Assembly (NCBI RefSeq): GCF_017873815.1
Contig: NZ_JAGGKQ010000002.1
Span: 124,001 to 188,000, forward strand
DNA length: 64,000 nucleotides
Source: Halorubrum alkaliphilum
GTDB taxonomy: Archaea > Halobacteriota > Halobacteria > Halobacteriales > Haloferacaceae
Direction: 5' to 3'
The position numbers and the translations under genes were made by a program. The notes under the pieces are model-generated. The model did no database searches and was not told the origin of the DNA. It worked only from the letters and a program-made list of their open reading frames with translations. Positions 1 through 64,000 of the stretch are shown piece after piece. The number at the start of each line of letters is the position of its first letter. Positions within the stretch are counted from its first letter, which is position 1.

Positions 1-209
1 CGTTTACCCTCCGAGAGTGGCGGCGAGTCGCTAGCCACTGACGAACGATATCCGTCCTCGATCGTGTGTAGATACCATACGCCGGAGTATCGTTTAACTG
101 CGATAACCGCGTTAGCCGACCGTGTCGATCCCGCTCACGCCGTCGTTCCGGCCGGCGAAATCGGAAGCTATCCGAACCCACTTACGTGTCTGTGACCCAC
201 CAGCGTACA

Positions 210-1253
210 ATGTCTGTACGAGTCGGTATCCTCGGTGCCACCGGTGCCGTGGGCCAACGGTTCATCCAACTGCTCGATAACCACCCGACGTTCGAACTCG
301 CCGCGGTCACCGCGAGCGCCGACAGCGTCGGGAAGACGTACCGCGAGGCCGCGAAATGGCGCGTGAACACACCGATCCCGGACGATGTCGCGGATATGGA
401 AGTCGCCGAAACGTCGCCCGCAGGGATCGCCGACGCCGACGTCGATCTGCTCTTCTCGTCGCTCCCGTCCGGGGTCGCCGCGGAGGTCGAGCCCGCGTTC
501 CTGGAGGAGGGATACGTCGTCTCCTCGAACTCCTCGAACGACCGGATGGCGATGGACGTGCCCCTGACGATCCCCGAGATCAACCCCGGCCACCTCGACC
601 TCATCGAGGTCCAGCGCGACGAGCGCGGCTGGGACGGGGCCCTCGTGAAGAACCCGAACTGCTCGACGATCACATTGGTGCCCACGCTCGCCGCCATCGA
701 CGAGTTCGGCCTCGAATCAGTCAACGTCACCACGCTTCAGGCGGTCTCGGGCGCGGGCTACTCCGGCGTCACCTCGATGGAGATCATCGACAACGCGATT
801 CCGCACATCGGCGGCGAGGAGTCGAAGATGGAGACCGAGTCGCGGAAGCTGCTCGGCGAGTTCGACGGCGCGGAAGTCGCCCTCCACGACGCCGATGTCG
901 CTGCCTCCTGTAACCGGATCCCCACGCTCGATGGCCACTTGGAGAACGTGTTCGCGGAGTTCGCCGACGACCCCTCGCCCGAGGAGCTCCGCGAGGCAAT
1001 GTCCTCGTTCGAGAGTGCCGACCTACCGAGTTCGCCCGACCAGTTGATCAAGGTGTACGGCGACGACGAGCCCGACCGCCCGCAGCCGCGACTCGACCGC
1101 ACGTACGCCGACGGCATGGGGATCGTCGCCGGCGGCGTCCAAGAGACGAACGCCGGCGCGAAGTACAACTGCCTCGCGCACAACACGATCCGCGGCGCGG
1201 CCGGCGCGTCACTGTTGAACGGCGAGCTGCTCGTCGAACAAGGCTACGTCTAA
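210..1253 (+). CDS. asd: Aspartate-semialdehyde dehydrogenase
   Basis: Reduces L-aspartyl-4-phosphate to aspartate semialdehyde, the branch point toward threonine, methionine and lysine. The 347-residue product opens with the Rossmann motif GATGAVGQ at residues 9-16. The catalytic cysteine lies in NPNCST near residue 151, and the C-terminal NTIRGAAGAS segment is typical of the archaeal/fungal branch of the family. An in-frame GTG at 186 would add eight residues without family support, so the ATG at 210 is preferred. A methyltransferase gene follows after 9 bp and probably shares the transcript. The family assignment is firm and the length is normal. Confidence 0.95.
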   Translation: MSVRVGILGATGAVGQRFIQLLDNHPTFELAAVTASADSVGKTYREAAKWRVNTPIPDDVADMEVAETSPAGIADADVDLLFSSLPSGVAAEVEPAFLEEGYVVSSNSSNDRMAMDVPLTIPEINPGHLDLIEVQRDERGWDGALVKNPNCSTITLVPTLAAIDEFGLESVNVTTLQAVSGAGYSGVTSMEIIDNAIPHIGGEESKMETESRKLLGEFDGAEVALHDADVAASCNRIPTLDGHLENVFAEFADDPSPEELREAMSSFESADLPSSPDQLIKVYGDDEPDRPQPRLDRTYADGMGIVAGGVQETNAGAKYNCLAHNTIRGAAGASLLNGELLVEQGYV

Positions 1254-1262
1254 CGGATCGGC

Positions 1263-1892
1263 ATGGTGGAGAAGGACGCCGTCCGCCGCGGGTACGACGG
1301 GCTCGCGGAGGCGTACGCGGCGGATCGGAGCGAGGACGGACTCGGAACCGAGGTCCTCGCTCAGTTCCTCGGCGATCTCCCCGAGTCAGCACACGTCCTC
1401 GACGCCGGATGCGGACAGGGGACGCCCGTGCTCCGGGATCTGACGGCCTCGGCGACCGCGACGGGCGTCGACATTTCCCGCGCGCAGTTGGAGCTGGCCG
1501 CCGAGAGCGTCCCCGACGCGGCGCTCGCGCAGGGAGATATGGCTGCGCTCCCCTTTCGTGACGGCGTCTTCGACGCGGCGATCGCGTACCACTCCCTGAT
1601 CCACGTCCCGAAGGGGCATCATCAAGACGTCGTCGACGAGTTCGCGCGGGTACTGACCGATGACGGTCGGCTGCTGGTCTCCGAGGGTCCGACGGAGTGG
1701 AGCGGGGCGAACCCGGACTGGCTCGACACCGGCGTCGAGATGCAGTGGCACATCGCGGGCGTGGCGGCGACGCGTGACCATCTCCGGAACGCGGGGTTCG
1801 TCGTCGAACGGGAGTGGAACACGCCCGAATCGGTCGACAAGGAGGACGAACGGTGGGTGTTCCTCTCGGCGCGGGTCGCGGACGACGACTGA
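1263..1892 (+). CDS. Class I SAM-dependent methyltransferase
   Basis: Small 209-residue methyltransferase of the UbiE/MenG-like fold. Motif I (VLDAGCGQGTP) sits near residues 44-54 and binds S-adenosylmethionine. An acidic residue ends strand 2 in ATGVDISRAQ, and AIAYHSLIHVP corresponds to the motif IV region. The substrate cannot be read from the sequence; many haloarchaeal paralogues of this type are uncharacterised. It starts 9 bp after the aspartate-semialdehyde dehydrogenase stop codon, which suggests co-transcription but not necessarily a related function. It is convergent with the next gene. Confidence 0.85.
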   Translation: MVEKDAVRRGYDGLAEAYAADRSEDGLGTEVLAQFLGDLPESAHVLDAGCGQGTPVLRDLTASATATGVDISRAQLELAAESVPDAALAQGDMAALPFRDGVFDAAIAYHSLIHVPKGHHQDVVDEFARVLTDDGRLLVSEGPTEWSGANPDWLDTGVEMQWHIAGVAATRDHLRNAGFVVEREWNTPESVDKEDERWVFLSARVADDD

Positions 1893-1915
1893 TCCGTGTC
1901 GGGGGGTCGAACGGC

Positions 1916-3904
1916 TTACTTCCCCTTAAAATCGGGCTCGCCGTCGCCCATGAACGCGGTCATTCCCTCCATGAGGTCCTCTGTGTTCATCAGGTGGCCG
2001 AACGCCTGTGCCTCGACCTCCAGACCGGCCTCGTCGTCCCCGCGGCCGGCGTGCATCGCGCGTTTGGTGTACCGCTGGGCGATCGGCGGTCCGGCGGCGA
2101 GGTCCTCGGCGAGCTCCCGGGCGCGCTCGTCGACCTCCTCGTCGGGAACCAGCTCGTTGATGAAGCCGTACTCCGCGAGCGTCTCCGCCTCGTAGCGGTC
2201 GGCGGTGAAGATGATCTCCTTCGCGCGCCCCTCGCCGACGATCCGGGAGAGCCGCTGTGTGCCGCCCCAGCCGGGGAGGAGCCCGAGGTCGTGCTCCGGC
2301 TGACCGAGCTCGGAGCGTTCGGAAGCGACCCGGAGGTCGGCCGCCGTCGCGAGCTCCATCCCGCCGCCGAGACAGTAGCCGTCGATGGCAGCGATAACGG
2401 GCTTGTCGGACTCCTCCAGCTTCCCGAACGTTTTCTGACCGTGCCGGGATATCTCGACCGCTTCCAGCGGGTTGCCGCCGCCGCCGGCCATACTCTGGAC
2501 GTCGGCACCGGCGGAAAAGGCACGATCGCCCGCGCCCGAGAGCAGGATCGCCCGGACCTCGTCGTCCGCGTCGAGCCGGTCGATCGCGTCGGCGAACTCG
2601 TCGAGCAGCTCGCCGCTGATCGTGTTCATCCGGTGCGGGCGGTCGATCTCGACGTGACCGATCCGGTCCGCCACGGTGACGTTCAGCGTGTCGAAGGCGG
2701 CGAAGGGATCGTCCCCCTCCCCGCCGGCCCCGCTCGCCTCGCTGCGGAACCCACCGGCCTCGGCGGCCTCGCGCAGGTAGTCGGTCGCGTCGTAGCGTTC
2801 CTCGCCGGTCTCGTCGGCGAGCGCGTCGAGCGTCTCGACGAGCGTGTCGAGTCCCTCGCCGTCCGCGAGCTTGGCGGGGCCGTCCGGGAACCCCGCGCCG
2901 AGTTTCACCGCCCGGTCGATCGCGTCGGCGTCGGCGACGTCGTCGCCGATCAGTCCGGCGACCTCGTTGGCCATCACCGCGAGCAGCCGGCGGCGGACAT
3001 CGCCGTCGACCGCGTCGGTCGGGATCTGTGCTCCGTCGCCGTCCTCGTAGTCGTAGAACCCGCTTCCGGTCTTTTTCCCGAGGTTCCCCTCCTCGACCTT
3101 CTCGGCGAGCAGCGGGCAGGGCCGGTACGCGTCGCCGAGCACCTCGTGCATGTACTCTAAGACGTGAAAGCCCACGTCGATGCCGACCTGGTCGGCGAGT
3201 TCGAACGACCCCATCGGGAGCCCCATGTCGAACTTCGTCGTGGAGTCGACCGCCTCGATCGTCGCGTCCCCGGACTCGACGATCCACGCCGCCTCGTTCA
3301 TCAGGGGGACTAAGATTCGGTTGACGATGAACCCGGGACTGTCCTTCCGGACGCGGACCGGGGTCTTGTCCATCGACTCCGCGAGCCCCTCAATCAGTTC
3401 GAGCGTCTCCTCGCTCGTGTGTTCCCCGGAGATGACCTCGACCAGATCCATGCGAACCGGCGGGTTAAAGAAGTGCATCCCGCAGAAGCGCTCGGGACGG
3501 TCGGTGACCTCGGAGAGTTCGGTGATGGAGAGGCTGGAGGTGTTCGTGACGAAGACGGCCTCCTCGGGCGCGAACTCGACGACCTCCTCGTAGACGTCCG
3601 TCTTGATCGCCATCTTCTCGGGGACCACCTCGATCACAACGTCGGCGTCCGCGAGCGACTCCTCGAGGTCGACGAACGTCTCGACGCGGTCGAGCGCGGC
3701 GTCGGCCTCCGCCTCGCCGATCCGGTTCTTCTCGACGAGTTTGCCGAGCGACCACTCGATCCCGTCGTAGCCGTCCTGTACGAACTCCTCGTTGATGTCC
3801 CGTAGCGACACGTCGTAGCCGGCGAGCGCGGCCACCTCCGCGATGCCGTGGCCCATGTTCCCGGCACCGAGAACCGTTACGCACTGAACGTCTTCGAGTT
3901 GCAT
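1916..3904 (-). CDS. Fused 3-hydroxyacyl-CoA dehydrogenase / enoyl-CoA hydratase
   Basis: Bifunctional beta-oxidation enzyme of 662 residues: an N-terminal NAD-dependent 3-hydroxyacyl-CoA dehydrogenase and a C-terminal crotonase. The Rossmann motif GAGNMGHGIA is near residue 13, the dehydrogenase signature NTSSLSITEL near 118, and the catalytic His region GMHFFNPP near 140. A second dehydrogenase C-terminal domain ends around residue 375. The crotonase part (about 400-655) shows the oxyanion-hole segments AFSAGADVQ and GYCLGGGMELA. The ATG at 3904 matches the family N-terminus. An upstream ATG at 3943 lies about 25 bp from a TATA-like AAACTTAC (minus strand, 3972-3965), so a 13-residue leaderless extension is possible. 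Fused forms of this order are common in haloarchaea. Confidence 0.92.
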   Translation of the reverse strand: MQLEDVQCVTVLGAGNMGHGIAEVAALAGYDVSLRDINEEFVQDGYDGIEWSLGKLVEKNRIGEAEADAALDRVETFVDLEESLADADVVIEVVPEKMAIKTDVYEEVVEFAPEEAVFVTNTSSLSITELSEVTDRPERFCGMHFFNPPVRMDLVEVISGEHTSEETLELIEGLAESMDKTPVRVRKDSPGFIVNRILVPLMNEAAWIVESGDATIEAVDSTTKFDMGLPMGSFELADQVGIDVGFHVLEYMHEVLGDAYRPCPLLAEKVEEGNLGKKTGSGFYDYEDGDGAQIPTDAVDGDVRRRLLAVMANEVAGLIGDDVADADAIDRAVKLGAGFPDGPAKLADGEGLDTLVETLDALADETGEERYDATDYLREAAEAGGFRSEASGAGGEGDDPFAAFDTLNVTVADRIGHVEIDRPHRMNTISGELLDEFADAIDRLDADDEVRAILLSGAGDRAFSAGADVQSMAGGGGNPLEAVEISRHGQKTFGKLEESDKPVIAAIDGYCLGGGMELATAADLRVASERSELGQPEHDLGLLPGWGGTQRLSRIVGEGRAKEIIFTADRYEAETLAEYGFINELVPDEEVDERARELAEDLAAGPPIAQRYTKRAMHAGRGDDEAGLEVEAQAFGHLMNTEDLMEGMTAFMGDGEPDFKGK

Positions 3905-4029
3905 ACCAAGGTGGTCGGAACCATCATGGTTGAACGTTTCCATCTTCCAAACGAGAAACTCGCGGTAAGTTTACTTTGATGGTCACGCTCGGGAAACGTA
4001 CAGGTGTCTCGCGCCCGAATCCGGAGTCG

Positions 4030-4626
4030 ATGGACGACCGAGTTACGGCGACGCTCCGTGAGGACCCGGTCATGGCCGGGTTGATCGATCGACACGGTCC
4101 GCTCGCGGTCGAACCATCCGAGAACCCGTTTCGACGGCTCTGTGTGTCGATCCTGAACCAGCAGCTGTCGACGGCGTCCGCCGCGGCGATCCGCGAGCGC
4201 GCCTTCGACGTCATCGACGACGAGGTGACGCCCGCGAGGGTGCTCGCGGTCGACACCGAACGACTCACGGAGGCGGGCGTCAGCCGGACGAAGGTCGAGT
4301 ACCTCCGCTCGGCTGCGAGGGCGTTCGTGGACCGTGGAGACGGGTTTAGCCGCGAGGCGCTCGCCGACCACGACGACGACGCGGTGGTGGCGGAGCTGAC
4401 CGATATCCGCGGTGTCGGTGAGTGGACGGCCCGGATGTACCTGATCTTTGCGCTCGGCCGCGAGGACGTGCTCCCGCTCGGCGATCTGGCGGTCAGAAAG
4501 GGGATAAAGGCGTTGTACGCCGACGATGCGGGGCTGAGCCGAGCGGAGATGCGCGAGATAGCCGACGCGTGGCGGCCGTACCGGAGCTACGGGACGCGGT
4601 ACGTGTGGGCAGCCTACGAGTCGTAA
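4030..4626 (+). CDS. DNA-3-methyladenine glycosylase II (AlkA-type, HhH-GPD)
   Basis: Base-excision repair glycosylase of about 198 residues that removes alkylated purines. The conserved core NQQLSTASAAAIRER is near residue 40. The helix-hairpin-helix GVGEWTARM near 133 contacts the DNA backbone. The catalytic aspartate is in GDLAVRKG near 155. There are no C-terminal cysteines, so it belongs to the AlkA-like rather than the EndoIII/MutY branch. Upstream in-frame ATGs at 3976 and 3979 would add a poorly conserved segment, so the ATG at 4030 is chosen. It diverges from the fused beta-oxidation gene and converges on the RimK-type gene. Confidence 0.88.
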   Translation: MDDRVTATLREDPVMAGLIDRHGPLAVEPSENPFRRLCVSILNQQLSTASAAAIRERAFDVIDDEVTPARVLAVDTERLTEAGVSRTKVEYLRSAARAFVDRGDGFSREALADHDDDAVVAELTDIRGVGEWTARMYLIFALGREDVLPLGDLAVRKGIKALYADDAGLSRAEMREIADAWRPYRSYGTRYVWAAYES

Positions 4627-4639
4627 CCCTCTTCTGGAC

Positions 4640-5989
4640 TTACTCCTCCAATATCTCGCCGGCCTCGCCGCGCTCGGCCTCCTCGACGTCCGCGCGCTTT
4701 CGTACGTCGACTTGGTAGTCGGTGAGGATATCGCGTCCGAGCAGCAGGGGGTACTCCATGTGACCGCGGTCCTCGACGCTCGCGGTGACCGTGTGTTGAT
4801 TGCCGCCGATCCCGATGACCAAGTCGACGACCGGGCGAGCTTTCCCACCCTTCACGCTCCCCGATTTCACGCGGGTCATGCTCTTTATCGGACCCGCGCC
4901 GATCTCGGCGGCGAGTTGGGTGTCGATGCTCGTTCTGGTCGCACCCGTGTCGGACTTCGCGAGCGACTGCGTCGATCCGGAGGTTCCGGTGACGACGACC
5001 TCCTCGATGTAGCCGATGACGGGCTGCTCCTCGGGTCGCGTCTTCGGAACCGGCGCACACGAGGGTCGGGAGTCATCGAGCGTCGCCGCGATCCGCTCGA
5101 CGTCCGCGTCGTCGACCTCGCCGTCGACCGATTCGATCGCCAGCTTGGCGATGTGTGGAGCGGGGCTCGTCCCGGTCGCCTCGTAGAGGCCCTTGAAGCC
5201 GGCCGTCGGGTTCACTTCGAGGACGTACCAGCCGTCGTACCCCTCGACGAGGTCGACGCCGGCGTAGTCCAGTCCCATCACGTCGGCCGCGTACAGCGCG
5301 GTCTCGGCGGCCTCCTCCGGCATGTCGTCGGTCGCGTCCTCGACTGCGCCGCCGAGCGCGACGTTGGTCCGCCAGTCGCCCTCGGGCGCGTAGCGGTACA
5401 TCGAGCCGACGATCTCGTCGCCGACGATGTACACGCGAAGGTCGCGGTGTTTCTCGTCGTCGCGGTCGATGAGCTGCTGGAGGAACGCCTGCCGGTTCCC
5501 CACCTTCGGGTTCACCCGCTCGGTGAGGTCGACTTTCCACGTGCCACCGCCGTGCGTCCCGATGGCGGTCTTATAAACGCCGACGTCGCCGAACCGCTCG
5601 CGGTCCTCGTTGAGCCGGTCGTTCGAGAGCGCGAGCAGGGCATCCGGGACGCGGATGTTCCAGTCAGCGAGCGTCGCGGCGGTGGCGAACTTGTGGATCG
5701 ACGCGAGCACCGCGTTCGGCTCGTTGAGCATCGGTCGGATGCGCTCGAACGTCGCCGCCAGCCCGAGCAGTTCCGCGGGCTGGTCGGTGTTCGACACCAG
5801 CAGGCGGTTGGCGATCACGTCGACGGCGGGCTCGATCTCGACGACGCCGTCCTCGACGCTTATCGCCGCGTTCTCCTCGCGGAGCCAGACCGGCTCGTGA
5901 CCGAGGTCCTCGACCGCGTTACAGATGGCCTTCGTCTCCTTGCTGTTGTGTAGCGACAGTACTCCCACGCGAACGGCGTCCCCGGACAT
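4640..5989 (-). CDS. RimK-type alpha-L-glutamate ligase fused to RimB-like retropepsin domain
   Basis: Two-domain protein of about 449 residues. Residues 1-300 form an ATP-grasp ligase of the RimK/MptN/CofF superfamily: N-terminal VRVGVLSLHN, ATP-binding KTAIGTHGGG, and metal/ATP ligands in LEVNPTAGFKGL. Such enzymes add glutamate to a protein or cofactor; candidate substrates in haloarchaea are a ribosomal protein or coenzyme F420, and the sequence does not decide. The last 140 residues carry SDTGATRTSID (DTGA near residue 346), the signature of the ATP-dependent zinc protease/RimB family, now regarded as retropepsin-like. The start was taken as ATG 5989 (MSGDAVRVG); an ATG two codons upstream is equally possible. 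Confidence 0.85.
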   Translation of the reverse strand: MSGDAVRVGVLSLHNSKETKAICNAVEDLGHEPVWLREENAAISVEDGVVEIEPAVDVIANRLLVSNTDQPAELLGLAATFERIRPMLNEPNAVLASIHKFATAATLADWNIRVPDALLALSNDRLNEDRERFGDVGVYKTAIGTHGGGTWKVDLTERVNPKVGNRQAFLQQLIDRDDEKHRDLRVYIVGDEIVGSMYRYAPEGDWRTNVALGGAVEDATDDMPEEAAETALYAADVMGLDYAGVDLVEGYDGWYVLEVNPTAGFKGLYEATGTSPAPHIAKLAIESVDGEVDDADVERIAATLDDSRPSCAPVPKTRPEEQPVIGYIEEVVVTGTSGSTQSLAKSDTGATRTSIDTQLAAEIGAGPIKSMTRVKSGSVKGGKARPVVDLVIGIGGNQHTVTASVEDRGHMEYPLLLGRDILTDYQVDVRKRADVEEAERGEAGEILEE

Positions 5990-6044
5990 GCGCAAAACTG
6001 CGGGACCCGCGATGAAAACTCACCCGGTATCGTTTCCGTTTTCG

Positions 6045-6052
6045 TATATAAA
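6045..6052 (-). promoter_or_regulatory. TATA box for the RimK-type ligase gene
   Basis: On the minus strand the sequence reads TTTATATA, 56 bp before the ligase start at 5989. Initiation about 25 bp downstream would leave a leader of roughly 30 nt, so this gene is probably not leaderless. Confidence 0.5.
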
Positions 6053-6196
6053 CTGTCGACGAGACGGGGACCACGATCCGTCGTGGGTCGTCGCCGATCG
6101 GTTTTGTGGTTATAAGTGGCCGGCTGCGTTGGAGTCCTCAACAGTCGCTGGTTCTCACTCTCGCTCGCTCGGTACGGGCCCGCAACTGAATGATAG

Positions 6197-6214
6197 CGGG
6201 AGTAGGTCTCTCAA
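6197..6214. repeat. Left arm of inverted repeat flanking element copy A
   Basis: CGGGAGTAGGTCTC followed by TCAA. The reverse complement of this stretch recurs at 6732-6749 with one mismatch in 18, so the two arms bracket element copy A and span 553 bp. No target-site duplication is visible next to the arms. Confidence 0.6.
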
Positions 6215-6233
6215 ATCGAGAGCGACGTGATCG

Positions 6234-6243
6234 TATTTAAATA
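6234..6243 (+). promoter_or_regulatory. TATA box upstream of element copy A
   Basis: The palindromic TATTTAAATA lies about 30 bp before the first conserved block of element copy A. Initiation about 25 bp downstream would place a transcript start near 6265, just where homology with copy B begins. No protein gene starts nearby, which makes a non-coding transcript the natural candidate. Confidence 0.5.
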
Positions 6244-6266
6244 GACTGTGAGCGACAGCGACGACT

Positions 6267-6706
6267 ACTGATAGATGACCGATGCGGTCGGCGCGCCCCG
6301 GTGAGCGGCCCGAAGGGCCGCGAACCGACGGTGCGAGGGAGTCGGTGGTCCGTAGCGAAGCGGAGGACCACCGACGAGGCTGGGGAGGCGTGAGGTGCGG
6401 TTGTGGTTGCGGGGCGGGGTGGGACTCAAAGGGGCAGTCGCGAGGACGCCACAGGCGACGTAAGCACCGCAAGGAGCGAGTGAAACGAGCGACTGAGGAG
6501 CGCAGCGAGCGTGTGGCGTCCTCGCGACCGGGGCTTTGGAGGTGTTCACCGCCGATCCGCCAGCAACAATTTATAAGCGAGCGACTGGGGCTTTGGAGGT
6601 GTTCACCGCCGATCCGCCAGCAACAATTTATAAGCGAGCGACTGGGGCTTTGGAGGTGTTCACCGCGTCAGCAACGACGTATAAATAGCCGTCAGCAACA
6701 CTATTA
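6267..6706 (+). repeat. Dispersed structured element, copy A (candidate ncRNA)
   Basis: Copy A of an element that recurs inverted at 52416-51945. It fills most of the roughly 1-kb gene-free stretch between the ligase gene and tRNA-Ser. In order it shows: a 5' block ATGACCGATGCGGT-CGGCGCGCC (6275-6297); hairpin W (GCGGCCC/GGGCCGC, 6305-6321); hairpin X (11-bp stem, 6341-6351 with 6365-6375); a conserved core GACGAGGCTGGGGAGG; the 18-nt box TGGGACTCAAAGGGGCAG (6420-6437) identical in copy B; stem Y (17 bp, 6437-6453 with 6512-6528) closing a loop that contains GGAGCGAGTGAAACGAGCGA; then a 57-bp tandem array. The arms differ in sequence from copy B but still pair, which argues for a structured RNA or DNA function. 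Confidence 0.7.
6530..6705 (+). repeat. 57-bp tandem repeat array of element copy A
   Basis: Two full 57-bp units (6530-6586 and 6587-6643) and a third, degenerating unit from 6644. Each unit begins GGGGCTTTGGAGGTGTTCACCG and contains ATTTATAAGC, a good archaeal TATA box. The end of each unit (GCGACTG at 6581-6587 and 6638-6644) is complementary to the left arm of stem Y of the same copy (CAGTCGC, 6435-6441). Because 57 is divisible by three, one frame stays open through the array; I see no reason to treat it as a gene. Confidence 0.85.
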
Positions 6707-6731
6707 GATCATAAACAACCACTCAAACGTA

Positions 6732-6749
6732 TTGCGAGACCTACTCCCG
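6732..6749. repeat. Right arm of inverted repeat flanking element copy A
   Basis: Reverse complement of 6197-6214 with one mismatch; the 14-bp core GAGACCTACTCCCG is perfect (6736-6749). The remaining sequence to about 6890 shows nothing else I can name. Confidence 0.6.
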
Positions 6750-6896
6750 AGATCGCTCACCAGAGCCACCGGTACAGGGTGTGTGAACCGTTCTGTAACG
6801 TCCCCTCAACGCAGGCACCGACCGGTTCCGGATCCGGGATTTCACGGCCGCTCGCCCCGTGGTAACCGGACACAGTCACCCGGGGCTTTCGTGATG

Positions 6897-6904
6897 TTTA
6901 AGTA
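6897..6904 (+). promoter_or_regulatory. TATA box for the tRNA-Ser / ribosomal protein operon
   Basis: TTTAAGTA in the context GATGTTTAAGTACCG. A start about 25 bp downstream (near 6928) would produce a transcript running through tRNA-Ser into the uS13 gene, so the tRNA probably forms the processed 5' end of the ribosomal protein transcript. Confidence 0.6.
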
Positions 6905-6982
6905 CCGAAAGGTGGACCGTACGGATGCACGAACTGTAGGGGCGTCAGGTCCCGAGTCCGCAAGGGCGATGATACGACGCGA

Positions 6983-7068
6983 GTTGCGGTAGCCAAGCCT
7001 GGCCCAAGGCGCAGGGTTGCTAACTCTGTGGCGTCACTGCCTCCGGGGTTCGAATCCCCGCCGCAACG
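6983..7068 (+). tRNA. tRNA-Ser (anticodon GCT)
   Basis: The acceptor arms GTTGCGG and CCGCAAC pair perfectly, with discriminator G at 7068. The anticodon stem CAGGG/CTCTG closes the loop TTGCTAA, giving anticodon GCT, which reads AGC and AGU. A long variable arm (TGGCGTCACTGCCTC region) is typical of serine tRNAs. The T arm is CGGGG TTCGAAT CCCCG. CCA is not encoded. It precedes the uS13 gene by 57 bp and is probably co-transcribed with it. Confidence 0.95.
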
Positions 7069-7125
7069 CTCGAACCGACCGAGTACCGCCGGATTCGCGC
7101 CGGTAGGACTCACTGCGATAAACAC

Positions 7126-7650
7126 ATGAGCACGGAAGAATCACAGGACGACTCGCCCGAAGAGGAGGCGGAAAACCTCCAGTACTTCGTTCGGATCGGG
7201 GACGCGGACCTCGACGGGACGAAGTCGGTCGAGCGAAGCCTATCTGAACTCAACGGAATCGGCACTCGCACGGCGCGACTGGTCGCCGAGGAAGCCGGTG
7301 TCGACCGAACCGACACGTTCGGTCTCCTCGACGAGGAGGAGATCGAGTCGGTGGTCGATATCACCGAGAACCTCGAGGACCACGTCCCGTCGTGGATGAC
7401 CAATCGACAGAACGACTTCTTCAGCGGTGAGACGACCCATCTCGTCGGCACGGACGTCAACGAGAAGCGTCGTCACGACATCAACCGCATGAAGCAGATC
7501 GAATCGTACAAAGGAGTCCGTCACAAGCGCGGCCAGAAGGTTCGCGGACAGCGCACGAAGTCCACCGGACGTACCGAGGGGACCATCGGCGTCAACGTCG
7601 AGGAGATCCGCGAGGAGATGGCGGAAGACGAGGCGGGTGACGACGAATGA
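7126..7650 (+). CDS. rps13: 30S ribosomal protein uS13 (S13p/S18e)
   Basis: Ribosomal protein of the small-subunit head that contacts tRNA and the large subunit. The 174-residue product has the helix-two-turn-helix region [20 protein letters not shown], a basic C-terminal part ([17 protein letters not shown]), and an acidic haloarchaeal N-terminal extension of about 15 residues and an acidic tail. It is the first protein gene of the conserved archaeal cluster uS13-uS4-uS11-rpoD. Its TGA overlaps the next ATG (ATGA), which indicates translational coupling. Confidence 0.97.
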
Positions 7651-8174
7651 GCACCGGAAAGAACACCAAGGGCTACGAGACGCCGAATCACCCGTACCAG
7701 GGCGAACGGATCGCCGAGGAGTCCGATCTCCTCTCGCGGTACGGCCTGAAGAACAAGGAGGAACTCTGGCGCGCACAGTCCGAACTGCGCCGCATGCGCC
7801 GCGAGGCACGACGCCTTCTCGGCGAGGCACAGGGTGACGTCGAACTCGCACAGGACGCAGGCGCGGAGTTCGTTGCTCGACTCCGTCGGATCGGCATCCT
7901 CGGCGACAACGACGACATCTCGACGGTCCTGTCGCTCGACGTGACGGACCTGCTCGAACGTCGTCTCCAGACGGTCGCGTACCGTCAGGGGTTCGCCTCC
8001 TCGACGAAGCAGGCCCGCCAGTTCATCGTTCACGGACACATCACCGTCGACGGCGCACGCGTCACGCGCCCCTCGGTGAAAGTCGACGTGAGCGACGAGG
8101 GCGTCATCGCCTTCGACGAGAACAGCCCGCTCGCGGACGATCTCCACCCCGAGCGCGCGGAGTCACAGGAGTAA
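7647..8174 (+). CDS. rps4: 30S ribosomal protein uS4 (S4p/S9e)
   Basis: Small-subunit assembly protein binding 16S rRNA. The 175-residue product contains the S4 RNA-binding domain near residues 108-165, with [15 protein letters not shown] and [16 protein letters not shown] as its hallmarks. It overlaps the uS13 stop codon by 4 bp and is followed after 4 bp by uS11, the usual archaeal order. Confidence 0.97.
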
Positions 8175-8178
8175 ATAC

Positions 8179-8568
8179 ATGAGTGAATCCGAGGACCCGA
8201 AGTGGGGCATCGCCCACGTGTACGCATCGTTTAACAACACGCTCATCACCGTCACCGACGAGACGGGTGCCGAGACGATAGCGAAGTCGTCCGGCGGGAC
8301 CGTGGTGAAACAGAACCGAGACGAGGCGTCGCCGTACGCCGCCATGCAGATGGCCGAGGTCGTCGCCGAGCGGGTCAAGGAGGCCGGCTTGGAGGGCGTC
8401 CACGTTCGCGTGCGTGGTCCCGGCGGCAACCTCAACAAGTCGACTGGTCCGGGCGCGCAGGCGACGATCCGCGCGCTGTCGCGAGCCGGCGTCGAGATCG
8501 GTCGCATCGAGGACGTCACGCCCATCCCGCACGACGGGACGAAGGCACCCAAGAACAAGCGAGTCTGA
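8179..8568 (+). CDS. rps11: 30S ribosomal protein uS11 (S11p/S14e)
   Basis: Platform protein of the small subunit near the mRNA exit and the Shine-Dalgarno helix. The 129-residue sequence shows the family core [18 protein letters not shown] at the N-terminus and [15 protein letters not shown] in the middle, ending with the conserved basic tail [10 protein letters not shown]. It lies between uS4 and rpoD with only short gaps. Confidence 0.97.
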
Positions 8569-8569
8569 C

Positions 8570-9322
8570 ATGACGGAAGCAGATTTCGACGTCCAGTACG
8601 TCGAACGGGACGAACGTAGCGCGCGGGTGCTGATCCACGGGCTCACGCCGGCGTTCGCGAACGGCATCCGCCGCGCGATGATCGCCGACGTCCCGACGTT
8701 CTCGATCGACACGGTCAGGTTCGTCGAGAACTCCTCCGTCATGTTTGACGAGATGATCGGGCTGCGATTAGGGCTCATTCCCCTGACGACGCCGCTCGAC
8801 GACTTCGAAGTCGGCGACGAGGTCACCCTCGCGCTCGACGTCGAGGGGCCGGCGACGGCGTACTCGGGCGACATCGAGTGTGCCGACCCGCTCGTCGAGG
8901 TCGCCGACGAGAACGTTCCGATCATCGAGCTGAAGGAGGGTCAGCGGCTGGAGTTCGAGGCCGACGCGGTTCTCGACACCGGCAAGGAACACGCCAAACA
9001 TCAGGGTGGCGTCTCCGTAGGCTATCGCCACCTTCAGCGCGTCACGGTCGAGGGCGACCGTGGCGAGTTCGACGACGACGAGCCCCGGATCCTCCGTGGC
9101 GTCATCGAGACGCCCGACGGCGAGGTCGTCGTCACCGACGAGTTCGACAACGACCTCTCGAAGAAGTTCCCCGGGAAGGACGTGCGTGTCGAGGATGTCC
9201 CCGGCGCGTTCGTCTTCCACATCGAGACGGACGGCTCGGTTTCCGTCGAGGAACTGCTGCTTCGCGCGATTGACTCCATCGAGGAGCGCGCGGACGAACT
9301 ACGAACGAAAGTCGCGGTATAA
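8570..9322 (+). CDS. rpoD: DNA-directed RNA polymerase subunit D (Rpo3)
   Basis: Archaeal counterpart of eukaryotic Rpb3 and bacterial alpha; it pairs with subunit L to start polymerase assembly. The 250-residue product begins [14 protein letters not shown]. The dimerisation segment [22 protein letters not shown] is cut here by my reading into two conserved blocks near residues 22 and 32. Only one cysteine is present in the insertion domain (SGDIECADP), so the Fe-S cluster found in some archaeal D subunits is absent. The ATG at 8570 follows the uS11 stop by 1 bp; longer readings upstream overlap uS11. Confidence 0.95.
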
Positions 9323-9440
9323 GGAATGTCGGCTCCACGAACCACCCGAACGGCGCTCGCCCCTGTTGAAAGCGACGCCGATGTCCCGGACGGCGGGACC
9401 GAAAGTGGTTTGAAGGGAGCCGGAGTACCTAGGAGTGCAC

Positions 9441-9525
9441 GCAGGGATAGCCAAGTCAGGCCAACGGCGCAGCGTTCAGGGCGCTGTCCTGTAGAGGTCC
9501 GCAGGTTCAAATCCTGCTCCCTGCA
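9441..9525 (+). tRNA. tRNA-Leu (anticodon CAG)
   Basis: The acceptor arms GCAGGGA and TCCCTGC pair perfectly, with discriminator A at 9525. The anticodon stem CAGCG/CGCTG closes the loop TTCAGGG, giving anticodon CAG for CUG codons. There is a long type II variable arm, and the T arm is GCAGG TTCAAAT CCTGC. No intron is seen. It sits inside the ribosomal cluster between rpoD and the eL18 gene and is likely cut out of the polycistronic transcript. Confidence 0.95.
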
Positions 9526-9564
9526 CTCCGTTTTTCATCAACCCACCACAGAGGAGGGACAGCT

Positions 9565-9918
9565 ATGAGTAGCAAGACGAATCCGAAACTACAGAACCTC
9601 ATCGCCGATCTGAAGTCGGTCTCGCGTGACTCCGGAGCCAGCGTGTGGCAGGATGTCGCCGACCGACTGGAGCGACCGCGGCGTACCCACGCCGAGGTCA
9701 ATCTGGGTCGCATCGAACGGTACGCACAAGAAGACGAGACGGTCGTCGTTCCCGGCAAGGTGCTTGGCAGCGGCGTCCTGAACAAGGAGATCACCGTCGC
9801 CGCCGTCGACTTCTCGGGGACTGCCCGAACGAAGATCGATCAGGCTGGCGAAGCGGTGTCGCTCGAACAGTTTGTCGAGCAGAATCCTGACGGCAGCAAC
9901 GTCCGGGTGATCCGATGA
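9565..9918 (+). CDS. rpl18e: 50S ribosomal protein eL18 (L18e)
   Basis: Large-subunit protein of 117 residues, related to bacterial L15. The N-terminal [15 protein letters not shown] and the motif [19 protein letters not shown] are characteristic, and the protein ends with VRVIR. A Shine-Dalgarno-like GAGGAGGGA (9551-9559) lies 5 bp before the ATG, reflecting the leader that remains after the upstream tRNA is processed. The 3' end overlaps uL13 by 4 bp. Confidence 0.96.
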
Positions 9919-10364
9919 GTCTCGCGAAGATCGACGCGGACATCGTCGTCGACGCGCGGGACTGTATTCTCGGTCGCGTCTCCTCGAAGGTCGCACAGCG
10001 CGTCCTCGACGGCGAGACGGTCGCCGTCGTCAACGCGGAACACGCGGTCATTACGGGTAACGAGGAGGCGACGATGGAGACCTACCGGACGCGCGCGAAC
10101 CTCGGGTCCGACAGCGGGCCGTACTACCCGAAACGCCCGGACCGCATCTTCAAACGAGCCATCCGCGGTATGCTTCCGTACAAGACGGAGGACGGCCGCG
10201 AGGCGTTCTCGAACGTTCGCGTGTACGTGGGCAACCCCTACGAGCGCGACGAGGACGTCGAGAGCGTCGTGCTCGACGGGACGTCGCTGGATCGGCTGTC
10301 GAACATCAAGTTCACCACGCTCGGGTCGATCTCCGAGTCCTTGGGAGCCAACGTCACATGGTAA
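9915..10364 (+). CDS. rpl13: 50S ribosomal protein uL13 (L13p)
   Basis: Early-assembly protein of the large subunit, 149 residues. The N-terminal block [20 protein letters not shown] and the basic [20 protein letters not shown] segment identify the archaeal uL13 family. Its start overlaps the eL18 stop and its own end overlaps the uS9 start by 7 bp, so the three genes are translated as a coupled unit. Confidence 0.97.
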
Positions 10365-10756
10365 CAAACACCTCAGGCAAGAAGAAGACGGCCGTCGCCC
10401 GCGCCACGGTGCGCGAGGGCGAGGGTCGCGTTCGTATCAACTCCCAGCCAGTCGAGCTGGTCGAACCGGAACAGGCGCGGCTCAAGATGCTGGAGCCGTT
10501 CCGCATCGCCGGCGAGGAGCTTCGCGACGGCGTCGACATCGATATCGACGTGACCGGTGGCGGCTTCAGCGGGCAGGCGGACGCGACGCGGACCGCCATC
10601 GCTCGCGGACTCGTCCAGCACCTCGGTGACGCTGAGCTGCGCGACGCGTACATGAGCTTCGATCGCACGCTGCTGGTCAACGACGTGCGCCAGTCCGAAC
10701 CCAAAAAATGGGGCGGACCCGGCGCGCGCGCTCGTTACCAGAAGTCCTACCGCTGA
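10358..10756 (+). CDS. rps9: 30S ribosomal protein uS9 (S9p)
   Basis: Small-subunit protein whose C-terminal tail reaches the P-site tRNA. The 132-residue product starts [18 protein letters not shown], contains [19 protein letters not shown], and ends with the diagnostic ARYQKSYR. Its first codons overlap the uL13 C-terminus. The stop codon overlaps the Shine-Dalgarno sequence of rpoN. Confidence 0.97.
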
Positions 10757-10764
10757 GGTGATCC
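10755..10764 (+). promoter_or_regulatory. Strong Shine-Dalgarno sequence for rpoN
   Basis: GAGGTGATCC is a ten-base perfect match to the anti-Shine-Dalgarno end of archaeal 16S rRNA and overlaps the uS9 stop codon. It lies 4 bp before ATG 10769 and 7 bp before ATG 10772, slightly favouring the second. Confidence 0.7.
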
Positions 10765-10768
10765 AGTC

Positions 10769-10963
10769 ATGATGATCCCCGTCCGGTGTTTCACGTGCGG
10801 CAACGTCGTGGGTGAACACTGGGAGGAATTCAAGGAACGCGCTCGCGACGGCGACGAGGATCCCGGCGAGGTCCTCGACGAGCTCGGCGTCGACCGGCAC
10901 TGCTGTCGCCGGATGATGGTGAGCCATCGAGACCTCGTCGACGTCGTCTCACCGTACCAGTAA
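10769..10963 (+). CDS. rpoN: DNA-directed RNA polymerase subunit N (Rpo10)
   Basis: Zinc-binding polymerase subunit equivalent to Rpb10, about 63-64 residues. The unusual zinc motif is complete: CFTCG near residues 8-12 and the vicinal pair in DRHCCRRMM near 45. The last residues VDVVSPYQ match haloarchaeal homologues. Two consecutive methionines make the exact start (10769 or 10772) uncertain. rpoK starts 2 bp after its stop. Confidence 0.96.
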
Positions 10964-10965
10964 CC

Positions 10966-11145
10966 ATGTCAGGACAGAGATACAATCGATACGAGAAAGC
11001 ACGGATACTCGGCGCGCGAGCGCTACAGGTGTCGTACGGAGCTCCCGTGCTGATCGACACGAACCAGACGGAGCCCATCCTCGTCGCCGCGGAGGAGTAC
11101 GATGCGGGTGCGCTCCCCTTCACCGTCCGGAGGGAATCCAACTAA
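10966..11145 (+). CDS. rpoK: DNA-directed RNA polymerase subunit K (Rpo6)
   Basis: A 59-residue protein, [21 protein letters not shown] at its N-terminus, corresponding to Rpb6/omega, which latches the largest polymerase subunit. The conserved core [20 protein letters not shown] and the ending FTVRRESN are typical. It is the last RNA polymerase gene of the cluster; its TAA overlaps the enolase ATG by one base. Confidence 0.95.
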
Positions 11146-12347
11146 TGACACGAATTACCAGCGTTTCGTTGCGGCGCGTGCTCGACTCGCGCGGTAACCC
11201 GACCGTTGAGGCGGACGTCCTCACGGAGTCCGGCGGCTTCGGCCGCGGTGCCGCACCGAGCGGCGCGTCGACCGGCGAGTTCGAGGCGATCGAGCTCCCC
11301 GCGAGCGAGTCCATCGCGAAGGCACGGGAGCACGCGGTCCCTCGTCTGGAGGGACTGTACGCGGGCGACCAGCGGGCGGTCGACAACGCCCTGCGAGCGG
11401 CCGACGGCACGGATGACTTCTCCGCGATCGGCGCGAACAGTGCAGTCGCGATCTCGATGGCGGCCGCGAAGGCCGCCGCCGACGTACTTGGTGCGCCCCT
11501 GTACCAGCACCTTGGCGGCGCGTTCAGAGGCGACAACTTCCCGGTCCCGCTCGGCAACGTCGTCGGCGGCGGGGAGCACGCCAAGGAGGCGACGGACATC
11601 CAGGAGTTCCTCGCGGCACCGGTCGGCGCGCCGAGCGTCTCGGAGGCCGTCTTCGCGAACGCCGCGGTCCACGCGGCGGTCGCAGACGTGCTCGACGAGC
11701 GCGGCATCCCTGCGGCGAAGGGCGACGAGGGCGCATGGGCACCGCCGATCTCGGACGCCGAAGCGTTCGAAGTCGTCGAGGAGGCGGTCGAGACCGTCGA
11801 GAGCGAGGTCGGCTTCGAGATCCGCTTCGGGCTCGACATGGCTGCGGCCGAGCTGTACGACGAAGCGGAGGACGCGTACGTCTACGGTGACGGGACGAAG
11901 ACGACCGACGAACAGGTCGAGTACGTCGCCGAGCTCGTCGACGAGTACGATCTCGCGTACGTCGAGGACCCGCTCGACGAGAACGACTACGAGGCGTTCG
12001 CGGAGCTGACCGACCGGGTCGGCGACCGAACGCTGATCTGTGGCGACGACCTGTTCGTCACCAACGTCGAGCGGCTTCAAGAGGGGATCGACGTCGGCGC
12101 GGCCAACAGCATCCTGATCAAGCCGAACCAGATCGGGACGCTGTCGGACGCGTTCGACGCGGTCGAACTCGCGCACCGAAACGACATGGAGTGTGCCATC
12201 TCGCATCGATCCGGCGAGACCGAGGACACGACCATCGCACACCTCGCCGTCGCGACCGACGCCGCCTATATCAAGACGGGCACGGTCGGCGGCGAGCGAA
12301 CGGCCAAACTGAACGAACTGGTCCGCATCGCGGACGACGCGGTATGA
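11145..12347 (+). CDS. eno: Enolase
   Basis: Interconverts 2-phosphoglycerate and phosphoenolpyruvate. The 400-residue protein carries the family hallmarks in order: [10 protein letters not shown], the proton-relay glutamate in KGDEGAWAP, metal ligands in [10 protein letters not shown] and GDDLFVTN, the catalytic lysine in IKPNQIGTL, and the signature [10 protein letters not shown]. The gene sits between rpoK and the uS2 gene, an arrangement conserved in many euryarchaea, and is probably expressed with the ribosomal cluster. Confidence 0.97.
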
Positions 12348-12363
12348 CGGACTCCCACCACGC

Positions 12364-13164
12364 ATGAGCGAAGACAACGACGCGGTCGAACTCGACGACG
12401 ACGCGGAGACCGAGGCGGTCGACGCGGCGGTCGAGGAGGAGGCCGACACGACCGAGGAACCGACCGCCGACGCGGACGCCAGCACGGAGTCCGCCGACGC
12501 CGAGACGAACGATGCGGACGCCGAAGCGGACGCCGACGCGGAGGAGCCATCCCCCTTCGACGACGACGTGATGCCCGACGACGACGCCGACCTGTTGATC
12601 CCCGTCGAGGACTACCTGAGCGCGGGTGTCCACATCGGGACCCAGCAGAAGACGAAGGACATGGAGCGGTTCATCCACCGCGTTCGCGACGACGGGCTCT
12701 ACGTCCTCGACGTGAGCACGACGGACGGGCGCATCCGCACGGCGGCGGACTTCCTCGCGAACTACGATCCCGAGCAGATCCTTGTCACGTCCTCGCGGCA
12801 GTACGGTCGGTTCCCGGCCGAGAAGTTCGCTGACGCGGTCGGCGCACGCGCTCGGACCGGGCGCTTCATCCCGGGCACGCTGACCAACCCCGACTACGCC
12901 GGCTACATCGAGCCGGACGTCGTCGTGGTGACGGACCCGATTGGCGACGCGCAGGCCGTCAAGGAGGCGATCACGGTCGGCATCCCCGTGATCGCGATGT
13001 GCGACTCCAACAACCAGCTGTCGAACGTCGATCTGGTCATTCCGACGAACAACAAGGGTCGACGCGCGCTGTCGGTCGTCTATTGGCTGCTCGCCAATGA
13101 GACGCTCGACCGCCGCGGTGCCGACACCGTCTTCGCCCTCGAAGACTTCGAGGACGAACTGTAG
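12364..13164 (+). CDS. rps2: 30S ribosomal protein uS2 (S2p)
   Basis: Small-subunit protein bridging head and platform, 266 residues. The first 65-75 residues are an Asp/Glu/Ala-rich extension (for example [15 protein letters not shown]) that is common in haloarchaea and probably unstructured. The folded part begins near [20 protein letters not shown] and contains [15 protein letters not shown] and [12 protein letters not shown]. It follows enolase by 16 bp and ends the ribosomal part of the cluster. Confidence 0.96.
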
Positions 13165-13263
13165 ACGGTCGTCACCTTCGAGTTGGACTTTTGATAACGT
13201 CTCTCTTCGACCAGCGGCGGCGCAAGCGCAACGCCTGTAAGCCCCCGGAGAGTGGGAGCGAAC

Positions 13264-14280
13264 ATGACCGTTTGTAGCGCGCCCGGGAAGGTGTACCTCT
13301 TCGGCGAACACGCCGTCGTGTACGGCGAGCCGGCCGTTCCCGCGGCGATAGAGCGCCGTGCCCGCGTGACCGTCGACCCGCGGGACGACGACCACGTCCG
13401 CGTCACGGCCGAGGACCTCTCGCTCGACGGGTTCACCGTCGAGTACACCGGCGGAACCGGGGATCGACCGGACGTCGACGTGCCGACCCCGCTCGTCGAC
13501 GCCGCGATAGGGTACGTCGACGCCGCGGTGCGGCAGGCCCGGGCGGCCGCGGAGGAGCCCGACGCCGGGTTCGACATCACCGTCGAAAGCGAGATCCCGC
13601 TCGGGGCGGGGCTCGGCTCGTCGGCGGCGGTCGTCGTCGCCGGGATCGACGCCGCGACGCGCGCGCTCGGCGAACCGCTGGACCGGCGAGAGCTCGCCGA
13701 CCGTGCGTATCGGGCCGAGTTCGAAGTACAGGACGGAGAGGCGTCCCGCGCCGACACGTTCTGCTCGACGATGGGGGGTGCGGTGCGGGTCGAGGGCGAC
13801 GACTGCGAGCCGATCGACGCGCCGAACCTCCCGTTCGTGATCGGGTTCGACGGGGGGGCGGGCGACACCGGGGAGCTCGTGGCCGGCGTCCGGGAACTCC
13901 GCGAGGAGTATCGGTTCGCGGCCGACACGGTTCGCTCGATCGGCGATATCGTCCGTGCGGGCGAGGAGCTGCTCGCGGACGCGGTCCCCGAGGCGGATCC
14001 CTCCCGGGAGCTACTCGTCGAACTCGGCGAGCTGATGGACTTCAATCACGGCCTGCTGGCGGCGCTCGGCGTCTCCGCGCGCTCGCTCGACACGATGGTG
14101 TGGGCGGCCCGCGACGCCGGCGCACACGGCGCGAAACTCACCGGTGCGGGCGGTGGTGGCTGTATCGTTGCGCTCGATCCACACGAGGAGACGTCGACCG
14201 CGCTCTCGTTCACACAGGGCTGTGAGGAGGCGTTCCGGGCAGAGCTGGCGACCGAGGGCGTTCGCGTGGAGGAGCCGTGA
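13264..14280 (+). CDS. mvk: Mevalonate kinase
   Basis: Phosphorylates mevalonate in archaeal isoprenoid synthesis. The 338-residue GHMP kinase starts MTVCSAPGKVYLFGEHAVV. It carries the nucleotide loop PLGAGLGSSAAV near residue 112 and the C-terminal GAKLTGAGGGGCI. An upstream in-frame GTG at 13252 would add four residues; the ATG at 13264 fits the family. Its stop overlaps the GTG start of isopentenyl phosphate kinase (GTGA), so the two enzymes of the same pathway are translationally coupled. Confidence 0.95.
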   Translation: MTVCSAPGKVYLFGEHAVVYGEPAVPAAIERRARVTVDPRDDDHVRVTAEDLSLDGFTVEYTGGTGDRPDVDVPTPLVDAAIGYVDAAVRQARAAAEEPDAGFDITVESEIPLGAGLGSSAAVVVAGIDAATRALGEPLDRRELADRAYRAEFEVQDGEASRADTFCSTMGGAVRVEGDDCEPIDAPNLPFVIGFDGGAGDTGELVAGVRELREEYRFAADTVRSIGDIVRAGEELLADAVPEADPSRELLVELGELMDFNHGLLAALGVSARSLDTMVWAARDAGAHGAKLTGAGGGGCIVALDPHEETSTALSFTQGCEEAFRAELATEGVRVEEP

Positions 14281-15056
14281 GCGACGACCCCGACGCGGTC
14301 GGCGACGCCGTCGTGCTCAAACTCGGCGGAAGCCTGATCACCGAGAAGGACCGCCCGGAGACGCTCGACGGTGAGTCGTTGGCGGCGGCCTGTGACGCGA
14401 TCGCCGGCGCGCTCGACGAGGGCACGGTAGCGCGGCTGGTCGTCGTCCACGGCGGCGGCAGCTTCGGCCATCACCACGCCAGCGAACACGGCGTCTCGAC
14501 GACGACCGGAACGCGTGACGCCGACGCAGTGATGGAGATCCACGGCGCGATGACGACGCTCAACCGGGTCGTCCTCTCGCGCCTTCAGGAGCGGGGCGTT
14601 CCGGCCGTCCCCGTCCATCCCCTCTCCGTGTCGGCACGACCCGAGGGAAGCGACGGCGACCTCGATCTGCCGATAGCCTCGACGGCGACGCTTCTCGGCG
14701 AGGGGTTCGTGCCGGTGCTCCACGGGGACGGCGTCGCGACCGCGGACGCGGGAGTGACCGTGGTCTCCGGGGACGAACTGATCGTCGAGCTGGCGACCCG
14801 GCTCGACGCCCGGCGAGTGGGCGTCTGCTCGACGGTTCCGGGCGTCCTCGACGCCGACGGGACGGTCATCCCCGCGATCGACTCCTTCGAGGCGGTCGCG
14901 GACGTGTTGGGCGGGAGCGAGTCGACCGACGTCTCCGGGGGGATGGCGGCGAAGGTCCGCGAGCTGCTCGCGCTCGACCCGCCCGCGTCAGTCTTCGGCG
15001 CGGACGGGCTGGTGTCGTTCCTTCGTGGTGAGGATCCCGGGACGCGGATCGACTGA
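14277..15056 (+). CDS. ipk: Isopentenyl phosphate kinase
   Basis: Converts isopentenyl phosphate to isopentenyl diphosphate, the last step of the archaeal variant of the mevalonate pathway. The 259-residue amino acid kinase-fold protein has the N-terminal LKLGGSLITEKD, the glycine-rich GGGSFGHHHASEHG with the catalytic histidine typical of IPK, and DVSGGMAAKVREL near the C-terminus. The GTG start at 14277 overlaps the mevalonate kinase stop. The pairing with mvk strongly supports the assignment over other amino acid kinases. Confidence 0.94.
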   Translation: MSDDPDAVGDAVVLKLGGSLITEKDRPETLDGESLAAACDAIAGALDEGTVARLVVVHGGGSFGHHHASEHGVSTTTGTRDADAVMEIHGAMTTLNRVVLSRLQERGVPAVPVHPLSVSARPEGSDGDLDLPIASTATLLGEGFVPVLHGDGVATADAGVTVVSGDELIVELATRLDARRVGVCSTVPGVLDADGTVIPAIDSFEAVADVLGGSESTDVSGGMAAKVRELLALDPPASVFGADGLVSFLRGEDPGTRID

Positions 15057-15151
15057 CCGGCGCTCGCTCTCGACGAGCATCCGACCGGTGGAACCGACGA
15101 GCGTCGCCTCGGTGGAGAACCCTTATTCGACGGAACGCCCTCCGTTCGGAC

Positions 15152-16189
15152 ATGGACGAAGCGGACGTACGGGAGCGGCTCCGGGAAGTTCACGATCCCG
15201 ACCTCGGCGACGACATCGTGTCGCTGGGGCTGGTGAACGACATCGAGGTCGTCGACGGGACTACACGCGTCTCGCTCGCGCTCGGCGCACCGTTCGCGCC
15301 CCACGAATCGGAGATCGCCGACGACGTGCGTGCGGCGCTGGCGGACACGGGACTCGATGTCGACCTGTCGGCACGGATCCCCGACGACCTCTCGACCGAC
15401 GAGCAGGTGTTGCCGGGCGTACAGAACGTGATCGCGGTCGCGTCGGGGAAGGGGGGCGTCGGCAAGTCGACGGTGGCGGTGAATCTCGCAGCCGGGCTCT
15501 CCGAACTCGGCGCGCGCGTCGGGCTGTTCGACGCCGACGTGTACGGCCCGAACGTGCCCCGGATGGTCGCCGCCGAGGAGCGACCGCAGACGGACGGCGA
15601 GACGATCGTGCCGCCCGAGCGCTACGGCGTGAAACTGATGAGCATGGACTTTCTCACCGGCGAGGACGACCCCGTGATCTGGCGCGGCCCGATGGTTCAC
15701 AAGATCATCACCCAGTTGGTCGAGGACGTGGAGTGGGGCGAGCTCGACTACCTCGTGATGGACCTGCCGCCCGGCACGGGCGATACGCAGCTCACCATCC
15801 TCCAGACGCTGCCGCTGACCGGTGCCGTGATCGTCACGACGCCACAGGAGGTCGCGCTCGACGACGCGGTGAAGGGACTCCGGATGTTCGGCAAACACGA
15901 CACGAACGTGCTCGGGATCGCCGAGAACATGGCCGGATTTCGGTGTCCCGACTGCGGCGGCTTCCACGAGATATTCGGCTCCGGCGGCGGGAAGGGGTTG
16001 GCGGCCGACCACGACCTCCCGTTCCTCGGCGGGATCCCGCTCGATCCAGCCGTTCGAACCGGCGGCGACGGCGGGGAGCCGATCGTGCTCGGCGACGGCG
16101 ACACCGCGGACGCGTTCCGGGTGATCGTCGAGAACGTCGCGAACAACGCCGGCGTGGTGCGTCGGCGCGAGGTGAGCGACGGCCGATGA
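15152..16189 (+). CDS. Mrp/NBP35-family Fe-S carrier ATPase
   Basis: P-loop ATPase of the ApbC/Mrp/Ind1 family that carries iron-sulfur clusters to apoproteins. An N-terminal MIP18/DUF59-like domain (about residues 1-80) precedes a deviant Walker A, SGKGGVGKST near residue 95. Further motifs are FDADVYGPNVPRM, LVMDLPPGTGDT and the cysteine pair FRCPDCGGFHE that can bind a cluster. The 345-residue length is typical of the archaeal form. The stop overlaps the start of the small gene that follows. Confidence 0.92.
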   Translation: MDEADVRERLREVHDPDLGDDIVSLGLVNDIEVVDGTTRVSLALGAPFAPHESEIADDVRAALADTGLDVDLSARIPDDLSTDEQVLPGVQNVIAVASGKGGVGKSTVAVNLAAGLSELGARVGLFDADVYGPNVPRMVAAEERPQTDGETIVPPERYGVKLMSMDFLTGEDDPVIWRGPMVHKIITQLVEDVEWGELDYLVMDLPPGTGDTQLTILQTLPLTGAVIVTTPQEVALDDAVKGLRMFGKHDTNVLGIAENMAGFRCPDCGGFHEIFGSGGGKGLAADHDLPFLGGIPLDPAVRTGGDGGEPIVLGDGDTADAFRVIVENVANNAGVVRRREVSDGR

Positions 16190-16530
16190 CGTCGAACGGC
16201 GACGACCCCGCGGACGGGGCTGAGGGTTCGGCGGAAGCGCCGGCCGACGGCCCGGAGTCGGCCGACGCGATGGAGGCGGCCGGCGTCGACCCGGTCGTTC
16301 CCGAGGAGGCGGACGGGGAGGCGTTCCCGCCGAACGCGGAGCGGCGCGAGTCTCTCCGAGAGATCGCCGCAGACGTACGGGGAGAGAGCGACGAGAGCAA
16401 GCAGCTGTCGGCGATCCTCTACCGCGTCTCGGACCTGTACGACCCGGACGAGGAGACCTCGCCCGAGGAGATATATCTCAACGTCCGACATATCATGCGG
16501 ATCAAAGCGCAGGGCGGGCTGCGCCAGTAG
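16186..16530 (+). CDS. Conserved haloarchaeal hypothetical protein
   Basis: A 114-residue protein that I do not recognise functionally. The first 50 residues are low-complexity Ala/Asp/Glu; the second half looks folded, with ESDESKQLSAILYRVSDLYD and EEIYLNVRHIMRIKAQGG suggesting two helices. No cysteines or metal motifs are visible. The start codon overlaps the TGA of the Mrp-type gene (ATGA), so it is translated from the same message and may assist that carrier, but this is only context. Confidence 0.75.
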   Translation: MTSNGDDPADGAEGSAEAPADGPESADAMEAAGVDPVVPEEADGEAFPPNAERRESLREIAADVRGESDESKQLSAILYRVSDLYDPDEETSPEEIYLNVRHIMRIKAQGGLRQ

Positions 16531-16597
16531 GCTGCCGACGACCCGCACCGCCCGAGACGGACCGGCGATCCGTACCGCCCGAGACGGATCGACCGCA

Positions 16598-16606
16598 TCG
16601 GATTTA
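16598..16606 (+). promoter_or_regulatory. TATA box of the AddB-like/AddA-like operon
   Basis: The sequence GATTTATGC lies about 30 bp before the GTG at 16635, the spacing of a leaderless haloarchaeal transcript. This supports the GTG as start rather than an out-of-frame ATG at 16622. Confidence 0.5.
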
Positions 16607-16634
16607 TGCCGGGTCGGACGGATGACCACGTATC

Positions 16635-19241
16635 GTGTCCATCAAGCGAACGAAACCCCTCGACGAGCTCTACCGAGCGGTTTCGGACCACGACCTCGTT
16701 ATCGTCCCCGACTCCCCGCTCGCCGACGCGATCAACCGGCGGATCGATCACCCGCAGTTCGGTCCGTTCGCGATAACGCCCCGTCGTCTGGCGACGCGCC
16801 GCCGGGAGACCGAGGAGGACCGAACCGCGTTCCTGAACGCGATCCACGAGACGGACCTCACGTGGAAGGAGGTCTCACGGTCAGTCGGCGACGTGTTACA
16901 GTGTTGGGAGTACCGAGGTCGCCCGGACGCGATCCTCGAGTACGACGGGTTCGACACGCACCGGACGCGAACCGTGGTCGAGACGATCCGGTCGGTTGGG
17001 ACGGCGTCCGAAATCCTGACCCACTTCCGGATCGACGAGGGGTCGACGGTCGCCGTCGTCGGCGAGTCCCAGCTGACGGAGCTCGAACGCTCGATCCTTC
17101 CCGACGAGTACGACTCGATCGACCGGTTCACGGCGGAGCCGTTCGACCTGCCGCCGTTCCGGATCTTCGAATCACCAGGCGCGATCGTCGACGCGCTCCT
17201 CGATACGATCACCGCCTCGAACGCCGACGACATCGCGGTCGTGCTCGACGAGGGAAGCGAGTACTCGCCGCTGGTCGAGTCCGCGCTCGAAACCGCCGGG
17301 ATCCCGTACTACGGCGGCCCCGGATTCATGGACGATCCGGACCATCGCGCGTTCGTTCAGCTGCTTCGATCTCTCACCGGCGGCTCGAACACGCGCGTTC
17401 GTTCCGTGAAACCGCTCCTGTCTGTGCTCGGCGAAGAGATCTCCGTCGACCACGACGAGAAACGGCTCGCCGAGATCGCCGGGGAGGAGCTCGAATGGCT
17501 CGCGCCGCTTCTCGACGCGCCCGACCGGGTGACCGTCGGGGAGGCGCTCGCGACGTACGAGGCGCGCTCCGGAGCCGAGCTGGAATCGCTCGAAGCGGAG
17601 ATTGCCGATCTCGGCGTGCTCTCGGAGCCGGTCTCCGCGGAACTGGTCGACCGATTGACCTACTACTTCGACACGTACGAGGTCCCGGTCGACCGCGAGA
17701 ACGAGGGCGTGCTGCTCGCGGACGCGAACGCCGCGTCGTTCGTCGACCGCCCCCTCGTCTTCCATCTCGGGCTCGACGAGGAGTGGATGCACACGTCCCC
17801 GAACCGACCGTGGGTCGACCGCGACGAGGAGTTCGAACGAAACCTCGACGGGTTCCGGTCCCTGATACAGAGCGGCACGGAACGGCACTATCTGGTGCTG
17901 GACTCCGCGGGCGGCACTCCGGTCACCCCGTGTCCGTACTTCTCGGAGCTGTTCGACGAGGATTTCGAGCGGTTCAGCGACTTGAACTCGATCCGACACA
18001 CGCGGATTTCCCGGAGCGATACGGAGGGGTTCGACCGCGAAGCGCTCGACGCGTCGATCGAGATCGAGTCGACCGAGAGCGTCAGTCAATCCGGGCTGAA
18101 CGCGTACGCGAACTCGCCGCGGGACTACTTCTTCGACCGGATCGTGGACTCGCCGGACACGCACTACTTCGCGGAGGGGACGCTGTTTCACGACTTCGCC
18201 GAGTTCACCGTGGCTCATCCGGAGATCGTTGACTCCCACTCGATCGACGACCTCGTCGACGCGATGGTACAGGAGGTTCGAGCGTTCCACCGCCCCGTCG
18301 ACGTTCCGACGAGACGAACGCGCTACCGTGTCGGCCTAGAGACGATCCGCGAGTTCCTCGCCGAGCACGGGCCGACCGACGCCTCGTTCGTGACGCCCGC
18401 AAGCGGGTGGGGGGAGAACTTCTTCGCGGAGTTGTTCGACGTGCCGGTGGAGTCGCCGGTCGCCGAGCGCTGGTTCGACGACGCGGAGCTCGGACTCAAG
18501 GGGAAGATCGATCTCTTAGGGTCGCCGACGACGCTGATCGACCACAAGAGCGGTCGCCGGAAGCGTGCATCACGGGTCATCAGGGACTCGTCGCTCGCGG
18601 AGCCCAGCGACACGCCGAACTTTCAGGCGCTCGCGTATCTCACGTACTGGCGACGGCAGCGGCCCGGAGAGCGGCTTCAGTTCACGTTCTTCCACTTCCT
18701 CGAAACGCTCGACGACGCCGTGGTGGGCGACGCCTCGCTCGACGACTGTCTGACGACAGTGACGTATCGACCGCGGTCGTTCGCCGAGCACGTCGCCTCT
18801 GGCGAAGTGTTCGAGGAGCTACGGGAGGAGGCCGCCAACGACTGTACCAAGACGTTCTCGAAGGCGAGCTACGGGACGTACCGGGACGCCTTCGACGCGT
18901 ACTCGCCGCCGCGGACGCGTGACGCCGACGAGCTGGCCGCCTCGTCGTTCGGCGAGGCGCTCACCGATCGGATGGTCGCGGCGGTCGGTGACTACGAGTA
19001 CGTCAGGAACGGCTGTATGCAGGCGTTCAGACACCTGTGTCGCTACCGAAAGGAAGGCTACTTCGAGACCGACCTCGACGAGTTCGAACGGTTCGTCGAC
19101 GAGCACCTCTCGGAGCTGGATCGGCATCGTGCCGGGGACGAACGGTTCCCGATCGAGGGGCGGGCCGGCGAGCCGAACTACCGCTACGTGAGCCACCGTG
19201 ACCTGCTGTTGACGGAGAGCGGTGCGGGGGCGGATCGATGA
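16635..19241 (+). CDS. AddB-like protein with PD-(D/E)XK nuclease domain
   Basis: 868-residue partner of the helicase gene that follows. The N-terminal half resembles the degenerate helicase of AddB/RecC-type subunits and lacks a Walker A motif. The C-terminal part is a RecB-family nuclease with all catalytic elements: His in GTLFHDFAEF (near 514), Asp in LKGKIDLLGS (near 625), DHKSGRRKR (near 636-642) and NFQALAYL (near 662). Where AddB proteins have the first Fe-S cysteine (CPF motif) this protein has NSPRDYFF, and only two cysteines lie in the distal region, so the cluster is probably absent. Start is GTG 16635. It overlaps the helicase gene by 4 bp. Confidence 0.8.
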   Translation: MSIKRTKPLDELYRAVSDHDLVIVPDSPLADAINRRIDHPQFGPFAITPRRLATRRRETEEDRTAFLNAIHETDLTWKEVSRSVGDVLQCWEYRGRPDAILEYDGFDTHRTRTVVETIRSVGTASEILTHFRIDEGSTVAVVGESQLTELERSILPDEYDSIDRFTAEPFDLPPFRIFESPGAIVDALLDTITASNADDIAVVLDEGSEYSPLVESALETAGIPYYGGPGFMDDPDHRAFVQLLRSLTGGSNTRVRSVKPLLSVLGEEISVDHDEKRLAEIAGEELEWLAPLLDAPDRVTVGEALATYEARSGAELESLEAEIADLGVLSEPVSAELVDRLTYYFDTYEVPVDRENEGVLLADANAASFVDRPLVFHLGLDEEWMHTSPNRPWVDRDEEFERNLDGFRSLIQSGTERHYLVLDSAGGTPVTPCPYFSELFDEDFERFSDLNSIRHTRISRSDTEGFDREALDASIEIESTESVSQSGLNAYANSPRDYFFDRIVDSPDTHYFAEGTLFHDFAEFTVAHPEIVDSHSIDDLVDAMVQEVRAFHRPVDVPTRRTRYRVGLETIREFLAEHGPTDASFVTPASGWGENFFAELFDVPVESPVAERWFDDAELGLKGKIDLLGSPTTLIDHKSGRRKRASRVIRDSSLAEPSDTPNFQALAYLTYWRRQRPGERLQFTFFHFLETLDDAVVGDASLDDCLTTVTYRPRSFAEHVASGEVFEELREEAANDCTKTFSKASYGTYRDAFDAYSPPRTRDADELAASSFGEALTDRMVAAVGDYEYVRNGCMQAFRHLCRYRKEGYFETDLDEFERFVDEHLSELDRHRAGDERFPIEGRAGEPNYRYVSHRDLLLTESGAGADR

Positions 19242-22090
19242 CCTCGCCGAACCCCGAACAACGGCGGCTGATCGAGGGGACCGAGGGGATCCACCTCGTC
19301 GACGCCGGTGCCGGCACCGGAAAGACGTTCACGGTCACGCGTCGATACGCGAACATCGTAGCACAGGAGGGCGTCGAGCCCGACGACGTCCTGTTGATCA
19401 CGTTCACCCGGAACGCGGCCGGCGAGATGAAGGAGCGCATCGTCGCGAACGGCGAGTACGACCTGCGCGCGCTGAACGACGCGCCGATACAGACGTTCCA
19501 CAGTCTCTGTCACGACCTGCTGGACGAGCACGGCTTCGACGCGCCGTCGTATCTCGGGATCGACGACTCGATCACCGGCTCGACGCGCATCATCGAGGAC
19601 GAGACGATCGAGCGGGAGGCGTTCACGTCGTTCATCGATCGGTTCGCCGACGAGCACGACGAGCACGCCGGATTCCTCCGGAGCCTGTCCGACCCGATGG
19701 AACTGCTCGACGTACTATCTGATCTCGCGTCGAAGGGTGTCTTTCCGACGAAAGACGGCTGGTACCGGAACTCGAAGGAGGCGCTGGCGGGCGACTACGA
19801 CGCGTTCAAGCGCGCGTTCGACGCGGTGAACGAGCCCCGAAACGGCGGTAGCAGGCAGTCTACGCTCCGGTCCGACCTCGCTCGATACGGGAGCGACAAG
19901 TGCTATCTCCCGAGCGCGCCCGAAAAGGCCGACATCCGCGGCGAGCGCGGGTCGAAGGCCGTTCCCGAGGGGGTCGCCGAACGGGTCTTTCACGAAGACC
20001 GGGAGGAGTTGATCGGGTTCGTCCACGACGTCTACTTCGAGTATCTTGAGTTCGCGCTCGGCCGGAACTACCTGAACTTCTCGTTCCTCCAGCTGTTCGC
20101 GTTCGTCCTGTGTTGTGAGGACGACGCCGTACGCGAGTCGGCGTCGTTCGAGTACGTGATGATAGACGAGTTCCAAGACTCCAGCGAGATCCAGTTCAAA
20201 ATAGCCCTGTTGCTCTCGGGGACGCCGAACCTCTGTGTGGTGGGCGACTGGAAGCAGAGCATCTACTCGTTCCAGTACGCGGCGGTCGAGAACATCACCG
20301 AGTTCGAGTCCAGGCTGAACCGGTTCGCGGCGGAACTCAACGAGGGAGCCGACCGCGTGTCGTTCCCGCTGTCGCCGATCACGCGAATCGAGCTCGAACG
20401 GAACTACCGGTCGACCCAGTCGATCCTCGACTTCTCCGAGCACGCGTTGGTCGCGCCGGGCAGCGGAAGGGAGTCGATCGACGGCAAATCGATCCGGGAC
20501 CGGATCGTGTCGCTGGTCTCGAACGCGAGCCACGACCGATCCCGGATCGAGGCGTTCCAGCACCCGGACGAACACGAGGCCGTGTTGTCACGGATCCAGT
20601 CGATCGTCGGCAACGACGAGTACGCCGTCGAGGAGGACGGCGAACTCCGTCCGCCGACGTACGACGACGTCGCGGTGCTCACGCGAACCCGTGAGTACGG
20701 TCGTGAGTTGCTCTCCGTCGCCGACGCCTACGAGTTCCCGATGGCGTACGAGGGCGGCATCGAGCTGTTCCGAACCGACGCCGCGAAGCTGGTTCTCGCG
20801 TGGCTCCGGATACTGGAGGGTGGGTCGGACGCCGACCGCGGGTGGGCCGTCGTGTTGGAGCGCGCCGGCTACACGCTCGACGAGATCCGACACGTGCTCG
20901 AACACGACCGATACCCCGACGAGATGCGGTCGTTCCGCGAAGCGCTCGCGGACTTGGAGACGCACGGGGCAGTGATGCGTCGCGTGTTCGATCGATACGG
21001 GCACCGCGAGTCGACGGCCGACGCGCTTCTCACGGCGCTCCAATCCGTTCACACGTCGACGACGATGACGCGTGGCGACCTGACACGACTGATCACACGA
21101 GGGATCGAGAACGGTGACACGAAGGAGGTGTCGGCACCCGCCGGCACGGACTCGGTGACCGTTCAGACGATCCACTCGGTCAAGGGGTTGGAACACCCGA
21201 TCGTGATCGTCGCGAACATGAACGACGGGGCGTTCCCGCCCTCCGGCGGTCACGACGGCACCGTTACCTACTCGGAGACGACGGGGCTCCGGTTGCGGAA
21301 GACGTACGCGGAGGCACACGGCGTGCCGCACGTCTACGACGACTGGCGCACGGACGTTCTGCGACGGTGTCAACCGACCGACTACGACGAGGAGCGGCGG
21401 CTGCTGTACGTCGCCATGACGCGTGCGAGGGACCACCTGTTGTTCAGTGCCGGCGAGGATCCGAACACCTTCCTCGAAGCGCTCCCGGTTGACGTCGAGA
21501 CCGTGGAGCCGTCCGTTAGCGACGTGGAACGAACGGAGGCATCGGGGGCGGCGTTCGAACCCTCGGTGCCGGCCACGGCGGGACCCGAAGGACTCTCGCC
21601 GCACTCGCTGATGGACGACTCAGTCCACGAGGAGGTGACCACGGGCCGCGGCATGGCGTTCGGCTCGCGGGTCCACGAGTTCGCGGAGGCGTACGCGTTG
21701 GGCGAGAACGTCACCCCGGAGAACGACGACGAACGCAACGTCAAGGCCCTTCTCGACTCCCTCTCCGGCGACGTTCACGTCGAGGAGCGGGCGTACCTCC
21801 CGTTGGAGACGGCGGACGGACGGACGACCCTCTCCGGGATCGTCGATCTGGTACACGTCACCGCGGACGCCGTCGAGGTCATCGATCTCAAGACCGACCG
21901 CGGTCGACACGCGCAAGACGAGTATCGAACCCAACTCAGCGTGTACTATCACGTGCTTGCCGCGTCGTTCCCGGACCGACGCGTGACCGCCTCGATGTTC
22001 TATACGGCGGATGACGAGATCGTCACTGTCGAGCCGCGTTCGATGGCGGAGCTTCGGGAACTGGTCGAGTCGACGTCGACACCGGACTGA
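19238..22090 (+). CDS. AddA/RecB-like UvrD-family helicase-nuclease
   Basis: 950-residue superfamily 1A DNA helicase with a C-terminal nuclease. The Walker A is DAGAGTGKTF (about 21-30), motif Ia LITFTRNAA, Walker B VMIDEFQDSS (near 306), motif III GDWKQSIYSFQ, motif V QTIHSVKGLEHP (near 640), and motif VI LLYVAMTRA (near 715). The nuclease has GSRVHEFAEA (near 806), GIVDLVHV with VIDLKTDRG (near 866-886) and QLSVYYH (near 897), all catalytic residues kept. It is translationally coupled to the AddB-like gene. The pair resembles bacterial AddAB, which resects double-strand breaks; the archaeal role is inferred. Confidence 0.85.
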   Translation: MTSPNPEQRRLIEGTEGIHLVDAGAGTGKTFTVTRRYANIVAQEGVEPDDVLLITFTRNAAGEMKERIVANGEYDLRALNDAPIQTFHSLCHDLLDEHGFDAPSYLGIDDSITGSTRIIEDETIEREAFTSFIDRFADEHDEHAGFLRSLSDPMELLDVLSDLASKGVFPTKDGWYRNSKEALAGDYDAFKRAFDAVNEPRNGGSRQSTLRSDLARYGSDKCYLPSAPEKADIRGERGSKAVPEGVAERVFHEDREELIGFVHDVYFEYLEFALGRNYLNFSFLQLFAFVLCCEDDAVRESASFEYVMIDEFQDSSEIQFKIALLLSGTPNLCVVGDWKQSIYSFQYAAVENITEFESRLNRFAAELNEGADRVSFPLSPITRIELERNYRSTQSILDFSEHALVAPGSGRESIDGKSIRDRIVSLVSNASHDRSRIEAFQHPDEHEAVLSRIQSIVGNDEYAVEEDGELRPPTYDDVAVLTRTREYGRELLSVADAYEFPMAYEGGIELFRTDAAKLVLAWLRILEGGSDADRGWAVVLERAGYTLDEIRHVLEHDRYPDEMRSFREALADLETHGAVMRRVFDRYGHRESTADALLTALQSVHTSTTMTRGDLTRLITRGIENGDTKEVSAPAGTDSVTVQTIHSVKGLEHPIVIVANMNDGAFPPSGGHDGTVTYSETTGLRLRKTYAEAHGVPHVYDDWRTDVLRRCQPTDYDEERRLLYVAMTRARDHLLFSAGEDPNTFLEALPVDVETVEPSVSDVERTEASGAAFEPSVPATAGPEGLSPHSLMDDSVHEEVTTGRGMAFGSRVHEFAEAYALGENVTPENDDERNVKALLDSLSGDVHVEERAYLPLETADGRTTLSGIVDLVHVTADAVEVIDLKTDRGRHAQDEYRTQLSVYYHVLAASFPDRRVTASMFYTADDEIVTVEPRSMAELRELVESTSTPD

Positions 22091-22213
22091 GCGGTTCGAC
22101 CCGCCTCTATCTGTCAGTTCGACGAGCGATGGCGGGGTCGGGCGTCTCGACACCGAGACTGGAGGTGCCGTCGATCGACGAGCACTACCGCCACAGGCAC
22201 TGATGAACCCGTA

Positions 22214-23464
22214 ATGGAGGTCGAATTCCTCGGCGGCGCTCGCGAGGTCGGTCGGAGCGCGGTCCTCATCGACGACGCGCTACTCATCGATTACGGGCTG
22301 TTGACCGCGGATCCGCCGCAGTACCCGATCCGCGACCCCGAGCCCGACGCCGTCGTCGTCTCGCACGGCCATCTCGACCACGTCGGTGCGGTTCCCGCGC
22401 TGTTGAAAGGTGACCGACGACCGGCGGTCCACTGGACGCCGCCGACCGCGGAGCTGGCCCGGACGCTGGCGCGTGACACGCTCAAGCTCCACGGAAACAG
22501 CCCGCTGTGTCCCTTTTCAAGCGAGCACGTCGCGCGGCTCGGTGAGGTCGAGGAGCGACACGCCTACCGGGAGTCGTTCGACGTCGCCGGCGGAATCGAG
22601 GGAGAGGGGTACGCGGTGACGCTTTTCAACGCGGGGCACATCCCGGGCTCCGCACACGTCCTCGTCGACGACGGCGACACGCGGCTGTTGTACACCGGCG
22701 ACTTCCATACCGACGACCAGCGGCTCGTCTCGGGGACGATGGCCCGGCCCGACGCTGACGTCGTGATCTGCGAGGCGACGTACGCCGACGTGACCCACGA
22801 GGAGCGGGCGGCGGTCGAACGCCGGTGGGCCGAGCGCGTAAAGACGACGATATGGGAGGGTGGAACCGTCGTTGCGCCCGCGTTCGCGATCGGCCGGACG
22901 CAGGAGCTGATGTGCGTCGCCGACGCAAACGACCTGACCCCCTACGTCGACGGGATGGGGATCGAGGTGACGCGGATGCTCCGACACCATCCGGAGTTCC
23001 TCCGGGATCCGGGGGCGTTCCGCCGGGCGAAGGGCGCGGCGCGCTTCGTGACCGGACGAGACGGCCAGCGCGAGCGGATCGCGGCCGACAACGCTCTGAT
23101 CGTCACTACCTCGGGGATGCTTGCCGGCGGACCGGTCCACTCGTACCTCCCCGAGATCCGCGGGAGTCCGACGAACGCGATCACCCTGACGGGGTACCAG
23201 GTCGAGGGGACGCCCGGCCGGGAGCTACAGGAGCACGGCCGGCTGGCGATCAACGGGACGGTGCGACCGGTGAGCGCCCGCGTGGAGTCGTTCGACTTCT
23301 CCGCGCACGCCGACCGCGAGGGACTGGAGTCGTTTTTGGATTCGTACCGGGACGCACGGGTGTTGGTGAACCACGGGGATCGCTGTGCGGCGTTCGCCGC
23401 GGACCTCCGGGCTGACGGGTACACGGCGAGTGCGCCCGAACTCGGCGAGCGGATCGAGGCGTAG
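22214..23464 (+). CDS. Beta-CASP ribonuclease, aCPSF2-type
   Basis: 416-residue metallo-beta-lactamase/beta-CASP nuclease without KH domains, matching the archaeal aCPSF2 group of CPSF73/RNase J relatives. Motifs in order: SHGHLDHVGAVP (motif 2), NAGHIPGSAH (motif 3), TGDFHTDD (motif 4), the beta-CASP acidic motif ICEATYAD, FDFSAHADRE (motif B) and VNHGD (motif C). It probably cleaves or trims RNA. The ATG at 22214 follows the helicase gene by 124 bp, so it may have its own promoter. Confidence 0.9.
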   Translation: MEVEFLGGAREVGRSAVLIDDALLIDYGLLTADPPQYPIRDPEPDAVVVSHGHLDHVGAVPALLKGDRRPAVHWTPPTAELARTLARDTLKLHGNSPLCPFSSEHVARLGEVEERHAYRESFDVAGGIEGEGYAVTLFNAGHIPGSAHVLVDDGDTRLLYTGDFHTDDQRLVSGTMARPDADVVICEATYADVTHEERAAVERRWAERVKTTIWEGGTVVAPAFAIGRTQELMCVADANDLTPYVDGMGIEVTRMLRHHPEFLRDPGAFRRAKGAARFVTGRDGQRERIAADNALIVTTSGMLAGGPVHSYLPEIRGSPTNAITLTGYQVEGTPGRELQEHGRLAINGTVRPVSARVESFDFSAHADREGLESFLDSYRDARVLVNHGDRCAAFAADLRADGYTASAPELGERIEA

Positions 23465-23533
23465 CGGTCGTACGCGTTCGGATCGTCGTTCGACAGCTCG
23501 CTCTCGCTGGACGTAGCGGTGGCTGCCGCGGAG

Positions 23534-24283
23534 TTACGACCCGCCCTCAGCTGGCGGGTTTGGCGCGTCATCACTCCCGCCCGGCTCCACGTAGACGCCG
23601 TACTGTGTGATCTCGACCGCGACGATCTTACCGTTTACTCCCTCGCGAGCTTCTATTTTCTCACCGGATCGAGCCACAGAAACGACCGTACTGTGTTCCT
23701 CACCGCCCTGTTCCCAGTAGACTACCACGTCGTTCAGCGGGAACACCGACTCCGGACCGCTGATTTCCACGTGGCCGGCTCCCTGTCCGACAAAAGTCAC
23801 GTCGATATCCGCGCCCGACGGGGTACAGTCGAAGGTGCGTTCGACGGTCGTGTCGACGCGCACGCTGTCACCAGTAGCGGTCACCTCAAACGCGAGGTCC
23901 ATCGTCTCCTCGCCGTTACAGTGGACGAAAACGGTCACCGGCGCGGATCCACCGACATCGATCTCATCGGGGGCGTCAACGAGCTTGACCGTCGCGTTAC
24001 CCCCCGCCGTCGGCTCGACATCGAGCGACGTGAGCGGTACGTCGAACTGGTTCCAGAACACGACAGGGGCCGCCGGCTCGTTCATGGGGATCTCGTCGGT
24101 CTCATTGATCCCGAAGTACGCGCTCTCGTCGTCCGTGACGGTCATCTCGATACCGCGGTCGGCGTCGATCGAAGCGAAGCCAGCAGTGCCGAGGGTCAGC
24201 CCGACCGCCGCGGTGAACGCGAGCACGATGCTGATCGTTTTCAGCGTGCTCAACTCCGCTGACGACCGGGCGTGGGTGCTCAT
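23534..24283 (-). CDS. Secreted/membrane-anchored protein with SipW/DUF1102-like N-terminus
   Basis: 249-residue protein with one N-terminal hydrophobic segment (TISIVLAFTAAVGLTLG, about 15-32) followed by GFASIDADRGIEMTVTDDESAY. This resembles the haloarchaeal pattern of extracellular beta-sandwich proteins with SipW-type signal regions; the family name is a tentative recognition. The rest is beta-rich with two cysteines that could pair. The ATG overlaps the stop of the upstream minus-strand gene, so the two form an operon. No enzyme motif is seen; a structural or surface role is likely. Confidence 0.7.
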   Translation of the reverse strand: MSTHARSSAELSTLKTISIVLAFTAAVGLTLGTAGFASIDADRGIEMTVTDDESAYFGINETDEIPMNEPAAPVVFWNQFDVPLTSLDVEPTAGGNATVKLVDAPDEIDVGGSAPVTVFVHCNGEETMDLAFEVTATGDSVRVDTTVERTFDCTPSGADIDVTFVGQGAGHVEISGPESVFPLNDVVVYWEQGGEEHSTVVSVARSGEKIEAREGVNGKIVAVEITQYGVYVEPGGSDDAPNPPAEGGS

Positions 24284-24560
24284 TCTCGCTTGCGGAGCTC
24301 TGGCGGTTTCTCCTTTTTGCCGAGGCGGGCACGCTCGCAGTAGTAGTAGTGGGCGAGCGCGCTGACCGCGAACACGGTCACCGTGAACACGCTCACCGCG
24401 AGCGGTTCGATGGCGGCGAAGCCGGGGACCCCGGTCTGAACCGCGAGCAGCGCCGCGCCGGCGAGCCCCGCGAGTCCGAGGTAGTACTGGCTCCAGGGGA
24501 TCTCGCGGCCGCGGAGCACCTCGATGTAGATGTCGAGGTCGACGAGCGCCGCGGTCGGCT
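24280..24560 (-). pseudogene. 5'-truncated membrane protein gene
   Basis: The coding part visible here ends RLGKKEKPPELRKRE and contains two clear membrane segments (LGLAGLAGAALLAVQTGV and AVSVFTVTVFAVSALAHYYY). In frame it can be read back to 24657, but upstream of about 24560 the translation becomes low-complexity Ser/Pro/Thr and coincides with the opposite-strand coding fragment, so the true 5' end appears lost. The stop overlaps the start of the secreted protein gene. It may be the tail of a signal-peptidase-associated membrane protein; this is inference. The boundary is approximate. Confidence 0.55.
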
Positions 24561-25465
24561 CGCCTGTCGGCGAGTCGATTCCAGTCGGACTCGTCGCCGA
24601 TGTTGGTGATGTAGCACCGACGGAAGGTGACGGTGTTATCGACGACGACGCGATCACGATCGTCGCGACCGTTGCGGAAGATGAGGCACCCGAAATTACG
24701 GAGACGTTCCAGGCATTCGATCCGACCGATGACGAGCTGTTCGAATTTGCGCTCGAATTGGACGAAGAAGTCTCCGACGTCGATCAGATCGATCTCTCCT
24801 TTGGCGAAGACGTGGAGCCAACGACGAGCGAGGATCTGACGCTTCGTGACGGAAGTGGCTCTATCCGTCGCCGAAACGGGAGGCAGTACGACGGTGACCC
24901 GGCTGAGGTTGTACTTCGTGGCATCCAGACACTCGGGAATGAAGAGAGGGAAGAGGTCGTGATCGACACCGTTCCAGCCGATCTCGGCGGTGGTGATGAG
25001 CCAGAACCGGAGGAGGCGGTTCTGTTGGCCGACGACGATGAGGAACTAGCTACAGTAGACACATTTGCTGACAAGGCTTTCGTCGAATCACAGCGCTTTG
25101 TGGTCGATAATTTAGACTTCTCCGATCTTGAGGACGGTGAAATCGATCTTGATGAGATCGAGATTACGTACCCTGAAAATACAGACCTCGACGGAGCAGA
25201 CAACGGCGATTTCAGCGTCGCACAGGAGTCGAACGGGCCGGATGACCGAGAGCCGCTCCGGGTGAATAATGACTCTTTCGGCGGCAACGAGGCAGTACTC
25301 GACATCTCCGCGTCAGGGTTCCAGAACGAGTTTGACGGCGGAACGATCGAGATCGTACTGAACACCGCTGTGGTTGACGCAATCGAGTCTGGTGAGGTTT
25401 CGCTCACTCTCAAAGACACAGAGGAGGGAGTCGTGCGTGAGTTCACCGGCTCGTTCACCAACTGA
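24560..25465 (+). pseudogene. Fragment of an acidic secreted-type protein, 5' end missing
   Basis: About 300 codons on the plus strand with a more A/T-rich third position than all neighbours. The translation (for example AEDEAPEITETFQAFDP, VVDNLDFSDLEDGEIDLDEIE and GGTIEIVLNTAVVDAIESGE) looks like the C-terminal half of an Asp/Glu-rich extracellular beta protein. There is no signal peptide, promoter or credible start: the only in-frame ATG (24530) lies inside the opposite-strand membrane gene. I read it as a truncated gene brought here by rearrangement or transfer. I do not recognise its family. Confidence 0.55.
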
Positions 25466-25640
25466 GCCATTCGCTTACGTCTGAAGTGGACCTATTTAAA
25501 TACGAAGGCAGCGGTCCGAATAGTCAGCTCGCTAACCACCGCTCCGTCAGACACATACAGTCATTCTGACCTTTTATACCGGTATCGGGCGGCGATCGCT
25601 GCCACAAGGAGTCCCTGAAGCAGCCGTGTGTGGTAATTAC

Positions 25641-25648
25641 TTATAAGT
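25641..25648 (+). promoter_or_regulatory. TATA box of the PGF-pre-PGF-like surface protein gene
   Basis: TTATAAGT, 24 bp before the ATG at 25672. The spacing implies a leaderless transcript and supports this start. Two further AT-rich boxes (TATTTAAATA near 25491 and TTTTATAC near 25572) lie in the same gap without a gene in phase. Confidence 0.6.
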
Positions 25649-25671
25649 ACGTAGTGGTATAGAAATCGGTG

Positions 25672-27225
25672 ATGGCACGGTCGCGTGCGGTGACGACGGC
25701 GGCGGTAGCTGTTGGGCTCGCAGCCGCGGTGCTGCTCGTCGCCTCCACCGGTGCGACCGTCCTCGACGGCCCGTCGGATTCGATAAGCGACGACGTCGCG
25801 CTTCAGCCCGGCGACAACCCCTACACGTATCTCGACGAGAACGACGAGCTCGTCGTCGACGTCACGGAGGAGAACCCGCGGATCGAGGCCGACGGCGTGA
25901 ACCCGGACGCGTTCAGCGCCCAGCGCGCGCTCTTTTATGTCACGTTCGACGGCGACACGCGGGCGGAGGCGTGGATCGACCATGACGCGGAGGCGGTAAC
26001 GTTCACGGTCGACGGCGAGCCGGTCGAGAGCCGCGAGGACGCAGCGCGCTTGACCCCCGAGAACGACGCGGTGGCGATCGGCGTCGAGGTCGACACCCGG
26101 ATCGTCGACGCCGTGCCGGGCGACCGGCTCATCGACTCCATCTCGGTCCACGCCGAGACGCCTTCGGACGACGACTCGACGACCGAGAGCGCGGGTGGCT
26201 CGTCCGGACCGGTCGTCACGATGACTGAACCGAGCCCGGACGCGCGTACGTTCGACCTCCGCGCCGTTGTCGGCGGGGCCGACACCGAACTCGACCTCGC
26301 GGGGATGTACGTCGGGGGCGACTGGATCCGGCTCGACCGGCTCTCGTTTGTTCGCGACGCGCCGGGCGATGTCGAGATGCGTGTGACGGGAGCCGAGAAC
26401 CGGCCTGCCGACACGGGGGTAGTGCCCCCGGGCGTCGATCCGCTGGGGTACTACACCGTCGAGTTTGGGGAGCCCGACCAGCCGATCCGCGAGGCCACCG
26501 CCACGCTCGCGGTCGACCGCGACCGGCTTGACGAGGCGGGTGTCGAGCCCGAGGCGCTCGTCGCGTACCACGACGCCGGCGAGGGCTGGGAACGGACCGA
26601 CACCCGAGTCGTTGCCACCGACTCGGAGACGGTCCGGCTGGCGGTCGACTCCGGTGGGTTCTCGTCGTTCGCGCTCGCGACCGAGTCGCCCGCGATCGAG
26701 CCGGGAAGCGCGAGGTTCGGGGCGGACGAGATCGAGGCGGGCGAGGAGCTATCGATCGAACTCGACGTGGAGAACGTGGGTCCGGCACCCGCGACCGGCG
26801 AGACCCTCCGAGTCGGGACCGCGGGTGAGACCCCAGTAACGGGCGGGACGTTCACGATCGATGCCGACCCGGGGGGGCCCGTAACGGAGTCGGTGACGGT
26901 GTCGATCGACGAGCCGGGGGTCCATGAGCTCGTGATCGACGGCGACCGGGTGACCGCGCCGACGACGGTCGGAAGCGTGGCCGTGACGAGCGCGAGCGAC
27001 TCCGACGAGGGGGCCGACGACTCGGAAGGCACTGACGGGGAGACGAGCATCGGGAGCGGGCTCGGGGACGACTCCGGGGAGGGATCGGACGCGCCGTCCG
27101 ACGCCGGGTCGCTCGACCCTGCGGAGGAGCCGGCAGGCTTCGACCTCACGGACGCCACGGGACTCGTGGCGCTGCTCGCCATCGTCCTCGCGACGCTGTT
27201 CCTCGTCCGGCGTGCGCCGCGGTAG
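25672..27225 (+). CDS. Secreted, membrane-anchored protein with PGF-pre-PGF-like domain
   Basis: 517-residue surface protein. Residues 1-27 are a Sec-type signal (ARSRAVTTAAVAVGLAAAVLL). The central region includes REATATLAVDRDRLDEAG and SGGFSSFALA, the pattern of the haloarchaeal PGF-pre-PGF domain. It is followed by a CARDB-like beta domain (EAGEELSIELDVENVGPA) and a Ser/Asp/Gly-rich stalk. A C-terminal membrane helix (TGLVALLAIVLATLFLV) ends in VRRAPR, anchoring it to the membrane with the bulk outside. No PGF triad precedes the helix, so archaeosortase processing is not supported. Function unknown. Confidence 0.75.
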   Translation: MARSRAVTTAAVAVGLAAAVLLVASTGATVLDGPSDSISDDVALQPGDNPYTYLDENDELVVDVTEENPRIEADGVNPDAFSAQRALFYVTFDGDTRAEAWIDHDAEAVTFTVDGEPVESREDAARLTPENDAVAIGVEVDTRIVDAVPGDRLIDSISVHAETPSDDDSTTESAGGSSGPVVTMTEPSPDARTFDLRAVVGGADTELDLAGMYVGGDWIRLDRLSFVRDAPGDVEMRVTGAENRPADTGVVPPGVDPLGYYTVEFGEPDQPIREATATLAVDRDRLDEAGVEPEALVAYHDAGEGWERTDTRVVATDSETVRLAVDSGGFSSFALATESPAIEPGSARFGADEIEAGEELSIELDVENVGPAPATGETLRVGTAGETPVTGGTFTIDADPGGPVTESVTVSIDEPGVHELVIDGDRVTAPTTVGSVAVTSASDSDEGADDSEGTDGETSIGSGLGDDSGEGSDAPSDAGSLDPAEEPAGFDLTDATGLVALLAIVLATLFLVRRAPR

Positions 27226-27233
27226 AAAGTCGG

Positions 27234-27491
27234 CTACGTTCCGCCGTCGGTGTACGCTCGGTCGTCGAGTACCTGCCGCGCCGTCGCGTTCGCCTCGGCG
27301 GGAGAGGGACACGCTCCATCAGTGACTTCGCCGGCAAGGCGACCGGCGAGCGCGTACACGGCCTCGCCGTCGCCCCGGTCGGCAACGCGTTCGAACGTCG
27401 GCCGGAAGCCGGCGGCGCTGCGTCGTCCCTCCTCGTCGAGCGAGGCGTCGATGGCGTACTCGAGCTGGCGGACCGCTTCTTCGGGTCGCAT
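27234..27491 (-). CDS. Small conserved hypothetical protein
   Basis: 85-residue, probably helical, cytoplasmic protein starting MRPEEAVRQLEYAIDASLDEE. No known motif is visible; one cysteine. The ATG at 27491 is supported by a minus-strand TATA-like CTTTAAGT at 27522-27515, about 25 bp upstream, giving a leaderless message. Longer readings to 27668 would run through that promoter and lack acidic composition, so they are rejected. It converges on the surface protein gene and diverges from the phosphatase gene. Confidence 0.65.
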   Translation of the reverse strand: MRPEEAVRQLEYAIDASLDEEGRRSAAGFRPTFERVADRGDGEAVYALAGRLAGEVTDGACPSPAEANATARQVLDDRAYTDGGT

Positions 27492-27591
27492 GGATACCCG
27501 TACCCGACGTGTCCACTTAAAGGTACTCGGATTCGGAATTGAGTTAATTACTCCGGGTCGAGGGAGATCCGATCGTGGCCGCGGATCGACG

Positions 27592-27598
27592 TTTATAC
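27592..27598 (+). promoter_or_regulatory. TATA box of the inositol monophosphatase-family gene
   Basis: TTTATAC, 25 bp before the ATG at 27623, indicating leaderless transcription and deciding this start over an in-frame ATG at 27575. Confidence 0.6.
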
Positions 27599-27622
27599 GC
27601 GTCGGGGCCCCGAAATCGGGGC

Positions 27623-28429
27623 ATGAGCGATACCGACGATCGTGCCGCAGTCGCCGAGGCGGCGGCACGGGCGGGTGCCCGCGTGGCCGACGACGCCTTC
27701 AGGACGGACATCCCGGTCGAACAGAAGGGCGAGGACGATGTCGTCACCGAGGCCGACCGCGCCGCCCAGCGAACCGTGATCGAACGCATCCGGGAGTCGT
27801 TCCCCGACGACGCGATCGTCGGCGAGGAGGAGGACGCCCGTAAGCGCGTGCCCGACGAGGGGACTGCGTGGGTCATCGACCCCATCGACGGCACCCACAA
27901 CTTCGTTCGCGAGATCCGCTTTTGGGGGACCGCGGTCGCCGCCGTCGTCGACGGCGAACCGGTCGCGGCAGCCACGGTCGCGCCCGCGCTCGGAGACGTG
28001 TACACCGCGGACGCCGACGGCGCGTATCGGAACGGCGAGCGTATGTCTGTCAACGACGTCGACGATCCCCGGCGCGGCGCGGTCGACCCAACGCTGTGGT
28101 GGGACTACGACGCCCGCGACGAGTACGCCAACGCCTGTGAGGCGATCGTCCGCCGGTTCGGCGATATGCGGCGACTCGGCGCGGCACAGGTGGTCCTCCC
28201 GACGGTCGCCGCGGGCGGGCTCGAAGGGACGATATCGAACCTCCAAGCGAACCCGTGGGACTCCGTCGCTGGCGTCTTCATGATCCGGCAGGCCGGCGGG
28301 ACGGTGACCGATCTGGAAGGCAACCGATGGCGACACGACTCCGTCGGCCTCGTCGCCTCGAACGGAACACTCCACGACGACGTGCTCGCGGCCGCACAAG
28401 CGATCGAAGTCGGCGTCGAACCGGCGTAG
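27623..28429 (+). CDS. Inositol monophosphatase-family phosphatase
   Basis: 268-residue lithium-sensitive-type phosphatase. Metal-binding motifs are intact: GEEEDARKR near residue 70, WVIDPIDGTHNF near 88 (the DPIDGT signature), and NPWDSVAGVFMIRQAGG near 208. In archaea this family includes inositol-1-phosphatases and fructose-1,6-bisphosphatases, and the sequence alone does not separate the two. It stands alone in its transcription unit. Confidence 0.88.
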   Translation: MSDTDDRAAVAEAAARAGARVADDAFRTDIPVEQKGEDDVVTEADRAAQRTVIERIRESFPDDAIVGEEEDARKRVPDEGTAWVIDPIDGTHNFVREIRFWGTAVAAVVDGEPVAAATVAPALGDVYTADADGAYRNGERMSVNDVDDPRRGAVDPTLWWDYDARDEYANACEAIVRRFGDMRRLGAAQVVLPTVAAGGLEGTISNLQANPWDSVAGVFMIRQAGGTVTDLEGNRWRHDSVGLVASNGTLHDDVLAAAQAIEVGVEPA

Positions 28430-28549
28430 CGGACAGCGTGACCCGCGTACACGGAATCGAGGTCAGCCCCCGCGAGCCTCGACGACAACGACTTCCCACG
28501 CGTGGCGCGTTCCGAAAACCCTTACACCCACACGACCCGATAATCGTTT

Positions 28550-29338
28550 ATGAAGGTTCTCGTGACCGTCAAGGAGGTCGCGGAAGCGGACGACGACTTC
28601 TCCATCGACGGGACCGACATCGCCGAGTCGGACCTAGAGTACGACCTCAACGAGTGGGACGACTACGCCGTCGAGGCGGCCGTCCAACTCGCGGAAGCCG
28701 ACATCGCCGACGAGGTCGTCGCCGTCACCATCGGCCCGGAGCGTGCCGAAGAGACCATCCGAATGGCCCTCGCGAAGGGTGTCGACCGCGCGGTCCGCGT
28801 TTGGGACGACGCCTTCGAGGGGGCGTTCCCGGATGTCGCCTCCAAGATCGACGTCTTCGAGGCGGTCGTCGCGTCCGAGGAGCCGGACCTCGTTCTTGGC
28901 GGCGTTCAGGCCGCCGACACCGGGTTCGGCGCGACCGGCGTCGCCCTCGCCGAACGGATCGGATTCAACCACGCCGCCGTCGTCAACGACCTCGAAGTGG
29001 ACGCCGATGCCGGGCTCGCCAACGTCCATCGCGAATTGGAGGGTGGCGTCGAGGAGCTAACCGAGGTCGATCTCCCGGCCGTTCTCACCGTCCAGACCGG
29101 ACTCAACGAGCCGCGGTACGCCAGCCTACGCGGGATCCGGCAGGCCCAGCGCAAGGAGATCGCACCGATGGACCTCGACGACCTCGGTCTCGACACGACC
29201 GATGTCGAGAGTACGCTGACGCTGACGGCGATGTACGAGCCCGAGAGCGAGTCCGACGCGGAGCTCATCGAGGGCGACGCCGGGGAGGCCGCGGATCGCC
29301 TTGCGGAGGTTCTCCGCGAGAAGGGGGTGGGTGTGTGA
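28550..29338 (+). CDS. etfB: Electron transfer flavoprotein subunit beta
   Basis: 262-residue beta subunit of the heterodimeric electron transfer flavoprotein, which takes electrons from acyl-CoA dehydrogenases. Typical segments are MKVLVTVKEVAE at the start, the recurring VAVTIGPERAEETIRMALAKG pattern read in two pieces, and VLGGVQAADTGFGATGVALAE in the nucleotide-binding part. Its TGA overlaps the ATG of the alpha subunit gene. The fused 3-hydroxyacyl-CoA dehydrogenase gene in the same window belongs to the same pathway. Confidence 0.95.
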   Translation: MKVLVTVKEVAEADDDFSIDGTDIAESDLEYDLNEWDDYAVEAAVQLAEADIADEVVAVTIGPERAEETIRMALAKGVDRAVRVWDDAFEGAFPDVASKIDVFEAVVASEEPDLVLGGVQAADTGFGATGVALAERIGFNHAAVVNDLEVDADAGLANVHRELEGGVEELTEVDLPAVLTVQTGLNEPRYASLRGIRQAQRKEIAPMDLDDLGLDTTDVESTLTLTAMYEPESESDAELIEGDAGEAADRLAEVLREKGVGV

Positions 29339-30282
29339 TGAGCGTCCTCGTCGTCGCCGACCACCGCCGCGGCGAACTGCGCGATGTCTCCTACGAACTG
29401 GTGACCGCGGGCCGAGAACTCGCGGACGCGCTCGACGGTGAACTCGCGGTTGCCGTCATCGCCGGCGATACCGACCGCTTCGCGGAGTCGCTAAACCGGC
29501 CGGGTGTCGACCGGATTTACACGGTCGAGAACGGCGAGGAGTTCGATAACACCGTTTACACGGCCGCCGTTACCGAGCTCGTCGGGCGGTCCGGCGCGAC
29601 CGCGGTGCTCGCGCCGAACTCCGTCAACGGACTCGATTACGCGCCCGCGGTCGCCGAGCGACTCGACATCCCCCTCGTGACCGACGCGATCGACTTCGCG
29701 GTCGACGACGGGCTGACGGTCACCCGCGAGATGTACGGCTCGAAGGTGGAGACGACCGTCGCCGTCGACGGCGACCAGTTCTGTCTCACGCTCCGCGGCG
29801 GCGAGTTCGCCCCCGCCGAGGGCGTTGGTGAGGCCGAGGTCGAGTCGGTCACCGTCGATCACCCGGACTCCGGCGCGCGCGTGAAGGGGTTCGAGGAGGT
29901 CGGTGGCGGCGACGTCGACATCGCGGACGCGGACGTGCTCGTCTCCGTCGGCCGCGGGATCGAGGAGGAGGAGAACCTCGAAGTCGTCGAGGAGTTGGCC
30001 GAGACACTCGGCGCGACGCTATCGGCCTCCCGCCCCATCGTCGACAGCGGGTGGCTCCCGAAGAACCGGCAGGTCGGCCAGTCGGGGAAGGTCGTCACCC
30101 CTGACGTGTACATCGCGGTCGGCATCTCCGGCGCGGTCCAGCACGTCGCCGGCATGAAGGGCTCCGACACGATCGTCGCGATCAACACCGACCCCAACGC
30201 GCCGATCTTCGACGTCGCCGACTACGGTATCGTCGGCGACCTGTTCGATGTCGTCCCCGAACTCGTCGCGCAGTTCGAGTGA
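29338..30282 (+). CDS. etfA: Electron transfer flavoprotein subunit alpha
   Basis: 314-residue alpha subunit that binds FAD. The C-terminal FAD domain is clear: SRPIVDSGWLPKNRQVGQSG, VTPDVYIAVGISGAVQHVAG and IVAINTDPNAPIF. The ATG at 29338 overlaps the etfB stop codon (TGATG). In-frame readings that begin far upstream simply traverse etfB in another frame. Confidence 0.95.
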   Translation: MSVLVVADHRRGELRDVSYELVTAGRELADALDGELAVAVIAGDTDRFAESLNRPGVDRIYTVENGEEFDNTVYTAAVTELVGRSGATAVLAPNSVNGLDYAPAVAERLDIPLVTDAIDFAVDDGLTVTREMYGSKVETTVAVDGDQFCLTLRGGEFAPAEGVGEAEVESVTVDHPDSGARVKGFEEVGGGDVDIADADVLVSVGRGIEEEENLEVVEELAETLGATLSASRPIVDSGWLPKNRQVGQSGKVVTPDVYIAVGISGAVQHVAGMKGSDTIVAINTDPNAPIFDVADYGIVGDLFDVVPELVAQFE

Positions 30283-30339
30283 GGACGGACTCCGGCGCGC
30301 GGGAAAAGGAATATACGAACTCCCGCGGATCGGTTGGAT

Positions 30340-30594
30340 ATGCCACACATCCGGGGCGCGATACACGGGACTGCGGCGATGGTCACCCTGATCGTTGGGT
30401 CGATACTCACGTCGACGGTCCGCGAGCACGTTGAGGTGTTCGCGGAGCTGTCGGCGACGACGACGCGAGTTCTCGTTGACGTCGCCGAGCTCCCGATCTC
30501 CGAGGAGATCGCCGGGATCGTCGTGCCCGTCGGCGTGTTGATGGGCGTGTGGGTGTTCGCGTACGAGCTTCAGCGGCTCTCGCGAACGGAGTGA
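30340..30594 (+). CDS. Small membrane protein
   Basis: 84-residue protein with two hydrophobic helices (about 12-28 and 58-75, [17 protein letters not shown]) joined by a helical acidic linker. It ends with a basic-acidic LQRLSRTE. No family is recognised. A possible TATA-like GGAATATACG (30308-30317) precedes the ATG by about 25 bp, which favours 30340 over an in-frame TTG two codons earlier. It lies between etfA and rfcS without obvious functional connection. Confidence 0.6.
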
Positions 30595-30691
30595 CACGGA
30601 CGCTTCGTCGTTCACGGACGCCTCCGTCGTTCGGGGTCGGGACCCTCTTCGAGTCGGCCTGTCACCTCACGACTGATCCGTTCTCGGTTCG

Positions 30692-30698
30692 TTTATCA
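30692..30698 (+). promoter_or_regulatory. TATA box of rfcS
   Basis: TTTATCA, 25 bp before the ATG at 30723, consistent with a leaderless message and with the short N-terminus chosen for the clamp-loader subunit. Confidence 0.5.
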
Positions 30699-30722
30699 CC
30701 CCGCCGACCCCTCGATCCGAAC

Positions 30723-31709
30723 ATGAGCGACGCCGAGGGGTCGCCGGCGGCGACCGCGACGGGCCGGGAGATCTGGATCGAGAAGTACCGACCACAGACG
30801 CTCTCCGACATTCACGGACAAGAAGAAATAATCGAGCGACTCCAGAGCTACATCGACCAGGACGACGTACCGCACCTGTTGTTTTCAGGGCCAGCAGGTG
30901 TGGGAAAGACGACCGCAGCCACCGCTATCGCCCGGGAAGTGTACGGCGAGGAGAACTGGCGGGGAAACTTCCTCGAACTCAACGCTTCCGACCAGCGCGG
31001 TATCGACGTGGTGCGCGACCGGATCAAGGGGTTCGCGCGCTCGTCGTTCGGCGGCGACTTCCGGATCGTGTTCCTCGATGAGTCGGACAGCCTTACCGAT
31101 GACGCACAGTCAGCACTCCGTCGAACGATGGAGCAGTTCTCCGACAACACGCGGTTCATACTCTCGTGTAACTACTCTTCGAAGATCATCGATCCGATCC
31201 AGTCTCGGTGTGCGGTGTTCCGGTTCTCCCCGCTCTCGGACAAGGCAGTTGCCGCCCAAACGCGGGAGATCGCGACCGCCGAGGGGATCGAGGTGACCGA
31301 TGCGGGCGTCGACGCACTCGTCTACGCGGCCGACGGCGACATGCGCCGCGCGATCAACTCGCTTCAGGCAGCCGCGACGACCGGCGACGTCGTCGACGAG
31401 GAGGCCGTCTACGCGATCACGGCAACCGCCCGTCCGGAGGAGATCGAATCGATGGTGACCGACGCGCTGAACGGCGACTTCACGAAGGCGCGCGCGACCC
31501 TCGACACGCTGCTCACGGACACCGGAATGGCCGGCGGCGACGTGATCGACCAGCTCCACCGCTCGGTCTGGGAGTTCGACCTCCACGAGCGCGAGGCGGT
31601 TCGGCTGATGGAGCGTGTCGGCGAGGCCGACTACCGGATCGCCGAGGGCGCGAACGAGCAGGTCCAACTGGAGGCGTTGCTGGCGGCGTTGGCGCTACGC
31701 GAGGAGTAG
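30723..31709 (+). CDS. rfcS: Replication factor C small subunit
   Basis: Clamp-loader ATPase that, with the large subunit, opens PCNA at primer ends. The 328-residue AAA+ protein has [16 protein letters not shown] (RFC box II), Walker [11 protein letters not shown] near residue 57, Walker [10 protein letters not shown] near 118, sensor [10 protein letters not shown], and the arginine finger in [10 protein letters not shown]. No intein is present, although this gene often carries one in haloarchaea. The ATG at 30723 fits both the promoter and the family. Confidence 0.96.
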
Positions 31710-31748
31710 CGGTTTGCGGCTGGAACGGTCCGAATAGCCGTTCTCTCG

Positions 31749-32417
31749 TCAAAACTCGTCCAGTCCCGACTGTTCGGCGGCCGCGAGCACGTCCGCACAC
31801 GTCGACCACGACCGGCGGGCGTGGTCGGGGACGTCGCCGTGGTCGTCGACGTACGCTCGGAGGAACTCGCGAGTTTTCGGGTCGCTCGGGTAGCCGCTGC
31901 CGACGCCGTCGTAGTCGGGGTAGGCCGCATCGATCGCCCGCATCCGGGCGTCGCGGGCGACCTTCGCGACGATGCTCGCCGCGCCGACGACGGGGTCGGT
32001 TTCGTCGGCACCGTGAGCGGCGTCGATGTCGGGCGGAGTCGCGTCGTTGCCGTCGCGTTCCGCCACGTGCTCGGCCAGTCGCTTCGCGAAGCGGTCCTCC
32101 GAGGTGTCACCCGCATCGGCGAAGACGCGGTCGCCGGAGCGGAGCACGCCACGGACCGCCCGGGCCTGTCCGCTGACGGTGAGCGTGTTCATGTCCGTAT
32201 CGGGGGCGTCGATCTCGGCGGGCTCGACCGTCGCGACTGCGATCTCCACGGCGTCGTGTGCGCGCAACTCGGCGGCGATCGCGTTCCGCCGGGCGGGCGA
32301 CACGCGCTTCGAGTCGTCGATGTCGTCCGGGAGGAGATCGGGGCTCGCGCGCACGGCTGCGGCGACCATTGGCCCGAGCACGGGTCCCTTTCCAGCCTCG
32401 TCGACGCCGACGTACAT
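31749..32417 (-). CDS. rnhB: Ribonuclease HII
   Basis: Cuts the RNA strand of RNA:DNA hybrids and removes misincorporated ribonucleotides. The 222-residue protein has the catalytic acids in place: VGVDEAGKGPVLGPM at the N-terminus, a central Asp in DRVFADAGD, and DPVVGAASIVAKVARD with the last Asp near 145. The C-terminal YPSDPKTREFL is the substrate-recognition segment. It converges on rfcS and is followed downstream by the eS8 gene end. Confidence 0.93.
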   Translation of the reverse strand: MYVGVDEAGKGPVLGPMVAAAVRASPDLLPDDIDDSKRVSPARRNAIAAELRAHDAVEIAVATVEPAEIDAPDTDMNTLTVSGQARAVRGVLRSGDRVFADAGDTSEDRFAKRLAEHVAERDGNDATPPDIDAAHGADETDPVVGAASIVAKVARDARMRAIDAAYPDYDGVGSGYPSDPKTREFLRAYVDDHGDVPDHARRSWSTCADVLAAAEQSGLDEF

Positions 32418-32468
32418 ACCCGTACCGGCGGGCGGGGGGATGAAAAGGGCTTCAGATCGGGAGTCGGG

Positions 32469-32840
32469 CTACTCGACGAGGACCGCGTTGACGCCGCCGG
32501 TCTGGCCGGGGCGGGAGGTGACGCGGGCGCGGCCCGCGGAGGTCTCGATGATCGCGCCCTTGGTGACGATGTTCCGGCGGGCGTAGTTGACGTTGGAGGG
32601 GTTGTCGATGACGTCCTCGATGGTCGCTTCGGTGACCTCGCCGTCGTCGGCGACCTGCGCGACGTTCGTCGAGAGGGCTCGAACCTTCGTCTCGGTGCCG
32701 CGGGAGTCGATGAACTGGACACGGGTATCGCCGACGGTCGTCTCGGCGGGCTCGCGCCCGAGCTGGTGGCGTTTCTTGTTTGAGGCGTGCTTCAGTCGGC
32801 CGCCGGTCCGCTTGCGCGTGGAGCGTCCTTGGTCTTTCAT
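32469..32840 (-). CDS. rps8e: 30S ribosomal protein eS8 (S8e)
   Basis: Small-subunit protein specific to archaea and eukaryotes, 123 residues. The basic start MKDQGRSTRKRTGGRLK and the segments VNYARRNIVTKGAIIET and TSRPGQTGGVNAVLVE are diagnostic. The ATG at 32840 begins the conserved N-terminus; longer in-frame readings upstream lack similarity. It is transcribed toward rnhB, from which it is separated by about 50 bp, but as the upstream gene. Confidence 0.95.
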   Translation of the reverse strand: MKDQGRSTRKRTGGRLKHASNKKRHQLGREPAETTVGDTRVQFIDSRGTETKVRALSTNVAQVADDGEVTEATIEDVIDNPSNVNYARRNIVTKGAIIETSAGRARVTSRPGQTGGVNAVLVE

Positions 32841-32988
32841 ACAGGTATGAACAGCCAGCGAATACTTGAAGCGTTCGACTCGGGCCGACGGAGGGCCGTT
32901 TCCGGCTGATCGGGACGGCGACACCGAGCGTCGGTCGGCGTCGTCGCCGACCGACAGACGAAAGTCCCGCCGAAGCCGATCCCTTCGT

Positions 32989-33342
32989 ATGAGCAACGAG
33001 GGCGGTGACGCCGACGACGGCGTGATGTCCGCGAGCGACTTCGGCGGCGAGGGACCGCCGATCGAGGAGAAGCCGTACAAGATCGTGTTCGAGGCGAACA
33101 AATGCTTCGGCGCGGGGAAGTGTGCCGAGGTCGCGGACAACTGGGAGATGGACGTCATAAGCGGGATGGCGAAGCCGCGGACCTACTACATCGGCGAGGA
33201 CGACCTCGCGGAGAACGTCCGAGCCGCGGAGGCCTGTCCGGCGAAGAAGGAGCGGGGTGTGATCCACGTCGTGGACCGACGTACCGACGAGGAGATCGCG
33301 CCGGATCCGCACGGCGACGGAACGCTCTCCGTCGACTGGTAG
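32989..33342 (+). CDS. Ferredoxin-like monocluster iron-sulfur protein
   Basis: 117-residue protein with an acidic N-terminal 25 residues and a small ferredoxin domain. Cluster ligands visible are NKCFGAGKCAEVAD and the distal ACPAKKERG; only three cysteines occur, in the arrangement C-x5-C...C-P. This fits the single-cluster [3Fe-4S] or atypical [4Fe-4S] ferredoxins often paired with cytochrome P450s rather than plant-type halophilic ferredoxin. It stands alone just before tRNA-Leu, so its partner is unknown. Confidence 0.78.
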   Translation: MSNEGGDADDGVMSASDFGGEGPPIEEKPYKIVFEANKCFGAGKCAEVADNWEMDVISGMAKPRTYYIGEDDLAENVRAAEACPAKKERGVIHVVDRRTDEEIAPDPHGDGTLSVDW

Positions 33343-33415
33343 CGCGTCGAGCGATCGCGGCGGCGTGGAGCGCATCCGAAAGGGGTTTGACCGCCCCACC
33401 GGAACTCCGGAGTGC

Positions 33416-33500
33416 GCGGGGGTGGCTGAGCCTGGCCAAAAGCGGCGGACTTAAGATCCGCTCCTGTAGAGGTTCGAGGGTTCGAATCCCTTCCCCCGCA
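33416..33500 (+). tRNA. tRNA-Leu (anticodon TAA)
   Basis: The acceptor arms GCGGGGG and CCCCCGC pair perfectly, with discriminator A at 33500. The anticodon stem GCGGA/TCCGC closes the loop CTTAAGA, giving anticodon TAA. It has a type II variable arm (TCCTGTAGA region) and the T arm GAGGG TTCGAAT CCCTT. No intron, and CCA is not encoded. Confidence 0.95.
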
Positions 33501-33503
33501 TGT

Positions 33504-33532
33504 CGCGGCGCTCACACATCGTGAGCGCCGCG
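33504..33532 (+). other. Perfect hairpin just downstream of tRNA-Leu
   Basis: CGCGGCGCTCAC and GTGAGCGCCGCG form a 12-bp perfect stem around the loop ACATC, starting 4 bp after the tRNA. It may act in 3' processing or termination, or be a relic of an inserted element. Twelve bases after it AAGGGATTCGAAC (33544-33556) is an inverted copy of the tRNA T-arm sequence at 33480-33492. Confidence 0.6.
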
Positions 33533-33610
33533 GCTCGGAGTTGAAGGGATTCGAACTAGGGAACGGAGCGAGCGAACGCGATGCGATGATCGACCGGGAG
33601 CAGCAACCGT

Positions 33611-33811
33611 TTATAAACCGATGGCGTCGAGCAGGTCGAACCCGACATCGGTGTAGTCGATCAGCCTGAACCCGATATAAATGCCGAGAATAGCCATCAC
33701 GCCCGGCAGTTCGGGCGGTGCTGGGATCGGCACGCGGAGGAACGCGAACAGCGCGCCGACCGTCACGCCGACGAGCGTCGCGACGACCGTCAGTGTCAGC
33801 GTCGAACTCAT
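33611..33811 (-). CDS. XapX domain membrane protein
   Basis: 66-residue membrane protein with two helices: TLTVVATLVGVTVGALFAFL and GVMAILGIYIGFRLID, joined by the proline-rich RVPIPAPPELPG. This is the XapX family, small bacterial/archaeal membrane proteins of unknown function. The ATG at 33811 is supported by a minus-strand TATA-like TTTTAAAT (33839-33832), about 25 bp upstream, implying a leaderless message; longer readings cross this promoter. Confidence 0.8.
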   Translation of the reverse strand: MSSTLTLTVVATLVGVTVGALFAFLRVPIPAPPELPGVMAILGIYIGFRLIDYTDVGFDLLDAIGL

Positions 33812-33945
33812 ACGTCGTCTCAGTGACTGGTATTTAAAACAACGACGTTCGATGACGACGACTCCCCGCGCGGCCGCCGACGCGAGCATATAACCGAGCG
33901 CCACGGATGGGTAGCGTTTTCCGGCGGGCGGTCCTGTCCGTGACC

Positions 33946-34512
33946 ATGGCACGAGAGGTTCATAACGCCGACAACCCGCAGGTAACGCTTCACACGAACC
34001 ACGGCGACGTCGTCATCGAGCTGTTCGCCGACCGCGCGCCGAAGACGGTGGAGAACTTCCTCGGGCTGGCCCGCCACGAGCCCGCCGCCGACGCCGATCC
34101 CGCCCCTGACACCGACACGTGGGAGGACCCCGAGAGCGGCGAGGTCCGCGGCGACTCGCTGTACGAGGGGAACGTCTTCCACCGCGTCATCGACGACTTC
34201 ATGATCCAGGGCGGCGACCCGCTGGAGTCCGGTCGCGGCGGTCCCGGCTACCAGTTCGACGACGAGTTCCACGACGATCTCACCCACGACGGCCCCGGGA
34301 TCCTCTCGATGGCCAACTCCGGACCGAACACCAACGGCTCGCAGTTCTTCATCACGCTCGACGCCACCCCCCACCTCGACGGCAAACACGCCGTCTTCGG
34401 GCAGGTGATCGACGGGATGAACGTCGTCGAGGAGATCGGGTCGCTCCCGACCGATCGACAGGACGAGCCGCGCGACACCGTCTCCATCGAGCGCGTCACC
34501 GTCGACGAGTAG
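33946..34512 (+). CDS. ppi: Cyclophilin-type peptidyl-prolyl cis-trans isomerase
   Basis: 188-residue cytoplasmic cyclophilin that speeds proline isomerisation in folding proteins. The active-site segments are FHRVIDDFMIQGGDP, ILSMANSGPNTNGSQFFIT and HLDGKHAVFGQV. An acidic insertion (PAADADPAPDTDTWEDP, near 42-58) distinguishes the haloarchaeal form. ATG 33946 gives MAREVHNADNPQVTL; an ATG at 33907 adds a basic, non-conserved stretch. The TATA box CATATAAC at 33888-33895 would leave a leader of about 25 nt. Confidence 0.93.
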   Translation: MAREVHNADNPQVTLHTNHGDVVIELFADRAPKTVENFLGLARHEPAADADPAPDTDTWEDPESGEVRGDSLYEGNVFHRVIDDFMIQGGDPLESGRGGPGYQFDDEFHDDLTHDGPGILSMANSGPNTNGSQFFITLDATPHLDGKHAVFGQVIDGMNVVEEIGSLPTDRQDEPRDTVSIERVTVDE

Positions 34513-34515
34513 CTC

Positions 34516-34965
34516 TCACTCGGATACGGTCGTCTTCACGATGCTCACCGGCGCAGCCGACTGGCGTGAGACGCGCTCGGTGACCGATCCGAGCATCCGG
34601 CGATAGTCGCCCGGACGCGTCTTCGATCCCATCACCGTGAGATCGATGTCCTCCTCGTCGATATATCGCAGGATCTCCTCGTGAGGGACGCCGTGAACCA
34701 TGTGTGTGACGACGTCGACGTCGGCGGCCTCGGCCTGCTCCGCGACCGACTCCAGCGCTGCCTCGCCGGCGTCCGTCAGGGTCTCCTCGGCACCCTCCGC
34801 GCCGCTGACGAACTCGTCGCCGGAGTACGCGGTGACGATGTCGCTGTCGACGACGTAGAGGACGTGAAGCGTCGCGTCGTACCGGCTGGCGGCGTCGACC
34901 GCGTGGTCGGTCGCGCGGTCGACACCCTCGCTGCCGTCCGTGGGGAACAGTATTCTGTCGTACAT
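34516..34965 (-). CDS. Universal stress protein (UspA family)
   Basis: 149-residue single-domain USP. The N-terminal ILFPTDGSEGVDRATDHA and the C-terminal MGSKTRPGDYRRMLGSVTERV with the final PVSIV strand form the Rossmann-like nucleotide fold. The loop near residue 120 keeps the glycine and serine positions expected of ATP-binding members, with a variant spacing. It converges on the cyclophilin gene and diverges from the amidohydrolase gene. A specific stress role cannot be stated. Confidence 0.88.
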   Translation of the reverse strand: MYDRILFPTDGSEGVDRATDHAVDAASRYDATLHVLYVVDSDIVTAYSGDEFVSGAEGAEETLTDAGEAALESVAEQAEAADVDVVTHMVHGVPHEEILRYIDEEDIDLTVMGSKTRPGDYRRMLGSVTERVSRQSAAPVSIVKTTVSE

Positions 34966-35088
34966 ACGCGACAGTTCGTCCGACCACCCGATAAAACGTG
35001 CGCCCGGTTCCCGAGCGAGGAGACCACGATCGGGTCGCGTCGGGCCGCGTCCAGAACGGTTAATCCCCTCCCGGCCGGCTGTTCCGTC

Positions 35089-36678
35089 ATGAGCCAGCCC
35101 GCGGACCGGGTCTTTCTGGACGGAGAGATCCACACGCTGACGGACCCCGACGAGACGTACGAGGCGCTTGCCGTCCGCGACGGGGAGATCGTTCGCCTCG
35201 GCCGGAGCTACGACGTCGAGTTCCTCGCCGGCGTCGAGACCGACGTCGTCGACCTCGACGGTCGGGTCCTCCTTCCGGGATTCATCGACGCCCACACCCA
35301 TCTGACCACGGTCGGTCGATACCTCGTCCACGCGGACCTCTCAGGAGCCGACTCGCCGACCGAGGCGGTCGGTCTTCTGGAGGATCGCGCCGCGGAACTC
35401 GACGATGAGTCGGCCGCCGGCGAGGGGACGGACTCCGACGCGGAGTGGGTGCTCGGCTACGGGTACGACGAGTCGACGTGGACCGAGGACCGGTACCTCA
35501 CGCGCGAGGACCTCGATCGCGTCTCGACGGGGCGTCCGGTTGCTGCGTTCCGCGAGGATATGCACGTCGCCGCGGTCAACGGAGTCGTCCTCGACCGGTT
35601 CGCGGACGCGCTCGCGGCCGTCCCGGACGAGACCGTTCCGACGGACGAGCCGGGAGTGCCGACCGGCGTCCTCTTGGAAAGTGCGATCGATCCGATCTAC
35701 GAGGCGGTCGAACCCGGCGTCGAGGGGACGCGGTCGGCGGTCGAGGCGGCGCTCGAACTGTGTACAGCACGCGGTATCACGGGCTTTCACGACATGGTGC
35801 GCGATTCACACGCGCCCCGGGTGTACCGCGATCTCGACGCCGCCGGCGAGTTGACCGCGCGGGTGCGGATCAACTACTGGAGCGACCATCTCGACGCGCT
35901 CCGGGAGGTCGGTCTCACGACGAACGCGGGGTCGGCGCTCGTCGAGACGGGCGCGATCAAGTCCTACACCGACGGCAGTTTCGGCGGACGGACCGCCCGC
36001 CTCTCCGAGCCGTACACGGACGCCCCCGAGGAGACCGGGCAGTGGGTCGTCGACCCCGACGAGCTTGCCGACGCAGTCGAGGCGGCGACCGACGCGGGCT
36101 ACCAGTTCACCGCACATGCCATCGGTGACGAGGCCGTCGATGCGGTCCTCGACGCCTACGAGACCGCCTCGACGACTGACCCCGGGGACGCCCGCCACCG
36201 GATCGAACACGTCGAACTCGCCGATGACACAGCGATCGACCGACTCGCCGACTCCGGCGTGGTCGCCAGCGTCCAGCCGAACTTCCTGAAGTGGGCCGAC
36301 GAGGACGGGCTCTACGAGGCGCGGCTGGGCGAGGAGCGCACGGCGGCAACGAACCGGTACCGCGACCTGCTCGACGCCGGCGTTCGGCTCGCGTTCGGCT
36401 CCGATGGGATGCCGATGGATCCGCTTCTCGGCGTTCACCACGCCGTTAACGCTCCGGCCGACGCCCAGCGACTCTCCGTGACCGAGGCGCTCCGGGCGTA
36501 CACCCGCGGCGCGGCCTACGCCGGATTCGACGAGAACCGACTCGGAACGGTCGAGGTCGGCAAGCGCGCGGATCTCGTCGTGCTCGACGGCTCGCCGTGG
36601 GACCACCCCGAGTCGATCCGTGATGTAGACGTGGCGATGACGGTCGCCGATGGAACGATCGTTCACGACGCTCGGTGA
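35089..36678 (+). CDS. YtcJ-like metal-dependent amidohydrolase
   Basis: 529-residue amidohydrolase of the Amidohydro_3 group. Metal ligands are visible as LPGFIDAHTHL near residue 63, the conserved SYTDGSFGGRTARL, HAIGDEAVDA near 343, RIEHVELADD near 368, and FGSDGMPMDPLLG near 436. Family members hydrolyse amides of varied substrates, and nothing in the context identifies the natural one. The ATG at 35089 gives the conserved beta-strand start DRVFLDGEIHTL; longer readings overlap the stress protein gene promoter. Confidence 0.88.
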   Translation: MSQPADRVFLDGEIHTLTDPDETYEALAVRDGEIVRLGRSYDVEFLAGVETDVVDLDGRVLLPGFIDAHTHLTTVGRYLVHADLSGADSPTEAVGLLEDRAAELDDESAAGEGTDSDAEWVLGYGYDESTWTEDRYLTREDLDRVSTGRPVAAFREDMHVAAVNGVVLDRFADALAAVPDETVPTDEPGVPTGVLLESAIDPIYEAVEPGVEGTRSAVEAALELCTARGITGFHDMVRDSHAPRVYRDLDAAGELTARVRINYWSDHLDALREVGLTTNAGSALVETGAIKSYTDGSFGGRTARLSEPYTDAPEETGQWVVDPDELADAVEAATDAGYQFTAHAIGDEAVDAVLDAYETASTTDPGDARHRIEHVELADDTAIDRLADSGVVASVQPNFLKWADEDGLYEARLGEERTAATNRYRDLLDAGVRLAFGSDGMPMDPLLGVHHAVNAPADAQRLSVTEALRAYTRGAAYAGFDENRLGTVEVGKRADLVVLDGSPWDHPESIRDVDVAMTVADGTIVHDAR

Positions 36679-36750
36679 ACGACCGCACCGCCTCCGGGAG
36701 GGCCCCGACGCGTCGTTCTCGGCCGTCACGAGTAGGTGCGATCGTTGCCG

Positions 36751-36766
36751 AATAACAATTGTTATT
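36751..36766. promoter_or_regulatory. Perfect 16-bp palindrome, candidate operator
   Basis: AATAACAATTGTTATT is a perfect palindrome ending 25 bp before the ATG of the small Rdx-like gene and overlapping its likely TATA region (TTATTAAT, 36763-36770). A dimeric regulator bound here would block TBP/TFB. No regulator gene is adjacent. Confidence 0.6.
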
Positions 36767-36791
36767 AATCATGTAGAACTGAGGATCGACC

Positions 36792-37043
36792 ATGGCAGAG
36801 ATAGCCATCGAGTACGCTTCCGGCAAGCGCCTCCGGTCCGAGGCCGAGACCGCTCGACGACTCATCGACGCATATCTGGGCGATCGGCCCGACGTCGACG
36901 GCGTAACCCTCTCGCCGTCGACGGAGTCCGTCTTCTGTGTCAGCGTCGAGGGTGACCGGATCTGGTGTACGAACCCTCGCGAGTGGATCGACTCGATGGA
37001 GGCCGTAACCGCGGCGCGAAGTCGCCTCTCCGAGCTGTCGTAG
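36792..37043 (+). CDS. Rdx/SelW-like protein lacking the CxxC motif
   Basis: 83-residue protein whose overall pattern follows the SelW/Rdx family of thioredoxin-like proteins: an N-terminal strand EIAIEY, a long helix, and VTLSPSTESVFCVSVEGDRIWC matching the family's beta-hairpin (split here at residues 38-59). The family's redox CxxC right after the first strand is replaced by ASGKRL (residues 9-14). Cysteines remain at 49 and 59. The assignment rests on pattern recognition and should be treated as moderate. It is flanked by the palindrome upstream and converges on agmatinase. Confidence 0.6.
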   Translation: MAEIAIEYASGKRLRSEAETARRLIDAYLGDRPDVDGVTLSPSTESVFCVSVEGDRIWCTNPREWIDSMEAVTAARSRLSELS

Positions 37044-37079
37044 ACGCTCCCGCCCGGCTCCCTCCCGTCCCAACCGTAG

Positions 37080-37919
37080 TCAGACGTCGTCGGCAGCCGC
37101 AGCGTCGGCGTGGTGGAACACGAACTCGCGGAGGAGCTTTCCGGCCACCGCGGCCGCTTGTCCGTCGTCGCGGTCGTTGACTTCGACGACGTCGAACCCC
37201 GCCGCGTGTGGCGCGATCCGCCGAACGAGGTCACGGACCGTTCGCGGGGCGAGCCCGAACGGCTCCATCGTCCCCGTTCCGGGCGCGAACCCCGGATCGA
37301 GACCGTCGACATCGACCGAGAGGTACGTCGAACCGTCCGCGAACCGGCGAGGATCGAGGCTGGCGAGCCACTCGCGGGCGGCCTCGGGATCGACGACCTC
37401 CACGTCTCCGGCGGCGGCACGGTCCCACTCCGCCTCCGAACCGGTACGCGCGCCGACGATGACGGCACGGTCGATGTCGAGGTCCTCAAGCGCCCGGCGG
37501 GTCACGCAGGCGTGGTTCCACGGGTTGCCGTCGTACGCCTCCCTGAGGTCGAGGTGGGCGTCGACGACGACGAGCGTGTCCGGGTCGACCGCGTCGACGC
37601 CGGCGTAGGTGACGGTATGCTCGCCGCCCAAAAGGAGAGGTACGGCGTCGTTCAGGACGACGCTCCGGAGTTCGGCGGCGAGGTGGTCGAGATACGCCTT
37701 GACGTCGTCCCACGGGTGAACGTCGCCCCCGTCGTGGACGGCCAGCGCGGAGAAGCGGCTTCCGGTCTCGTGGTCGTAGTCGTCGTACGTTTCGGCGAAA
37801 CGCCGGACTCGGTCCGGTCCGAACCGGGTGCCCGGCTGAAAGGTGGTCGTGGCGTCGAGGGGAGCGCCGACGACCACGTAGGAAGCAGGGTCGCGGTCGG
37901 TCGTCGCTCCGGGGAACAT
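37080..37919 (-). CDS. speB: Agmatinase-family ureohydrolase
   Basis: 279-residue arginase/agmatinase-fold enzyme with an intact dimanganese site: LLLGGEHTVTY near 96, VVDAHLDLREAY near 120 and SVDVDGLDPGFAPGTG near 203. The gene lies 6 bp downstream of aIF5A in the same orientation. In Haloferax volcanii an agmatinase of this type acts with deoxyhypusine synthase in aIF5A modification, via an agmatine-derived intermediate; the neighbourhood here supports the same role. Confidence 0.92.
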   Translation of the reverse strand: MFPGATTDRDPASYVVVGAPLDATTTFQPGTRFGPDRVRRFAETYDDYDHETGSRFSALAVHDGGDVHPWDDVKAYLDHLAAELRSVVLNDAVPLLLGGEHTVTYAGVDAVDPDTLVVVDAHLDLREAYDGNPWNHACVTRRALEDLDIDRAVIVGARTGSEAEWDRAAAGDVEVVDPEAAREWLASLDPRRFADGSTYLSVDVDGLDPGFAPGTGTMEPFGLAPRTVRDLVRRIAPHAAGFDVVEVNDRDDGQAAAVAGKLLREFVFHHADAAAADDV

Positions 37920-37925
37920 CTCTCG

Positions 37926-38303
37926 TTACCCGATGATCTTCCGTTGCCCCTCGTAATCGAGGTACTCGATGTTGTCGTCCGAGGAGAACTCCTCGCCCTC
38001 GGGGATGCGCATCGTGAACGTGTCGTAGGTGTCCAGATCCATTACCTGAACTTCGCCGTCGCTCACGTTGACGACCTGTCCCTGTTTCCGGTGAATGATC
38101 GGGACCCACACCTTCGCGTCGACCGGCTGCGAGAGCGAGCGCTTCTTGTCGTCGAACACGCCCTTGCCCTCGACGCGGGCCTTGGCGCTCCCGTGTTTGC
38201 CGGGTTTAGCGGTACTGTAGTGGTCGATCTTACAGGGCGCACTGTCCATCATCACGTAGCTTCCCTCTTGGAGTTCGCGGACCTGCTTCTGCTCTCGCGG
38301 CAT
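37926..38303 (-). CDS. eif5a: Translation initiation factor aIF5A
   Basis: 125-residue factor that relieves ribosome stalling and carries the hypusine (or deoxyhypusine) modification. The modification loop [11 protein letters not shown] is present with the target lysine at residue 36. An SH3-like N-domain is followed by the OB-fold ([15 protein letters not shown]). A minus-strand TATA (CGTTTATAT, 38335-38327) sits about 25 bp before the ATG at 38303, so the message is leaderless. The deoxyhypusine synthase gene is at 52.4-53.5 kb. Confidence 0.96.
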
Positions 38304-38425
38304 ACCCGCTCCTTCCGGAGGCGCGGATATAAACGGTTTGGAACGCCGTCGCCCCGATAGCGACCCGTCACCCCCAACCGGGACCACGCTCGCGTCGGAT
38401 CCGGACTGAACGGCCCCGACACGCC

Positions 38426-38511
38426 GATCACCACCAACGCCGACGATCACCACCAACGCCGACGATCACCACCAACGCCGACGATCACCACCAACGCCGA
38501 CGATCACCGAC
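38426..38511. repeat. 19-bp tandem repeat
   Basis: Four full copies of GATCACCACCAACGCCGAC (starting at 38426, 38445, 38464 and 38483) and a partial fifth. They occupy the middle of the 307-bp gap between the divergent aIF5A and HAD genes. Nothing else is seen in this gap apart from the aIF5A promoter. Confidence 0.95.
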
Positions 38512-38610
38512 ACACACGCACCCAGCGCAAGGTGAGACGGAGATGTCACTCCGGATTCCGTCCCAACGAAGCCGAACACACTTATTAGAGGATCGCCTAC
38601 GGGGGAGTCC

Positions 38611-39267
38611 ATGGTCGTCGCCGGCTACGAGTTTCACCTGTTCGACCTCGACGGGACCCTCGTCGACGCGGACTGGGAATACACCCGGGCGGTGTTCAAC
38701 CGCGTCGGCGACCGGCTCGGTCGGCGGTTTTCCGACCGGGAGGCGTACGTGCTCTGGCACGGACTCGGCGGCCCGCGTGCGGCGACGTTGCGCGGGCTCG
38801 GGATCGACCCCGACCGGTTCTGGCCGGCGTTTCACGACGTCGAGGACCCCGTTGCCCGCGCGGAGGCGACGTACCTCCACGACGACGCGGCCGGACTGCT
38901 CGACCGCCTCGACGACGCGGACCAGCCGACCGGACTCGTCACCCACTGTCAGTCGTTTCTGGCCGAACCCGTACTCGACCGGCTGGATCTCGCCGATCGG
39001 TTCGACGCGATCGTCTGTTGTACCGACGATACGGGGTGGAAACCGGACCCCCAGCCCCTCGAGATCGCGATGGAATCGATGGGGATCGACCCCGACCAAC
39101 CCGGACGAGGGTACTACGCCGGGGACGGCGAGAGCGACGTGGGTGCGGCGTGGAACGCTGGGCTGGACGCGATCCACGTCGAGCGCGTCGGCCACGAGGA
39201 CCGCGGTCGATGCGTCCTCGGTGACCGCCGAGTGAACCGCCTCGACGAACTCCTCGACCCGAGCTGA
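38611..39267 (+). CDS. HAD-superfamily hydrolase
   Basis: 218-residue phosphatase of the phosphoglycolate phosphatase-like HAD group. Motif I FDLDGTLVDADW near residue 9 holds the nucleophile, motif II is THCQSF near 110, motif III lysine in WKPDPQP near 144, and motif IV GDGESDVGAAWNAG near 171. A helical cap is inserted between motifs I and II. Physiological substrate unknown. The ATG at 38611 starts the conserved strand; an in-frame extension is not needed. Confidence 0.85.
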   Translation: MVVAGYEFHLFDLDGTLVDADWEYTRAVFNRVGDRLGRRFSDREAYVLWHGLGGPRAATLRGLGIDPDRFWPAFHDVEDPVARAEATYLHDDAAGLLDRLDDADQPTGLVTHCQSFLAEPVLDRLDLADRFDAIVCCTDDTGWKPDPQPLEIAMESMGIDPDQPGRGYYAGDGESDVGAAWNAGLDAIHVERVGHEDRGRCVLGDRRVNRLDELLDPS

Positions 39268-39297
39268 ATCGAGGACACGCGGCGTCGATCGGGGGTC

Positions 39298-39307
39298 AAA
39301 TATATAC
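39298..39307 (+). promoter_or_regulatory. TATA box of the two-helix membrane protein gene
   Basis: AAATATATAC lies 23 bp before the ATG at 39330, supporting that a real, leaderless gene follows. Confidence 0.55.
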
Positions 39308-39329
39308 TCGCGGGAGCCACGGATCGTGT

Positions 39330-39533
39330 ATGGACTCCTCGGACGCGGCGGTGCTCGGCGTGTCCGGCGTCGTCGCCGCGGCGGTCGTCGGCTCGGCGGT
39401 CGCCGCCGGCGCGCTGTTCGGATTCGACGAGTCGGTGCTGCGCCCGTTCCGTCTGTTGGCCGTGGAGCCGATCGCGTGGATCGTGATCGGCGCGCTCGTC
39501 GTCGCCGCCGTCGGGAACGCTTACATCGACTAA
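39330..39533 (+). CDS. Small two-helix membrane protein
   Basis: 67-residue protein with two hydrophobic segments (VLGVSGVVAAAVVGSAVAAG and AWIVIGALVVAAVG) and a short loop between them. It ends NAYID. No family is recognised, but the promoter spacing and clean codon use suggest it is expressed. The stop overlaps the end of the convergent CinA-like gene by 4 bp. Confidence 0.65.
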   Translation: MDSSDAAVLGVSGVVAAAVVGSAVAAGALFGFDESVLRPFRLLAVEPIAWIVIGALVVAAVGNAYID

Positions 39534-40195
39534 CTGCCGCTGCCGCGGTTCTCGTTGCTGCCGCGGTTCTCGTTGCCGTCGCGGTTCTCGTTGCCGTCGC
39601 GGTTCTCGTTGCTGCCGCGGTTCTCGTTGCCGTCGCGGTTCTCGTTGCTGTCGGAGTGCCCCTCGCCGTCCACGTTGCGGTCGGCGTCCTCGACCTCTCG
39701 GATCGTCCGAACCAACTCGTCGAGCGCGCGTTCCGCGCTGGCCCCCTTGATCGCGTCGCGGTCGCCGGAGAGCTCGGCTCGGACGCTCCGCGAGAACGAC
39801 CCCCCCGTGTCCCACGGCGCGGCGTACGCCACCCCGATGTAGACGAGGCCGACCGGCTTCTCGTCGGTGCCGCCGCCGGGCCCGGCGACGCCGGTCGTCG
39901 AGAGCCCCCACGTCGTGTCCGCGTGGTCGCGGGCGCGCTCCGCCATCTCGCGAGCGGTCGGTCCCGCCACCGCTCCGTGGTCATCGAGCGTTTCGCGCGA
40001 GACGCCCAGTAGCTCCCGCTTGGCGTCGTACGCGTACGTGACGTAGCCCCGGTCGAAGTACGCACTCGCCCCGGGAACGTCAGTCACCCGGGAGCCGACG
40101 AGTCCACCCGTCAGCGACTCCGCGACGGCGAGCGTCTCTCCGCGCTCGGTCAACAGCTCGCCGACCGCGACTGCCGGATCCGTCTCCTCGCTCAT
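39530..40195 (-). CDS. CinA-like nicotinamide-nucleotide amidase domain protein
   Basis: 221-residue protein corresponding to the stand-alone C-terminal domain of CinA, which deamidates nicotinamide mononucleotide. Signature segments are VAESLTGGLVGSRVTDVPG, GYVTYAYDAK and TTGVAGPGGGTDEKPVG. The last 45 residues are an unusual hydrophilic tail of six-residue repeats (DGNENR, GSNENR) encoded by an 18-bp minisatellite. The ATG at 40195 lies 23 bp from a minus-strand TATA (GTATATAAGT, 40227-40218). Confidence 0.88.
   Translation of the reverse strand: MSEETDPAVAVGELLTERGETLAVAESLTGGLVGSRVTDVPGASAYFDRGYVTYAYDAKRELLGVSRETLDDHGAVAGPTAREMAERARDHADTTWGLSTTGVAGPGGGTDEKPVGLVYIGVAYAAPWDTGGSFSRSVRAELSGDRDAIKGASAERALDELVRTIREVEDADRNVDGEGHSDSNENRDGNENRGSNENRDGNENRDGNENRGSNENRGSGS
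39540..39653. repeat. 18-bp minisatellite inside the CinA-like gene
   Basis: About six copies of an 18-bp unit of the type CGGTTCTCGTTGCCGTCG, alternating with CGGTTCTCGTTGCTGCCG. The unit length keeps frame and encodes GNENRD/SNENRG repeats in the C-terminal tail; copy number could vary between strains without breaking the gene. Confidence 0.9.
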
Positions 40196-40277
40196 ACGGT
40201 GCCGTTCACCGCTGACACTTATATACTCCCGGCGGCGCGCCGTGGGGGTTATCCTCCGGGGCCGAGTAGGTCGACGC

Positions 40278-40916
40278 ATGAGTGAACCGGACCCGCCGAC
40301 CGACTGGGACGAACGGTTCTCCTCCGGGTCGTATCCTCGGGATCCGGAGCCTTCGCCGGTGCTCTGCGAGTACGAGCCGTCGATCCCCGACGGCCGCGCG
40401 CTCGATCTGGCGACCGGAACCGGGCGGAACGCGGTGTTCCTCGCCGAGTCGGGCTACGACGTCGACGCGCTCGACGCCTCCCGCGAGGGGCTCCGGATCA
40501 CCCGCGAGCGCGCCGAGGAACGCGAGGTCGACGACCGGCTGGAGACGATCCACGCGGACGCGACCGAGTACGACTTCCCGACCGCTGAGTACGACCTGAT
40601 AACGGTGAGTTTCTATCACACGCTCGACCGCTTCGCCGACCTCGCGGCGGCGCTCGTCGACGGCGGCTACCTGTTCGTCGAGGGACATTTCAGGTCGGTC
40701 GAGGCGACGCCCTCCGGACCGAGCACCGACCGCTACCGGTTCGCCGCGAACGAGCTGTTGCGCGCCGGAACCGCGTTGAGCGTCCGATACTACGACGAGA
40801 CGACCCAAGAGCGGCCGAACGACCGCGGACGGGCGACCGCACGGCTGCTCGCCTGTCGCTCGCACGACCCACGAGGCCCGTATCCGGAGCGACCGGGAGG
40901 CAAGGTCCGTGACTGA
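40278..40916 (+). CDS. Class I SAM-dependent methyltransferase (TehB-like)
   Basis: 212-residue methyltransferase. Motif I is ALDLATGTGRNAVFL near residue 42, the acidic end of strand 2 is VDALDAS, and DLITVSFYHTLDRF is the motif IV region. The N-terminal DWDERFSSGSYPRDPEPSP resembles TehB/thiopurine-type methyltransferases. It overlaps the next gene by 8 bp, so the two are co-translated. Substrate unknown. Confidence 0.82.
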   Translation: MSEPDPPTDWDERFSSGSYPRDPEPSPVLCEYEPSIPDGRALDLATGTGRNAVFLAESGYDVDALDASREGLRITRERAEEREVDDRLETIHADATEYDFPTAEYDLITVSFYHTLDRFADLAAALVDGGYLFVEGHFRSVEATPSGPSTDRYRFAANELLRAGTALSVRYYDETTQERPNDRGRATARLLACRSHDPRGPYPERPGGKVRD

Positions 40917-41508
40917 CTGCCCCCCGAGCGGCGGAGACGGGATTGACGGGCACGGGACTGACGGAGGGGGGACCGACGAGAACGGATCGCCCACGGCGAC
41001 CCTCGTCCGGATCGTCGAGTCGGCGGCGGACGTGGCCATCGATCCCGAGTCGGCGACCACGACGGTCGTCGGCCGCGACGGGGACCGTGACAGGGAGGCA
41101 GGTCGCGACGGGGACCCCGGTCCGGAAGCGCGCCTCCCGCCGCTGCTCGCCGACGCGGAGTCGATCGTCGGGGTTGTTCCCCGGATCGACCGCGAACTCT
41201 CGGACCGCCTGATCGACGCCGGCTCCGCCGAGCTGAACGCCCGGATCGTCCTCACCGGCCGGGCCCGACGGCGGCTAACCGGCCCCGTCCGTTCCGTGGT
41301 TCGGTCGAGACTGGCCGATCGAGGGGTCGACTTTTATACACACGACGGCGACTCGCCCGTCGGCGTGCTCCTCGTCGACGACCGGGCGGTCGTCGGACTG
41401 TTCGACGATCGGGGGCTCGCGGCGGTACTCCTCGCGGACGACCCCGCGATCCGCGAGTGGGTCGCCAAGACCTGTCGTCGATACCTCGACGCCGCCGAGC
41501 CGCTGTAA
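40909..41508 (+). CDS. Stand-alone sensor domain similar to the C-terminus of haloarchaeal HTH regulators
   Basis: 199-residue protein starting at GTG 40909. The first 60 residues are Gly/Asp-rich and poorly conserved. The remainder (for example NARIVLTGRARRRLTG, GVDFYTHDGDSPVGVLLVDD and ADDPAIREWVAKTCRRYLD) resembles the effector domain found at the end of haloarchaeal FilR1/TrmB-like transcription regulators. I see no helix-turn-helix, so it may act as a separate ligand sensor or dimerisation partner. The overlap with the methyltransferase gene suggests a common task. Confidence 0.6.
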   Translation: MTDCPPSGGDGIDGHGTDGGGTDENGSPTATLVRIVESAADVAIDPESATTTVVGRDGDRDREAGRDGDPGPEARLPPLLADAESIVGVVPRIDRELSDRLIDAGSAELNARIVLTGRARRRLTGPVRSVVRSRLADRGVDFYTHDGDSPVGVLLVDDRAVVGLFDDRGLAAVLLADDPAIREWVAKTCRRYLDAAEPL

Positions 41509-41515
41509 GCGGTGT

Positions 41516-41615
41516 GCGGTGTGCGCCACGCCGCGGGCGAGCGGTGTACGCCACGCCGCGGGCGAGCGGTGTACGCCACGCCGCGGGCGAGCGGTGTACG
41601 CCACGCCGCGATCGG
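41516..41615. repeat. 25-bp tandem repeat between convergent genes
   Basis: Four copies of GCGGTGTACGCCACGCCGCG plus GGCGA, beginning at 41516, 41541, 41566 and 41591; the first has one change and the last ends ATCGG. The array exactly fills the space between the two convergent stop codons (41508 and 41617). Confidence 0.95.
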
Positions 41616-41616
41616 A

Positions 41617-42447
41617 TCAGTCGATGCCGTCGAGGACTCGGGGCAGACACCCCTCGCCCGGCTGGAAGTAAGAGTAATGGTCGCCGACGAGGTCGGTGAC
41701 GTCGACGTCGCGGTATCCAGCCGGGGCGGCGGCCGCGTCGGGGAGCCCGTCGTGTCCGACCGCCCGGGTTCGGTCCGAGGCGCGATACACCCACCCGAGA
41801 ACGCGGTCGTTCCGGCTGTGGAAGTTCCGGACCGGGGCGTCGATCGATCCGAACGCGGAACCGTACCGTCCGTCGTCCGCGGCGCTCACGCGCGGAATCG
41901 CCCCGCCGAGCAGCGAGACCGACCCGAGGACGTCGTCGCGTCCGCGCTCGTCGAGAACGCGAAGGGTCTCGCCGGTCACGCGCGCGCCGAGCGAGTAGCC
42001 GAGGAGATGAACGCGCCCACCGCCCGCGTCCGCCCGGTCTATCAGCCACCCGGCGAGCGGTTCGGCGTTGGCGTCGGCGGTCCGCTTCGCGTCCCCCCAG
42101 CCGACGTCGGAGTCCCAGCTGTAGGCGACGACCGACGCCTCCTCGTCGGGCCGTAGCTCCCGGATCCCGACCTGCGCCGTGTACGCTTGGTCACGGGCAG
42201 CCTCTGCGCCGGTGGAGAACCCGTGGACGAACAGGAACGCGGGGTCGGCGGCATCGAACTCCCACGACCCCTCGACCGACGGCGAGACGGTTCCGGAGCC
42301 ACTCGAGCCGTCGGCGTCGATCCGGCCGCGAGTGCTGAGGACCGGCTGTGTCCCGGGTGCCCTGAGATCGCCGTAATCGCCGTCCAAAGCCCGGGAAGCG
42401 TAGAGTCCGCCGCCGCCGACGAGCCCCAATCCGGCCGCGCCGCCCAC
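41617..42447 (-). CDS. Tat-type alpha/beta hydrolase, start codon unresolved
   Basis: At least 276 residues. The hydrolase part has FLFVHGFSTGAE, the nucleophile elbow LLGYSLGARV and a distal NFHSRNDRVLGW with the acid; the C-terminal GDHYSYFQP holds the likely histidine. The first start codon in frame is GTG 42447, but it falls inside a twin-arginine signal (FTRRRLLVGGAAG). The frame stays open upstream to about 42715 and encodes an acidic ESDGDI-repeat stretch, yet has no ATG, GTG or TTG. Either a start was lost through a small frameshift or a non-standard codon is used. The predicted location is extracytoplasmic. Confidence 0.7.
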   Translation of the reverse strand: MGGAAGLGLVGGGGLYASRALDGDYGDLRAPGTQPVLSTRGRIDADGSSGSGTVSPSVEGSWEFDAADPAFLFVHGFSTGAEAARDQAYTAQVGIRELRPDEEASVVAYSWDSDVGWGDAKRTADANAEPLAGWLIDRADAGGGRVHLLGYSLGARVTGETLRVLDERGRDDVLGSVSLLGGAIPRVSAADDGRYGSAFGSIDAPVRNFHSRNDRVLGWVYRASDRTRAVGHDGLPDAAAAPAGYRDVDVTDLVGDHYSYFQPGEGCLPRVLDGID

Positions 42448-42523
42448 GAGGAGCCGGCGGCGAGTGAAGGTCGGGCTCTCGGCCTCGTCGTCGTCGGCAG
42501 TCGTCTCGGTATCGCCGTCGCTT

Positions 42524-42583
42524 TCGATGTCGCCGTCGCTCTCGATGTCGCCGTCGCTCTCGATGTCGCCGTCGCTTTCGATG
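42524..42583. repeat. 18-bp tandem repeat upstream of the hydrolase
   Basis: Three copies of TCGATGTCGCCGTCGCTC (from 42524, 42542 and 42560) and a partial fourth. Read on the minus strand in the hydrolase frame it encodes repeated ESDGDI, an acidic linker typical of haloarchaeal secreted proteins, which argues that this stretch is or was coding. Confidence 0.9.
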
Positions 42584-42672
42584 CCATTGGCGTGGTCGTC
42601 GCCGGAGGGATTCGAAGTGATATCACGACGGTCGACCTCAACGAATAAAACTGCTTCCGACCCGGCGACGAC

Positions 42673-42681
42673 AATATAAAA
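42673..42681. promoter_or_regulatory. Bidirectional AT-rich promoter box
   Basis: AATATAAAA on the plus strand lies 21 bp before the ATG at 42702; its complement TTTTATATT faces the hydrolase on the minus strand. The single box could serve both divergent genes. Confidence 0.5.
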
Positions 42682-42701
42682 ACTCGGCCCGTATCGGTCG
42701 T

Positions 42702-43121
42702 ATGGGGTATCCAGTCACCTACCACTGTCCCGCGTGTGAGACGATAGTCCAGATCGAACGCGACGGCTATCTCGCGGACAAGGCGGTGACTCCGTATCCA
42801 TTCGAGGGCTGGGCGTACGTCGATCCGACGGCGGCGTTCGAGGGCGACGCCGCGGACGGCGTCCGGTTCGTCTGCGGCGAGAGCGACGGCGTCGTCTGGG
42901 ACCCTCGCGGAACGAACGCCGACGGCGTCGACGAGAGCGGCGATGACGACGGCGAAGCCTCCGCCGTCGGGTGTGGTGAGTCCTTCTACCTCTCGTTCGT
43001 CCGGTACGACGAGGGACGAGAGATCGACCCACGGGCCGAAACCGAACTCGTGGAGATCGATCCGGATCCCCGTCCGAGCGGCCCCCGTGGACCCTCGGGG
43101 CCCGACGGCGGCTTCTGGTGA
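42702..43121 (+). CDS. Conserved hypothetical protein with zinc-ribbon-like start
   Basis: 139-residue acidic protein that I do not recognise. It begins GYPVTYHCPACETIVQIERD, with a CxxC pair; two more cysteines (FVCGESDG and VGCGESFYLSF) could complete a zinc site. The tail DPRPSGPRGPSGPDGG is low-complexity. Promoter spacing indicates a leaderless start. No operon partner is evident. Confidence 0.65.
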   Translation: MGYPVTYHCPACETIVQIERDGYLADKAVTPYPFEGWAYVDPTAAFEGDAADGVRFVCGESDGVVWDPRGTNADGVDESGDDDGEASAVGCGESFYLSFVRYDEGREIDPRAETELVEIDPDPRPSGPRGPSGPDGGFW

Positions 43122-43200
43122 GCACCCTCGCCGAACGGGTCGGCTCCGAGGGGTCCACACCAACCGTATCGTTATGTCCCTGAAGCCCGACGGTCCACGT

Positions 43201-43530
43201 ATGCCGGACACCAAGTCGGGGCGGGACAAGCAGGCCCACGATCAGGAACGGCGACGGATCGAGCGGGACGTCTCCGAGGCGGTCGACCGTGCCGACGAGT
43301 CCGAACCCCCGGACGACACCCCGGTCGAGTGTTACCGACGGAGCTGTACTGAGCCCGCCGCGTTCTCGGTCACGGAACGCTATCAGGAGGACACCGGAAA
43401 GGGTGCGGTGGAGGCGACGGCGCTGCTGTGTGAGATCCACACCGGGGAGGAAGCGCCGACGAACCTCGACAAGGCGTATTCGGACTACGTGTTCCGGGTC
43501 GAACCCGTCGCCGCGGCGAGCGACGACTGA
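43201..43530 (+). CDS. Conserved haloarchaeal hypothetical protein with cysteine pairs
   Basis: 109-residue protein with a charged, helical N-terminus and a folded C-terminal part containing VECYRRSCTEPAAFSVTERY and ALLCEIHTGEEAPTNLDKAY. The three cysteines and a histidine could bind zinc. The function is unknown. An ATG at 43174 is in frame and would add nine residues; the start cannot be decided by sequence alone. It is followed after about 70 bp by mch. Confidence 0.65.
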   Translation: MPDTKSGRDKQAHDQERRRIERDVSEAVDRADESEPPDDTPVECYRRSCTEPAAFSVTERYQEDTGKGAVEATALLCEIHTGEEAPTNLDKAYSDYVFRVEPVAAASDD

Positions 43531-43600
43531 GCGCTTCCGGACGCGCCGCGTGACGACGCCGACCGACAAACCCCTTAGGTGGGGAGGCAAAAGGGGGCGT

Positions 43601-44539
43601 ATGGAAAGCATCAACCGGACCGCGATCGAGCTCGTCGACGAGGCGCTCGACTTCGCCGGCGAACTCGACGTCGCGGGCTACGAACTCGACAACGGAGCGA
43701 CGGTCATCGACTTCGGGATCGACGCCACGGGTGGAGTCGAGGCCGGGCTCCTGTTGACGGAGATCCAGACGGCCGGACTCGCGAGCGTGAACACGCGCAT
43801 GGGCGAGGTCGCCGACGCGCCCCGCGGCTACGTCGAGCTGTCGACCGATCACCCCGCAGTCGCGCTGTTGTGCTCGCAGAAGGCGGGCTGGGAGCTGGCG
43901 TTCGAGAACGGCTTCGAAGGACTCGGATCCGGACCCGCACGGGCGCTCGTCGGACAGGAAGCCGAGTTCGAGCGCGTCGGCTACTACGACACCTCGGAGT
44001 TCGCCACGCTCGCGATCGAGTCGACGACTCTTCCGGACGAGACTGTCGCCGAACACGTCGCCGACCTCGCCGAGGTCGACCCGGAGGGCGTGTTCCTCCC
44101 GACGTACGCCACGGGGTCGACCGCGGGATCCGTCTCGACCGCCGCTCGAGCCGCCGAGCTCGCCGTGTTCCGCCTGCTGGAGCTTGGCTACGAACCGACG
44201 GACGTGCTCCACGCGTCCGGCTCCGCGCCGATCGCCCCGGTCACGCGCGACGAAGGGGAGGCGATGGGACGCACCAACGACGCCCTCGCCTACGGTGGGG
44301 AGGTCCATCTTCAGGTCGCACGCGACGACGACCGGTTCGAGCGGATCGTTTCCACCGTGCGCGACGACTACGGAACCCCGTTCGTCGAGGTGTTCGAGGA
44401 GGCCGACTGGGACTTCTACGAGGTTCCCGAGAGCGTCTTCGCCCCGGCACAGGTCACCGTCGACGTCGTGGACGGCCCCGTGTACACGGTGGGAGAGACC
44501 GACGAGGAGCTGCTCGCGGAGTCGTTCGGCTATCGCTGA
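43601..44539 (+). CDS. mch: Methenyltetrahydromethanopterin cyclohydrolase
   Basis: 312-residue enzyme of archaeal one-carbon metabolism, hydrolysing the methenyl group on the pterin carrier; in haloarchaea, which lack methanogenesis, it is thought to serve folate-like C1 transfers. The sequence shows the family body: ATVIDFGIDATGGVEAGLLL, CSQKAGWELA, FLPTYATGSTAGSVSTAARAA (split near residues 165-185) and HASGSAPIAPV. Full-length and without obvious defects. Confidence 0.92.
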   Translation: MESINRTAIELVDEALDFAGELDVAGYELDNGATVIDFGIDATGGVEAGLLLTEIQTAGLASVNTRMGEVADAPRGYVELSTDHPAVALLCSQKAGWELAFENGFEGLGSGPARALVGQEAEFERVGYYDTSEFATLAIESTTLPDETVAEHVADLAEVDPEGVFLPTYATGSTAGSVSTAARAAELAVFRLLELGYEPTDVLHASGSAPIAPVTRDEGEAMGRTNDALAYGGEVHLQVARDDDRFERIVSTVRDDYGTPFVEVFEEADWDFYEVPESVFAPAQVTVDVVDGPVYTVGETDEELLAESFGYR

Positions 44540-44546
44540 CCCCCCG

Positions 44547-45068
44547 ATGCGACTCAAACCAGTCCCCGAGCCGCCGACGGATCTCGACGCCCTCGACGCG
44601 TTTCGGCGGGCGGTCCCCCTCGTCCCCGGCAGCGAAGACGACTGCTGTGCCCGCCTTCGAGACCGACGTGACCTCGCGGACCGTCAGGCCGCGAACGACT
44701 GGCTCGCGTTCCTCCGAGCGCTCGGGCTCGCCCGCGAGACCCCACGGGGGTTCGTCCGGTCTGACGCGGCGGCGACTCCCGAACTCGTCCGGGAGGGGCT
44801 CCGTGACGGCGTACTGCTCGTTCCGGAGACGCTCGCGTTGTTGCGGGACGCGTCGACCGAGGAGCCGGTGACGCCCGCCTCGTTGTTTGCGGCGACCCGC
44901 GAGTCGGTCCCGCGTCACGACCGGGCGCGCGACCCGAAGTGGGAGGCGACGTGGCGCGAGCGAGCGGACCGGCTCCTCCGCTGGCTCGCGCTCGTCAATC
45001 TGGCGGAGGCGGTCGCTGCCGACGCGCCCGCGTCCGAGCCCGGGTACGTCGCAGGGGACGCGGCCTGA
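44547..45068 (+). CDS. Conserved haloarchaeal hypothetical protein
   Basis: 173-residue protein rich in leucine, alanine and arginine, probably all-helical. It begins MRLKPVPEPPTDLDALDAF, has a cysteine pair DDCCARL near residue 33, and a helical core RQAANDWLAFLRALGLA that recalls winged-helix folds, but no confident DNA-binding motif. It starts 7 bp after the mch stop, so co-transcription is likely; its function is not known to me. Confidence 0.7.
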   Translation: MRLKPVPEPPTDLDALDAFRRAVPLVPGSEDDCCARLRDRRDLADRQAANDWLAFLRALGLARETPRGFVRSDAAATPELVREGLRDGVLLVPETLALLRDASTEEPVTPASLFAATRESVPRHDRARDPKWEATWRERADRLLRWLALVNLAEAVAADAPASEPGYVAGDAA

Positions 45069-45123
45069 CCGGCTCGGAAACCCGTAACAAACCTTTTACT
45101 CGCCCCCGGAGTGTTTACGGGAC

Positions 45124-46329
45124 ATGGGACGATTCGAGGGGCGCGAGCCGCCACAGAAGGTCACCTACGAGCCCGCGAGCGTGAAGGACCTCCTCGTGGA
45201 GATGAAAGACACCGCGGAGCTGCTTATCGACCTCTCCTACTCCGCCGTGCTCCACGGTAGCCCCACGGTCGCACAGGAGGTCATCGAGCTCGAGAACCGG
45301 ATGGACGTGCTCCAGATGCGCGCCCGGATGAGCCTGATGCTCGCGGCCCGGAACCCGGACGAGGCGGAGCGGCTCGCACCCGTCCTCGGCGTCGTCGCCG
45401 CCGCGGACAAGGTCTCCGACGCCGCCGGCGACATCGCGAAGATCGTGTTGGAGGAGATCGGCCTCCCGGACGCGATGCGCGGCGCGCTCTCCGAGGGCGT
45501 CGAGACGCTCGTTCGCGCCACCGTCTCAGCCGACTCCGAGTACACCGGCAGGACACTGACGGGGATCGATCTGGAGTCCGAGACGGGCGTCCGAGTCATC
45601 GCCATCCGCCGCGACGACGACTGGATCCTCAACCCCGGGCCGAACACCCGATTACAAACCGACGACGTAACGCTCCTCCGTGGGCCCGAAGGTGGCGTGG
45701 CCGACGTGTATCCGACCCTTACCGGGGAGCCGTTCGAACCGGACGAGCCGGTCGAACCCGCCATCGACGATCTGGAGCGTGCCGTCGAATCCATCGTGTT
45801 GATGAAGAACCTCTCGGAGCTCGCCGTCGACTTGGCGTACGGCTCCGTGCTGTTCGACAACGAGGAACTCGCGGAGGAAGTGACGAACTTGGAAGTCGAG
45901 GTCGACGCGCTCCAGTCGCGGTTTGAGGCGTGGACGCTGCGCGCGGCGAGGGAGGCCGACGATCCGGTCGCACTCCGCGGACTCATCCACCTCGGCGTTG
46001 CCACCGAGGAGATATCCGATGCGGCGTTGGAGATCACGGAGGGGGTGATCCGCGACATCGGCGTCCACCCCGTCGTCGAGATGGCCGTTCAGGAGTCCGA
46101 CGAGATCATCACCCGAACCACGGTGCGTAAGGGAAGCGCGCTCGACGGAACCGACGTCGTGGCCGGCGTCCCCGCGACTGACATCGCCACGAGCGTCCTC
46201 GCCGTCCGCCGGCCCGAGGAGGGATGGCTCGTCGGCCCGGACATCGACACGACGCTCCGCGCTGGCGACGTCATCATCTCGAAGGGGACGCGCACCTCTG
46301 CCGAGGAGTTCGACGAGTTGGCGTCGTGA
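45124..46329 (+). CDS. PhoU/TrkA-C domain regulator of ion transport
   Basis: 401-residue protein made of two similar halves. Each half has a PhoU-like helical domain (SVKDLLVEMKDTAELLIDL near 18 and VLMKNLSELAVDLAYG near 222) followed by a TrkA-C/RCK_C beta domain (GIDLESETGVRVIAIRRDDD near 142 and VLAVRRPEEGWLVGPDID near 358). TrkA-C domains bind small ligands and regulate potassium or divalent cation channels; PhoU-like helices bind metal clusters. The internal duplication indicates fusion of two ancestral units. A cytoplasmic regulatory role is inferred. Confidence 0.85.
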   Translation: MGRFEGREPPQKVTYEPASVKDLLVEMKDTAELLIDLSYSAVLHGSPTVAQEVIELENRMDVLQMRARMSLMLAARNPDEAERLAPVLGVVAAADKVSDAAGDIAKIVLEEIGLPDAMRGALSEGVETLVRATVSADSEYTGRTLTGIDLESETGVRVIAIRRDDDWILNPGPNTRLQTDDVTLLRGPEGGVADVYPTLTGEPFEPDEPVEPAIDDLERAVESIVLMKNLSELAVDLAYGSVLFDNEELAEEVTNLEVEVDALQSRFEAWTLRAAREADDPVALRGLIHLGVATEEISDAALEITEGVIRDIGVHPVVEMAVQESDEIITRTTVRKGSALDGTDVVAGVPATDIATSVLAVRRPEEGWLVGPDIDTTLRAGDVIISKGTRTSAEEFDELAS

Positions 46330-46366
46330 CCACACACCCCGCCGGATACGATCGATCCCTCGCCCG

Positions 46367-46726
46367 ATGACCGACCCGGCAACGCTCGCTCGGGAGTACT
46401 ACCGAACGATCGACGCCGACGAGTATGACGCGCTCGCCGACCTGCTCGCGCCGGAGTTCGTTCACGCACGCCCGGACCGGACGCTCTCCGGCCGCGACCG
46501 GTTCGTCGCGTTCACCCGCGACGAGCGCCCGATGACCGAGACGACGCACGTCGTCGAGACGGTGTACGACGTCGGACCCGGCGACTCCGGGAGCATCGCG
46601 GTCCGAGGTCGACTTCTCGACGCCGACGGCGCGGAGCTGTTCGCGTTCGTCGACGTGTTCACGGGTCGGGACCGCCGGCTCACACGGTTGGAGACGTACG
46701 TGTCCGCCGGAGCCGAAACCGGGTGA
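46367..46726 (+). CDS. SnoaL/NTF2-like protein
   Basis: 119-residue alpha+beta cone-fold protein: LAREYYRTIDADEYDALADLL opens the fold, followed by GRDRFVAFTRDE and the terminal sheet LFAFVDVFTGRDRRLTRLETYV. Members of this superfamily range from polyketide cyclases to binding proteins; no catalytic residue set can be asserted here. It follows the PhoU/TrkA-C gene by 38 bp and converges on arcS. Confidence 0.78.
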   Translation: MTDPATLAREYYRTIDADEYDALADLLAPEFVHARPDRTLSGRDRFVAFTRDERPMTETTHVVETVYDVGPGDSGSIAVRGRLLDADGAELFAFVDVFTGRDRRLTRLETYVSAGAETG

Positions 46727-46737
46727 GCTGCGACCGA

Positions 46738-48543
46738 CTACGACTTCTCGTCGACGTGGCGCACCTCGCTGGCGACCCCGCGGGTCGACTCGACCATCTC
46801 CGGACCGGACATCTCCGCGCGCCCGACCGCGAACGCCTTCGGTCCCTCGATGACGACCTCGTCGCCGACGCGGATCTCCGGGTCCGCGTCGACGACGCCG
46901 GGCGCGAGCACGGAGCCGTGCGGAACGAACCCGTCTATCTCGACCCGCTTCGTCGGCGCGTCGCTCTCGACCCACCGACGTGCGCCCGCGAGGGTAAACG
47001 AGAGCGTCCCGTACTGCGGGACCATGGTCGCGAGCTGGATTCCCGGTTCCCCCTCGCGACCGTCACCGTCGGCGTCGGCCCACACCTGGAGTTTGGGGTA
47101 GCGACCAGTGGTTAGCACGTCGTCGCGGTCCCCCTCGCCGAACACCGCATCGCCGGCTCCGTCCCCGAGGAGGTAGTCGGCGAGTGCCCGGACGGTGTTG
47201 TGCTCGCGTTCACGCTTGCTGTAGGCGGGCTCGCCGTGGAGGGCGGCGTTCAGCTCCCCCAGCGACTCGTCGGTCGTCGGATGGTCGACGCAGGTGTACT
47301 CGAACGGAACGTCGATATCGGGGTCGGCCTCGACGCGCTCGCAGATCTCGCGGTAGCCGTCCGCGGGGACGTGTGCGACCACTCGCGAGTAGTCGTTCCG
47401 GCGCAGATACCGTCGGAGCACCTCCGCGACGAATTCGATCTCTGCTTCGGACCAGTCGCCAGTGACGACCGCGTCGTAGTGTTGGGCGGGGTAGGTCGTC
47501 TCCAACTCCTGAGGAACCACACCGATGGGGGAGGTCATCGACACCGTGTGGCCGCGCCACTTGATCGCGTCGTGGAACTGTCGGTGGCTCTGGGAGTCGC
47601 TGTAGGGTTTCGTCGCCGAGCAGGGGACCAACACCAGCGGCTGGTCGGAAAACCGGTTCCGGTACCGGCTCGTCACGCGGTCGGCGAACCGCCGGATCTC
47701 CACGCGGTCGAGCGTCTCGGCCGACGCGGCCGTGATCTCGGCGTTTCGGAGAACGGGCGTTCGCTCCTCGAGATACCCCCACTGGTCGTCGAACAGCCGG
47801 AGCGTCGCCGTGAGCCATCCCTCGTGGCGCGCCTGTCCCTCCAAATAGTCGCGGAGCCGACCCGAGCGGATCCGCTCGCGAACCCTGCGGAGTTCGGCTT
47901 CGAGCGCGTTGACGTTGTGCTCCGCACAGTCCGCTCGCGTGAACGACTCGCGAGGCTTCGAACACGCGGGACACGCACAGGGGAGCTCTTCGAGGTCTTC
48001 GAGGAAGTGCTCGGCGTCGGTAGTCAGGTACTTCCCCTCTGTCCCCTTCGTCCGCGCGAGCGAGGCGTCGACGAGGTCGACGCCGGCGGCGACGAGCGTG
48101 GCGACGTTCGCGGGGGTAGCGACGCCCGAGAGCAGTAATGCGGTGTCGGCCGGCAGCGCGTCCTTTGCCGCGAGTATCGCGTCGCGGAACGCTTCGCCGT
48201 GGCCGACGAACCCGGCGGCATCCGCGAGGACGTACGCGTCCGCACCGACGTGTCGGAGACCCTCGCTGTCGACGACGGCCGCGGTCGGCGCGTCGAGGTC
48301 CGGGTGCTCGACACGGAACGACTCCCGCACCTCCTCCCGTGTCCCCGCGGGAAACGAGCGGTGTGGGAGCACCGTGAGCACTGACTCGTCGCCGTCCGGT
48401 ACGTCGCGATCGGTCGTCCAGAGGCTTCCAGCGTCCGCCAGAAACGGGTCCGCGAGCGCGGGCGTCACGACGGAGTCGGCGAGGCGGAGCTCCCCGAGCC
48501 GGGCTGCGCCGTCCCGCTCGTGGACCTCGAAGTAGTCGGTCAT
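46738..48543 (-). CDS. arcS: Archaeosine synthase (ArcS / TgtA2)
   Basis: 601-residue enzyme that completes archaeosine at position 15 of archaeal tRNA by modifying preQ0-containing tRNA. The N-terminal two thirds are TGT-like but lack base-exchange residues. The cysteine cluster PCACPACSKP binds zinc, and the ArcS signature VPCSATKPYSDSQSH is present near residue 306. A C-terminal PUA domain (VDADPEIRVGDEVVIEGP, near 560) binds tRNA. ATG 48543 gives MTDYFEVHERDGAARL, the family start; upstream readings add a basic tail. Confidence 0.93.
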   Translation of the reverse strand: MTDYFEVHERDGAARLGELRLADSVVTPALADPFLADAGSLWTTDRDVPDGDESVLTVLPHRSFPAGTREEVRESFRVEHPDLDAPTAAVVDSEGLRHVGADAYVLADAAGFVGHGEAFRDAILAAKDALPADTALLLSGVATPANVATLVAAGVDLVDASLARTKGTEGKYLTTDAEHFLEDLEELPCACPACSKPRESFTRADCAEHNVNALEAELRRVRERIRSGRLRDYLEGQARHEGWLTATLRLFDDQWGYLEERTPVLRNAEITAASAETLDRVEIRRFADRVTSRYRNRFSDQPLVLVPCSATKPYSDSQSHRQFHDAIKWRGHTVSMTSPIGVVPQELETTYPAQHYDAVVTGDWSEAEIEFVAEVLRRYLRRNDYSRVVAHVPADGYREICERVEADPDIDVPFEYTCVDHPTTDESLGELNAALHGEPAYSKREREHNTVRALADYLLGDGAGDAVFGEGDRDDVLTTGRYPKLQVWADADGDGREGEPGIQLATMVPQYGTLSFTLAGARRWVESDAPTKRVEIDGFVPHGSVLAPGVVDADPEIRVGDEVVIEGPKAFAVGRAEMSGPEMVESTRGVASEVRHVDEKS

Positions 48544-48622
48544 ACGTTCCCTCGCCGGGGGACGGTCAATTCTCTTGTGTTCCACGGACGCGGGTGGGGG
48601 TGATCGACGCCCCCGAAACGGC

Positions 48623-49669
48623 TCAGTGCCCGCGAGTGATGAGGTAGTCCGCGATGTCCTCCAAGAGGCTCCGAGACTCGCTTTCGGGGAGGACCTTGAG
48701 GTGTTCCTTCGACCGGGCAGTGAGCTCCTCGGCCGTGTTGCGAGCGTAGGCGATGGAGCCCGTGGCTTCGAGCGACTTGACCGCGTCGTCGACCTCCGGC
48801 TCCGTCACCTCTGCGGGCGTCTCGGCGTCGACGAGTCCGTCGACGTCGAGGCCCTCCTGTCGGGCGTGAAGCGTTATCAACGTCTCTTTCCCCTCGACGA
48901 GGTCGGAGCCGCGCTGTTTGCCGAGTTCCTCCGAAGGAACCGTCAGGTCGAGCACGTCGTCCTGGATCTGGAACGCTCGACCGGAGTCGATGCCGTACTG
49001 ATAGAGCGCGTCGACGACTTCCTCGTCCGCGCCGAGGAGGATGGCCGGCGTCGCGGCGGCCGCACCGTACAACACGGCCGTCTTCAGCTCGACCATTTCC
49101 AGATACTCCTCGGGGAGGATGTCATCGCGGGTCTCGAAGGCGACGTCGAGCGCCTGCCCTTCGCAAATCTCCGTACACGTGGACGCGAGCATCCGCATCG
49201 CTTCCAATCCCGCGGCCGGGTCCGCACCGGTCTCGGTCATGAACTCAAACGCCTTCGAGTACAGCGTGTCGCCGGCGAGGATCGCCGTCGACGTGTCGTA
49301 CTTCTCGTGGACCGCGGGCACGCCGCGCCGGAGATCATCCTCGTCCATGATGTCGTCGTGGATCAGCGTGAACGACTGGATCACCTCGATGGCGACCGCC
49401 GCACGCATGACGTCCACGGGCTCGCCGTCGAGGGAGGTGAACGCGCGGAACTCCTCGCCCATGGGTTCGGTTCCGGTGACGGCCTCCGCCGCGAGCGTCG
49501 TCACGGTCGGCCGGAGCCGCTTGCCGCCGGCCTCGAGGATGTATCGGGAGGCCTCGTACAGTCGCTCCGGGTGTTGGATCGGTAACTCCTCGTCGATAGC
49601 GGCGTTGACCAGTTCGCGCCGCTCGCGGATGGCGTCGAGCACCCGCGCCTCCGTCGTCTCGGTCGTCAT
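48623..49669 (-). CDS. idsA: Polyprenyl (geranylgeranyl/farnesyl) diphosphate synthase
   Basis: 348-residue trans-prenyltransferase that builds the C15-C20 chains of archaeal lipids. The first aspartate-rich motif is [13 protein letters not shown] near residue 105, the second [11 protein letters not shown] near 233, and [10 protein letters not shown] near 46 binds isopentenyl diphosphate. Small residues before the first motif are compatible with geranylgeranyl product length, not proof. The start overlaps the RNase J stop (ATGA), forming an operon. Confidence 0.93.
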
Positions 49670-51018
49670 TCGACGATCTGGATGGTGCTCCCGTTCTGCG
49701 TGACGTGGAGGTCACGACCGAGCTTGTACCCCTGTGAGCTCGCGAGATCGACGTACGGCGAGCGCCCCGTCATGTCTTGGTGACCGGGGATGACGTGTTG
49801 CGGCTGGAGCGCCTGGAGCATCTCGTAGTGGCCCTCCTCGCGGAGGTGACCGGAGACGTGGATGTCGTCGTAGAGGCGCGCGCCCTGCATCCGGAGCAGC
49901 TGTTCGGACTGGTAGCGCTGCCCCTCGTTCGTGGGCTCCGGGATGACGCTCGCGCTGAAGACGACCTTGTCGCCGTCCTCCAGTTCGTACGGCGTCTCGC
50001 CGCGACCCATGCGGGTCAACATCGCGCGCGGCTCGCCCTGGTGGCCCGTCACGATGGGGAGGAAGTTCCCCTTCCCCTCCTTCATGATCCGCTTGAACGC
50101 GCGGTCGACCGACTTCCGGTGGCCGTACATGCCGACGTCGCCCTGGAAGTCGACGAAGTCGAGCCGTTCCGCGGTGCCCGAGTACTTCTCCATCGAGCGG
50201 CCGAGCAGGACCGGCTGCCGGCCGATCTCGCGGGCGTACTCGACGAGCGTCTTCACGCGGGCGATGTGGGAGGAGAACGTCGTGGCGACGATGCCGCCGG
50301 AGTAGTCCTCCATCGAGGTGAGCGTGTCCTCGACGTGCTTTTTCGCGTACGACTCGGAGGGCGTTCGACCCTTGCGGCCGGCGTTCGTACAGTCCTCGAT
50401 GTACGCGAGGACGCCCTCGTCCTGACGGCCGATCTCGCGGAAGCGGTCCATGTCGATCGGGTCGCCGATGACGGGGGTGTGGTCCAGTCGCTTGTCGAGG
50501 CCGTAGACGATCGCGCCCTCGGGCGTGTGCAGCACCGGATTGATTGCGTCGATGATCGAGTGCGTGACGTTCACGAACTCCATCTCGATCTGCTCGGAGT
50601 CGCCGATGGGCATCGTGCCGCCCGCCTCCATCTTCACGAGGTCGTTGTCGACCTGGAACTTCCCCTCGTCGGCGATCTGCTGTTCGACCAGTTCGATCGT
50701 GTACGGCGAGCCGACGACCGGCGCGTCGTAGCGGTGGGCGAGCTTCGGGATCGCCGCGATGTGGTCGAGGTGACCGTGGGTCGGGACGATCGCCTGGACG
50801 TCGCCCTCCAGGTCGCTCATGATCCGGTCGTCCGGGATGGCTCCCATGTCGATCAGGTCGAGGCTGTGCATCTTCTCGGCCTCCACGTTGTCGTGGATGA
50901 GGACCTTACTGAGGTTCAGGCCCATGTCGAAGATGACGATGTCCTCGCCCGCTCGGACCGCCGTCATCTGTCTGCCGACCTCCTCGTATCCGCCGATTGT
51001 CGCGATTTCGATTTCCAT
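49666..51018 (-). CDS. rnj: Ribonuclease J (beta-CASP 5'-3' exoribonuclease)
   Basis: 450-residue metallo-beta-lactamase/beta-CASP nuclease. Motif 2 is [15 protein letters not shown] near residue 79. Further conserved parts are [29 protein letters not shown], the beta-[15 protein letters not shown] and the C-terminal [15 protein letters not shown] with [10 protein letters not shown]. Archaeal RNase J degrades RNA from monophosphorylated 5' ends. The coupling to idsA is widespread in euryarchaea and unexplained. Confidence 0.93.
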
Positions 51019-51359
51019 GATGTGTAGTCTGTGAGCGCCGTGAACCGGCGTCTATCACTGAGTCCCCGCAAAGGAGCCGTCAGCCCTGGCGTTCAACCGC
51101 GCGTCGGTGAAGGCCCCGCTACGGCCGAGTCGTCGCCGACCCACCGTGTCCCGCGGGAGTGTGGTATCTGGGAATACAGGTGCGTATCTTAAAAACACCC
51201 GGGTTCGGTCCCACAGCGCATTGTTCCCACCCAGTCGGCTACCACTCCTACAGAGGGAACTGCTTCGCTGGTACTGCTTTGAGATCGGCGGATCCGCTTC
51301 GAAAGATGCTGAAGAAGCGTCAACTCTGGTCGTATCCGTGTCCAGATGCGGTCCCGACA
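51019..51359. other. Intergenic stretch between divergent RNase J and Lsm genes
   Basis: About 340 bp without a credible gene. It contains a plus-strand TATA-like ATCTTAAAAAC near 51188-51198 whose expected start (about 51220) is 170 bp before the Lsm gene. It could give a small RNA or a long leader, but I see no recognisable RNA fold. Confidence 0.4.
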
Positions 51360-51368
51360 TTTTTATTA
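51360..51368 (+). promoter_or_regulatory. TATA box of the Lsm/eL37 operon
   Basis: TTTTTATTA lies 25-33 bp before the ATG at 51393 and supports this start over longer in-frame readings, which would cross the promoter. Confidence 0.65.
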
Positions 51369-51392
51369 CCGCGAGGGGTCCGGGTACAGACA

Positions 51393-51635
51393 ATGAGTGG
51401 ACGACCCCTCGACGTGCTCGAAGCGTCGCTCGAGGAACCAGTGACGGTACATCTCAAGGACGGTACGACGTACTACGGCATTCTCGCCGGATACGACCAG
51501 CACATGAACGTCGTCATCGAGCCCGAAAGCGAGGTAGACGACCGCGTCGACGGCGATCTCGACGGGGAGTTCGCGGTCGCCATCGAAGACACAACGATTA
51601 TACGCGGCGATAACGTCGTCACGATCAAAGCATGA
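51393..51635 (+). CDS. lsm: Sm-like archaeal protein (Lsm)
   Basis: 80-residue Sm-fold protein expected to form a heptameric ring binding U-rich RNA. Sm1 is visible in [28 protein letters not shown] (residues about 17-44, read in parts) and Sm2 in IRGDNVVTI near the end, with the acidic insertion [14 protein letters not shown] between them. Its TGA overlaps the eL37 ATG by 4 bp; this Lsm-eL37 pair is conserved in archaea. Confidence 0.94.
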
Positions 51636-51808
51636 CCGGCTCCGGTACGCCCTCTCAAGGGAAAAAGAACAAGACGGTTCACGTGAAGTGCCGCCGCTGC
51701 GGCGAGAAGTCTTACCACCTCACGAAGGAGCGCTGCTCCTCGTGTGGCTTCGGCAAGTCCGCGAAGCGCCGCGACTACGCCTGGCAGTCGAAGAACGGCG
51801 ACAACTGA
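51632..51808 (+). CDS. rpl37e: 50S ribosomal protein eL37 (L37e)
   Basis: 58-residue zinc-ribbon protein of the large subunit. The zinc ligands are [10 protein letters not shown] and [17 protein letters not shown], two CxxC pairs. The start [17 protein letters not shown] overlaps the Lsm stop. A run of five T residues (51814-51818) just after the stop codon may terminate the transcript. Confidence 0.94.
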
Positions 51809-51813
51809 CGCGC

Positions 51814-51818
51814 TTTTT
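51814..51818 (+). terminator. T-run after eL37
   Basis: TTTTT six bases beyond the eL37 stop, in the form of a simple archaeal intrinsic terminator. It also separates the operon from the inverted element copy B. Confidence 0.4.
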
Positions 51819-51950
51819 CGGTGGTCGCTCCGGCAGTTCGTTTATATACGTAGCGACTGCCCTGCCGCGGTTCGTTTATAAATTCCTCTCGGAGCGTGGA
51901 ATCGGAGGGTGTAGTGTGATCCGAACGATGGAGTGACGTTGTTAACGGTC

Positions 51951-52118
51951 GTGCGCTTATAAATCGTTGATCGCGGATCGACGGTGAACTCCGCCAAAGC
52001 CTCAGCCGTGCGCTTATAAACTGTTGATCGCGGATCGACGGTGAACTCCCCCAAAGTCTCAGCCGTGCGCTTATAAACTGTTGATCGCGGATCGACGGTG
52101 AACTCTCCAAAGCCCCAA
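51951..52118 (-). repeat. 57-bp tandem repeat array of element copy B
   Basis: Units begin at 51951, 52008 and 52065 with exactly the 57-bp period seen in copy A. On the minus strand each reads about ACTTTGG-GAGTTCACCGTCGATCCGCG-ATCAACAGTTTATAAGC followed by a short variable segment. In two units that segment (plus-strand CAGCCGTGCG at 52003-52012 and 52060-52069) is the exact complement of the stem Y left arm of this copy (plus-strand CGCACGGCTG, 52201-52210). Confidence 0.85.
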
Positions 52119-52405
52119 CCGTGCGGGCGGCGTACGCTCGCTGCGCGCCTCGTCGCTCGTTTCACTCGCTCCTGCGGTGCTTGGCTTCGCCTACGCCGCC
52201 CGCACGGCTGCCCCTTTGAGTCCCACCCCGCACAGCAACCGCGCCTCGTACCTCCCCAACCTCGTCAGGGACGGTCGCCGAGCGGTTCCGGCGACCGTCC
52301 CTGACTCCAGCGAGAATTCTCTGGCAGCCGGCGCGGAGCGCCGGCGACCTCGCGCGGTCTGCTCGCGCCCTCTCGGACGCTCGCAGGCGCGCCACCGCAG
52401 TGGTC

Positions 52406-52415
52406 GTTTATAAGT
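52406..52415 (-). promoter_or_regulatory. TATA box at the 5' end of element copy B
   Basis: The minus strand reads ACTTATAAAC. It lies just past the stop codon of deoxyhypusine synthase, so it is not needed by that gene; a transcript starting near 52382 would run through the whole element. Confidence 0.5.
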
Positions 52416-52429
52416 CTCCGACGGCGACG

Positions 52430-53476
52430 CTACTCGATCCGCTCGCGGGCGGCCGAGACGAGCATCGGGAGCATCACGGTTGCGTCACCGTAGACGGAGG
52501 CGTTGCGCGCGTCCTTCTCCAGTTTCCCCCACGAGCGGGCTTCGTCCAGCGTGGCTCCCGAGAGTCCGCCGGTCGCCTCCGGATCCATCGTGATCTGGAC
52601 GGCGTAGTCGTAGGCCCGCGGCGTGACGAGCATCGTTTGGAGCGTGAAGTTCTTCGGGACGCCGCCGCCGACGAGGAGACAGCCGGCGTCGTCGGCCGCA
52701 AAGGCGAGGTCCGTCAACTCGGTCATGTCCGCCAGCGCGTCGAGCGTAAAGTCGGCGGTCTGTCCGTACATCCACGCCTGAAGCCCCAACACGGAGTCTT
52801 GAACCGCCGGACAGTAGATCGGCACGTCCGACTCGTAGGCGGCGGCCGCGACGCCGGGATCCTCGGCGACTCCCTCCCGCTCGTTCACTTCGGCGTTCGC
52901 GCGGCCGAGTTCGCGGGTGAGGTCGGCGATGGAGACGCTGTCGTGCGCCTCCAAGGCGGGAAACACGTCATCACGGAGGTGGCCCTCGAACTCGGCGAAG
53001 TGCTCTTGGGGGAGATAGACGTTGTAGATGCGGTCGACCTCCTCGTCACGAAGGTTCTCGTCGTGCTCGCGAGCGCTCCTTTCGGGGTCGTGGGTGCGAC
53101 CGTGGTGGTGTTTCCCGCCGATCGCCTCGATCGTGTCGTGGGTGAGGTTCGCGCCGGTCGTGACGAGCACGTCGATATAGCCGTCCCGTATGAGGTCCGA
53201 GACGACCCGACGCATCCCCGCGGGCACCATCGCGCCAGCGAGCGAACAGAAGACGGTACAGTCCTCGTCGCCGAACATCTCCGCGAGCACGTCGCCCGCC
53301 TCGTGGACGTCGGCCGCGCCGATCCCCGCCTCGCCGTACGACTCGACGAGCTCGCCGACCGTCATCCCCGCGGTCGCCCGCGTGTGTCCGACCGGGTCCT
53401 CGGAGAACTCCTCGCGGCCGTGGTCGTGTCCCGCCTCGTTCGCGTCCCCATGCTCCTCGTCGCTCGTATCGGTCAT
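52430..53476 (-). CDS. dys: Deoxyhypusine synthase
   Basis: 348-residue NAD-dependent enzyme that modifies the conserved lysine of aIF5A. The active-site lysine lies in VGGGVPKNFTLQ at residue 275. NAD-binding segments include VLVTTGANLTHDTIEA near 89 and VPIYCPAVQDSVLG near 217. The N-terminal 20 residues are His/Glu/Asp-rich (EEHGDANEAGHDHG). Its substrate aIF5A and the agmatinase that probably acts with it are encoded at 37-38.3 kb. Element copy B lies directly downstream. Confidence 0.94.
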   Translation of the reverse strand: MTDTSDEEHGDANEAGHDHGREEFSEDPVGHTRATAGMTVGELVESYGEAGIGAADVHEAGDVLAEMFGDEDCTVFCSLAGAMVPAGMRRVVSDLIRDGYIDVLVTTGANLTHDTIEAIGGKHHHGRTHDPERSAREHDENLRDEEVDRIYNVYLPQEHFAEFEGHLRDDVFPALEAHDSVSIADLTRELGRANAEVNEREGVAEDPGVAAAAYESDVPIYCPAVQDSVLGLQAWMYGQTADFTLDALADMTELTDLAFAADDAGCLLVGGGVPKNFTLQTMLVTPRAYDYAVQITMDPEATGGLSGATLDEARSWGKLEKDARNASVYGDATVMLPMLVSAARERIE

Positions 53477-53514
53477 ACTCGGAGTGGGGAGTCGGGCGGT
53501 TTGAAACGCCCGGA

Positions 53515-53787
53515 TCAGCCGCCGCTCACCGGGGGAAACAGCGCGAGTTCGTCGCCAGCCTCCAGCGTCTCCGCCAGGCCGTCACCGTGGTGGACGTTCC
53601 GTCCGTTCCGGAGCACGTTGATGTGGTCGGCGACCTCGCCGTCCTCCATGATCCGGTCGCGAAGGTCCGGATGGGCCGCGAGCAGGGCGTCGAGCGCGTC
53701 GCCGACGGTGTCGCCGGGATCGACGTCGACCGACACGGTGCGGTCGCCGGCGATCTCGGCGAGGTCGGCGAACAGCTTCCAGTTCAT
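53515..53787 (-). CDS. samp1: Ubiquitin-like small archaeal modifier protein SAMP1 (MoaD family)
   Basis: 90-residue beta-grasp protein ending in the diglycine PPVSGG needed for activation by the E1-like UbaA. It begins MNWKLFADLAEIAGDRTVS and contains DHINVLRNGRNV, closely matching the SAMP1 pattern of Haloferax. SAMP1 forms isopeptide bonds with proteins and also serves as the sulfur carrier (MoaD role) in molybdopterin synthesis. ATG 53787 gives the conserved start; the longer reading adds nine basic residues. Confidence 0.92.
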   Translation of the reverse strand: MNWKLFADLAEIAGDRTVSVDVDPGDTVGDALDALLAAHPDLRDRIMEDGEVADHINVLRNGRNVHHGDGLAETLEAGDELALFPPVSGG

Positions 53788-53810
53788 ACGATCCGTGCCG
53801 CGCGGACGCC

Positions 53811-55151
53811 TCAAGAGCGTTGCGTCCCGTCGGAGTCGGCAGTCGTCGCCGCGTCGTCGGCCCCGCTTGCTACCGCGTCGTCTCCGCCGGACGCCGTCTT
53901 GTCTCCGCCGCTTCCGCCGGCGTCATTGCTCGCAGTCGACGCGGCGGCCGCCTCGAAGCGCCGGATCGCGTCCGGGCGTCCGACGAGGAACGCGGTGTCC
54001 CCGGCGGCGAAGGCGTACGCCTGCGGCGGGATCGGCTGGATCGCCCCGTCGATCGGTCGAACCGCGGCGACGACGGCGGTCACGTCGCCGACGGCCGTCC
54101 CGACCAGATCGCTCCCCTCCGGGACGGTCACCGTCGCCATCGTCTCGTCGGCGTTGCGCAACAGCGAGGCGAACTCGCGGTCCGCCTGCGGTTCCGCCGG
54201 CAGTGTCACCAGTCGATAGCCGCCCTCGACGGAGAGTTCGGCCGCGTCCGACTCGTCGAGCGCGACGGTCGCGACGTCGGCGGCGACCCCCCGTAGCTCG
54301 CCCGTCGCGACGCGTTCCGGGTTGGGATCCGTCCGCCAGATCTGAACCATGTCGCCGGCCGTCGCGTTGTTCGGCGGATCCGCGGAGAGGGCAACCGCCA
54401 CCCGCCCGGGCGCGAGCGTCGGACCGAGCCCGGTCACGCGGGACCCGACCGCGAAGTACTCCACTGTGCCGTCGGCGGCGACATCGACGTCGACGTACCC
54501 GACGCCGTAATCGGTTTTAATCCGTTCGACGAGACGGTTCCGAAGCTCTTCAACGGTGAGCTTCCGCGAGAAGATCAGCGTTTTGCCCGCGAGCTCCGCC
54601 TTCTTTTCGTCGGAGACCGGTTCGTAGGTGTCCATGTCCTTGATCTCCGCTGCGGGTGGGAGCGTCACCGGTGTCACGCGACCGACCGTCCGCACGATTC
54701 GGCTCACCTCGCCTTCGAAGTTCTTTCGGCTCGACAGCGCGAACACGTCGACTGCGAGCCGGTCGCCCGCATAGCGTCCGAGCGGTGACATGACCGCCGC
54801 GACTCCGAGCGAGACGACGTTGAAAACGACGCCGTCGACCGTGAGCAGCTCGGGATCTTCTGCCCCCGCAAGCGCCCCGAGCGATGTCGTGTTGAGATAC
54901 AGCGCGACGACCGCGACCCCGAGCAGTATCGCGACGCCGTCGGGTATCTCGGTTCGGAAGTACCACCGATACACCAGCGAGCCGACGCCGGCGACGAACG
55001 TGGCGAGAATCGCGAAGGTCACGAGCGTGATCGCCGCCAACTGGGGCTGACTGAACGTGACGCCCCCTGCCGCACCGACCATGGTGGAAGTGGTCCACAC
55101 CGTGGACGCCAGCATCGCTCCGCCGTCGCCCACGGGCGCGAGTCGGGTCAC
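53811..55151 (-). CDS. Membrane protein with TrkA-C domains
   Basis: 446-residue protein with an N-terminal block of about three membrane helices (LAAITLVTFAILATFVAGVG, VAILLGVAVVALYL and VVFNVVSLGVAAV), then two regulatory regions of the TrkA-C type (for example GYRLVTLPAEPQ and AYAFAAGDTAFLVGRPD). It ends in a Gly/Ala/Asp tail. Start is GTG 55151, overlapping the stop of the related gene upstream; internal ATGs at 55115 and 55082 are alternatives. Likely a regulator or part of a potassium transport complex in the membrane. Confidence 0.75.
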   Translation of the reverse strand: MTRLAPVGDGGAMLASTVWTTSTMVGAAGGVTFSQPQLAAITLVTFAILATFVAGVGSLVYRWYFRTEIPDGVAILLGVAVVALYLNTTSLGALAGAEDPELLTVDGVVFNVVSLGVAAVMSPLGRYAGDRLAVDVFALSSRKNFEGEVSRIVRTVGRVTPVTLPPAAEIKDMDTYEPVSDEKKAELAGKTLIFSRKLTVEELRNRLVERIKTDYGVGYVDVDVAADGTVEYFAVGSRVTGLGPTLAPGRVAVALSADPPNNATAGDMVQIWRTDPNPERVATGELRGVAADVATVALDESDAAELSVEGGYRLVTLPAEPQADREFASLLRNADETMATVTVPEGSDLVGTAVGDVTAVVAAVRPIDGAIQPIPPQAYAFAAGDTAFLVGRPDAIRRFEAAAASTASNDAGGSGGDKTASGGDDAVASGADDAATTADSDGTQRS

Positions 55152-56383
55152 GTCGCCGCCTCCCCGAACCGCTCTATCGTCTCACGGGTTCCGACGACGA
55201 ACAGTTCGTCTCCGGCAACGAGGGGTTGTGTGCCCCGCGGAGCAACCGTCCATTTGCCCTCGTGGCGCGCAGCGAGGATCGCAACATCGTACGTCTCACG
55301 GACGCTCACGTCGCCGATCGTTTTGCCGTCGAGCGGGCCACCGGCCACGACGACGACCTTGCGGAACCGCTTGCCCGCCCGCCGCAGCAGCGTCGTCAGT
55401 TCGAACTCTCGACGCGTTCCGCGGGAGAGTACGAGCACTCGTCCACGACCGGCGCGAAGGAGGGACGCCGCCTCGGAGCGCTCGACGGCGACCGTGACGC
55501 GACCCTCGCCCCCGGTCGTCGTCGCGATCGTCTTCGGGGCCGTCGGCGGTGGCGGGGTCTGCCCCCCGTCGGGTATCGGGGTGTTGGTGGGTGTCGACTC
55601 CGGTTTGGCGTCCTTCTTCTCGCCCGATTTCGCGGCCATGAGCGTCCCCTCGACCGTGACATCGGCCGTGACGACTCGGACTACGTCGCCGCGCGCGAGT
55701 CCGGTGGGAACGAGCGCCGGAACCGACACCGCCCGCTTGCCTTTCGGTACCCGCTTCGAGAGCCCCCCGGTCGGCGGCGCGGCGTTCACAGTCGCTCGCG
55801 CTTTCTCGTCGATTTTCACGCTGACGTCGGCCACCTCAAGCTCAGTTCGGAGGCGCTCCCCCAACCGACTCTCCAACTCCGATAGCGGTACATCGGCCGG
55901 GAACGTCCACTCGCCCTCCGCGATGGCTTTCCGAGTCTCTGCGGGTAGCGGAGGGTATCCCTCCATGTCGCCGACCTCGCCGACGACGGAGACCTTGACC
56001 TGTCCCCGTCCGCCGACCAACTCCACCACGTCCGTCGAGAGCGTTTGGTCACGTAGCTTCCGGAACGAGATCCGCTTTGGGACGTTGGCACCGAGCTTGT
56101 CGCCCTGTGCGTGAGCGTACAGCGAGATCATCAACACGACGATGATCGCCGTGAGGATCGCCGGTGCGCGCTCCGACGTCCGGATCGTCTCGTCGTTGAG
56201 CGCGAGCAGCCCCCCGTTGATCCCCGCGAGCGCCAACGCGAGGACGACGACCCCGAGCCCGGGAATCGTCACCCCCGTGAAGTATTTGAATATAAACCCG
56301 AGTACTCCGGCGACTAACGCGGGAACGATCCCCGTGAGGATCCCGAGATAGATCCCGAAAAGGATCTCGATCGGTAGCGACAT
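55148..56383 (-). CDS. Membrane protein with TrkA-C domains, paralogue
   Basis: 411-residue protein with the same plan as its downstream neighbour: three N-terminal helices (EILFGIYLGILTGIVPALVAG, GLGVVVLALALAGINGG and APAILTAIIVVLMISLYA, the first cut to its core), then soluble domains with RKVVVVAGGPLDGKTIG and a terminal TrkA-C (QPLVAGDELFVVGTRETIERF). A Thr/Pro linker (STPTNTPIPDGGQTPPPP) separates them. ATG 56383 (MSLPIEIL) is chosen; four codons more are possible. Coupled to the next gene by a 4-bp overlap, suggesting a hetero-oligomer. Confidence 0.75.
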   Translation of the reverse strand: MSLPIEILFGIYLGILTGIVPALVAGVLGFIFKYFTGVTIPGLGVVVLALALAGINGGLLALNDETIRTSERAPAILTAIIVVLMISLYAHAQGDKLGANVPKRISFRKLRDQTLSTDVVELVGGRGQVKVSVVGEVGDMEGYPPLPAETRKAIAEGEWTFPADVPLSELESRLGERLRTELEVADVSVKIDEKARATVNAAPPTGGLSKRVPKGKRAVSVPALVPTGLARGDVVRVVTADVTVEGTLMAAKSGEKKDAKPESTPTNTPIPDGGQTPPPPTAPKTIATTTGGEGRVTVAVERSEAASLLRAGRGRVLVLSRGTRREFELTTLLRRAGKRFRKVVVVAGGPLDGKTIGDVSVRETYDVAILAARHEGKWTVAPRGTQPLVAGDELFVVGTRETIERFGEAAT

Positions 56384-56501
56384 ATCTCCCACCAACGCGG
56401 GTGCGGTTAAATCAGTACTGTCGTTGGCGAGCGTTCTCGCCGAATCGTCGGGCCAGCCCGCTGCGGTCTCTGCCGGCTCACTCTCCGCCCGTTCTCGGGG
56501 A

Positions 56502-56510
56502 TTTTAAGTA
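56502..56510 (+). promoter_or_regulatory. TATA box of the potassium channel gene
   Basis: TTTTAAGTA, 22 bp before the ATG at 56533, implying a leaderless message and supporting the chosen start. Confidence 0.6.
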
Positions 56511-56532
56511 CGGTCTCGGCCTCCGGGCGGAC

Positions 56533-57711
56533 ATGGAGTGGAGCCGTGAGTGGATCTCGGTTCGAGCGTCGGTCGTTCTGACGTTCGCCGTCGCCGTACT
56601 CTCCATCGTCGTCGGCCTATTACACATCAGCGGGTTCGGCGTTGAGGGGCCACTCACCCCGTACGTCCCCGATCTCGTGCTTCGAACGGTCGGGTTCACC
56701 GGAACCATCACCGGGTTTGCGATGCTCGGAAGCGGATTCGCGCTGAAACGAGGATACAGGGTCGGCTGGTTCTCGACGGCGGTTCTTCTGCCGCTCACGG
56801 CGATTCAGGGGTTGATGCAGGCGTCCGTGTTCTCCCTGCCGCTCGTCGTGCTCTCTCTCGTCTCAGTGCCCGCGTTAGTGCTCAATCGTGGACGATTCGA
56901 CCGGGAGTTCTCTCCGTCCCCGACCCAACTCGCCGCGGGTGCGGCGCTCGGAACGGCGATCTCGTACGGAACGGTCGGAACGTACGCGCTCCGCGACGAG
57001 TTCGAGGGCGTCGAGACGATCGTCGACGCCTTTTATTTCACCGTGGTCACCGCTTCGACGGTCGGTTACGGCGACATCACCCCGGAGACCGGCGCAGGCT
57101 CCGACATCGCCCAGCTGTTCGTGCTCTCCTCGCTCATAATGAACGTCGCGGCGTTCGCGGTCGCGCTCGGTGTTCTCCTCACGCCCGCCATCGAGGCGCA
57201 GCTCTCCAAAGCGCTCGGAAAGATGACAGAGAAACAGTTCGACCTTCTCGACGGCCACGTCCTCGTTCTCGGATACGGGGACCTAACGGAACCGATCCTC
57301 GAAGAACTTGGCGAACGCGGTGATATCGACTTCGCGGTCATCACGACCAACGACACCGCCGCCCGGCGTCTCGACGAGCGCGGGACTCCCGTACTCACCG
57401 CCGACCCGAGCGACGTGGAACCGCTCCAGCGGGCACATATCGAGGACGCCCGAGCGGTCGTCGTCGCCACGGAGGACGACGCTCGGGACGCGCTCGCGAT
57501 CCTCACCGCCAGACAGCTCAATCCGGACGTCCGGATCGTCGCGTCCGCAACCCAGCGTGAGAACGTCAACAAGCTCCGGCGAGCCGGCGCGGATCAGGTC
57601 ATCTCGCCGTCAGTGCTCGGCGGCCACATCCTGATCGACTGTGCGTTCGGCGCGGATAGCGCCGACGCGACCGCGGACTCGCTGGGCGAGTCACTCGGTA
57701 TCGACAAGTAG
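56533..57711 (+). CDS. Potassium channel with RCK/TrkA-N domain
   Basis: 392-residue channel subunit. The N-terminal third has several membrane helices. The pore helix and selectivity filter ASTVGYGDITPE are near residue 173, followed by the inner helix (LFVLSSLIMNVAAFAVALGV, about 194-213). A cytosolic RCK domain starts at GHVLVLGYGDLTEP near 238, with VVVATEDDARDALAILTARQ contacts and GADQVISPSVLGG typical of TrkA-N. It faces away from the two TrkA-C membrane proteins across a shared intergenic region, suggesting a common ion-homeostasis module. Confidence 0.9.
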   Translation: MEWSREWISVRASVVLTFAVAVLSIVVGLLHISGFGVEGPLTPYVPDLVLRTVGFTGTITGFAMLGSGFALKRGYRVGWFSTAVLLPLTAIQGLMQASVFSLPLVVLSLVSVPALVLNRGRFDREFSPSPTQLAAGAALGTAISYGTVGTYALRDEFEGVETIVDAFYFTVVTASTVGYGDITPETGAGSDIAQLFVLSSLIMNVAAFAVALGVLLTPAIEAQLSKALGKMTEKQFDLLDGHVLVLGYGDLTEPILEELGERGDIDFAVITTNDTAARRLDERGTPVLTADPSDVEPLQRAHIEDARAVVVATEDDARDALAILTARQLNPDVRIVASATQRENVNKLRRAGADQVISPSVLGGHILIDCAFGADSADATADSLGESLGIDK

Positions 57712-57723
57712 TCGGAACGGTCC

Positions 57724-58377
57724 CTACCGACTTCGTCGGCCCTTCGTCTGCCGGTAATCCCGACTCAACACGTTCTCACGGAGGTGATCGCGGAACGCGT
57801 CCGCCTCCGCGTCGGTCATCGTCGCCGGATCGCGCATCGGAACGAGCTCGAACCCGCGACCCCGGATCGTCGTCGCGTGTTCGGCCTCGATGTCGAAGGA
57901 ATCGGGCGAGCGCGTCGTGTACGCCACGGCGAGTTCCCGGAGGACGCGTTCGCCGGCCGGCACGATGATCTGCGGGTTTATCATTCTGATCTCGGCGTTC
58001 AAGAAGGGTTCACAGGTAGCGATCTCCTCGTCGGTCGGGTCACGATCGGGATGTCGACAGCGCGTGAGGTTGGTGAAAAAGACGTTCTGGACGTCCGGCT
58101 CCGTCGCGTCCGGTTCGGATCGAACGAACCCCAACTCCGCGAAGATCGACTGGACGCGCACGCCAGCGCCCTCGCCGGTGAAGGGGATCCCGTTGCGTTC
58201 GGCGGCCGCGGTCGGGCGCTCGCCGACGACGAGGAACTCCGCACCCACGTCGCCGTAGCCGTGAACGACCCGGTCGCGGGCCGCACAGAGCTCGTCGCAG
58301 TTCTCACAGTCGGGATCCATCCCGAACGGGTTCGCGAACTCCGTCTGGTTTGCGTCCACGGACGTACTGGGACTCAC
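57724..58377 (-). CDS. Uracil-DNA glycosylase superfamily protein (family 4-like)
   Basis: 217-residue protein of the Fe-S uracil-DNA glycosylase group. Motif 1 is degenerate but recognisable in VVGERPTAAAERNGIPFTG near residue 50. Four or more cysteines can hold a cluster (DCENCDELC near 24-30, TRCRHPD near 105, ATCEPF near 120). The second catalytic motif, normally HPS or HPA, reads MRDPATM, so the histidine is missing and glycosylase activity is doubtful. Start is GTG 58377; ATG 58320 is a shorter alternative. It converges on the potassium channel gene. Confidence 0.78.
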   Translation of the reverse strand: MSPSTSVDANQTEFANPFGMDPDCENCDELCAARDRVVHGYGDVGAEFLVVGERPTAAAERNGIPFTGEGAGVRVQSIFAELGFVRSEPDATEPDVQNVFFTNLTRCRHPDRDPTDEEIATCEPFLNAEIRMINPQIIVPAGERVLRELAVAYTTRSPDSFDIEAEHATTIRGRGFELVPMRDPATMTDAEADAFRDHLRENVLSRDYRQTKGRRSR

Positions 58378-58434
58378 GGCGACCTAAAGGCTACGGGGAG
58401 CGGGACGCAAGCGACGAGAACGAGGGTCGACCGG

Positions 58435-58662
58435 CTACGTCAACGTGTACGCGTCGCCGTCACGCGCGATCAGGTCCTGCTTTCGCAGCGTCTTCAGAAT
58501 GCTGTACAGCGACATCTTCTTCATCCCGAGCGAGTCGCACATGTCCGAGACGCTCGCCGAACCGTTCGTCGTCAGGTATAGGTACACCAGCTTCGCCCGG
58601 GGAGACTGCAGCTCCGGCGGGAGTGCGGGAGCCGCCGTGTGTGCCGTCTCTGTCTCTAACAT
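58435..58662 (-). CDS. Small winged-helix transcription regulator
   Basis: 75-residue protein with a single winged helix: PRAKLVYLYLTTNGSASVSDM, then the recognition helix SLGMKKMSLYSILKTL and the wing DLIARDGDAYTL. Such short HTH proteins are abundant in haloarchaea. The ATG at 58662 is followed by a Glu/Thr/Ala-rich lead. Its target is unknown. It lies about 60 bp from the UDG-like gene start and upstream of a 214-bp gap before the sdhA end that holds nothing obvious. Confidence 0.8.
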   Translation of the reverse strand: MLETETAHTAAPALPPELQSPRAKLVYLYLTTNGSASVSDMCDSLGMKKMSLYSILKTLRKQDLIARDGDAYTLT

Positions 58663-58876
58663 CTTACTCGGTACAACGTGTTCGACGATAATAAACCCCC
58701 ATTTCAACGATCGTCGAAACAGCACGAAGCGAGAGAATACGCGGGCATCGAGACGTGTGACCCTCGTCTGGTCCGTCGTCCATGCCGCCCGGCACCACTC
58801 CTCCGGACGGATCCGACGACGGATTTCGACCGTCGACGGATACGAGACCGTGATCGATCCGGATCGATCGAAGGGG

Positions 58877-60706
58877 TCAGTAGGACCTGACCTTCGGCTC
58901 GTACGTTTTGTTCTCGCCCTCGAGGATCGCCGGCTTGTACCAGAGTTCGGGCTCCCCGTCGTTCCACGACACCAGCGTGTGTTTCAACCAGTTCTCGTCG
59001 TCGCGCTCCTGACGCTCCTTACGCCAGTGTGCGCCGCGGAACTCGCGACGGGCGAGCGCACCCATCGTCAGCGCCTCCGCGATGTCGAGGACGTTCCGCG
59101 TCTCGATCGTGTGGATGAGGTCCGTGTTGAACGTCCGCGAGGGATCCGAAACCGCGACGTCCTTGTACGACTCGCGCGCCTCTCGCAGGTCACCGAGCGT
59201 CTCCTTCAGTCCCGGCTCCTCCCGGAACACGTTGACGTTGCCGGTCATCGTCTTCTGGACCTTCGAGCGGATCTCCGCGTGGTTGCGCCCTTTCCGCGAG
59301 AGCAGTTCCTCGACGAACTCGCGTGCGCGCTCGACTTCGGCGTCGAGCACGCTCTCCGCGTCGGTCGCCACCGCTCCGCCGTCGGCGGCCGCGGGCTCCC
59401 GACTGCCCGTCTCGCCGACCTCGACCTCGAACTCGTAGTCGGCGGGCTCCCACTCGCCGGACTTCCCGGTCGGGATCTCCGCCTCGCCCATCTCCTTGCC
59501 GGCCGCGTGGTGGCCGGCGCGCTTGCCGAAGACGATGAGTTCGGGCAGGGCATTGCCGCCGAGACGGTTCGCGCCGTGGACCGACGCACAGGCGCACTCG
59601 CCGGCCGCGTACAGTCCATCGACGACCGTCTCGCCGTGCTCGTTCGTCTCGATGCCACCCATCGCGTAGTGCTGCCCGGGCTTGACCGGCATCGGCTCCG
59701 TGAGCCCGTCGGCTCCTTCGAAATCCTCCGCGAGATGGAGGATGTTCTCCAGCCGATCGAGGATCCGATCTTCGCCCAGATGGCGCATGTCGAGATGGAC
59801 GTACTCGTCCTCGATGCCGCGCCCCTCGTTGACCTCGGTCAACTCGGCACGAGAGACGACGTCACGGGAGGCGAGCTCGCCGTCGTTGTTCGCGTAGCCG
59901 TGCTCGAACATGAACCGTTCCCCCTCGTCGTTGTAGAGGATTCCACCCTCACCGCGGACGCCCTCGGAGATGAGCACCCCGGTCGACGGCAGCGTCGTCG
60001 GATGGAACTGGATAAACTCCATGTCCTCCATCGGGACGCCCGCTCGGTACGCCATCGCGACGCCGTCGCCGGTGTTTGCGACCGCGTTGGTGGTGTGATC
60101 GAACACCTGTCCCATACCGCCGGTCGCGAGGATGACGCCGCCGCTCGCGCGGAAGCCGCTGATCTCCCCGCTCTGGATGTCGTAGGCGACGACGCCGTGG
60201 CAGGTCCGATCGGCCGGATCCTCCTCGTCGGTGACCGCGAGATCCATCACGTGCCACTCGTCGTAAACGGTGATCCCGCGTTTGACAACCTGCTCGTACA
60301 TCGTGTGGAGCATCTGGTGGCCCGTCTCCGCGCCCGCGTACGTCGTCCGCGGGAACGACAGTCCGCCGAACGGTCGCTGGGAGACGCGGCCGTCCTCCTC
60401 GCGGGAGAACGGCATGCCCCAGTGTTCGAGCTGGATGACCTCCTCCGGGCTCTCCTGACAGAGCGCCTCCACGGCGGGCGCGTCCGCGAGGTAGTCCGAC
60501 CCCTTCATCGTGTCGTAGGCGTGGTCCTGCCAGGAGTCCGCGTCCCGCAGCGCCGCGTTTATTCCTCCCTCCGCCGCGCCGGTGTGTGACCGGACCGGAT
60601 GGAGTTTCGAGACGATCGCCACGTCGGCTCCCTCCTCTTGTGCCGCTATCGCCGCGCGGAGGCCTGCCCCGCCCGCGCCGACAACGACGACGTCGTGTTC
60701 GTACAT
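58877..60706 (-). CDS. sdhA: Succinate dehydrogenase flavoprotein subunit
   Basis: 609-residue FAD subunit oxidising succinate to fumarate at the cytoplasmic face. The dinucleotide motif VVVGAGGAGLRAAIAAQ opens the protein; RSHTGAAEGGINAAL near residue 39 carries the FAD-linked histidine; HPTTLPSTG, GEGGILYNDEGERF and VHGANRLGGNALPELIVFG are the active-site and FAD segments. A low-complexity insertion (EPAAADGGAVATDAES, about 425-445) is seen. It is the last gene of the C-D-B-A operon. Confidence 0.96.
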   Translation of the reverse strand: MYEHDVVVVGAGGAGLRAAIAAQEEGADVAIVSKLHPVRSHTGAAEGGINAALRDADSWQDHAYDTMKGSDYLADAPAVEALCQESPEEVIQLEHWGMPFSREEDGRVSQRPFGGLSFPRTTYAGAETGHQMLHTMYEQVVKRGITVYDEWHVMDLAVTDEEDPADRTCHGVVAYDIQSGEISGFRASGGVILATGGMGQVFDHTTNAVANTGDGVAMAYRAGVPMEDMEFIQFHPTTLPSTGVLISEGVRGEGGILYNDEGERFMFEHGYANNDGELASRDVVSRAELTEVNEGRGIEDEYVHLDMRHLGEDRILDRLENILHLAEDFEGADGLTEPMPVKPGQHYAMGGIETNEHGETVVDGLYAAGECACASVHGANRLGGNALPELIVFGKRAGHHAAGKEMGEAEIPTGKSGEWEPADYEFEVEVGETGSREPAAADGGAVATDAESVLDAEVERAREFVEELLSRKGRNHAEIRSKVQKTMTGNVNVFREEPGLKETLGDLREARESYKDVAVSDPSRTFNTDLIHTIETRNVLDIAEALTMGALARREFRGAHWRKERQERDDENWLKHTLVSWNDGEPELWYKPAILEGENKTYEPKVRSY

Positions 60707-60764
60707 GGTTTGTGTGATATGATCGACCGTTGGTGGTGGAGTGACTTAGGGGTGTCTCCCGGAG

Positions 60765-61661
60765 TCACCAGAACTTCAGGTTGTTCTTCACGGCTTCGCG
60801 TTTCAGCTCCTGGATGTGCTCGGTGAGGGGGATGTCCTTCGGGCACACTTCCGTACAGGAGAACTGGGTCTGACACCGCCAGACGCCGTGTTCCTGCTCG
60901 ATTATCTCGAGTCGCTTCTGCTTGACGTCCTCGCCCTCGCGCTCGTCCATGGCAAACCGGTACGCCTTGTTGATCGCGGCGGGGCCGAGGTACTCGTTGT
61001 CGCCGGCGGCGATGTTACACGACGACATACAGGCACCACACCAGATACACCGGGTGGACATCTTCACCTTCTCGCGGTTCTCCCGGCTCTGTCGCTGCTC
61101 CTCCAACTCACCGTCCGGAACGTCGTTCGTCTGGAAGTACGGCTCGACCGCTTCCATCTGGTCGTAGAAGTGCTCCATATCGACGACCAGATCTTTCGTG
61201 ACCTCAGCGTGTGGAAGCGGTTCGATCCGCACCGGCTCGTCGAGCTCCGAGATCTGCGTCTTACACGCGAGCTTCTGACCGCCGTTGACGAACATCGCGT
61301 CCGAGCCGCAGATCGCCTGTCGACAGGAGTGGCGGAAGGTGAGAGAGGAGTCGTAGGTGTCCCGAGCGTACATCAGCGCGTCGAGGACGGTCATCCCCTT
61401 CTCGAAGGGGACGTGGAACGTGTCGAACCGCGGCTCCTGTTTCCCCTCGACGTCGGGGTCGTAGCGGAACACGCGCAACTCGATCGTGTGCTCGTCGGCG
61501 GCCGCCTTCTCGGCCTCCTCGGCCTGACGCTGGCGACGCTTCTCGTCCGCGCGCCGACGCTTCTCGGCCCGGCGTTCGTCTCCCTTCGAAGGAGTCTCCG
61601 CTTCGGTTTCGGCCTCGGTCTCCTCGGCTTTCTCGGTCTGTTTCGGTATTTGTGTGCTCAT
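60765..61661 (-). CDS. sdhB: Succinate dehydrogenase iron-sulfur subunit
   Basis: 298-residue electron-transfer subunit. The [2Fe-2S] ligands are in HSCRQAICGSDAMFVNG and KLACKTQ, and the other clusters in STRCIWCGACMSSCN and FSCTEVCPKDIPL. About 45 N-terminal residues are a Lys/Glu/Arg-rich predicted coiled coil (EKRRRADEKRRQRQAEEAE), unusual in length for the family but seen in haloarchaeal forms. Gene order and short gaps link it to the flanking subunits. Confidence 0.95.
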   Translation of the reverse strand: MSTQIPKQTEKAEETEAETEAETPSKGDERRAEKRRRADEKRRQRQAEEAEKAAADEHTIELRVFRYDPDVEGKQEPRFDTFHVPFEKGMTVLDALMYARDTYDSSLTFRHSCRQAICGSDAMFVNGGQKLACKTQISELDEPVRIEPLPHAEVTKDLVVDMEHFYDQMEAVEPYFQTNDVPDGELEEQRQSRENREKVKMSTRCIWCGACMSSCNIAAGDNEYLGPAAINKAYRFAMDEREGEDVKQKRLEIIEQEHGVWRCQTQFSCTEVCPKDIPLTEHIQELKREAVKNNLKFW

Positions 61662-61665
61662 TTTT

Positions 61666-62040
61666 TTAAAACAGCGGGAACCCGCCGGCCCACGCGTTCG
61701 CGGTCCGGACTCCCTGGACGATCAACAGGGCGCTTGCCGCGATCAGCGTCCACTTGATGACGGTTCGTTTGGTGCCGCTCAGTCCTTGATTCACCAACGC
61801 GTTGTACACGCCGTTGACGCCGTGGAACGTCGCCGTGAAGAGGAACAACACCATCAGCGAGTAGTAGCTCAGCGTCTCCATTCGGGCGGAGCTCGCGAGG
61901 AACGACACCTCGTCGGCGTGATTGACGAAGTGTAACAGGAAGAAGTGGAACGCGAGCACGACGAGCAGGAACACGGCCGTGACTCGCTGAAGGAACCACA
62001 TCGTGCCGCCCTGCTGGAAGGAGGAGTAGCGCTCCGCCAT
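61666..62040 (-). CDS. sdhD: Succinate dehydrogenase membrane anchor subunit D
   Basis: 124-residue hydrophobic anchor with three membrane helices (MWFLQRVTAVFLLVVLAFHF, MVLFLFTATFHGVNGVYNAL and WTLIAASALLIVQGV). Histidines at the start of the first and in the second helix (HFVNHADE, ATFHGVNG) may bind haem or quinone. It starts one base before the sdhC stop and is followed almost directly by sdhB. Confidence 0.9.
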   Translation of the reverse strand: MAERYSSFQQGGTMWFLQRVTAVFLLVVLAFHFFLLHFVNHADEVSFLASSARMETLSYYSLMVLFLFTATFHGVNGVYNALVNQGLSGTKRTVIKWTLIAASALLIVQGVRTANAWAGGFPLF

Positions 62041-62041
62041 C

Positions 62042-62467
62042 TCAGAAGGCCCCCGCGATGAACGTCGGCACCGACGCGACCGTGATGGCCCCCGTCAGGA
62101 TCAACGACGCATAGAAGCTCTTGTCCTGTGACTCCAGTCCGATCCCCAGATCGACCAGCAACAGGCGAGTCCCGTTGAGCATGTGGAAGACGGCCACTGC
62201 CAGCAGCCCGACCTCGAGGACGCGCACGAGGAGGAGTTCCTCGAGCGTGACGATCGTTTGCGTGTAGATGTCGGCTTCCGCAGCCAACACCGCCTGCTCG
62301 GCACCTGCGGCCGGAATGGCGGTACTCAACACGGCGATGTGGGTGAACAGATAGCCGATAAGCACCCACCCGGTGAACTTGTGGAAGATCCAGGCCCACA
62401 TCCCCGCCTCGAACTCCCGCCAACGGCTGAAGTCCTCGATGAGGCCCCGATTGTACGACTGACTCAT
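62042..62467 (-). CDS. sdhC: Succinate dehydrogenase cytochrome b subunit C
   Basis: 141-residue membrane subunit and first gene of the operon. Three helices are visible ([40 protein letters not shown] and [19 protein letters not shown]). The conserved HKFTG and [15 protein letters not shown] place the haem histidines. ATG 62467 ([13 protein letters not shown]) is chosen; a longer reading overlaps the promoter region, where a minus-strand ACTATACG lies near 62497-62490. Confidence 0.92.
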
Positions 62468-62608
62468 ACGAATGGCTCCGTACTGGGGTCGTATAGTAGT
62501 TACTACCACGGCCGCTCGGCCCGGCTCCGATCCGCGGGCCTCAGGCGACGTGGCGGACCGCCCGCGAATCGTGTCACGTCCTGTCCCACGAGGGTCGCTC
62601 GCGGAAGC

Positions 62609-62638
62609 CTTTTATGCGGTCCGCCCACCTGTTCAGGT
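62609..62638 (+). promoter_or_regulatory. cspA promoter with small inverted repeat
   Basis: The TATA box CTTTTATGCG (62609-62618) precedes the ATG at 62642 by about 24 bp. Between them ACCTG-TT-CAGGT (62627-62638) is a perfect small inverted repeat covering the expected start site and could be an operator or a short RNA hairpin. Confidence 0.5.
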
Positions 62639-62641
62639 GCA

Positions 62642-62836
62642 ATGGCGAAAGGCGAAGTTGACTTCTTCAACGACACTGGCGGCTACGGATTCATCGAGAC
62701 TGACGACGCGGACGAGGACGTGTTCTTCCACATGGAGGACGTCGGCGGCCCGGACCTGGAAGAGGGTCAGGAAGTCGAGTTCGACATCGAAGAGGCGGAC
62801 AAGGGTCCGCGCGCAACGAACGTTACCCGTCTGTAA
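62642..62836 (+). CDS. cspA: Cold-shock domain protein CspA family
   Basis: 64-residue single-stranded nucleic-acid chaperone with an OB fold. The RNP1-like segment GYGFIETDD and RNP2-like VFFHMEDV carry the aromatic residues that stack on bases. Acidic substitutions on the surface reflect the halophilic proteome. Leaderless promoter spacing supports ATG 62642. It diverges from the succinate dehydrogenase operon. Confidence 0.94.
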   Translation: MAKGEVDFFNDTGGYGFIETDDADEDVFFHMEDVGGPDLEEGQEVEFDIEEADKGPRATNVTRL

Positions 62837-62951
62837 CCGCTTCAGACGTTCCACAGGTGTATCGGCTTTCCGACTGCTTCCATCCTTACGAGCGGCATCG
62901 CTGACCTATTTCGGCTCAACGTGAGCCAGACGTGTTCTCCGACCAATAGGG

Positions 62952-62980
62952 ATTTATCCATGGCTGACTGACCGGTCAGT
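62952..62980 (+). promoter_or_regulatory. TetR gene promoter with palindromic operator
   Basis: TATA-like ATTTATCC (62952-62959) is followed by the perfect 14-bp palindrome ACTGACCGGTCAGT (62967-62980), which ends 2 bp before the ATG at 62983 and covers the transcription start. The position and symmetry are those of a TetR-family autoregulatory operator. Confidence 0.75.
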
Positions 62981-62982
62981 TA

Positions 62983-63654
62983 ATGAGTGATCAGCCGAGC
63001 GCGGCCGATGAGATCATGGACGGGGTCTATCACGCGCTCCGCGCTCACGGCTACGCCGATCTGACGATGCAGGACATCGCCGACGAGTGCTCGAAGAGCA
63101 AGTCGCTGTTACACTACCACTACGATACGAAGGAGGACTTGCTCGTCGCCTTTCTCGAACACATTATCACCGACTCCGCGGAGCGGATCGAGGCGCACGC
63201 CGACGACCCCGCGACGGATCGGCTCGTGGCCTTTATTGGATGGTTCGTCTTCGATGCCGACGCGGTCGACCGCGAGGCGTTCCACATCGCCCTCCTCGAA
63301 CTCCGGACGCAGGGACCGTTTAACGACCGTATCCGCGAGCAGTTGGACCGAAGCGATCGGGTCCTCCGTGGGACGGTCGCGGGGATCCTCGAATCCGGCA
63401 TCGAAGAGGGCGTCTTTCGCGAGGTCGACGTCGAGGAGACGGCCGCCCTCCTCGTCGCGACGTTGGACGGTGCCCGGACCCGTCAGATCACCCTCAGCGG
63501 AACGGCCGACGACGGCGTCGACCCGACCTACACACGACGAGTCGCGGAGGCGTCGCTTACACGCGTTATCGACCCGATCCTCGCCGAGGGCGTGGAGCTC
63601 CCGCCGCTCGCCGACGGGATCGGCGAGTTGACCCGCGAGACGGGGGAGGAATGA
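62983..63654 (+). CDS. TetR/AcrR-family transcription regulator
   Basis: 223-residue repressor-type protein. The N-terminal HTH is clear: LRAHGYADLTMQDIADEC, then SKSKSLLHYHYDTKEDLLVAF with the family's YxHYxxKxxL hinge. The C-terminal helical domain (about 60-200) binds a small ligand that cannot be predicted. A palindrome lies directly before the start codon, and a MFS transporter gene follows after 77 bp, the usual arrangement of a regulator with the exporter it controls. Confidence 0.92.
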   Translation: MSDQPSAADEIMDGVYHALRAHGYADLTMQDIADECSKSKSLLHYHYDTKEDLLVAFLEHIITDSAERIEAHADDPATDRLVAFIGWFVFDADAVDREAFHIALLELRTQGPFNDRIREQLDRSDRVLRGTVAGILESGIEEGVFREVDVEETAALLVATLDGARTRQITLSGTADDGVDPTYTRRVAEASLTRVIDPILAEGVELPPLADGIGELTRETGEE

Positions 63655-63731
63655 GCGGGTCCCCGCACCGGCGGACGAACTCGATCCCACCGGGTCGGTG
63701 CGCGCGCCCACGATGAGGGGGTGCCGCTGAG

Positions 63732-64000
63732 ATGGGGTGGCTCGGGTTCGATCGGCCGCCGACCGTCATTCTGGCGGTCATCGCGAGCACGTTCTTCGTC
63801 GGGTTCGGCGGCGGCGTCGTCTTCCCGATCCTCCCGAACCTCGGGGCGGTGTTGGGTATCTCGGCGTTCATGGTCGGCGTCATTCTCTCCGCGAACCGGT
63901 GGGTTCGACTCGTGGCGAACGCGCCCGCGGGAGCATTCGTCGACCGCTACGGGGCCCGAAAGCCGTTCGTTTACGGGCTTCTCATAGAGGGGATCGCCAC
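63732..64000 (+). CDS. MFS transporter, N-terminal part (runs off the window)
   Basis: Only the first 89 codons are inside the window. The translation GWLGFDRPPTVILAVIASTF opens the first membrane helix. ILSANRWVRLVANAPAGAFV (second helix end) and DRYGARKPFVYG give the classical loop 2-3 motif of major facilitator transporters. It follows the TetR regulator in the same direction and is probably the drug or metabolite exporter under its control. The 3' end is not visible. Confidence 0.88.
   Translation, partial: MGWLGFDRPPTVILAVIASTFFVGFGGGVVFPILPNLGAVLGISAFMVGVILSANRWVRLVANAPAGAFVDRYGARKPFVYGLLIEGIA

Follow-up and report, generated by a model that had tools for sequence, protein, structure and literature searches.

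Elements A and B, located within the window (the whole stretch of 64,000 nucleotides of Halorubrum alkaliphilum DNA that was analysed), are members of a dispersed, intergenic and non-coding element family. Our preferred reading, to which we assign a probability of about 0.6, is that the family consists of structured hairpins, that the tandem units found next to them are duplicates of the hairpin foot and, more tentatively, that the element acts as structured DNA. A fuller version of this reading, in which the element would be a haloarchaea-wide, chromosome-restricted site with a hairpin standing on a G-quadruplex, copying between arms at the DNA level and, in Halorubrum, tails made of foot plus TATA-like box, is regarded as doubtful in its entirety. 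The features of the two elements are as follows.

6197-6749, + strand: element A, spanning two inverted end motifs, CGGGAGTAGGTCTC (6197-6210) and GAGACCTACTCCCG (6736-6749)
6305-6321, + strand: small hairpin GCGGCCC-GAA-GGGCCGC in the upstream part of element A (direct reading)
6341-6375, + strand: stem X of element A, GTCGGTGGTCC (6341-6351) with GGACCACCGAC (6365-6375) (direct reading)
6378-6388, + strand: conserved GGCTGGGGAGG 3' of stem X, element A (pattern count)
6417-6437, + strand: core GGGTGGGACTCAAAGGGGCAG of element A (57 genome copies)
6435-6530, + strand: stem Y and loop of element A, left arm CAGTCGCGAGGACGCCAC (6435-6452), right arm GTGGCGTCCTCGCGACCG (6513-6530) (covariation)
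6531-6538, + strand: fourth G-run GGG and CTTTG, the 3' strand of the basal helix, element A
6531-6587, + strand: array unit 1 of element A, TATA-like TTTATAAG (6570-6577), variable tag GCGACTG (6581-6587)
6588-6644, + strand: array unit 2 of element A, TATA-like box (6627-6634), tag (6638-6644)
6645-6694, + strand: third unit of element A, partial or degenerate, GGGCTTTGGAGGTGTTCACCGC followed by TATAAATA
51946-52116, - strand: three 57-bp units forming the array of element B, with CGCACGGCTG as the tag at 52060-52069 and again at 52003-52012; the tag at 51946-51955 is degenerate
52117-52210, - strand: stem Y of element B, left arm beginning CAGCCGTGCGGG, right arm ending CCGCACGGTTG
52208-52228, - strand: core of element B, GGGTGGGACTCAAAGGGGCAG (pattern search)

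A dispersed family of intergenic elements

With up to three mismatches, the core GGGTGGGACTCAAAGGGGCAG was detected 57 times in the 3.1-Mb genome to which the window belongs, compared to a single match for the reversed control. Fifty-five of these copies were located outside long open frames, as judged by a crude call, and no clear preference for gene orientation was apparent among the 35 copies for which genes were called on both sides (11 convergent, 8 divergent and 16 co-directional). When two mismatches were allowed, the core was present in 49 of the 52 genomes of the genus, often at 20 to 190 copies per Halorubrum genome. Three Halorubrum genomes (G025, G034 and G049) had no core match at this threshold and could serve as natural negatives; G034 is just 79% complete. 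Across the class, again with no more than two mismatches, the core was detected in 201 of 391 genomes and in 57 of 86 sampled haloarchaeal genera, while control matches were near zero. A GAAAG version is carried by, for example, Haloarcula, Haladaptatus, Natrinema, Natronococcus, Halorussus and Halobaculum, the minimal form in other genera being GGGTGGGACTGAAAGGGGC-stem-GGGGCTTTC. The sampling of copies was uneven, combining a one-per-genome set with a six-genome set, and the copies in the home genome could partly reflect recent amplification of one subfamily.

No exact match to either version of the core was detected in the viral-contig collection scanned, and a BLAST search with element A produced no matches among phage records and three weak partial matches among plasmids. 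An Rfam 15 scan of the window returned tRNAs only and hence no known RNA family for the element. Searches of the open-access literature, by concept and by sequence letters, found no paper describing or printing the core. A structure shared by genera and present in up to ~190 copies per genome, without an Rfam family or a description that we could find, constitutes a large annotation gap in a model archaeal group. A polar chromosome motif of the chi or KOPS type was considered and rejected, as one complete chromosome of a relative carried 78 forward and 81 reverse copies, and no strand bias along the replichores was apparent from these totals or from the positions of the forward copies, which were scattered over its whole length.

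Upstream of the core, stem X varied in sequence from copy to copy while the palindrome was kept, and GGCTGGGGAGG followed stem X in 154 of 163 copies of the Halorubrum type, compared to 0 matches for the reversed control. Stem X consisted of long G and C homopolymer runs in L021, L030, L038 and L046; as three of these are situated at contig ends, the homopolymers may have been produced artificially by the assembly. Exchangeable perfect hairpin modules were present in the stem Y loop, such as GAGAGCGGAGCTCTC and AGAACGCGAAGCGTTCT (L204 and many copies in the home genome, e.g., L007 and L015), as if small palindromes inserted into this loop.

Several other arrangements were observed. In other genera, hairpins were sometimes present as head-to-head pairs with cores ~24 to 27 nt apart (L097, L104, L106, L110, L330, L334, L344 and L346). 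A separate short repeat, TACGCACTCTTCAGCGACCGGCTGTTTCAGGC...GTCTGAA, adjoined many elements (e.g., the flanks of L002, L009 and L034) and was also present alone near genes (L121, L133, L135 and L138). A near-identical hairpin with stem CGCCGCTGG was detected in a common context in several Haloarcula-like genomes (L095, L098, L099, L100, L108, L112, L113, L114 and L116); several of these hairpins were on small contigs, and they possibly represent one mobile or plasmid locus.

Helices and G-runs at the hairpin foot

The foot of the element has the form GGG-Y-GGG-ACT-[NRAAG]-GGG-[stem Y]-GGG-[CTTYN]. In element A, for which stem Y had a fold z-score of -4.9, the core comprises two G-runs, CAAAG (6427-6431) as the 5' strand of the basal helix and the third G-run (6432-6434). 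The arms of stem Y were 97% paired within copies, as opposed to 76% when arms were shuffled among copies; right arms had been located by requiring good pairing, which inflates the within-copy percentage but does not affect the variety of pair types. The pentamers of the basal helix covaried (CAAAG/CTTTG, 126; GAAAG/CTTTC, 123; CGAAG/CTTCG, 11; GGAAG/CTTCC, 3). For 53 distinct foot-plus-stem sequences, in which the loop had been swapped for TTCG, the covariation score was 0.772 relative to 0.156 for shuffled sequences and no more than 0.10 with slid partners.

Conservation of the G-runs was assessed with 101 copies fetched by their units rather than by the core. Each G of the first three runs was at least 96% conserved in these copies, and the linker between runs 1 and 2 was T in 49 and C in 47. 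Apart from this linker, the core was 94 to 100% conserved in copies not selected on the core. The fourth run was GGG in 87 of 88 Halorubrum copies and in 124 of the 133 located copies of the other version from other genera, where a further 37 of 170 were without a locatable fourth run. There are, hence, four conserved runs of three Gs with free linkers. These analyses demonstrated that the structure of stem Y and of the 5-bp basal helix is preserved and that the GGG runs are near-invariant.

As the helices covary and all four GGG runs are near-invariant, a quadruplex-duplex DNA structure is suggested, with a putative G-quadruplex at the hairpin foot, but conservation of the G-runs could instead reflect protein recognition of a G-rich sequence. 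The haloarchaeal cytoplasm is KCl-rich. Tentatively, the element would be structured DNA, a hairpin plus a G-quadruplex at its foot, favoured by this cytoplasm, and a host factor might recognise the hairpin together with the quadruplex foot. If the quadruplex foot is real, quadruplex-duplex structures could be studied in vivo in haloarchaea, which naturally combine high KCl with a large number of genomic copies. Integron attC sites have conserved outer boxes, an unpaired spacer and a variable self-complementary inner stem; they resemble the element in architecture only and differ from it in that the spacer of the element is G-only. G-run motifs are present in haloarchaeal DNA and G4s have been studied in Haloferax volcanii (PMC12873603, PMC7565180). 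These G4-forming sequences are similar to the element in their G-run motifs, and term searches of both papers returned no mention of this dispersed hairpin-linked family.

Change at orthologous sites and comparison with mobile repeats

Elements were retained at orthologous sites across species, with flanks of ~85 to 93% identity. Fourteen orthologous pairs, three of which came from one three-genome set and are non-independent, contained 196 stem base pairs; 134 were unchanged, 6 had changed on one side and 49 on both sides, and 7 were unscored owing to a broken pair. Changes on both sides, therefore, made up 49 of the 55 changed stem pairs, and 23 were C-G/G-C flips (e.g., L067/L071/L238, L083/L218 and L245/L296). 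A G-U intermediate does not account for such flips in one step. The excess of both-sided changes argues against slow compensatory evolution through G-U and points to copying between the arms or replacement from paralogues. Arm complementarity might, tentatively, be kept by hairpin-templated or paralogous conversion. The orthologous-site data provide a testable case for such copying at the DNA level, between arms or from paralogues. Array size also varied between orthologous copies.

Of 29 other Halorubrum genomes, 25 lacked an element at the site of element A and four had one there, two in the plus and two in the minus orientation (L199 and L204 being opposite to L191 and L200). The orientation of the outer right flank was constant, as if the element had been inverted between its end motifs. 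When empty and filled sites were compared by eye, the flanks were too diverged for a target-site duplication to be defined.

These differences in occupancy and orientation would fit a MITE- or SMR-like element whose movement would depend on a trans-acting transposase, with the hairpin and array as passengers. Such mobility is the most probable of the alternatives but is nonetheless judged improbable. High copy number is in its favour, as is the fact that about half of the 57 copies in the home genome have similar inverted end motifs on one side or on both. There is also a precedent in Haloquadratum, which has MITEs, SMRs and 'switch repeats' in which the same element is inverted at one site (PMC3119063). 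The end motifs are not obligatory, however, being absent from many copies, and L199 is without the left one. No cognate transposon or target duplication was found, and 13 further end-motif loci read by eye had no obvious transposon between two such ends. Persistence at orthologous sites across species and strong structural covariation across genera also argue against this explanation, and haloarchaeal mobile DNA would not usually be so nearly absent from viral, phage and plasmid sequences.

Among published descriptions, that of the transposase-free repeats of Haloquadratum (PMC3119063) comes closest. Like the element, these MITEs and SMRs are short, non-coding and dispersed, have partly inverted ends and exhibit presence or absence and opposite orientations at one site. 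The element differs in that no transposon was found for it, its ends are optional, its structure is kept across genera and its sequence is diverse rather than >95% identical. Palindrome-associated transposable elements (PATEs; PMC3119063) are likewise non-coding haloarchaeal sequences with palindromes and divergent copies, but many, though not all, copies of the element have end-motif inverted repeats and the element has no defined near-terminal palindrome pair. An origin as a PATE/IS605-type end was rejected, as no core-like match (up to five mismatches) was present at 10 tnpB loci of the genome. REP/BIME sequences with RAYT (TnpA-REP) are also high-copy intergenic hairpins; the copy number of the element, by contrast, was independent of Y1-transposase genes, and genomes with 56 to 99 copies have none. 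A RAYT-dependent REP was, therefore, rejected, there being no Y1_Tnp in G018 (95 copies), G028 (85), G001 (99) or G014 (68). One to two Y1 transposases were present in G025 and G049, which have 0 copies of the element.

Tandem units and their relation to the hairpin

The 3' flank of Halorubrum elements often contains tandem units, usually of 57 bp, that extend from the foot of the right arm to a TATA-like box. Between 0 and 5 units were detected per distinct copy, with none in 40 of 146 distinct copies. The 57-bp period originally noticed in the arrays of both elements was confirmed (A, 6524-6666 with 98% matches; B, 51950-52125).

The TATA-like boxes, at the left end and in the units, could be promoters, the array then being a promoter array and the family a transcribed structured non-coding RNA. 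The left-end box is mostly located 15 to 19 nt before GGTGGCGCG, and in 102 of 152 Halorubrum copies [TC]TATAA lies exactly 40 nt beyond the end of the stem; covariation of the helices is also compatible with an RNA. Other genera are, however, without these boxes (right end, 1 of 129; left end, 2 among 27) while the hairpin is conserved there, and the ratio of both-sided to one-sided pair changes, 49 to 6, is unlike the usual evolution of RNA through G-U. Together with the absence of an Rfam match, these observations make transcription as an RNA family rather unlikely as the explanation.

The units of the two elements had attracted attention because a segment in each unit had been described as always matching its own element. 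For element A, both full units do end in GCGACTG, the complement of CAGTCGC in the left arm, whereas the right arm of element A itself reads GCGACCG. For element B, a 10-nt exact complement of the left arm CAGCCGTGCG was present in two units as CGCACGGCTG, while the third unit is degenerate (CGCACGACCG). A match to the own element was not general when 106 distinct Halorubrum copies with at least one unit were compared. The segment after TTATAAR was mostly a near-constant, family-wide consensus, YRAGCGGCTG (69 units with CGAGCGGCTG and 18 with CGAGCGACTG), and the exact complement to the own left arm was no longer than 7 nt in every copy except B. The apparent co-change in A and B mostly reflects the consensus common to the family, together with B as a single exceptional copy.

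Some tracking of the own hairpin was nevertheless detected in these 106 copies. A 7-nt complement to the own left arm was observed in 36 of them, compared to 21.3 expected from the tags of other copies. Position -4 (G/A of CG[G/A]CTG) agreed with the own right arm at a frequency of 0.82 as opposed to 0.64 after permutation (p<1e-4); tracking was marginal at position -7 (p=0.03) and was not detected at positions -8 to -10, -6 and -5. As the copies are related, these permutation values overstate independence and are not strictly probabilities. In a symmetric case-control comparison, 13 of the 21 elements chosen for their CTTCG unit had a CTTCG right arm, as opposed to none of the 20 chosen for a CTTTG unit (p=1.6e-5). 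The initial annotation had proposed a comparison of repeats and own stems in many copies; its expectation held clearly for position -4 and CTTYG, while the inner stem positions were not tracked.

The foot of the right arm, GCGRCTG-GGG-CTTYG, recurs in each unit. When the left arm was fixed as T at position -4, the unit had an A in 12 of 16 cases if the right arm had an A but in 4 of 17 if it had a G (p=0.005). When it was instead the right arm that was kept constant, as G, no significant dependence of the units on the left arm was seen (p=0.2). As unit sequence follows the right arm, at the foot only, and not the left, these data support duplication of the right-arm foot and argue against left-arm pairing as the cause of co-change. 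An origin of the units from the stem end, as suggested earlier, is thus supported. Units look like duplicates of the foot, resembling their own hairpin without any need to pair with it. Tandem duplication of right-arm foot, spacer and TATA box, by slippage or unequal recombination, is the likely source of the units, which would then be re-homogenised with the foot, and these two processes would probably account for the co-change of units and stem. Similar tracking would result if an old array and a variant of the foot had been inherited together, and any homogenisation is incomplete, as 8 of the 21 CTTCG-unit elements had a CTTTG right arm.

It had also been suggested that alternative pairing is functional. 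In a transcript, units would then rival the right arm in pairing to the left arm, acting as a switch or an attenuator. The basal helix does have its whole 3' strand repeated in each unit (CGRCTG-GGG-CTTYG, up to 12 bp), and the excess of 7-nt complements in first units (36 of 106) is in keeping with this idea. Where the arms disagree, however, the unit follows the right arm, and 11 of the 21 elements with a CTTCG unit have a CAAAG left strand, producing a mismatch for unit pairing. The inner stem is not copied, complementarity exceeds 7 nt in B only, and 40 of 146 distinct copies are without a detected unit. The predicted RNA fold of element A has the two arms of the element paired with each other, and the array folds apart from them. 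Functional alternative pairing is, accordingly, very unlikely. Resemblance through shared consensus alone, with no tracking at all, is still less probable, for while consensus accounts for most of the match, the inner positions as well as positions -6 and -5 are untracked and the signal was barely significant in a first, smaller sample (38 copies, few with true units), position -4 (p<1e-4) and the case-control difference in CTTCG (13 of 21 versus 0 of 20) speak against it.

The window contains two more near-perfect tandem arrays, unrelated to the element, at 38425-38508 (19 bp, 4.4 repeats) and 41516-41610 (25 bp, 3.8 repeats).
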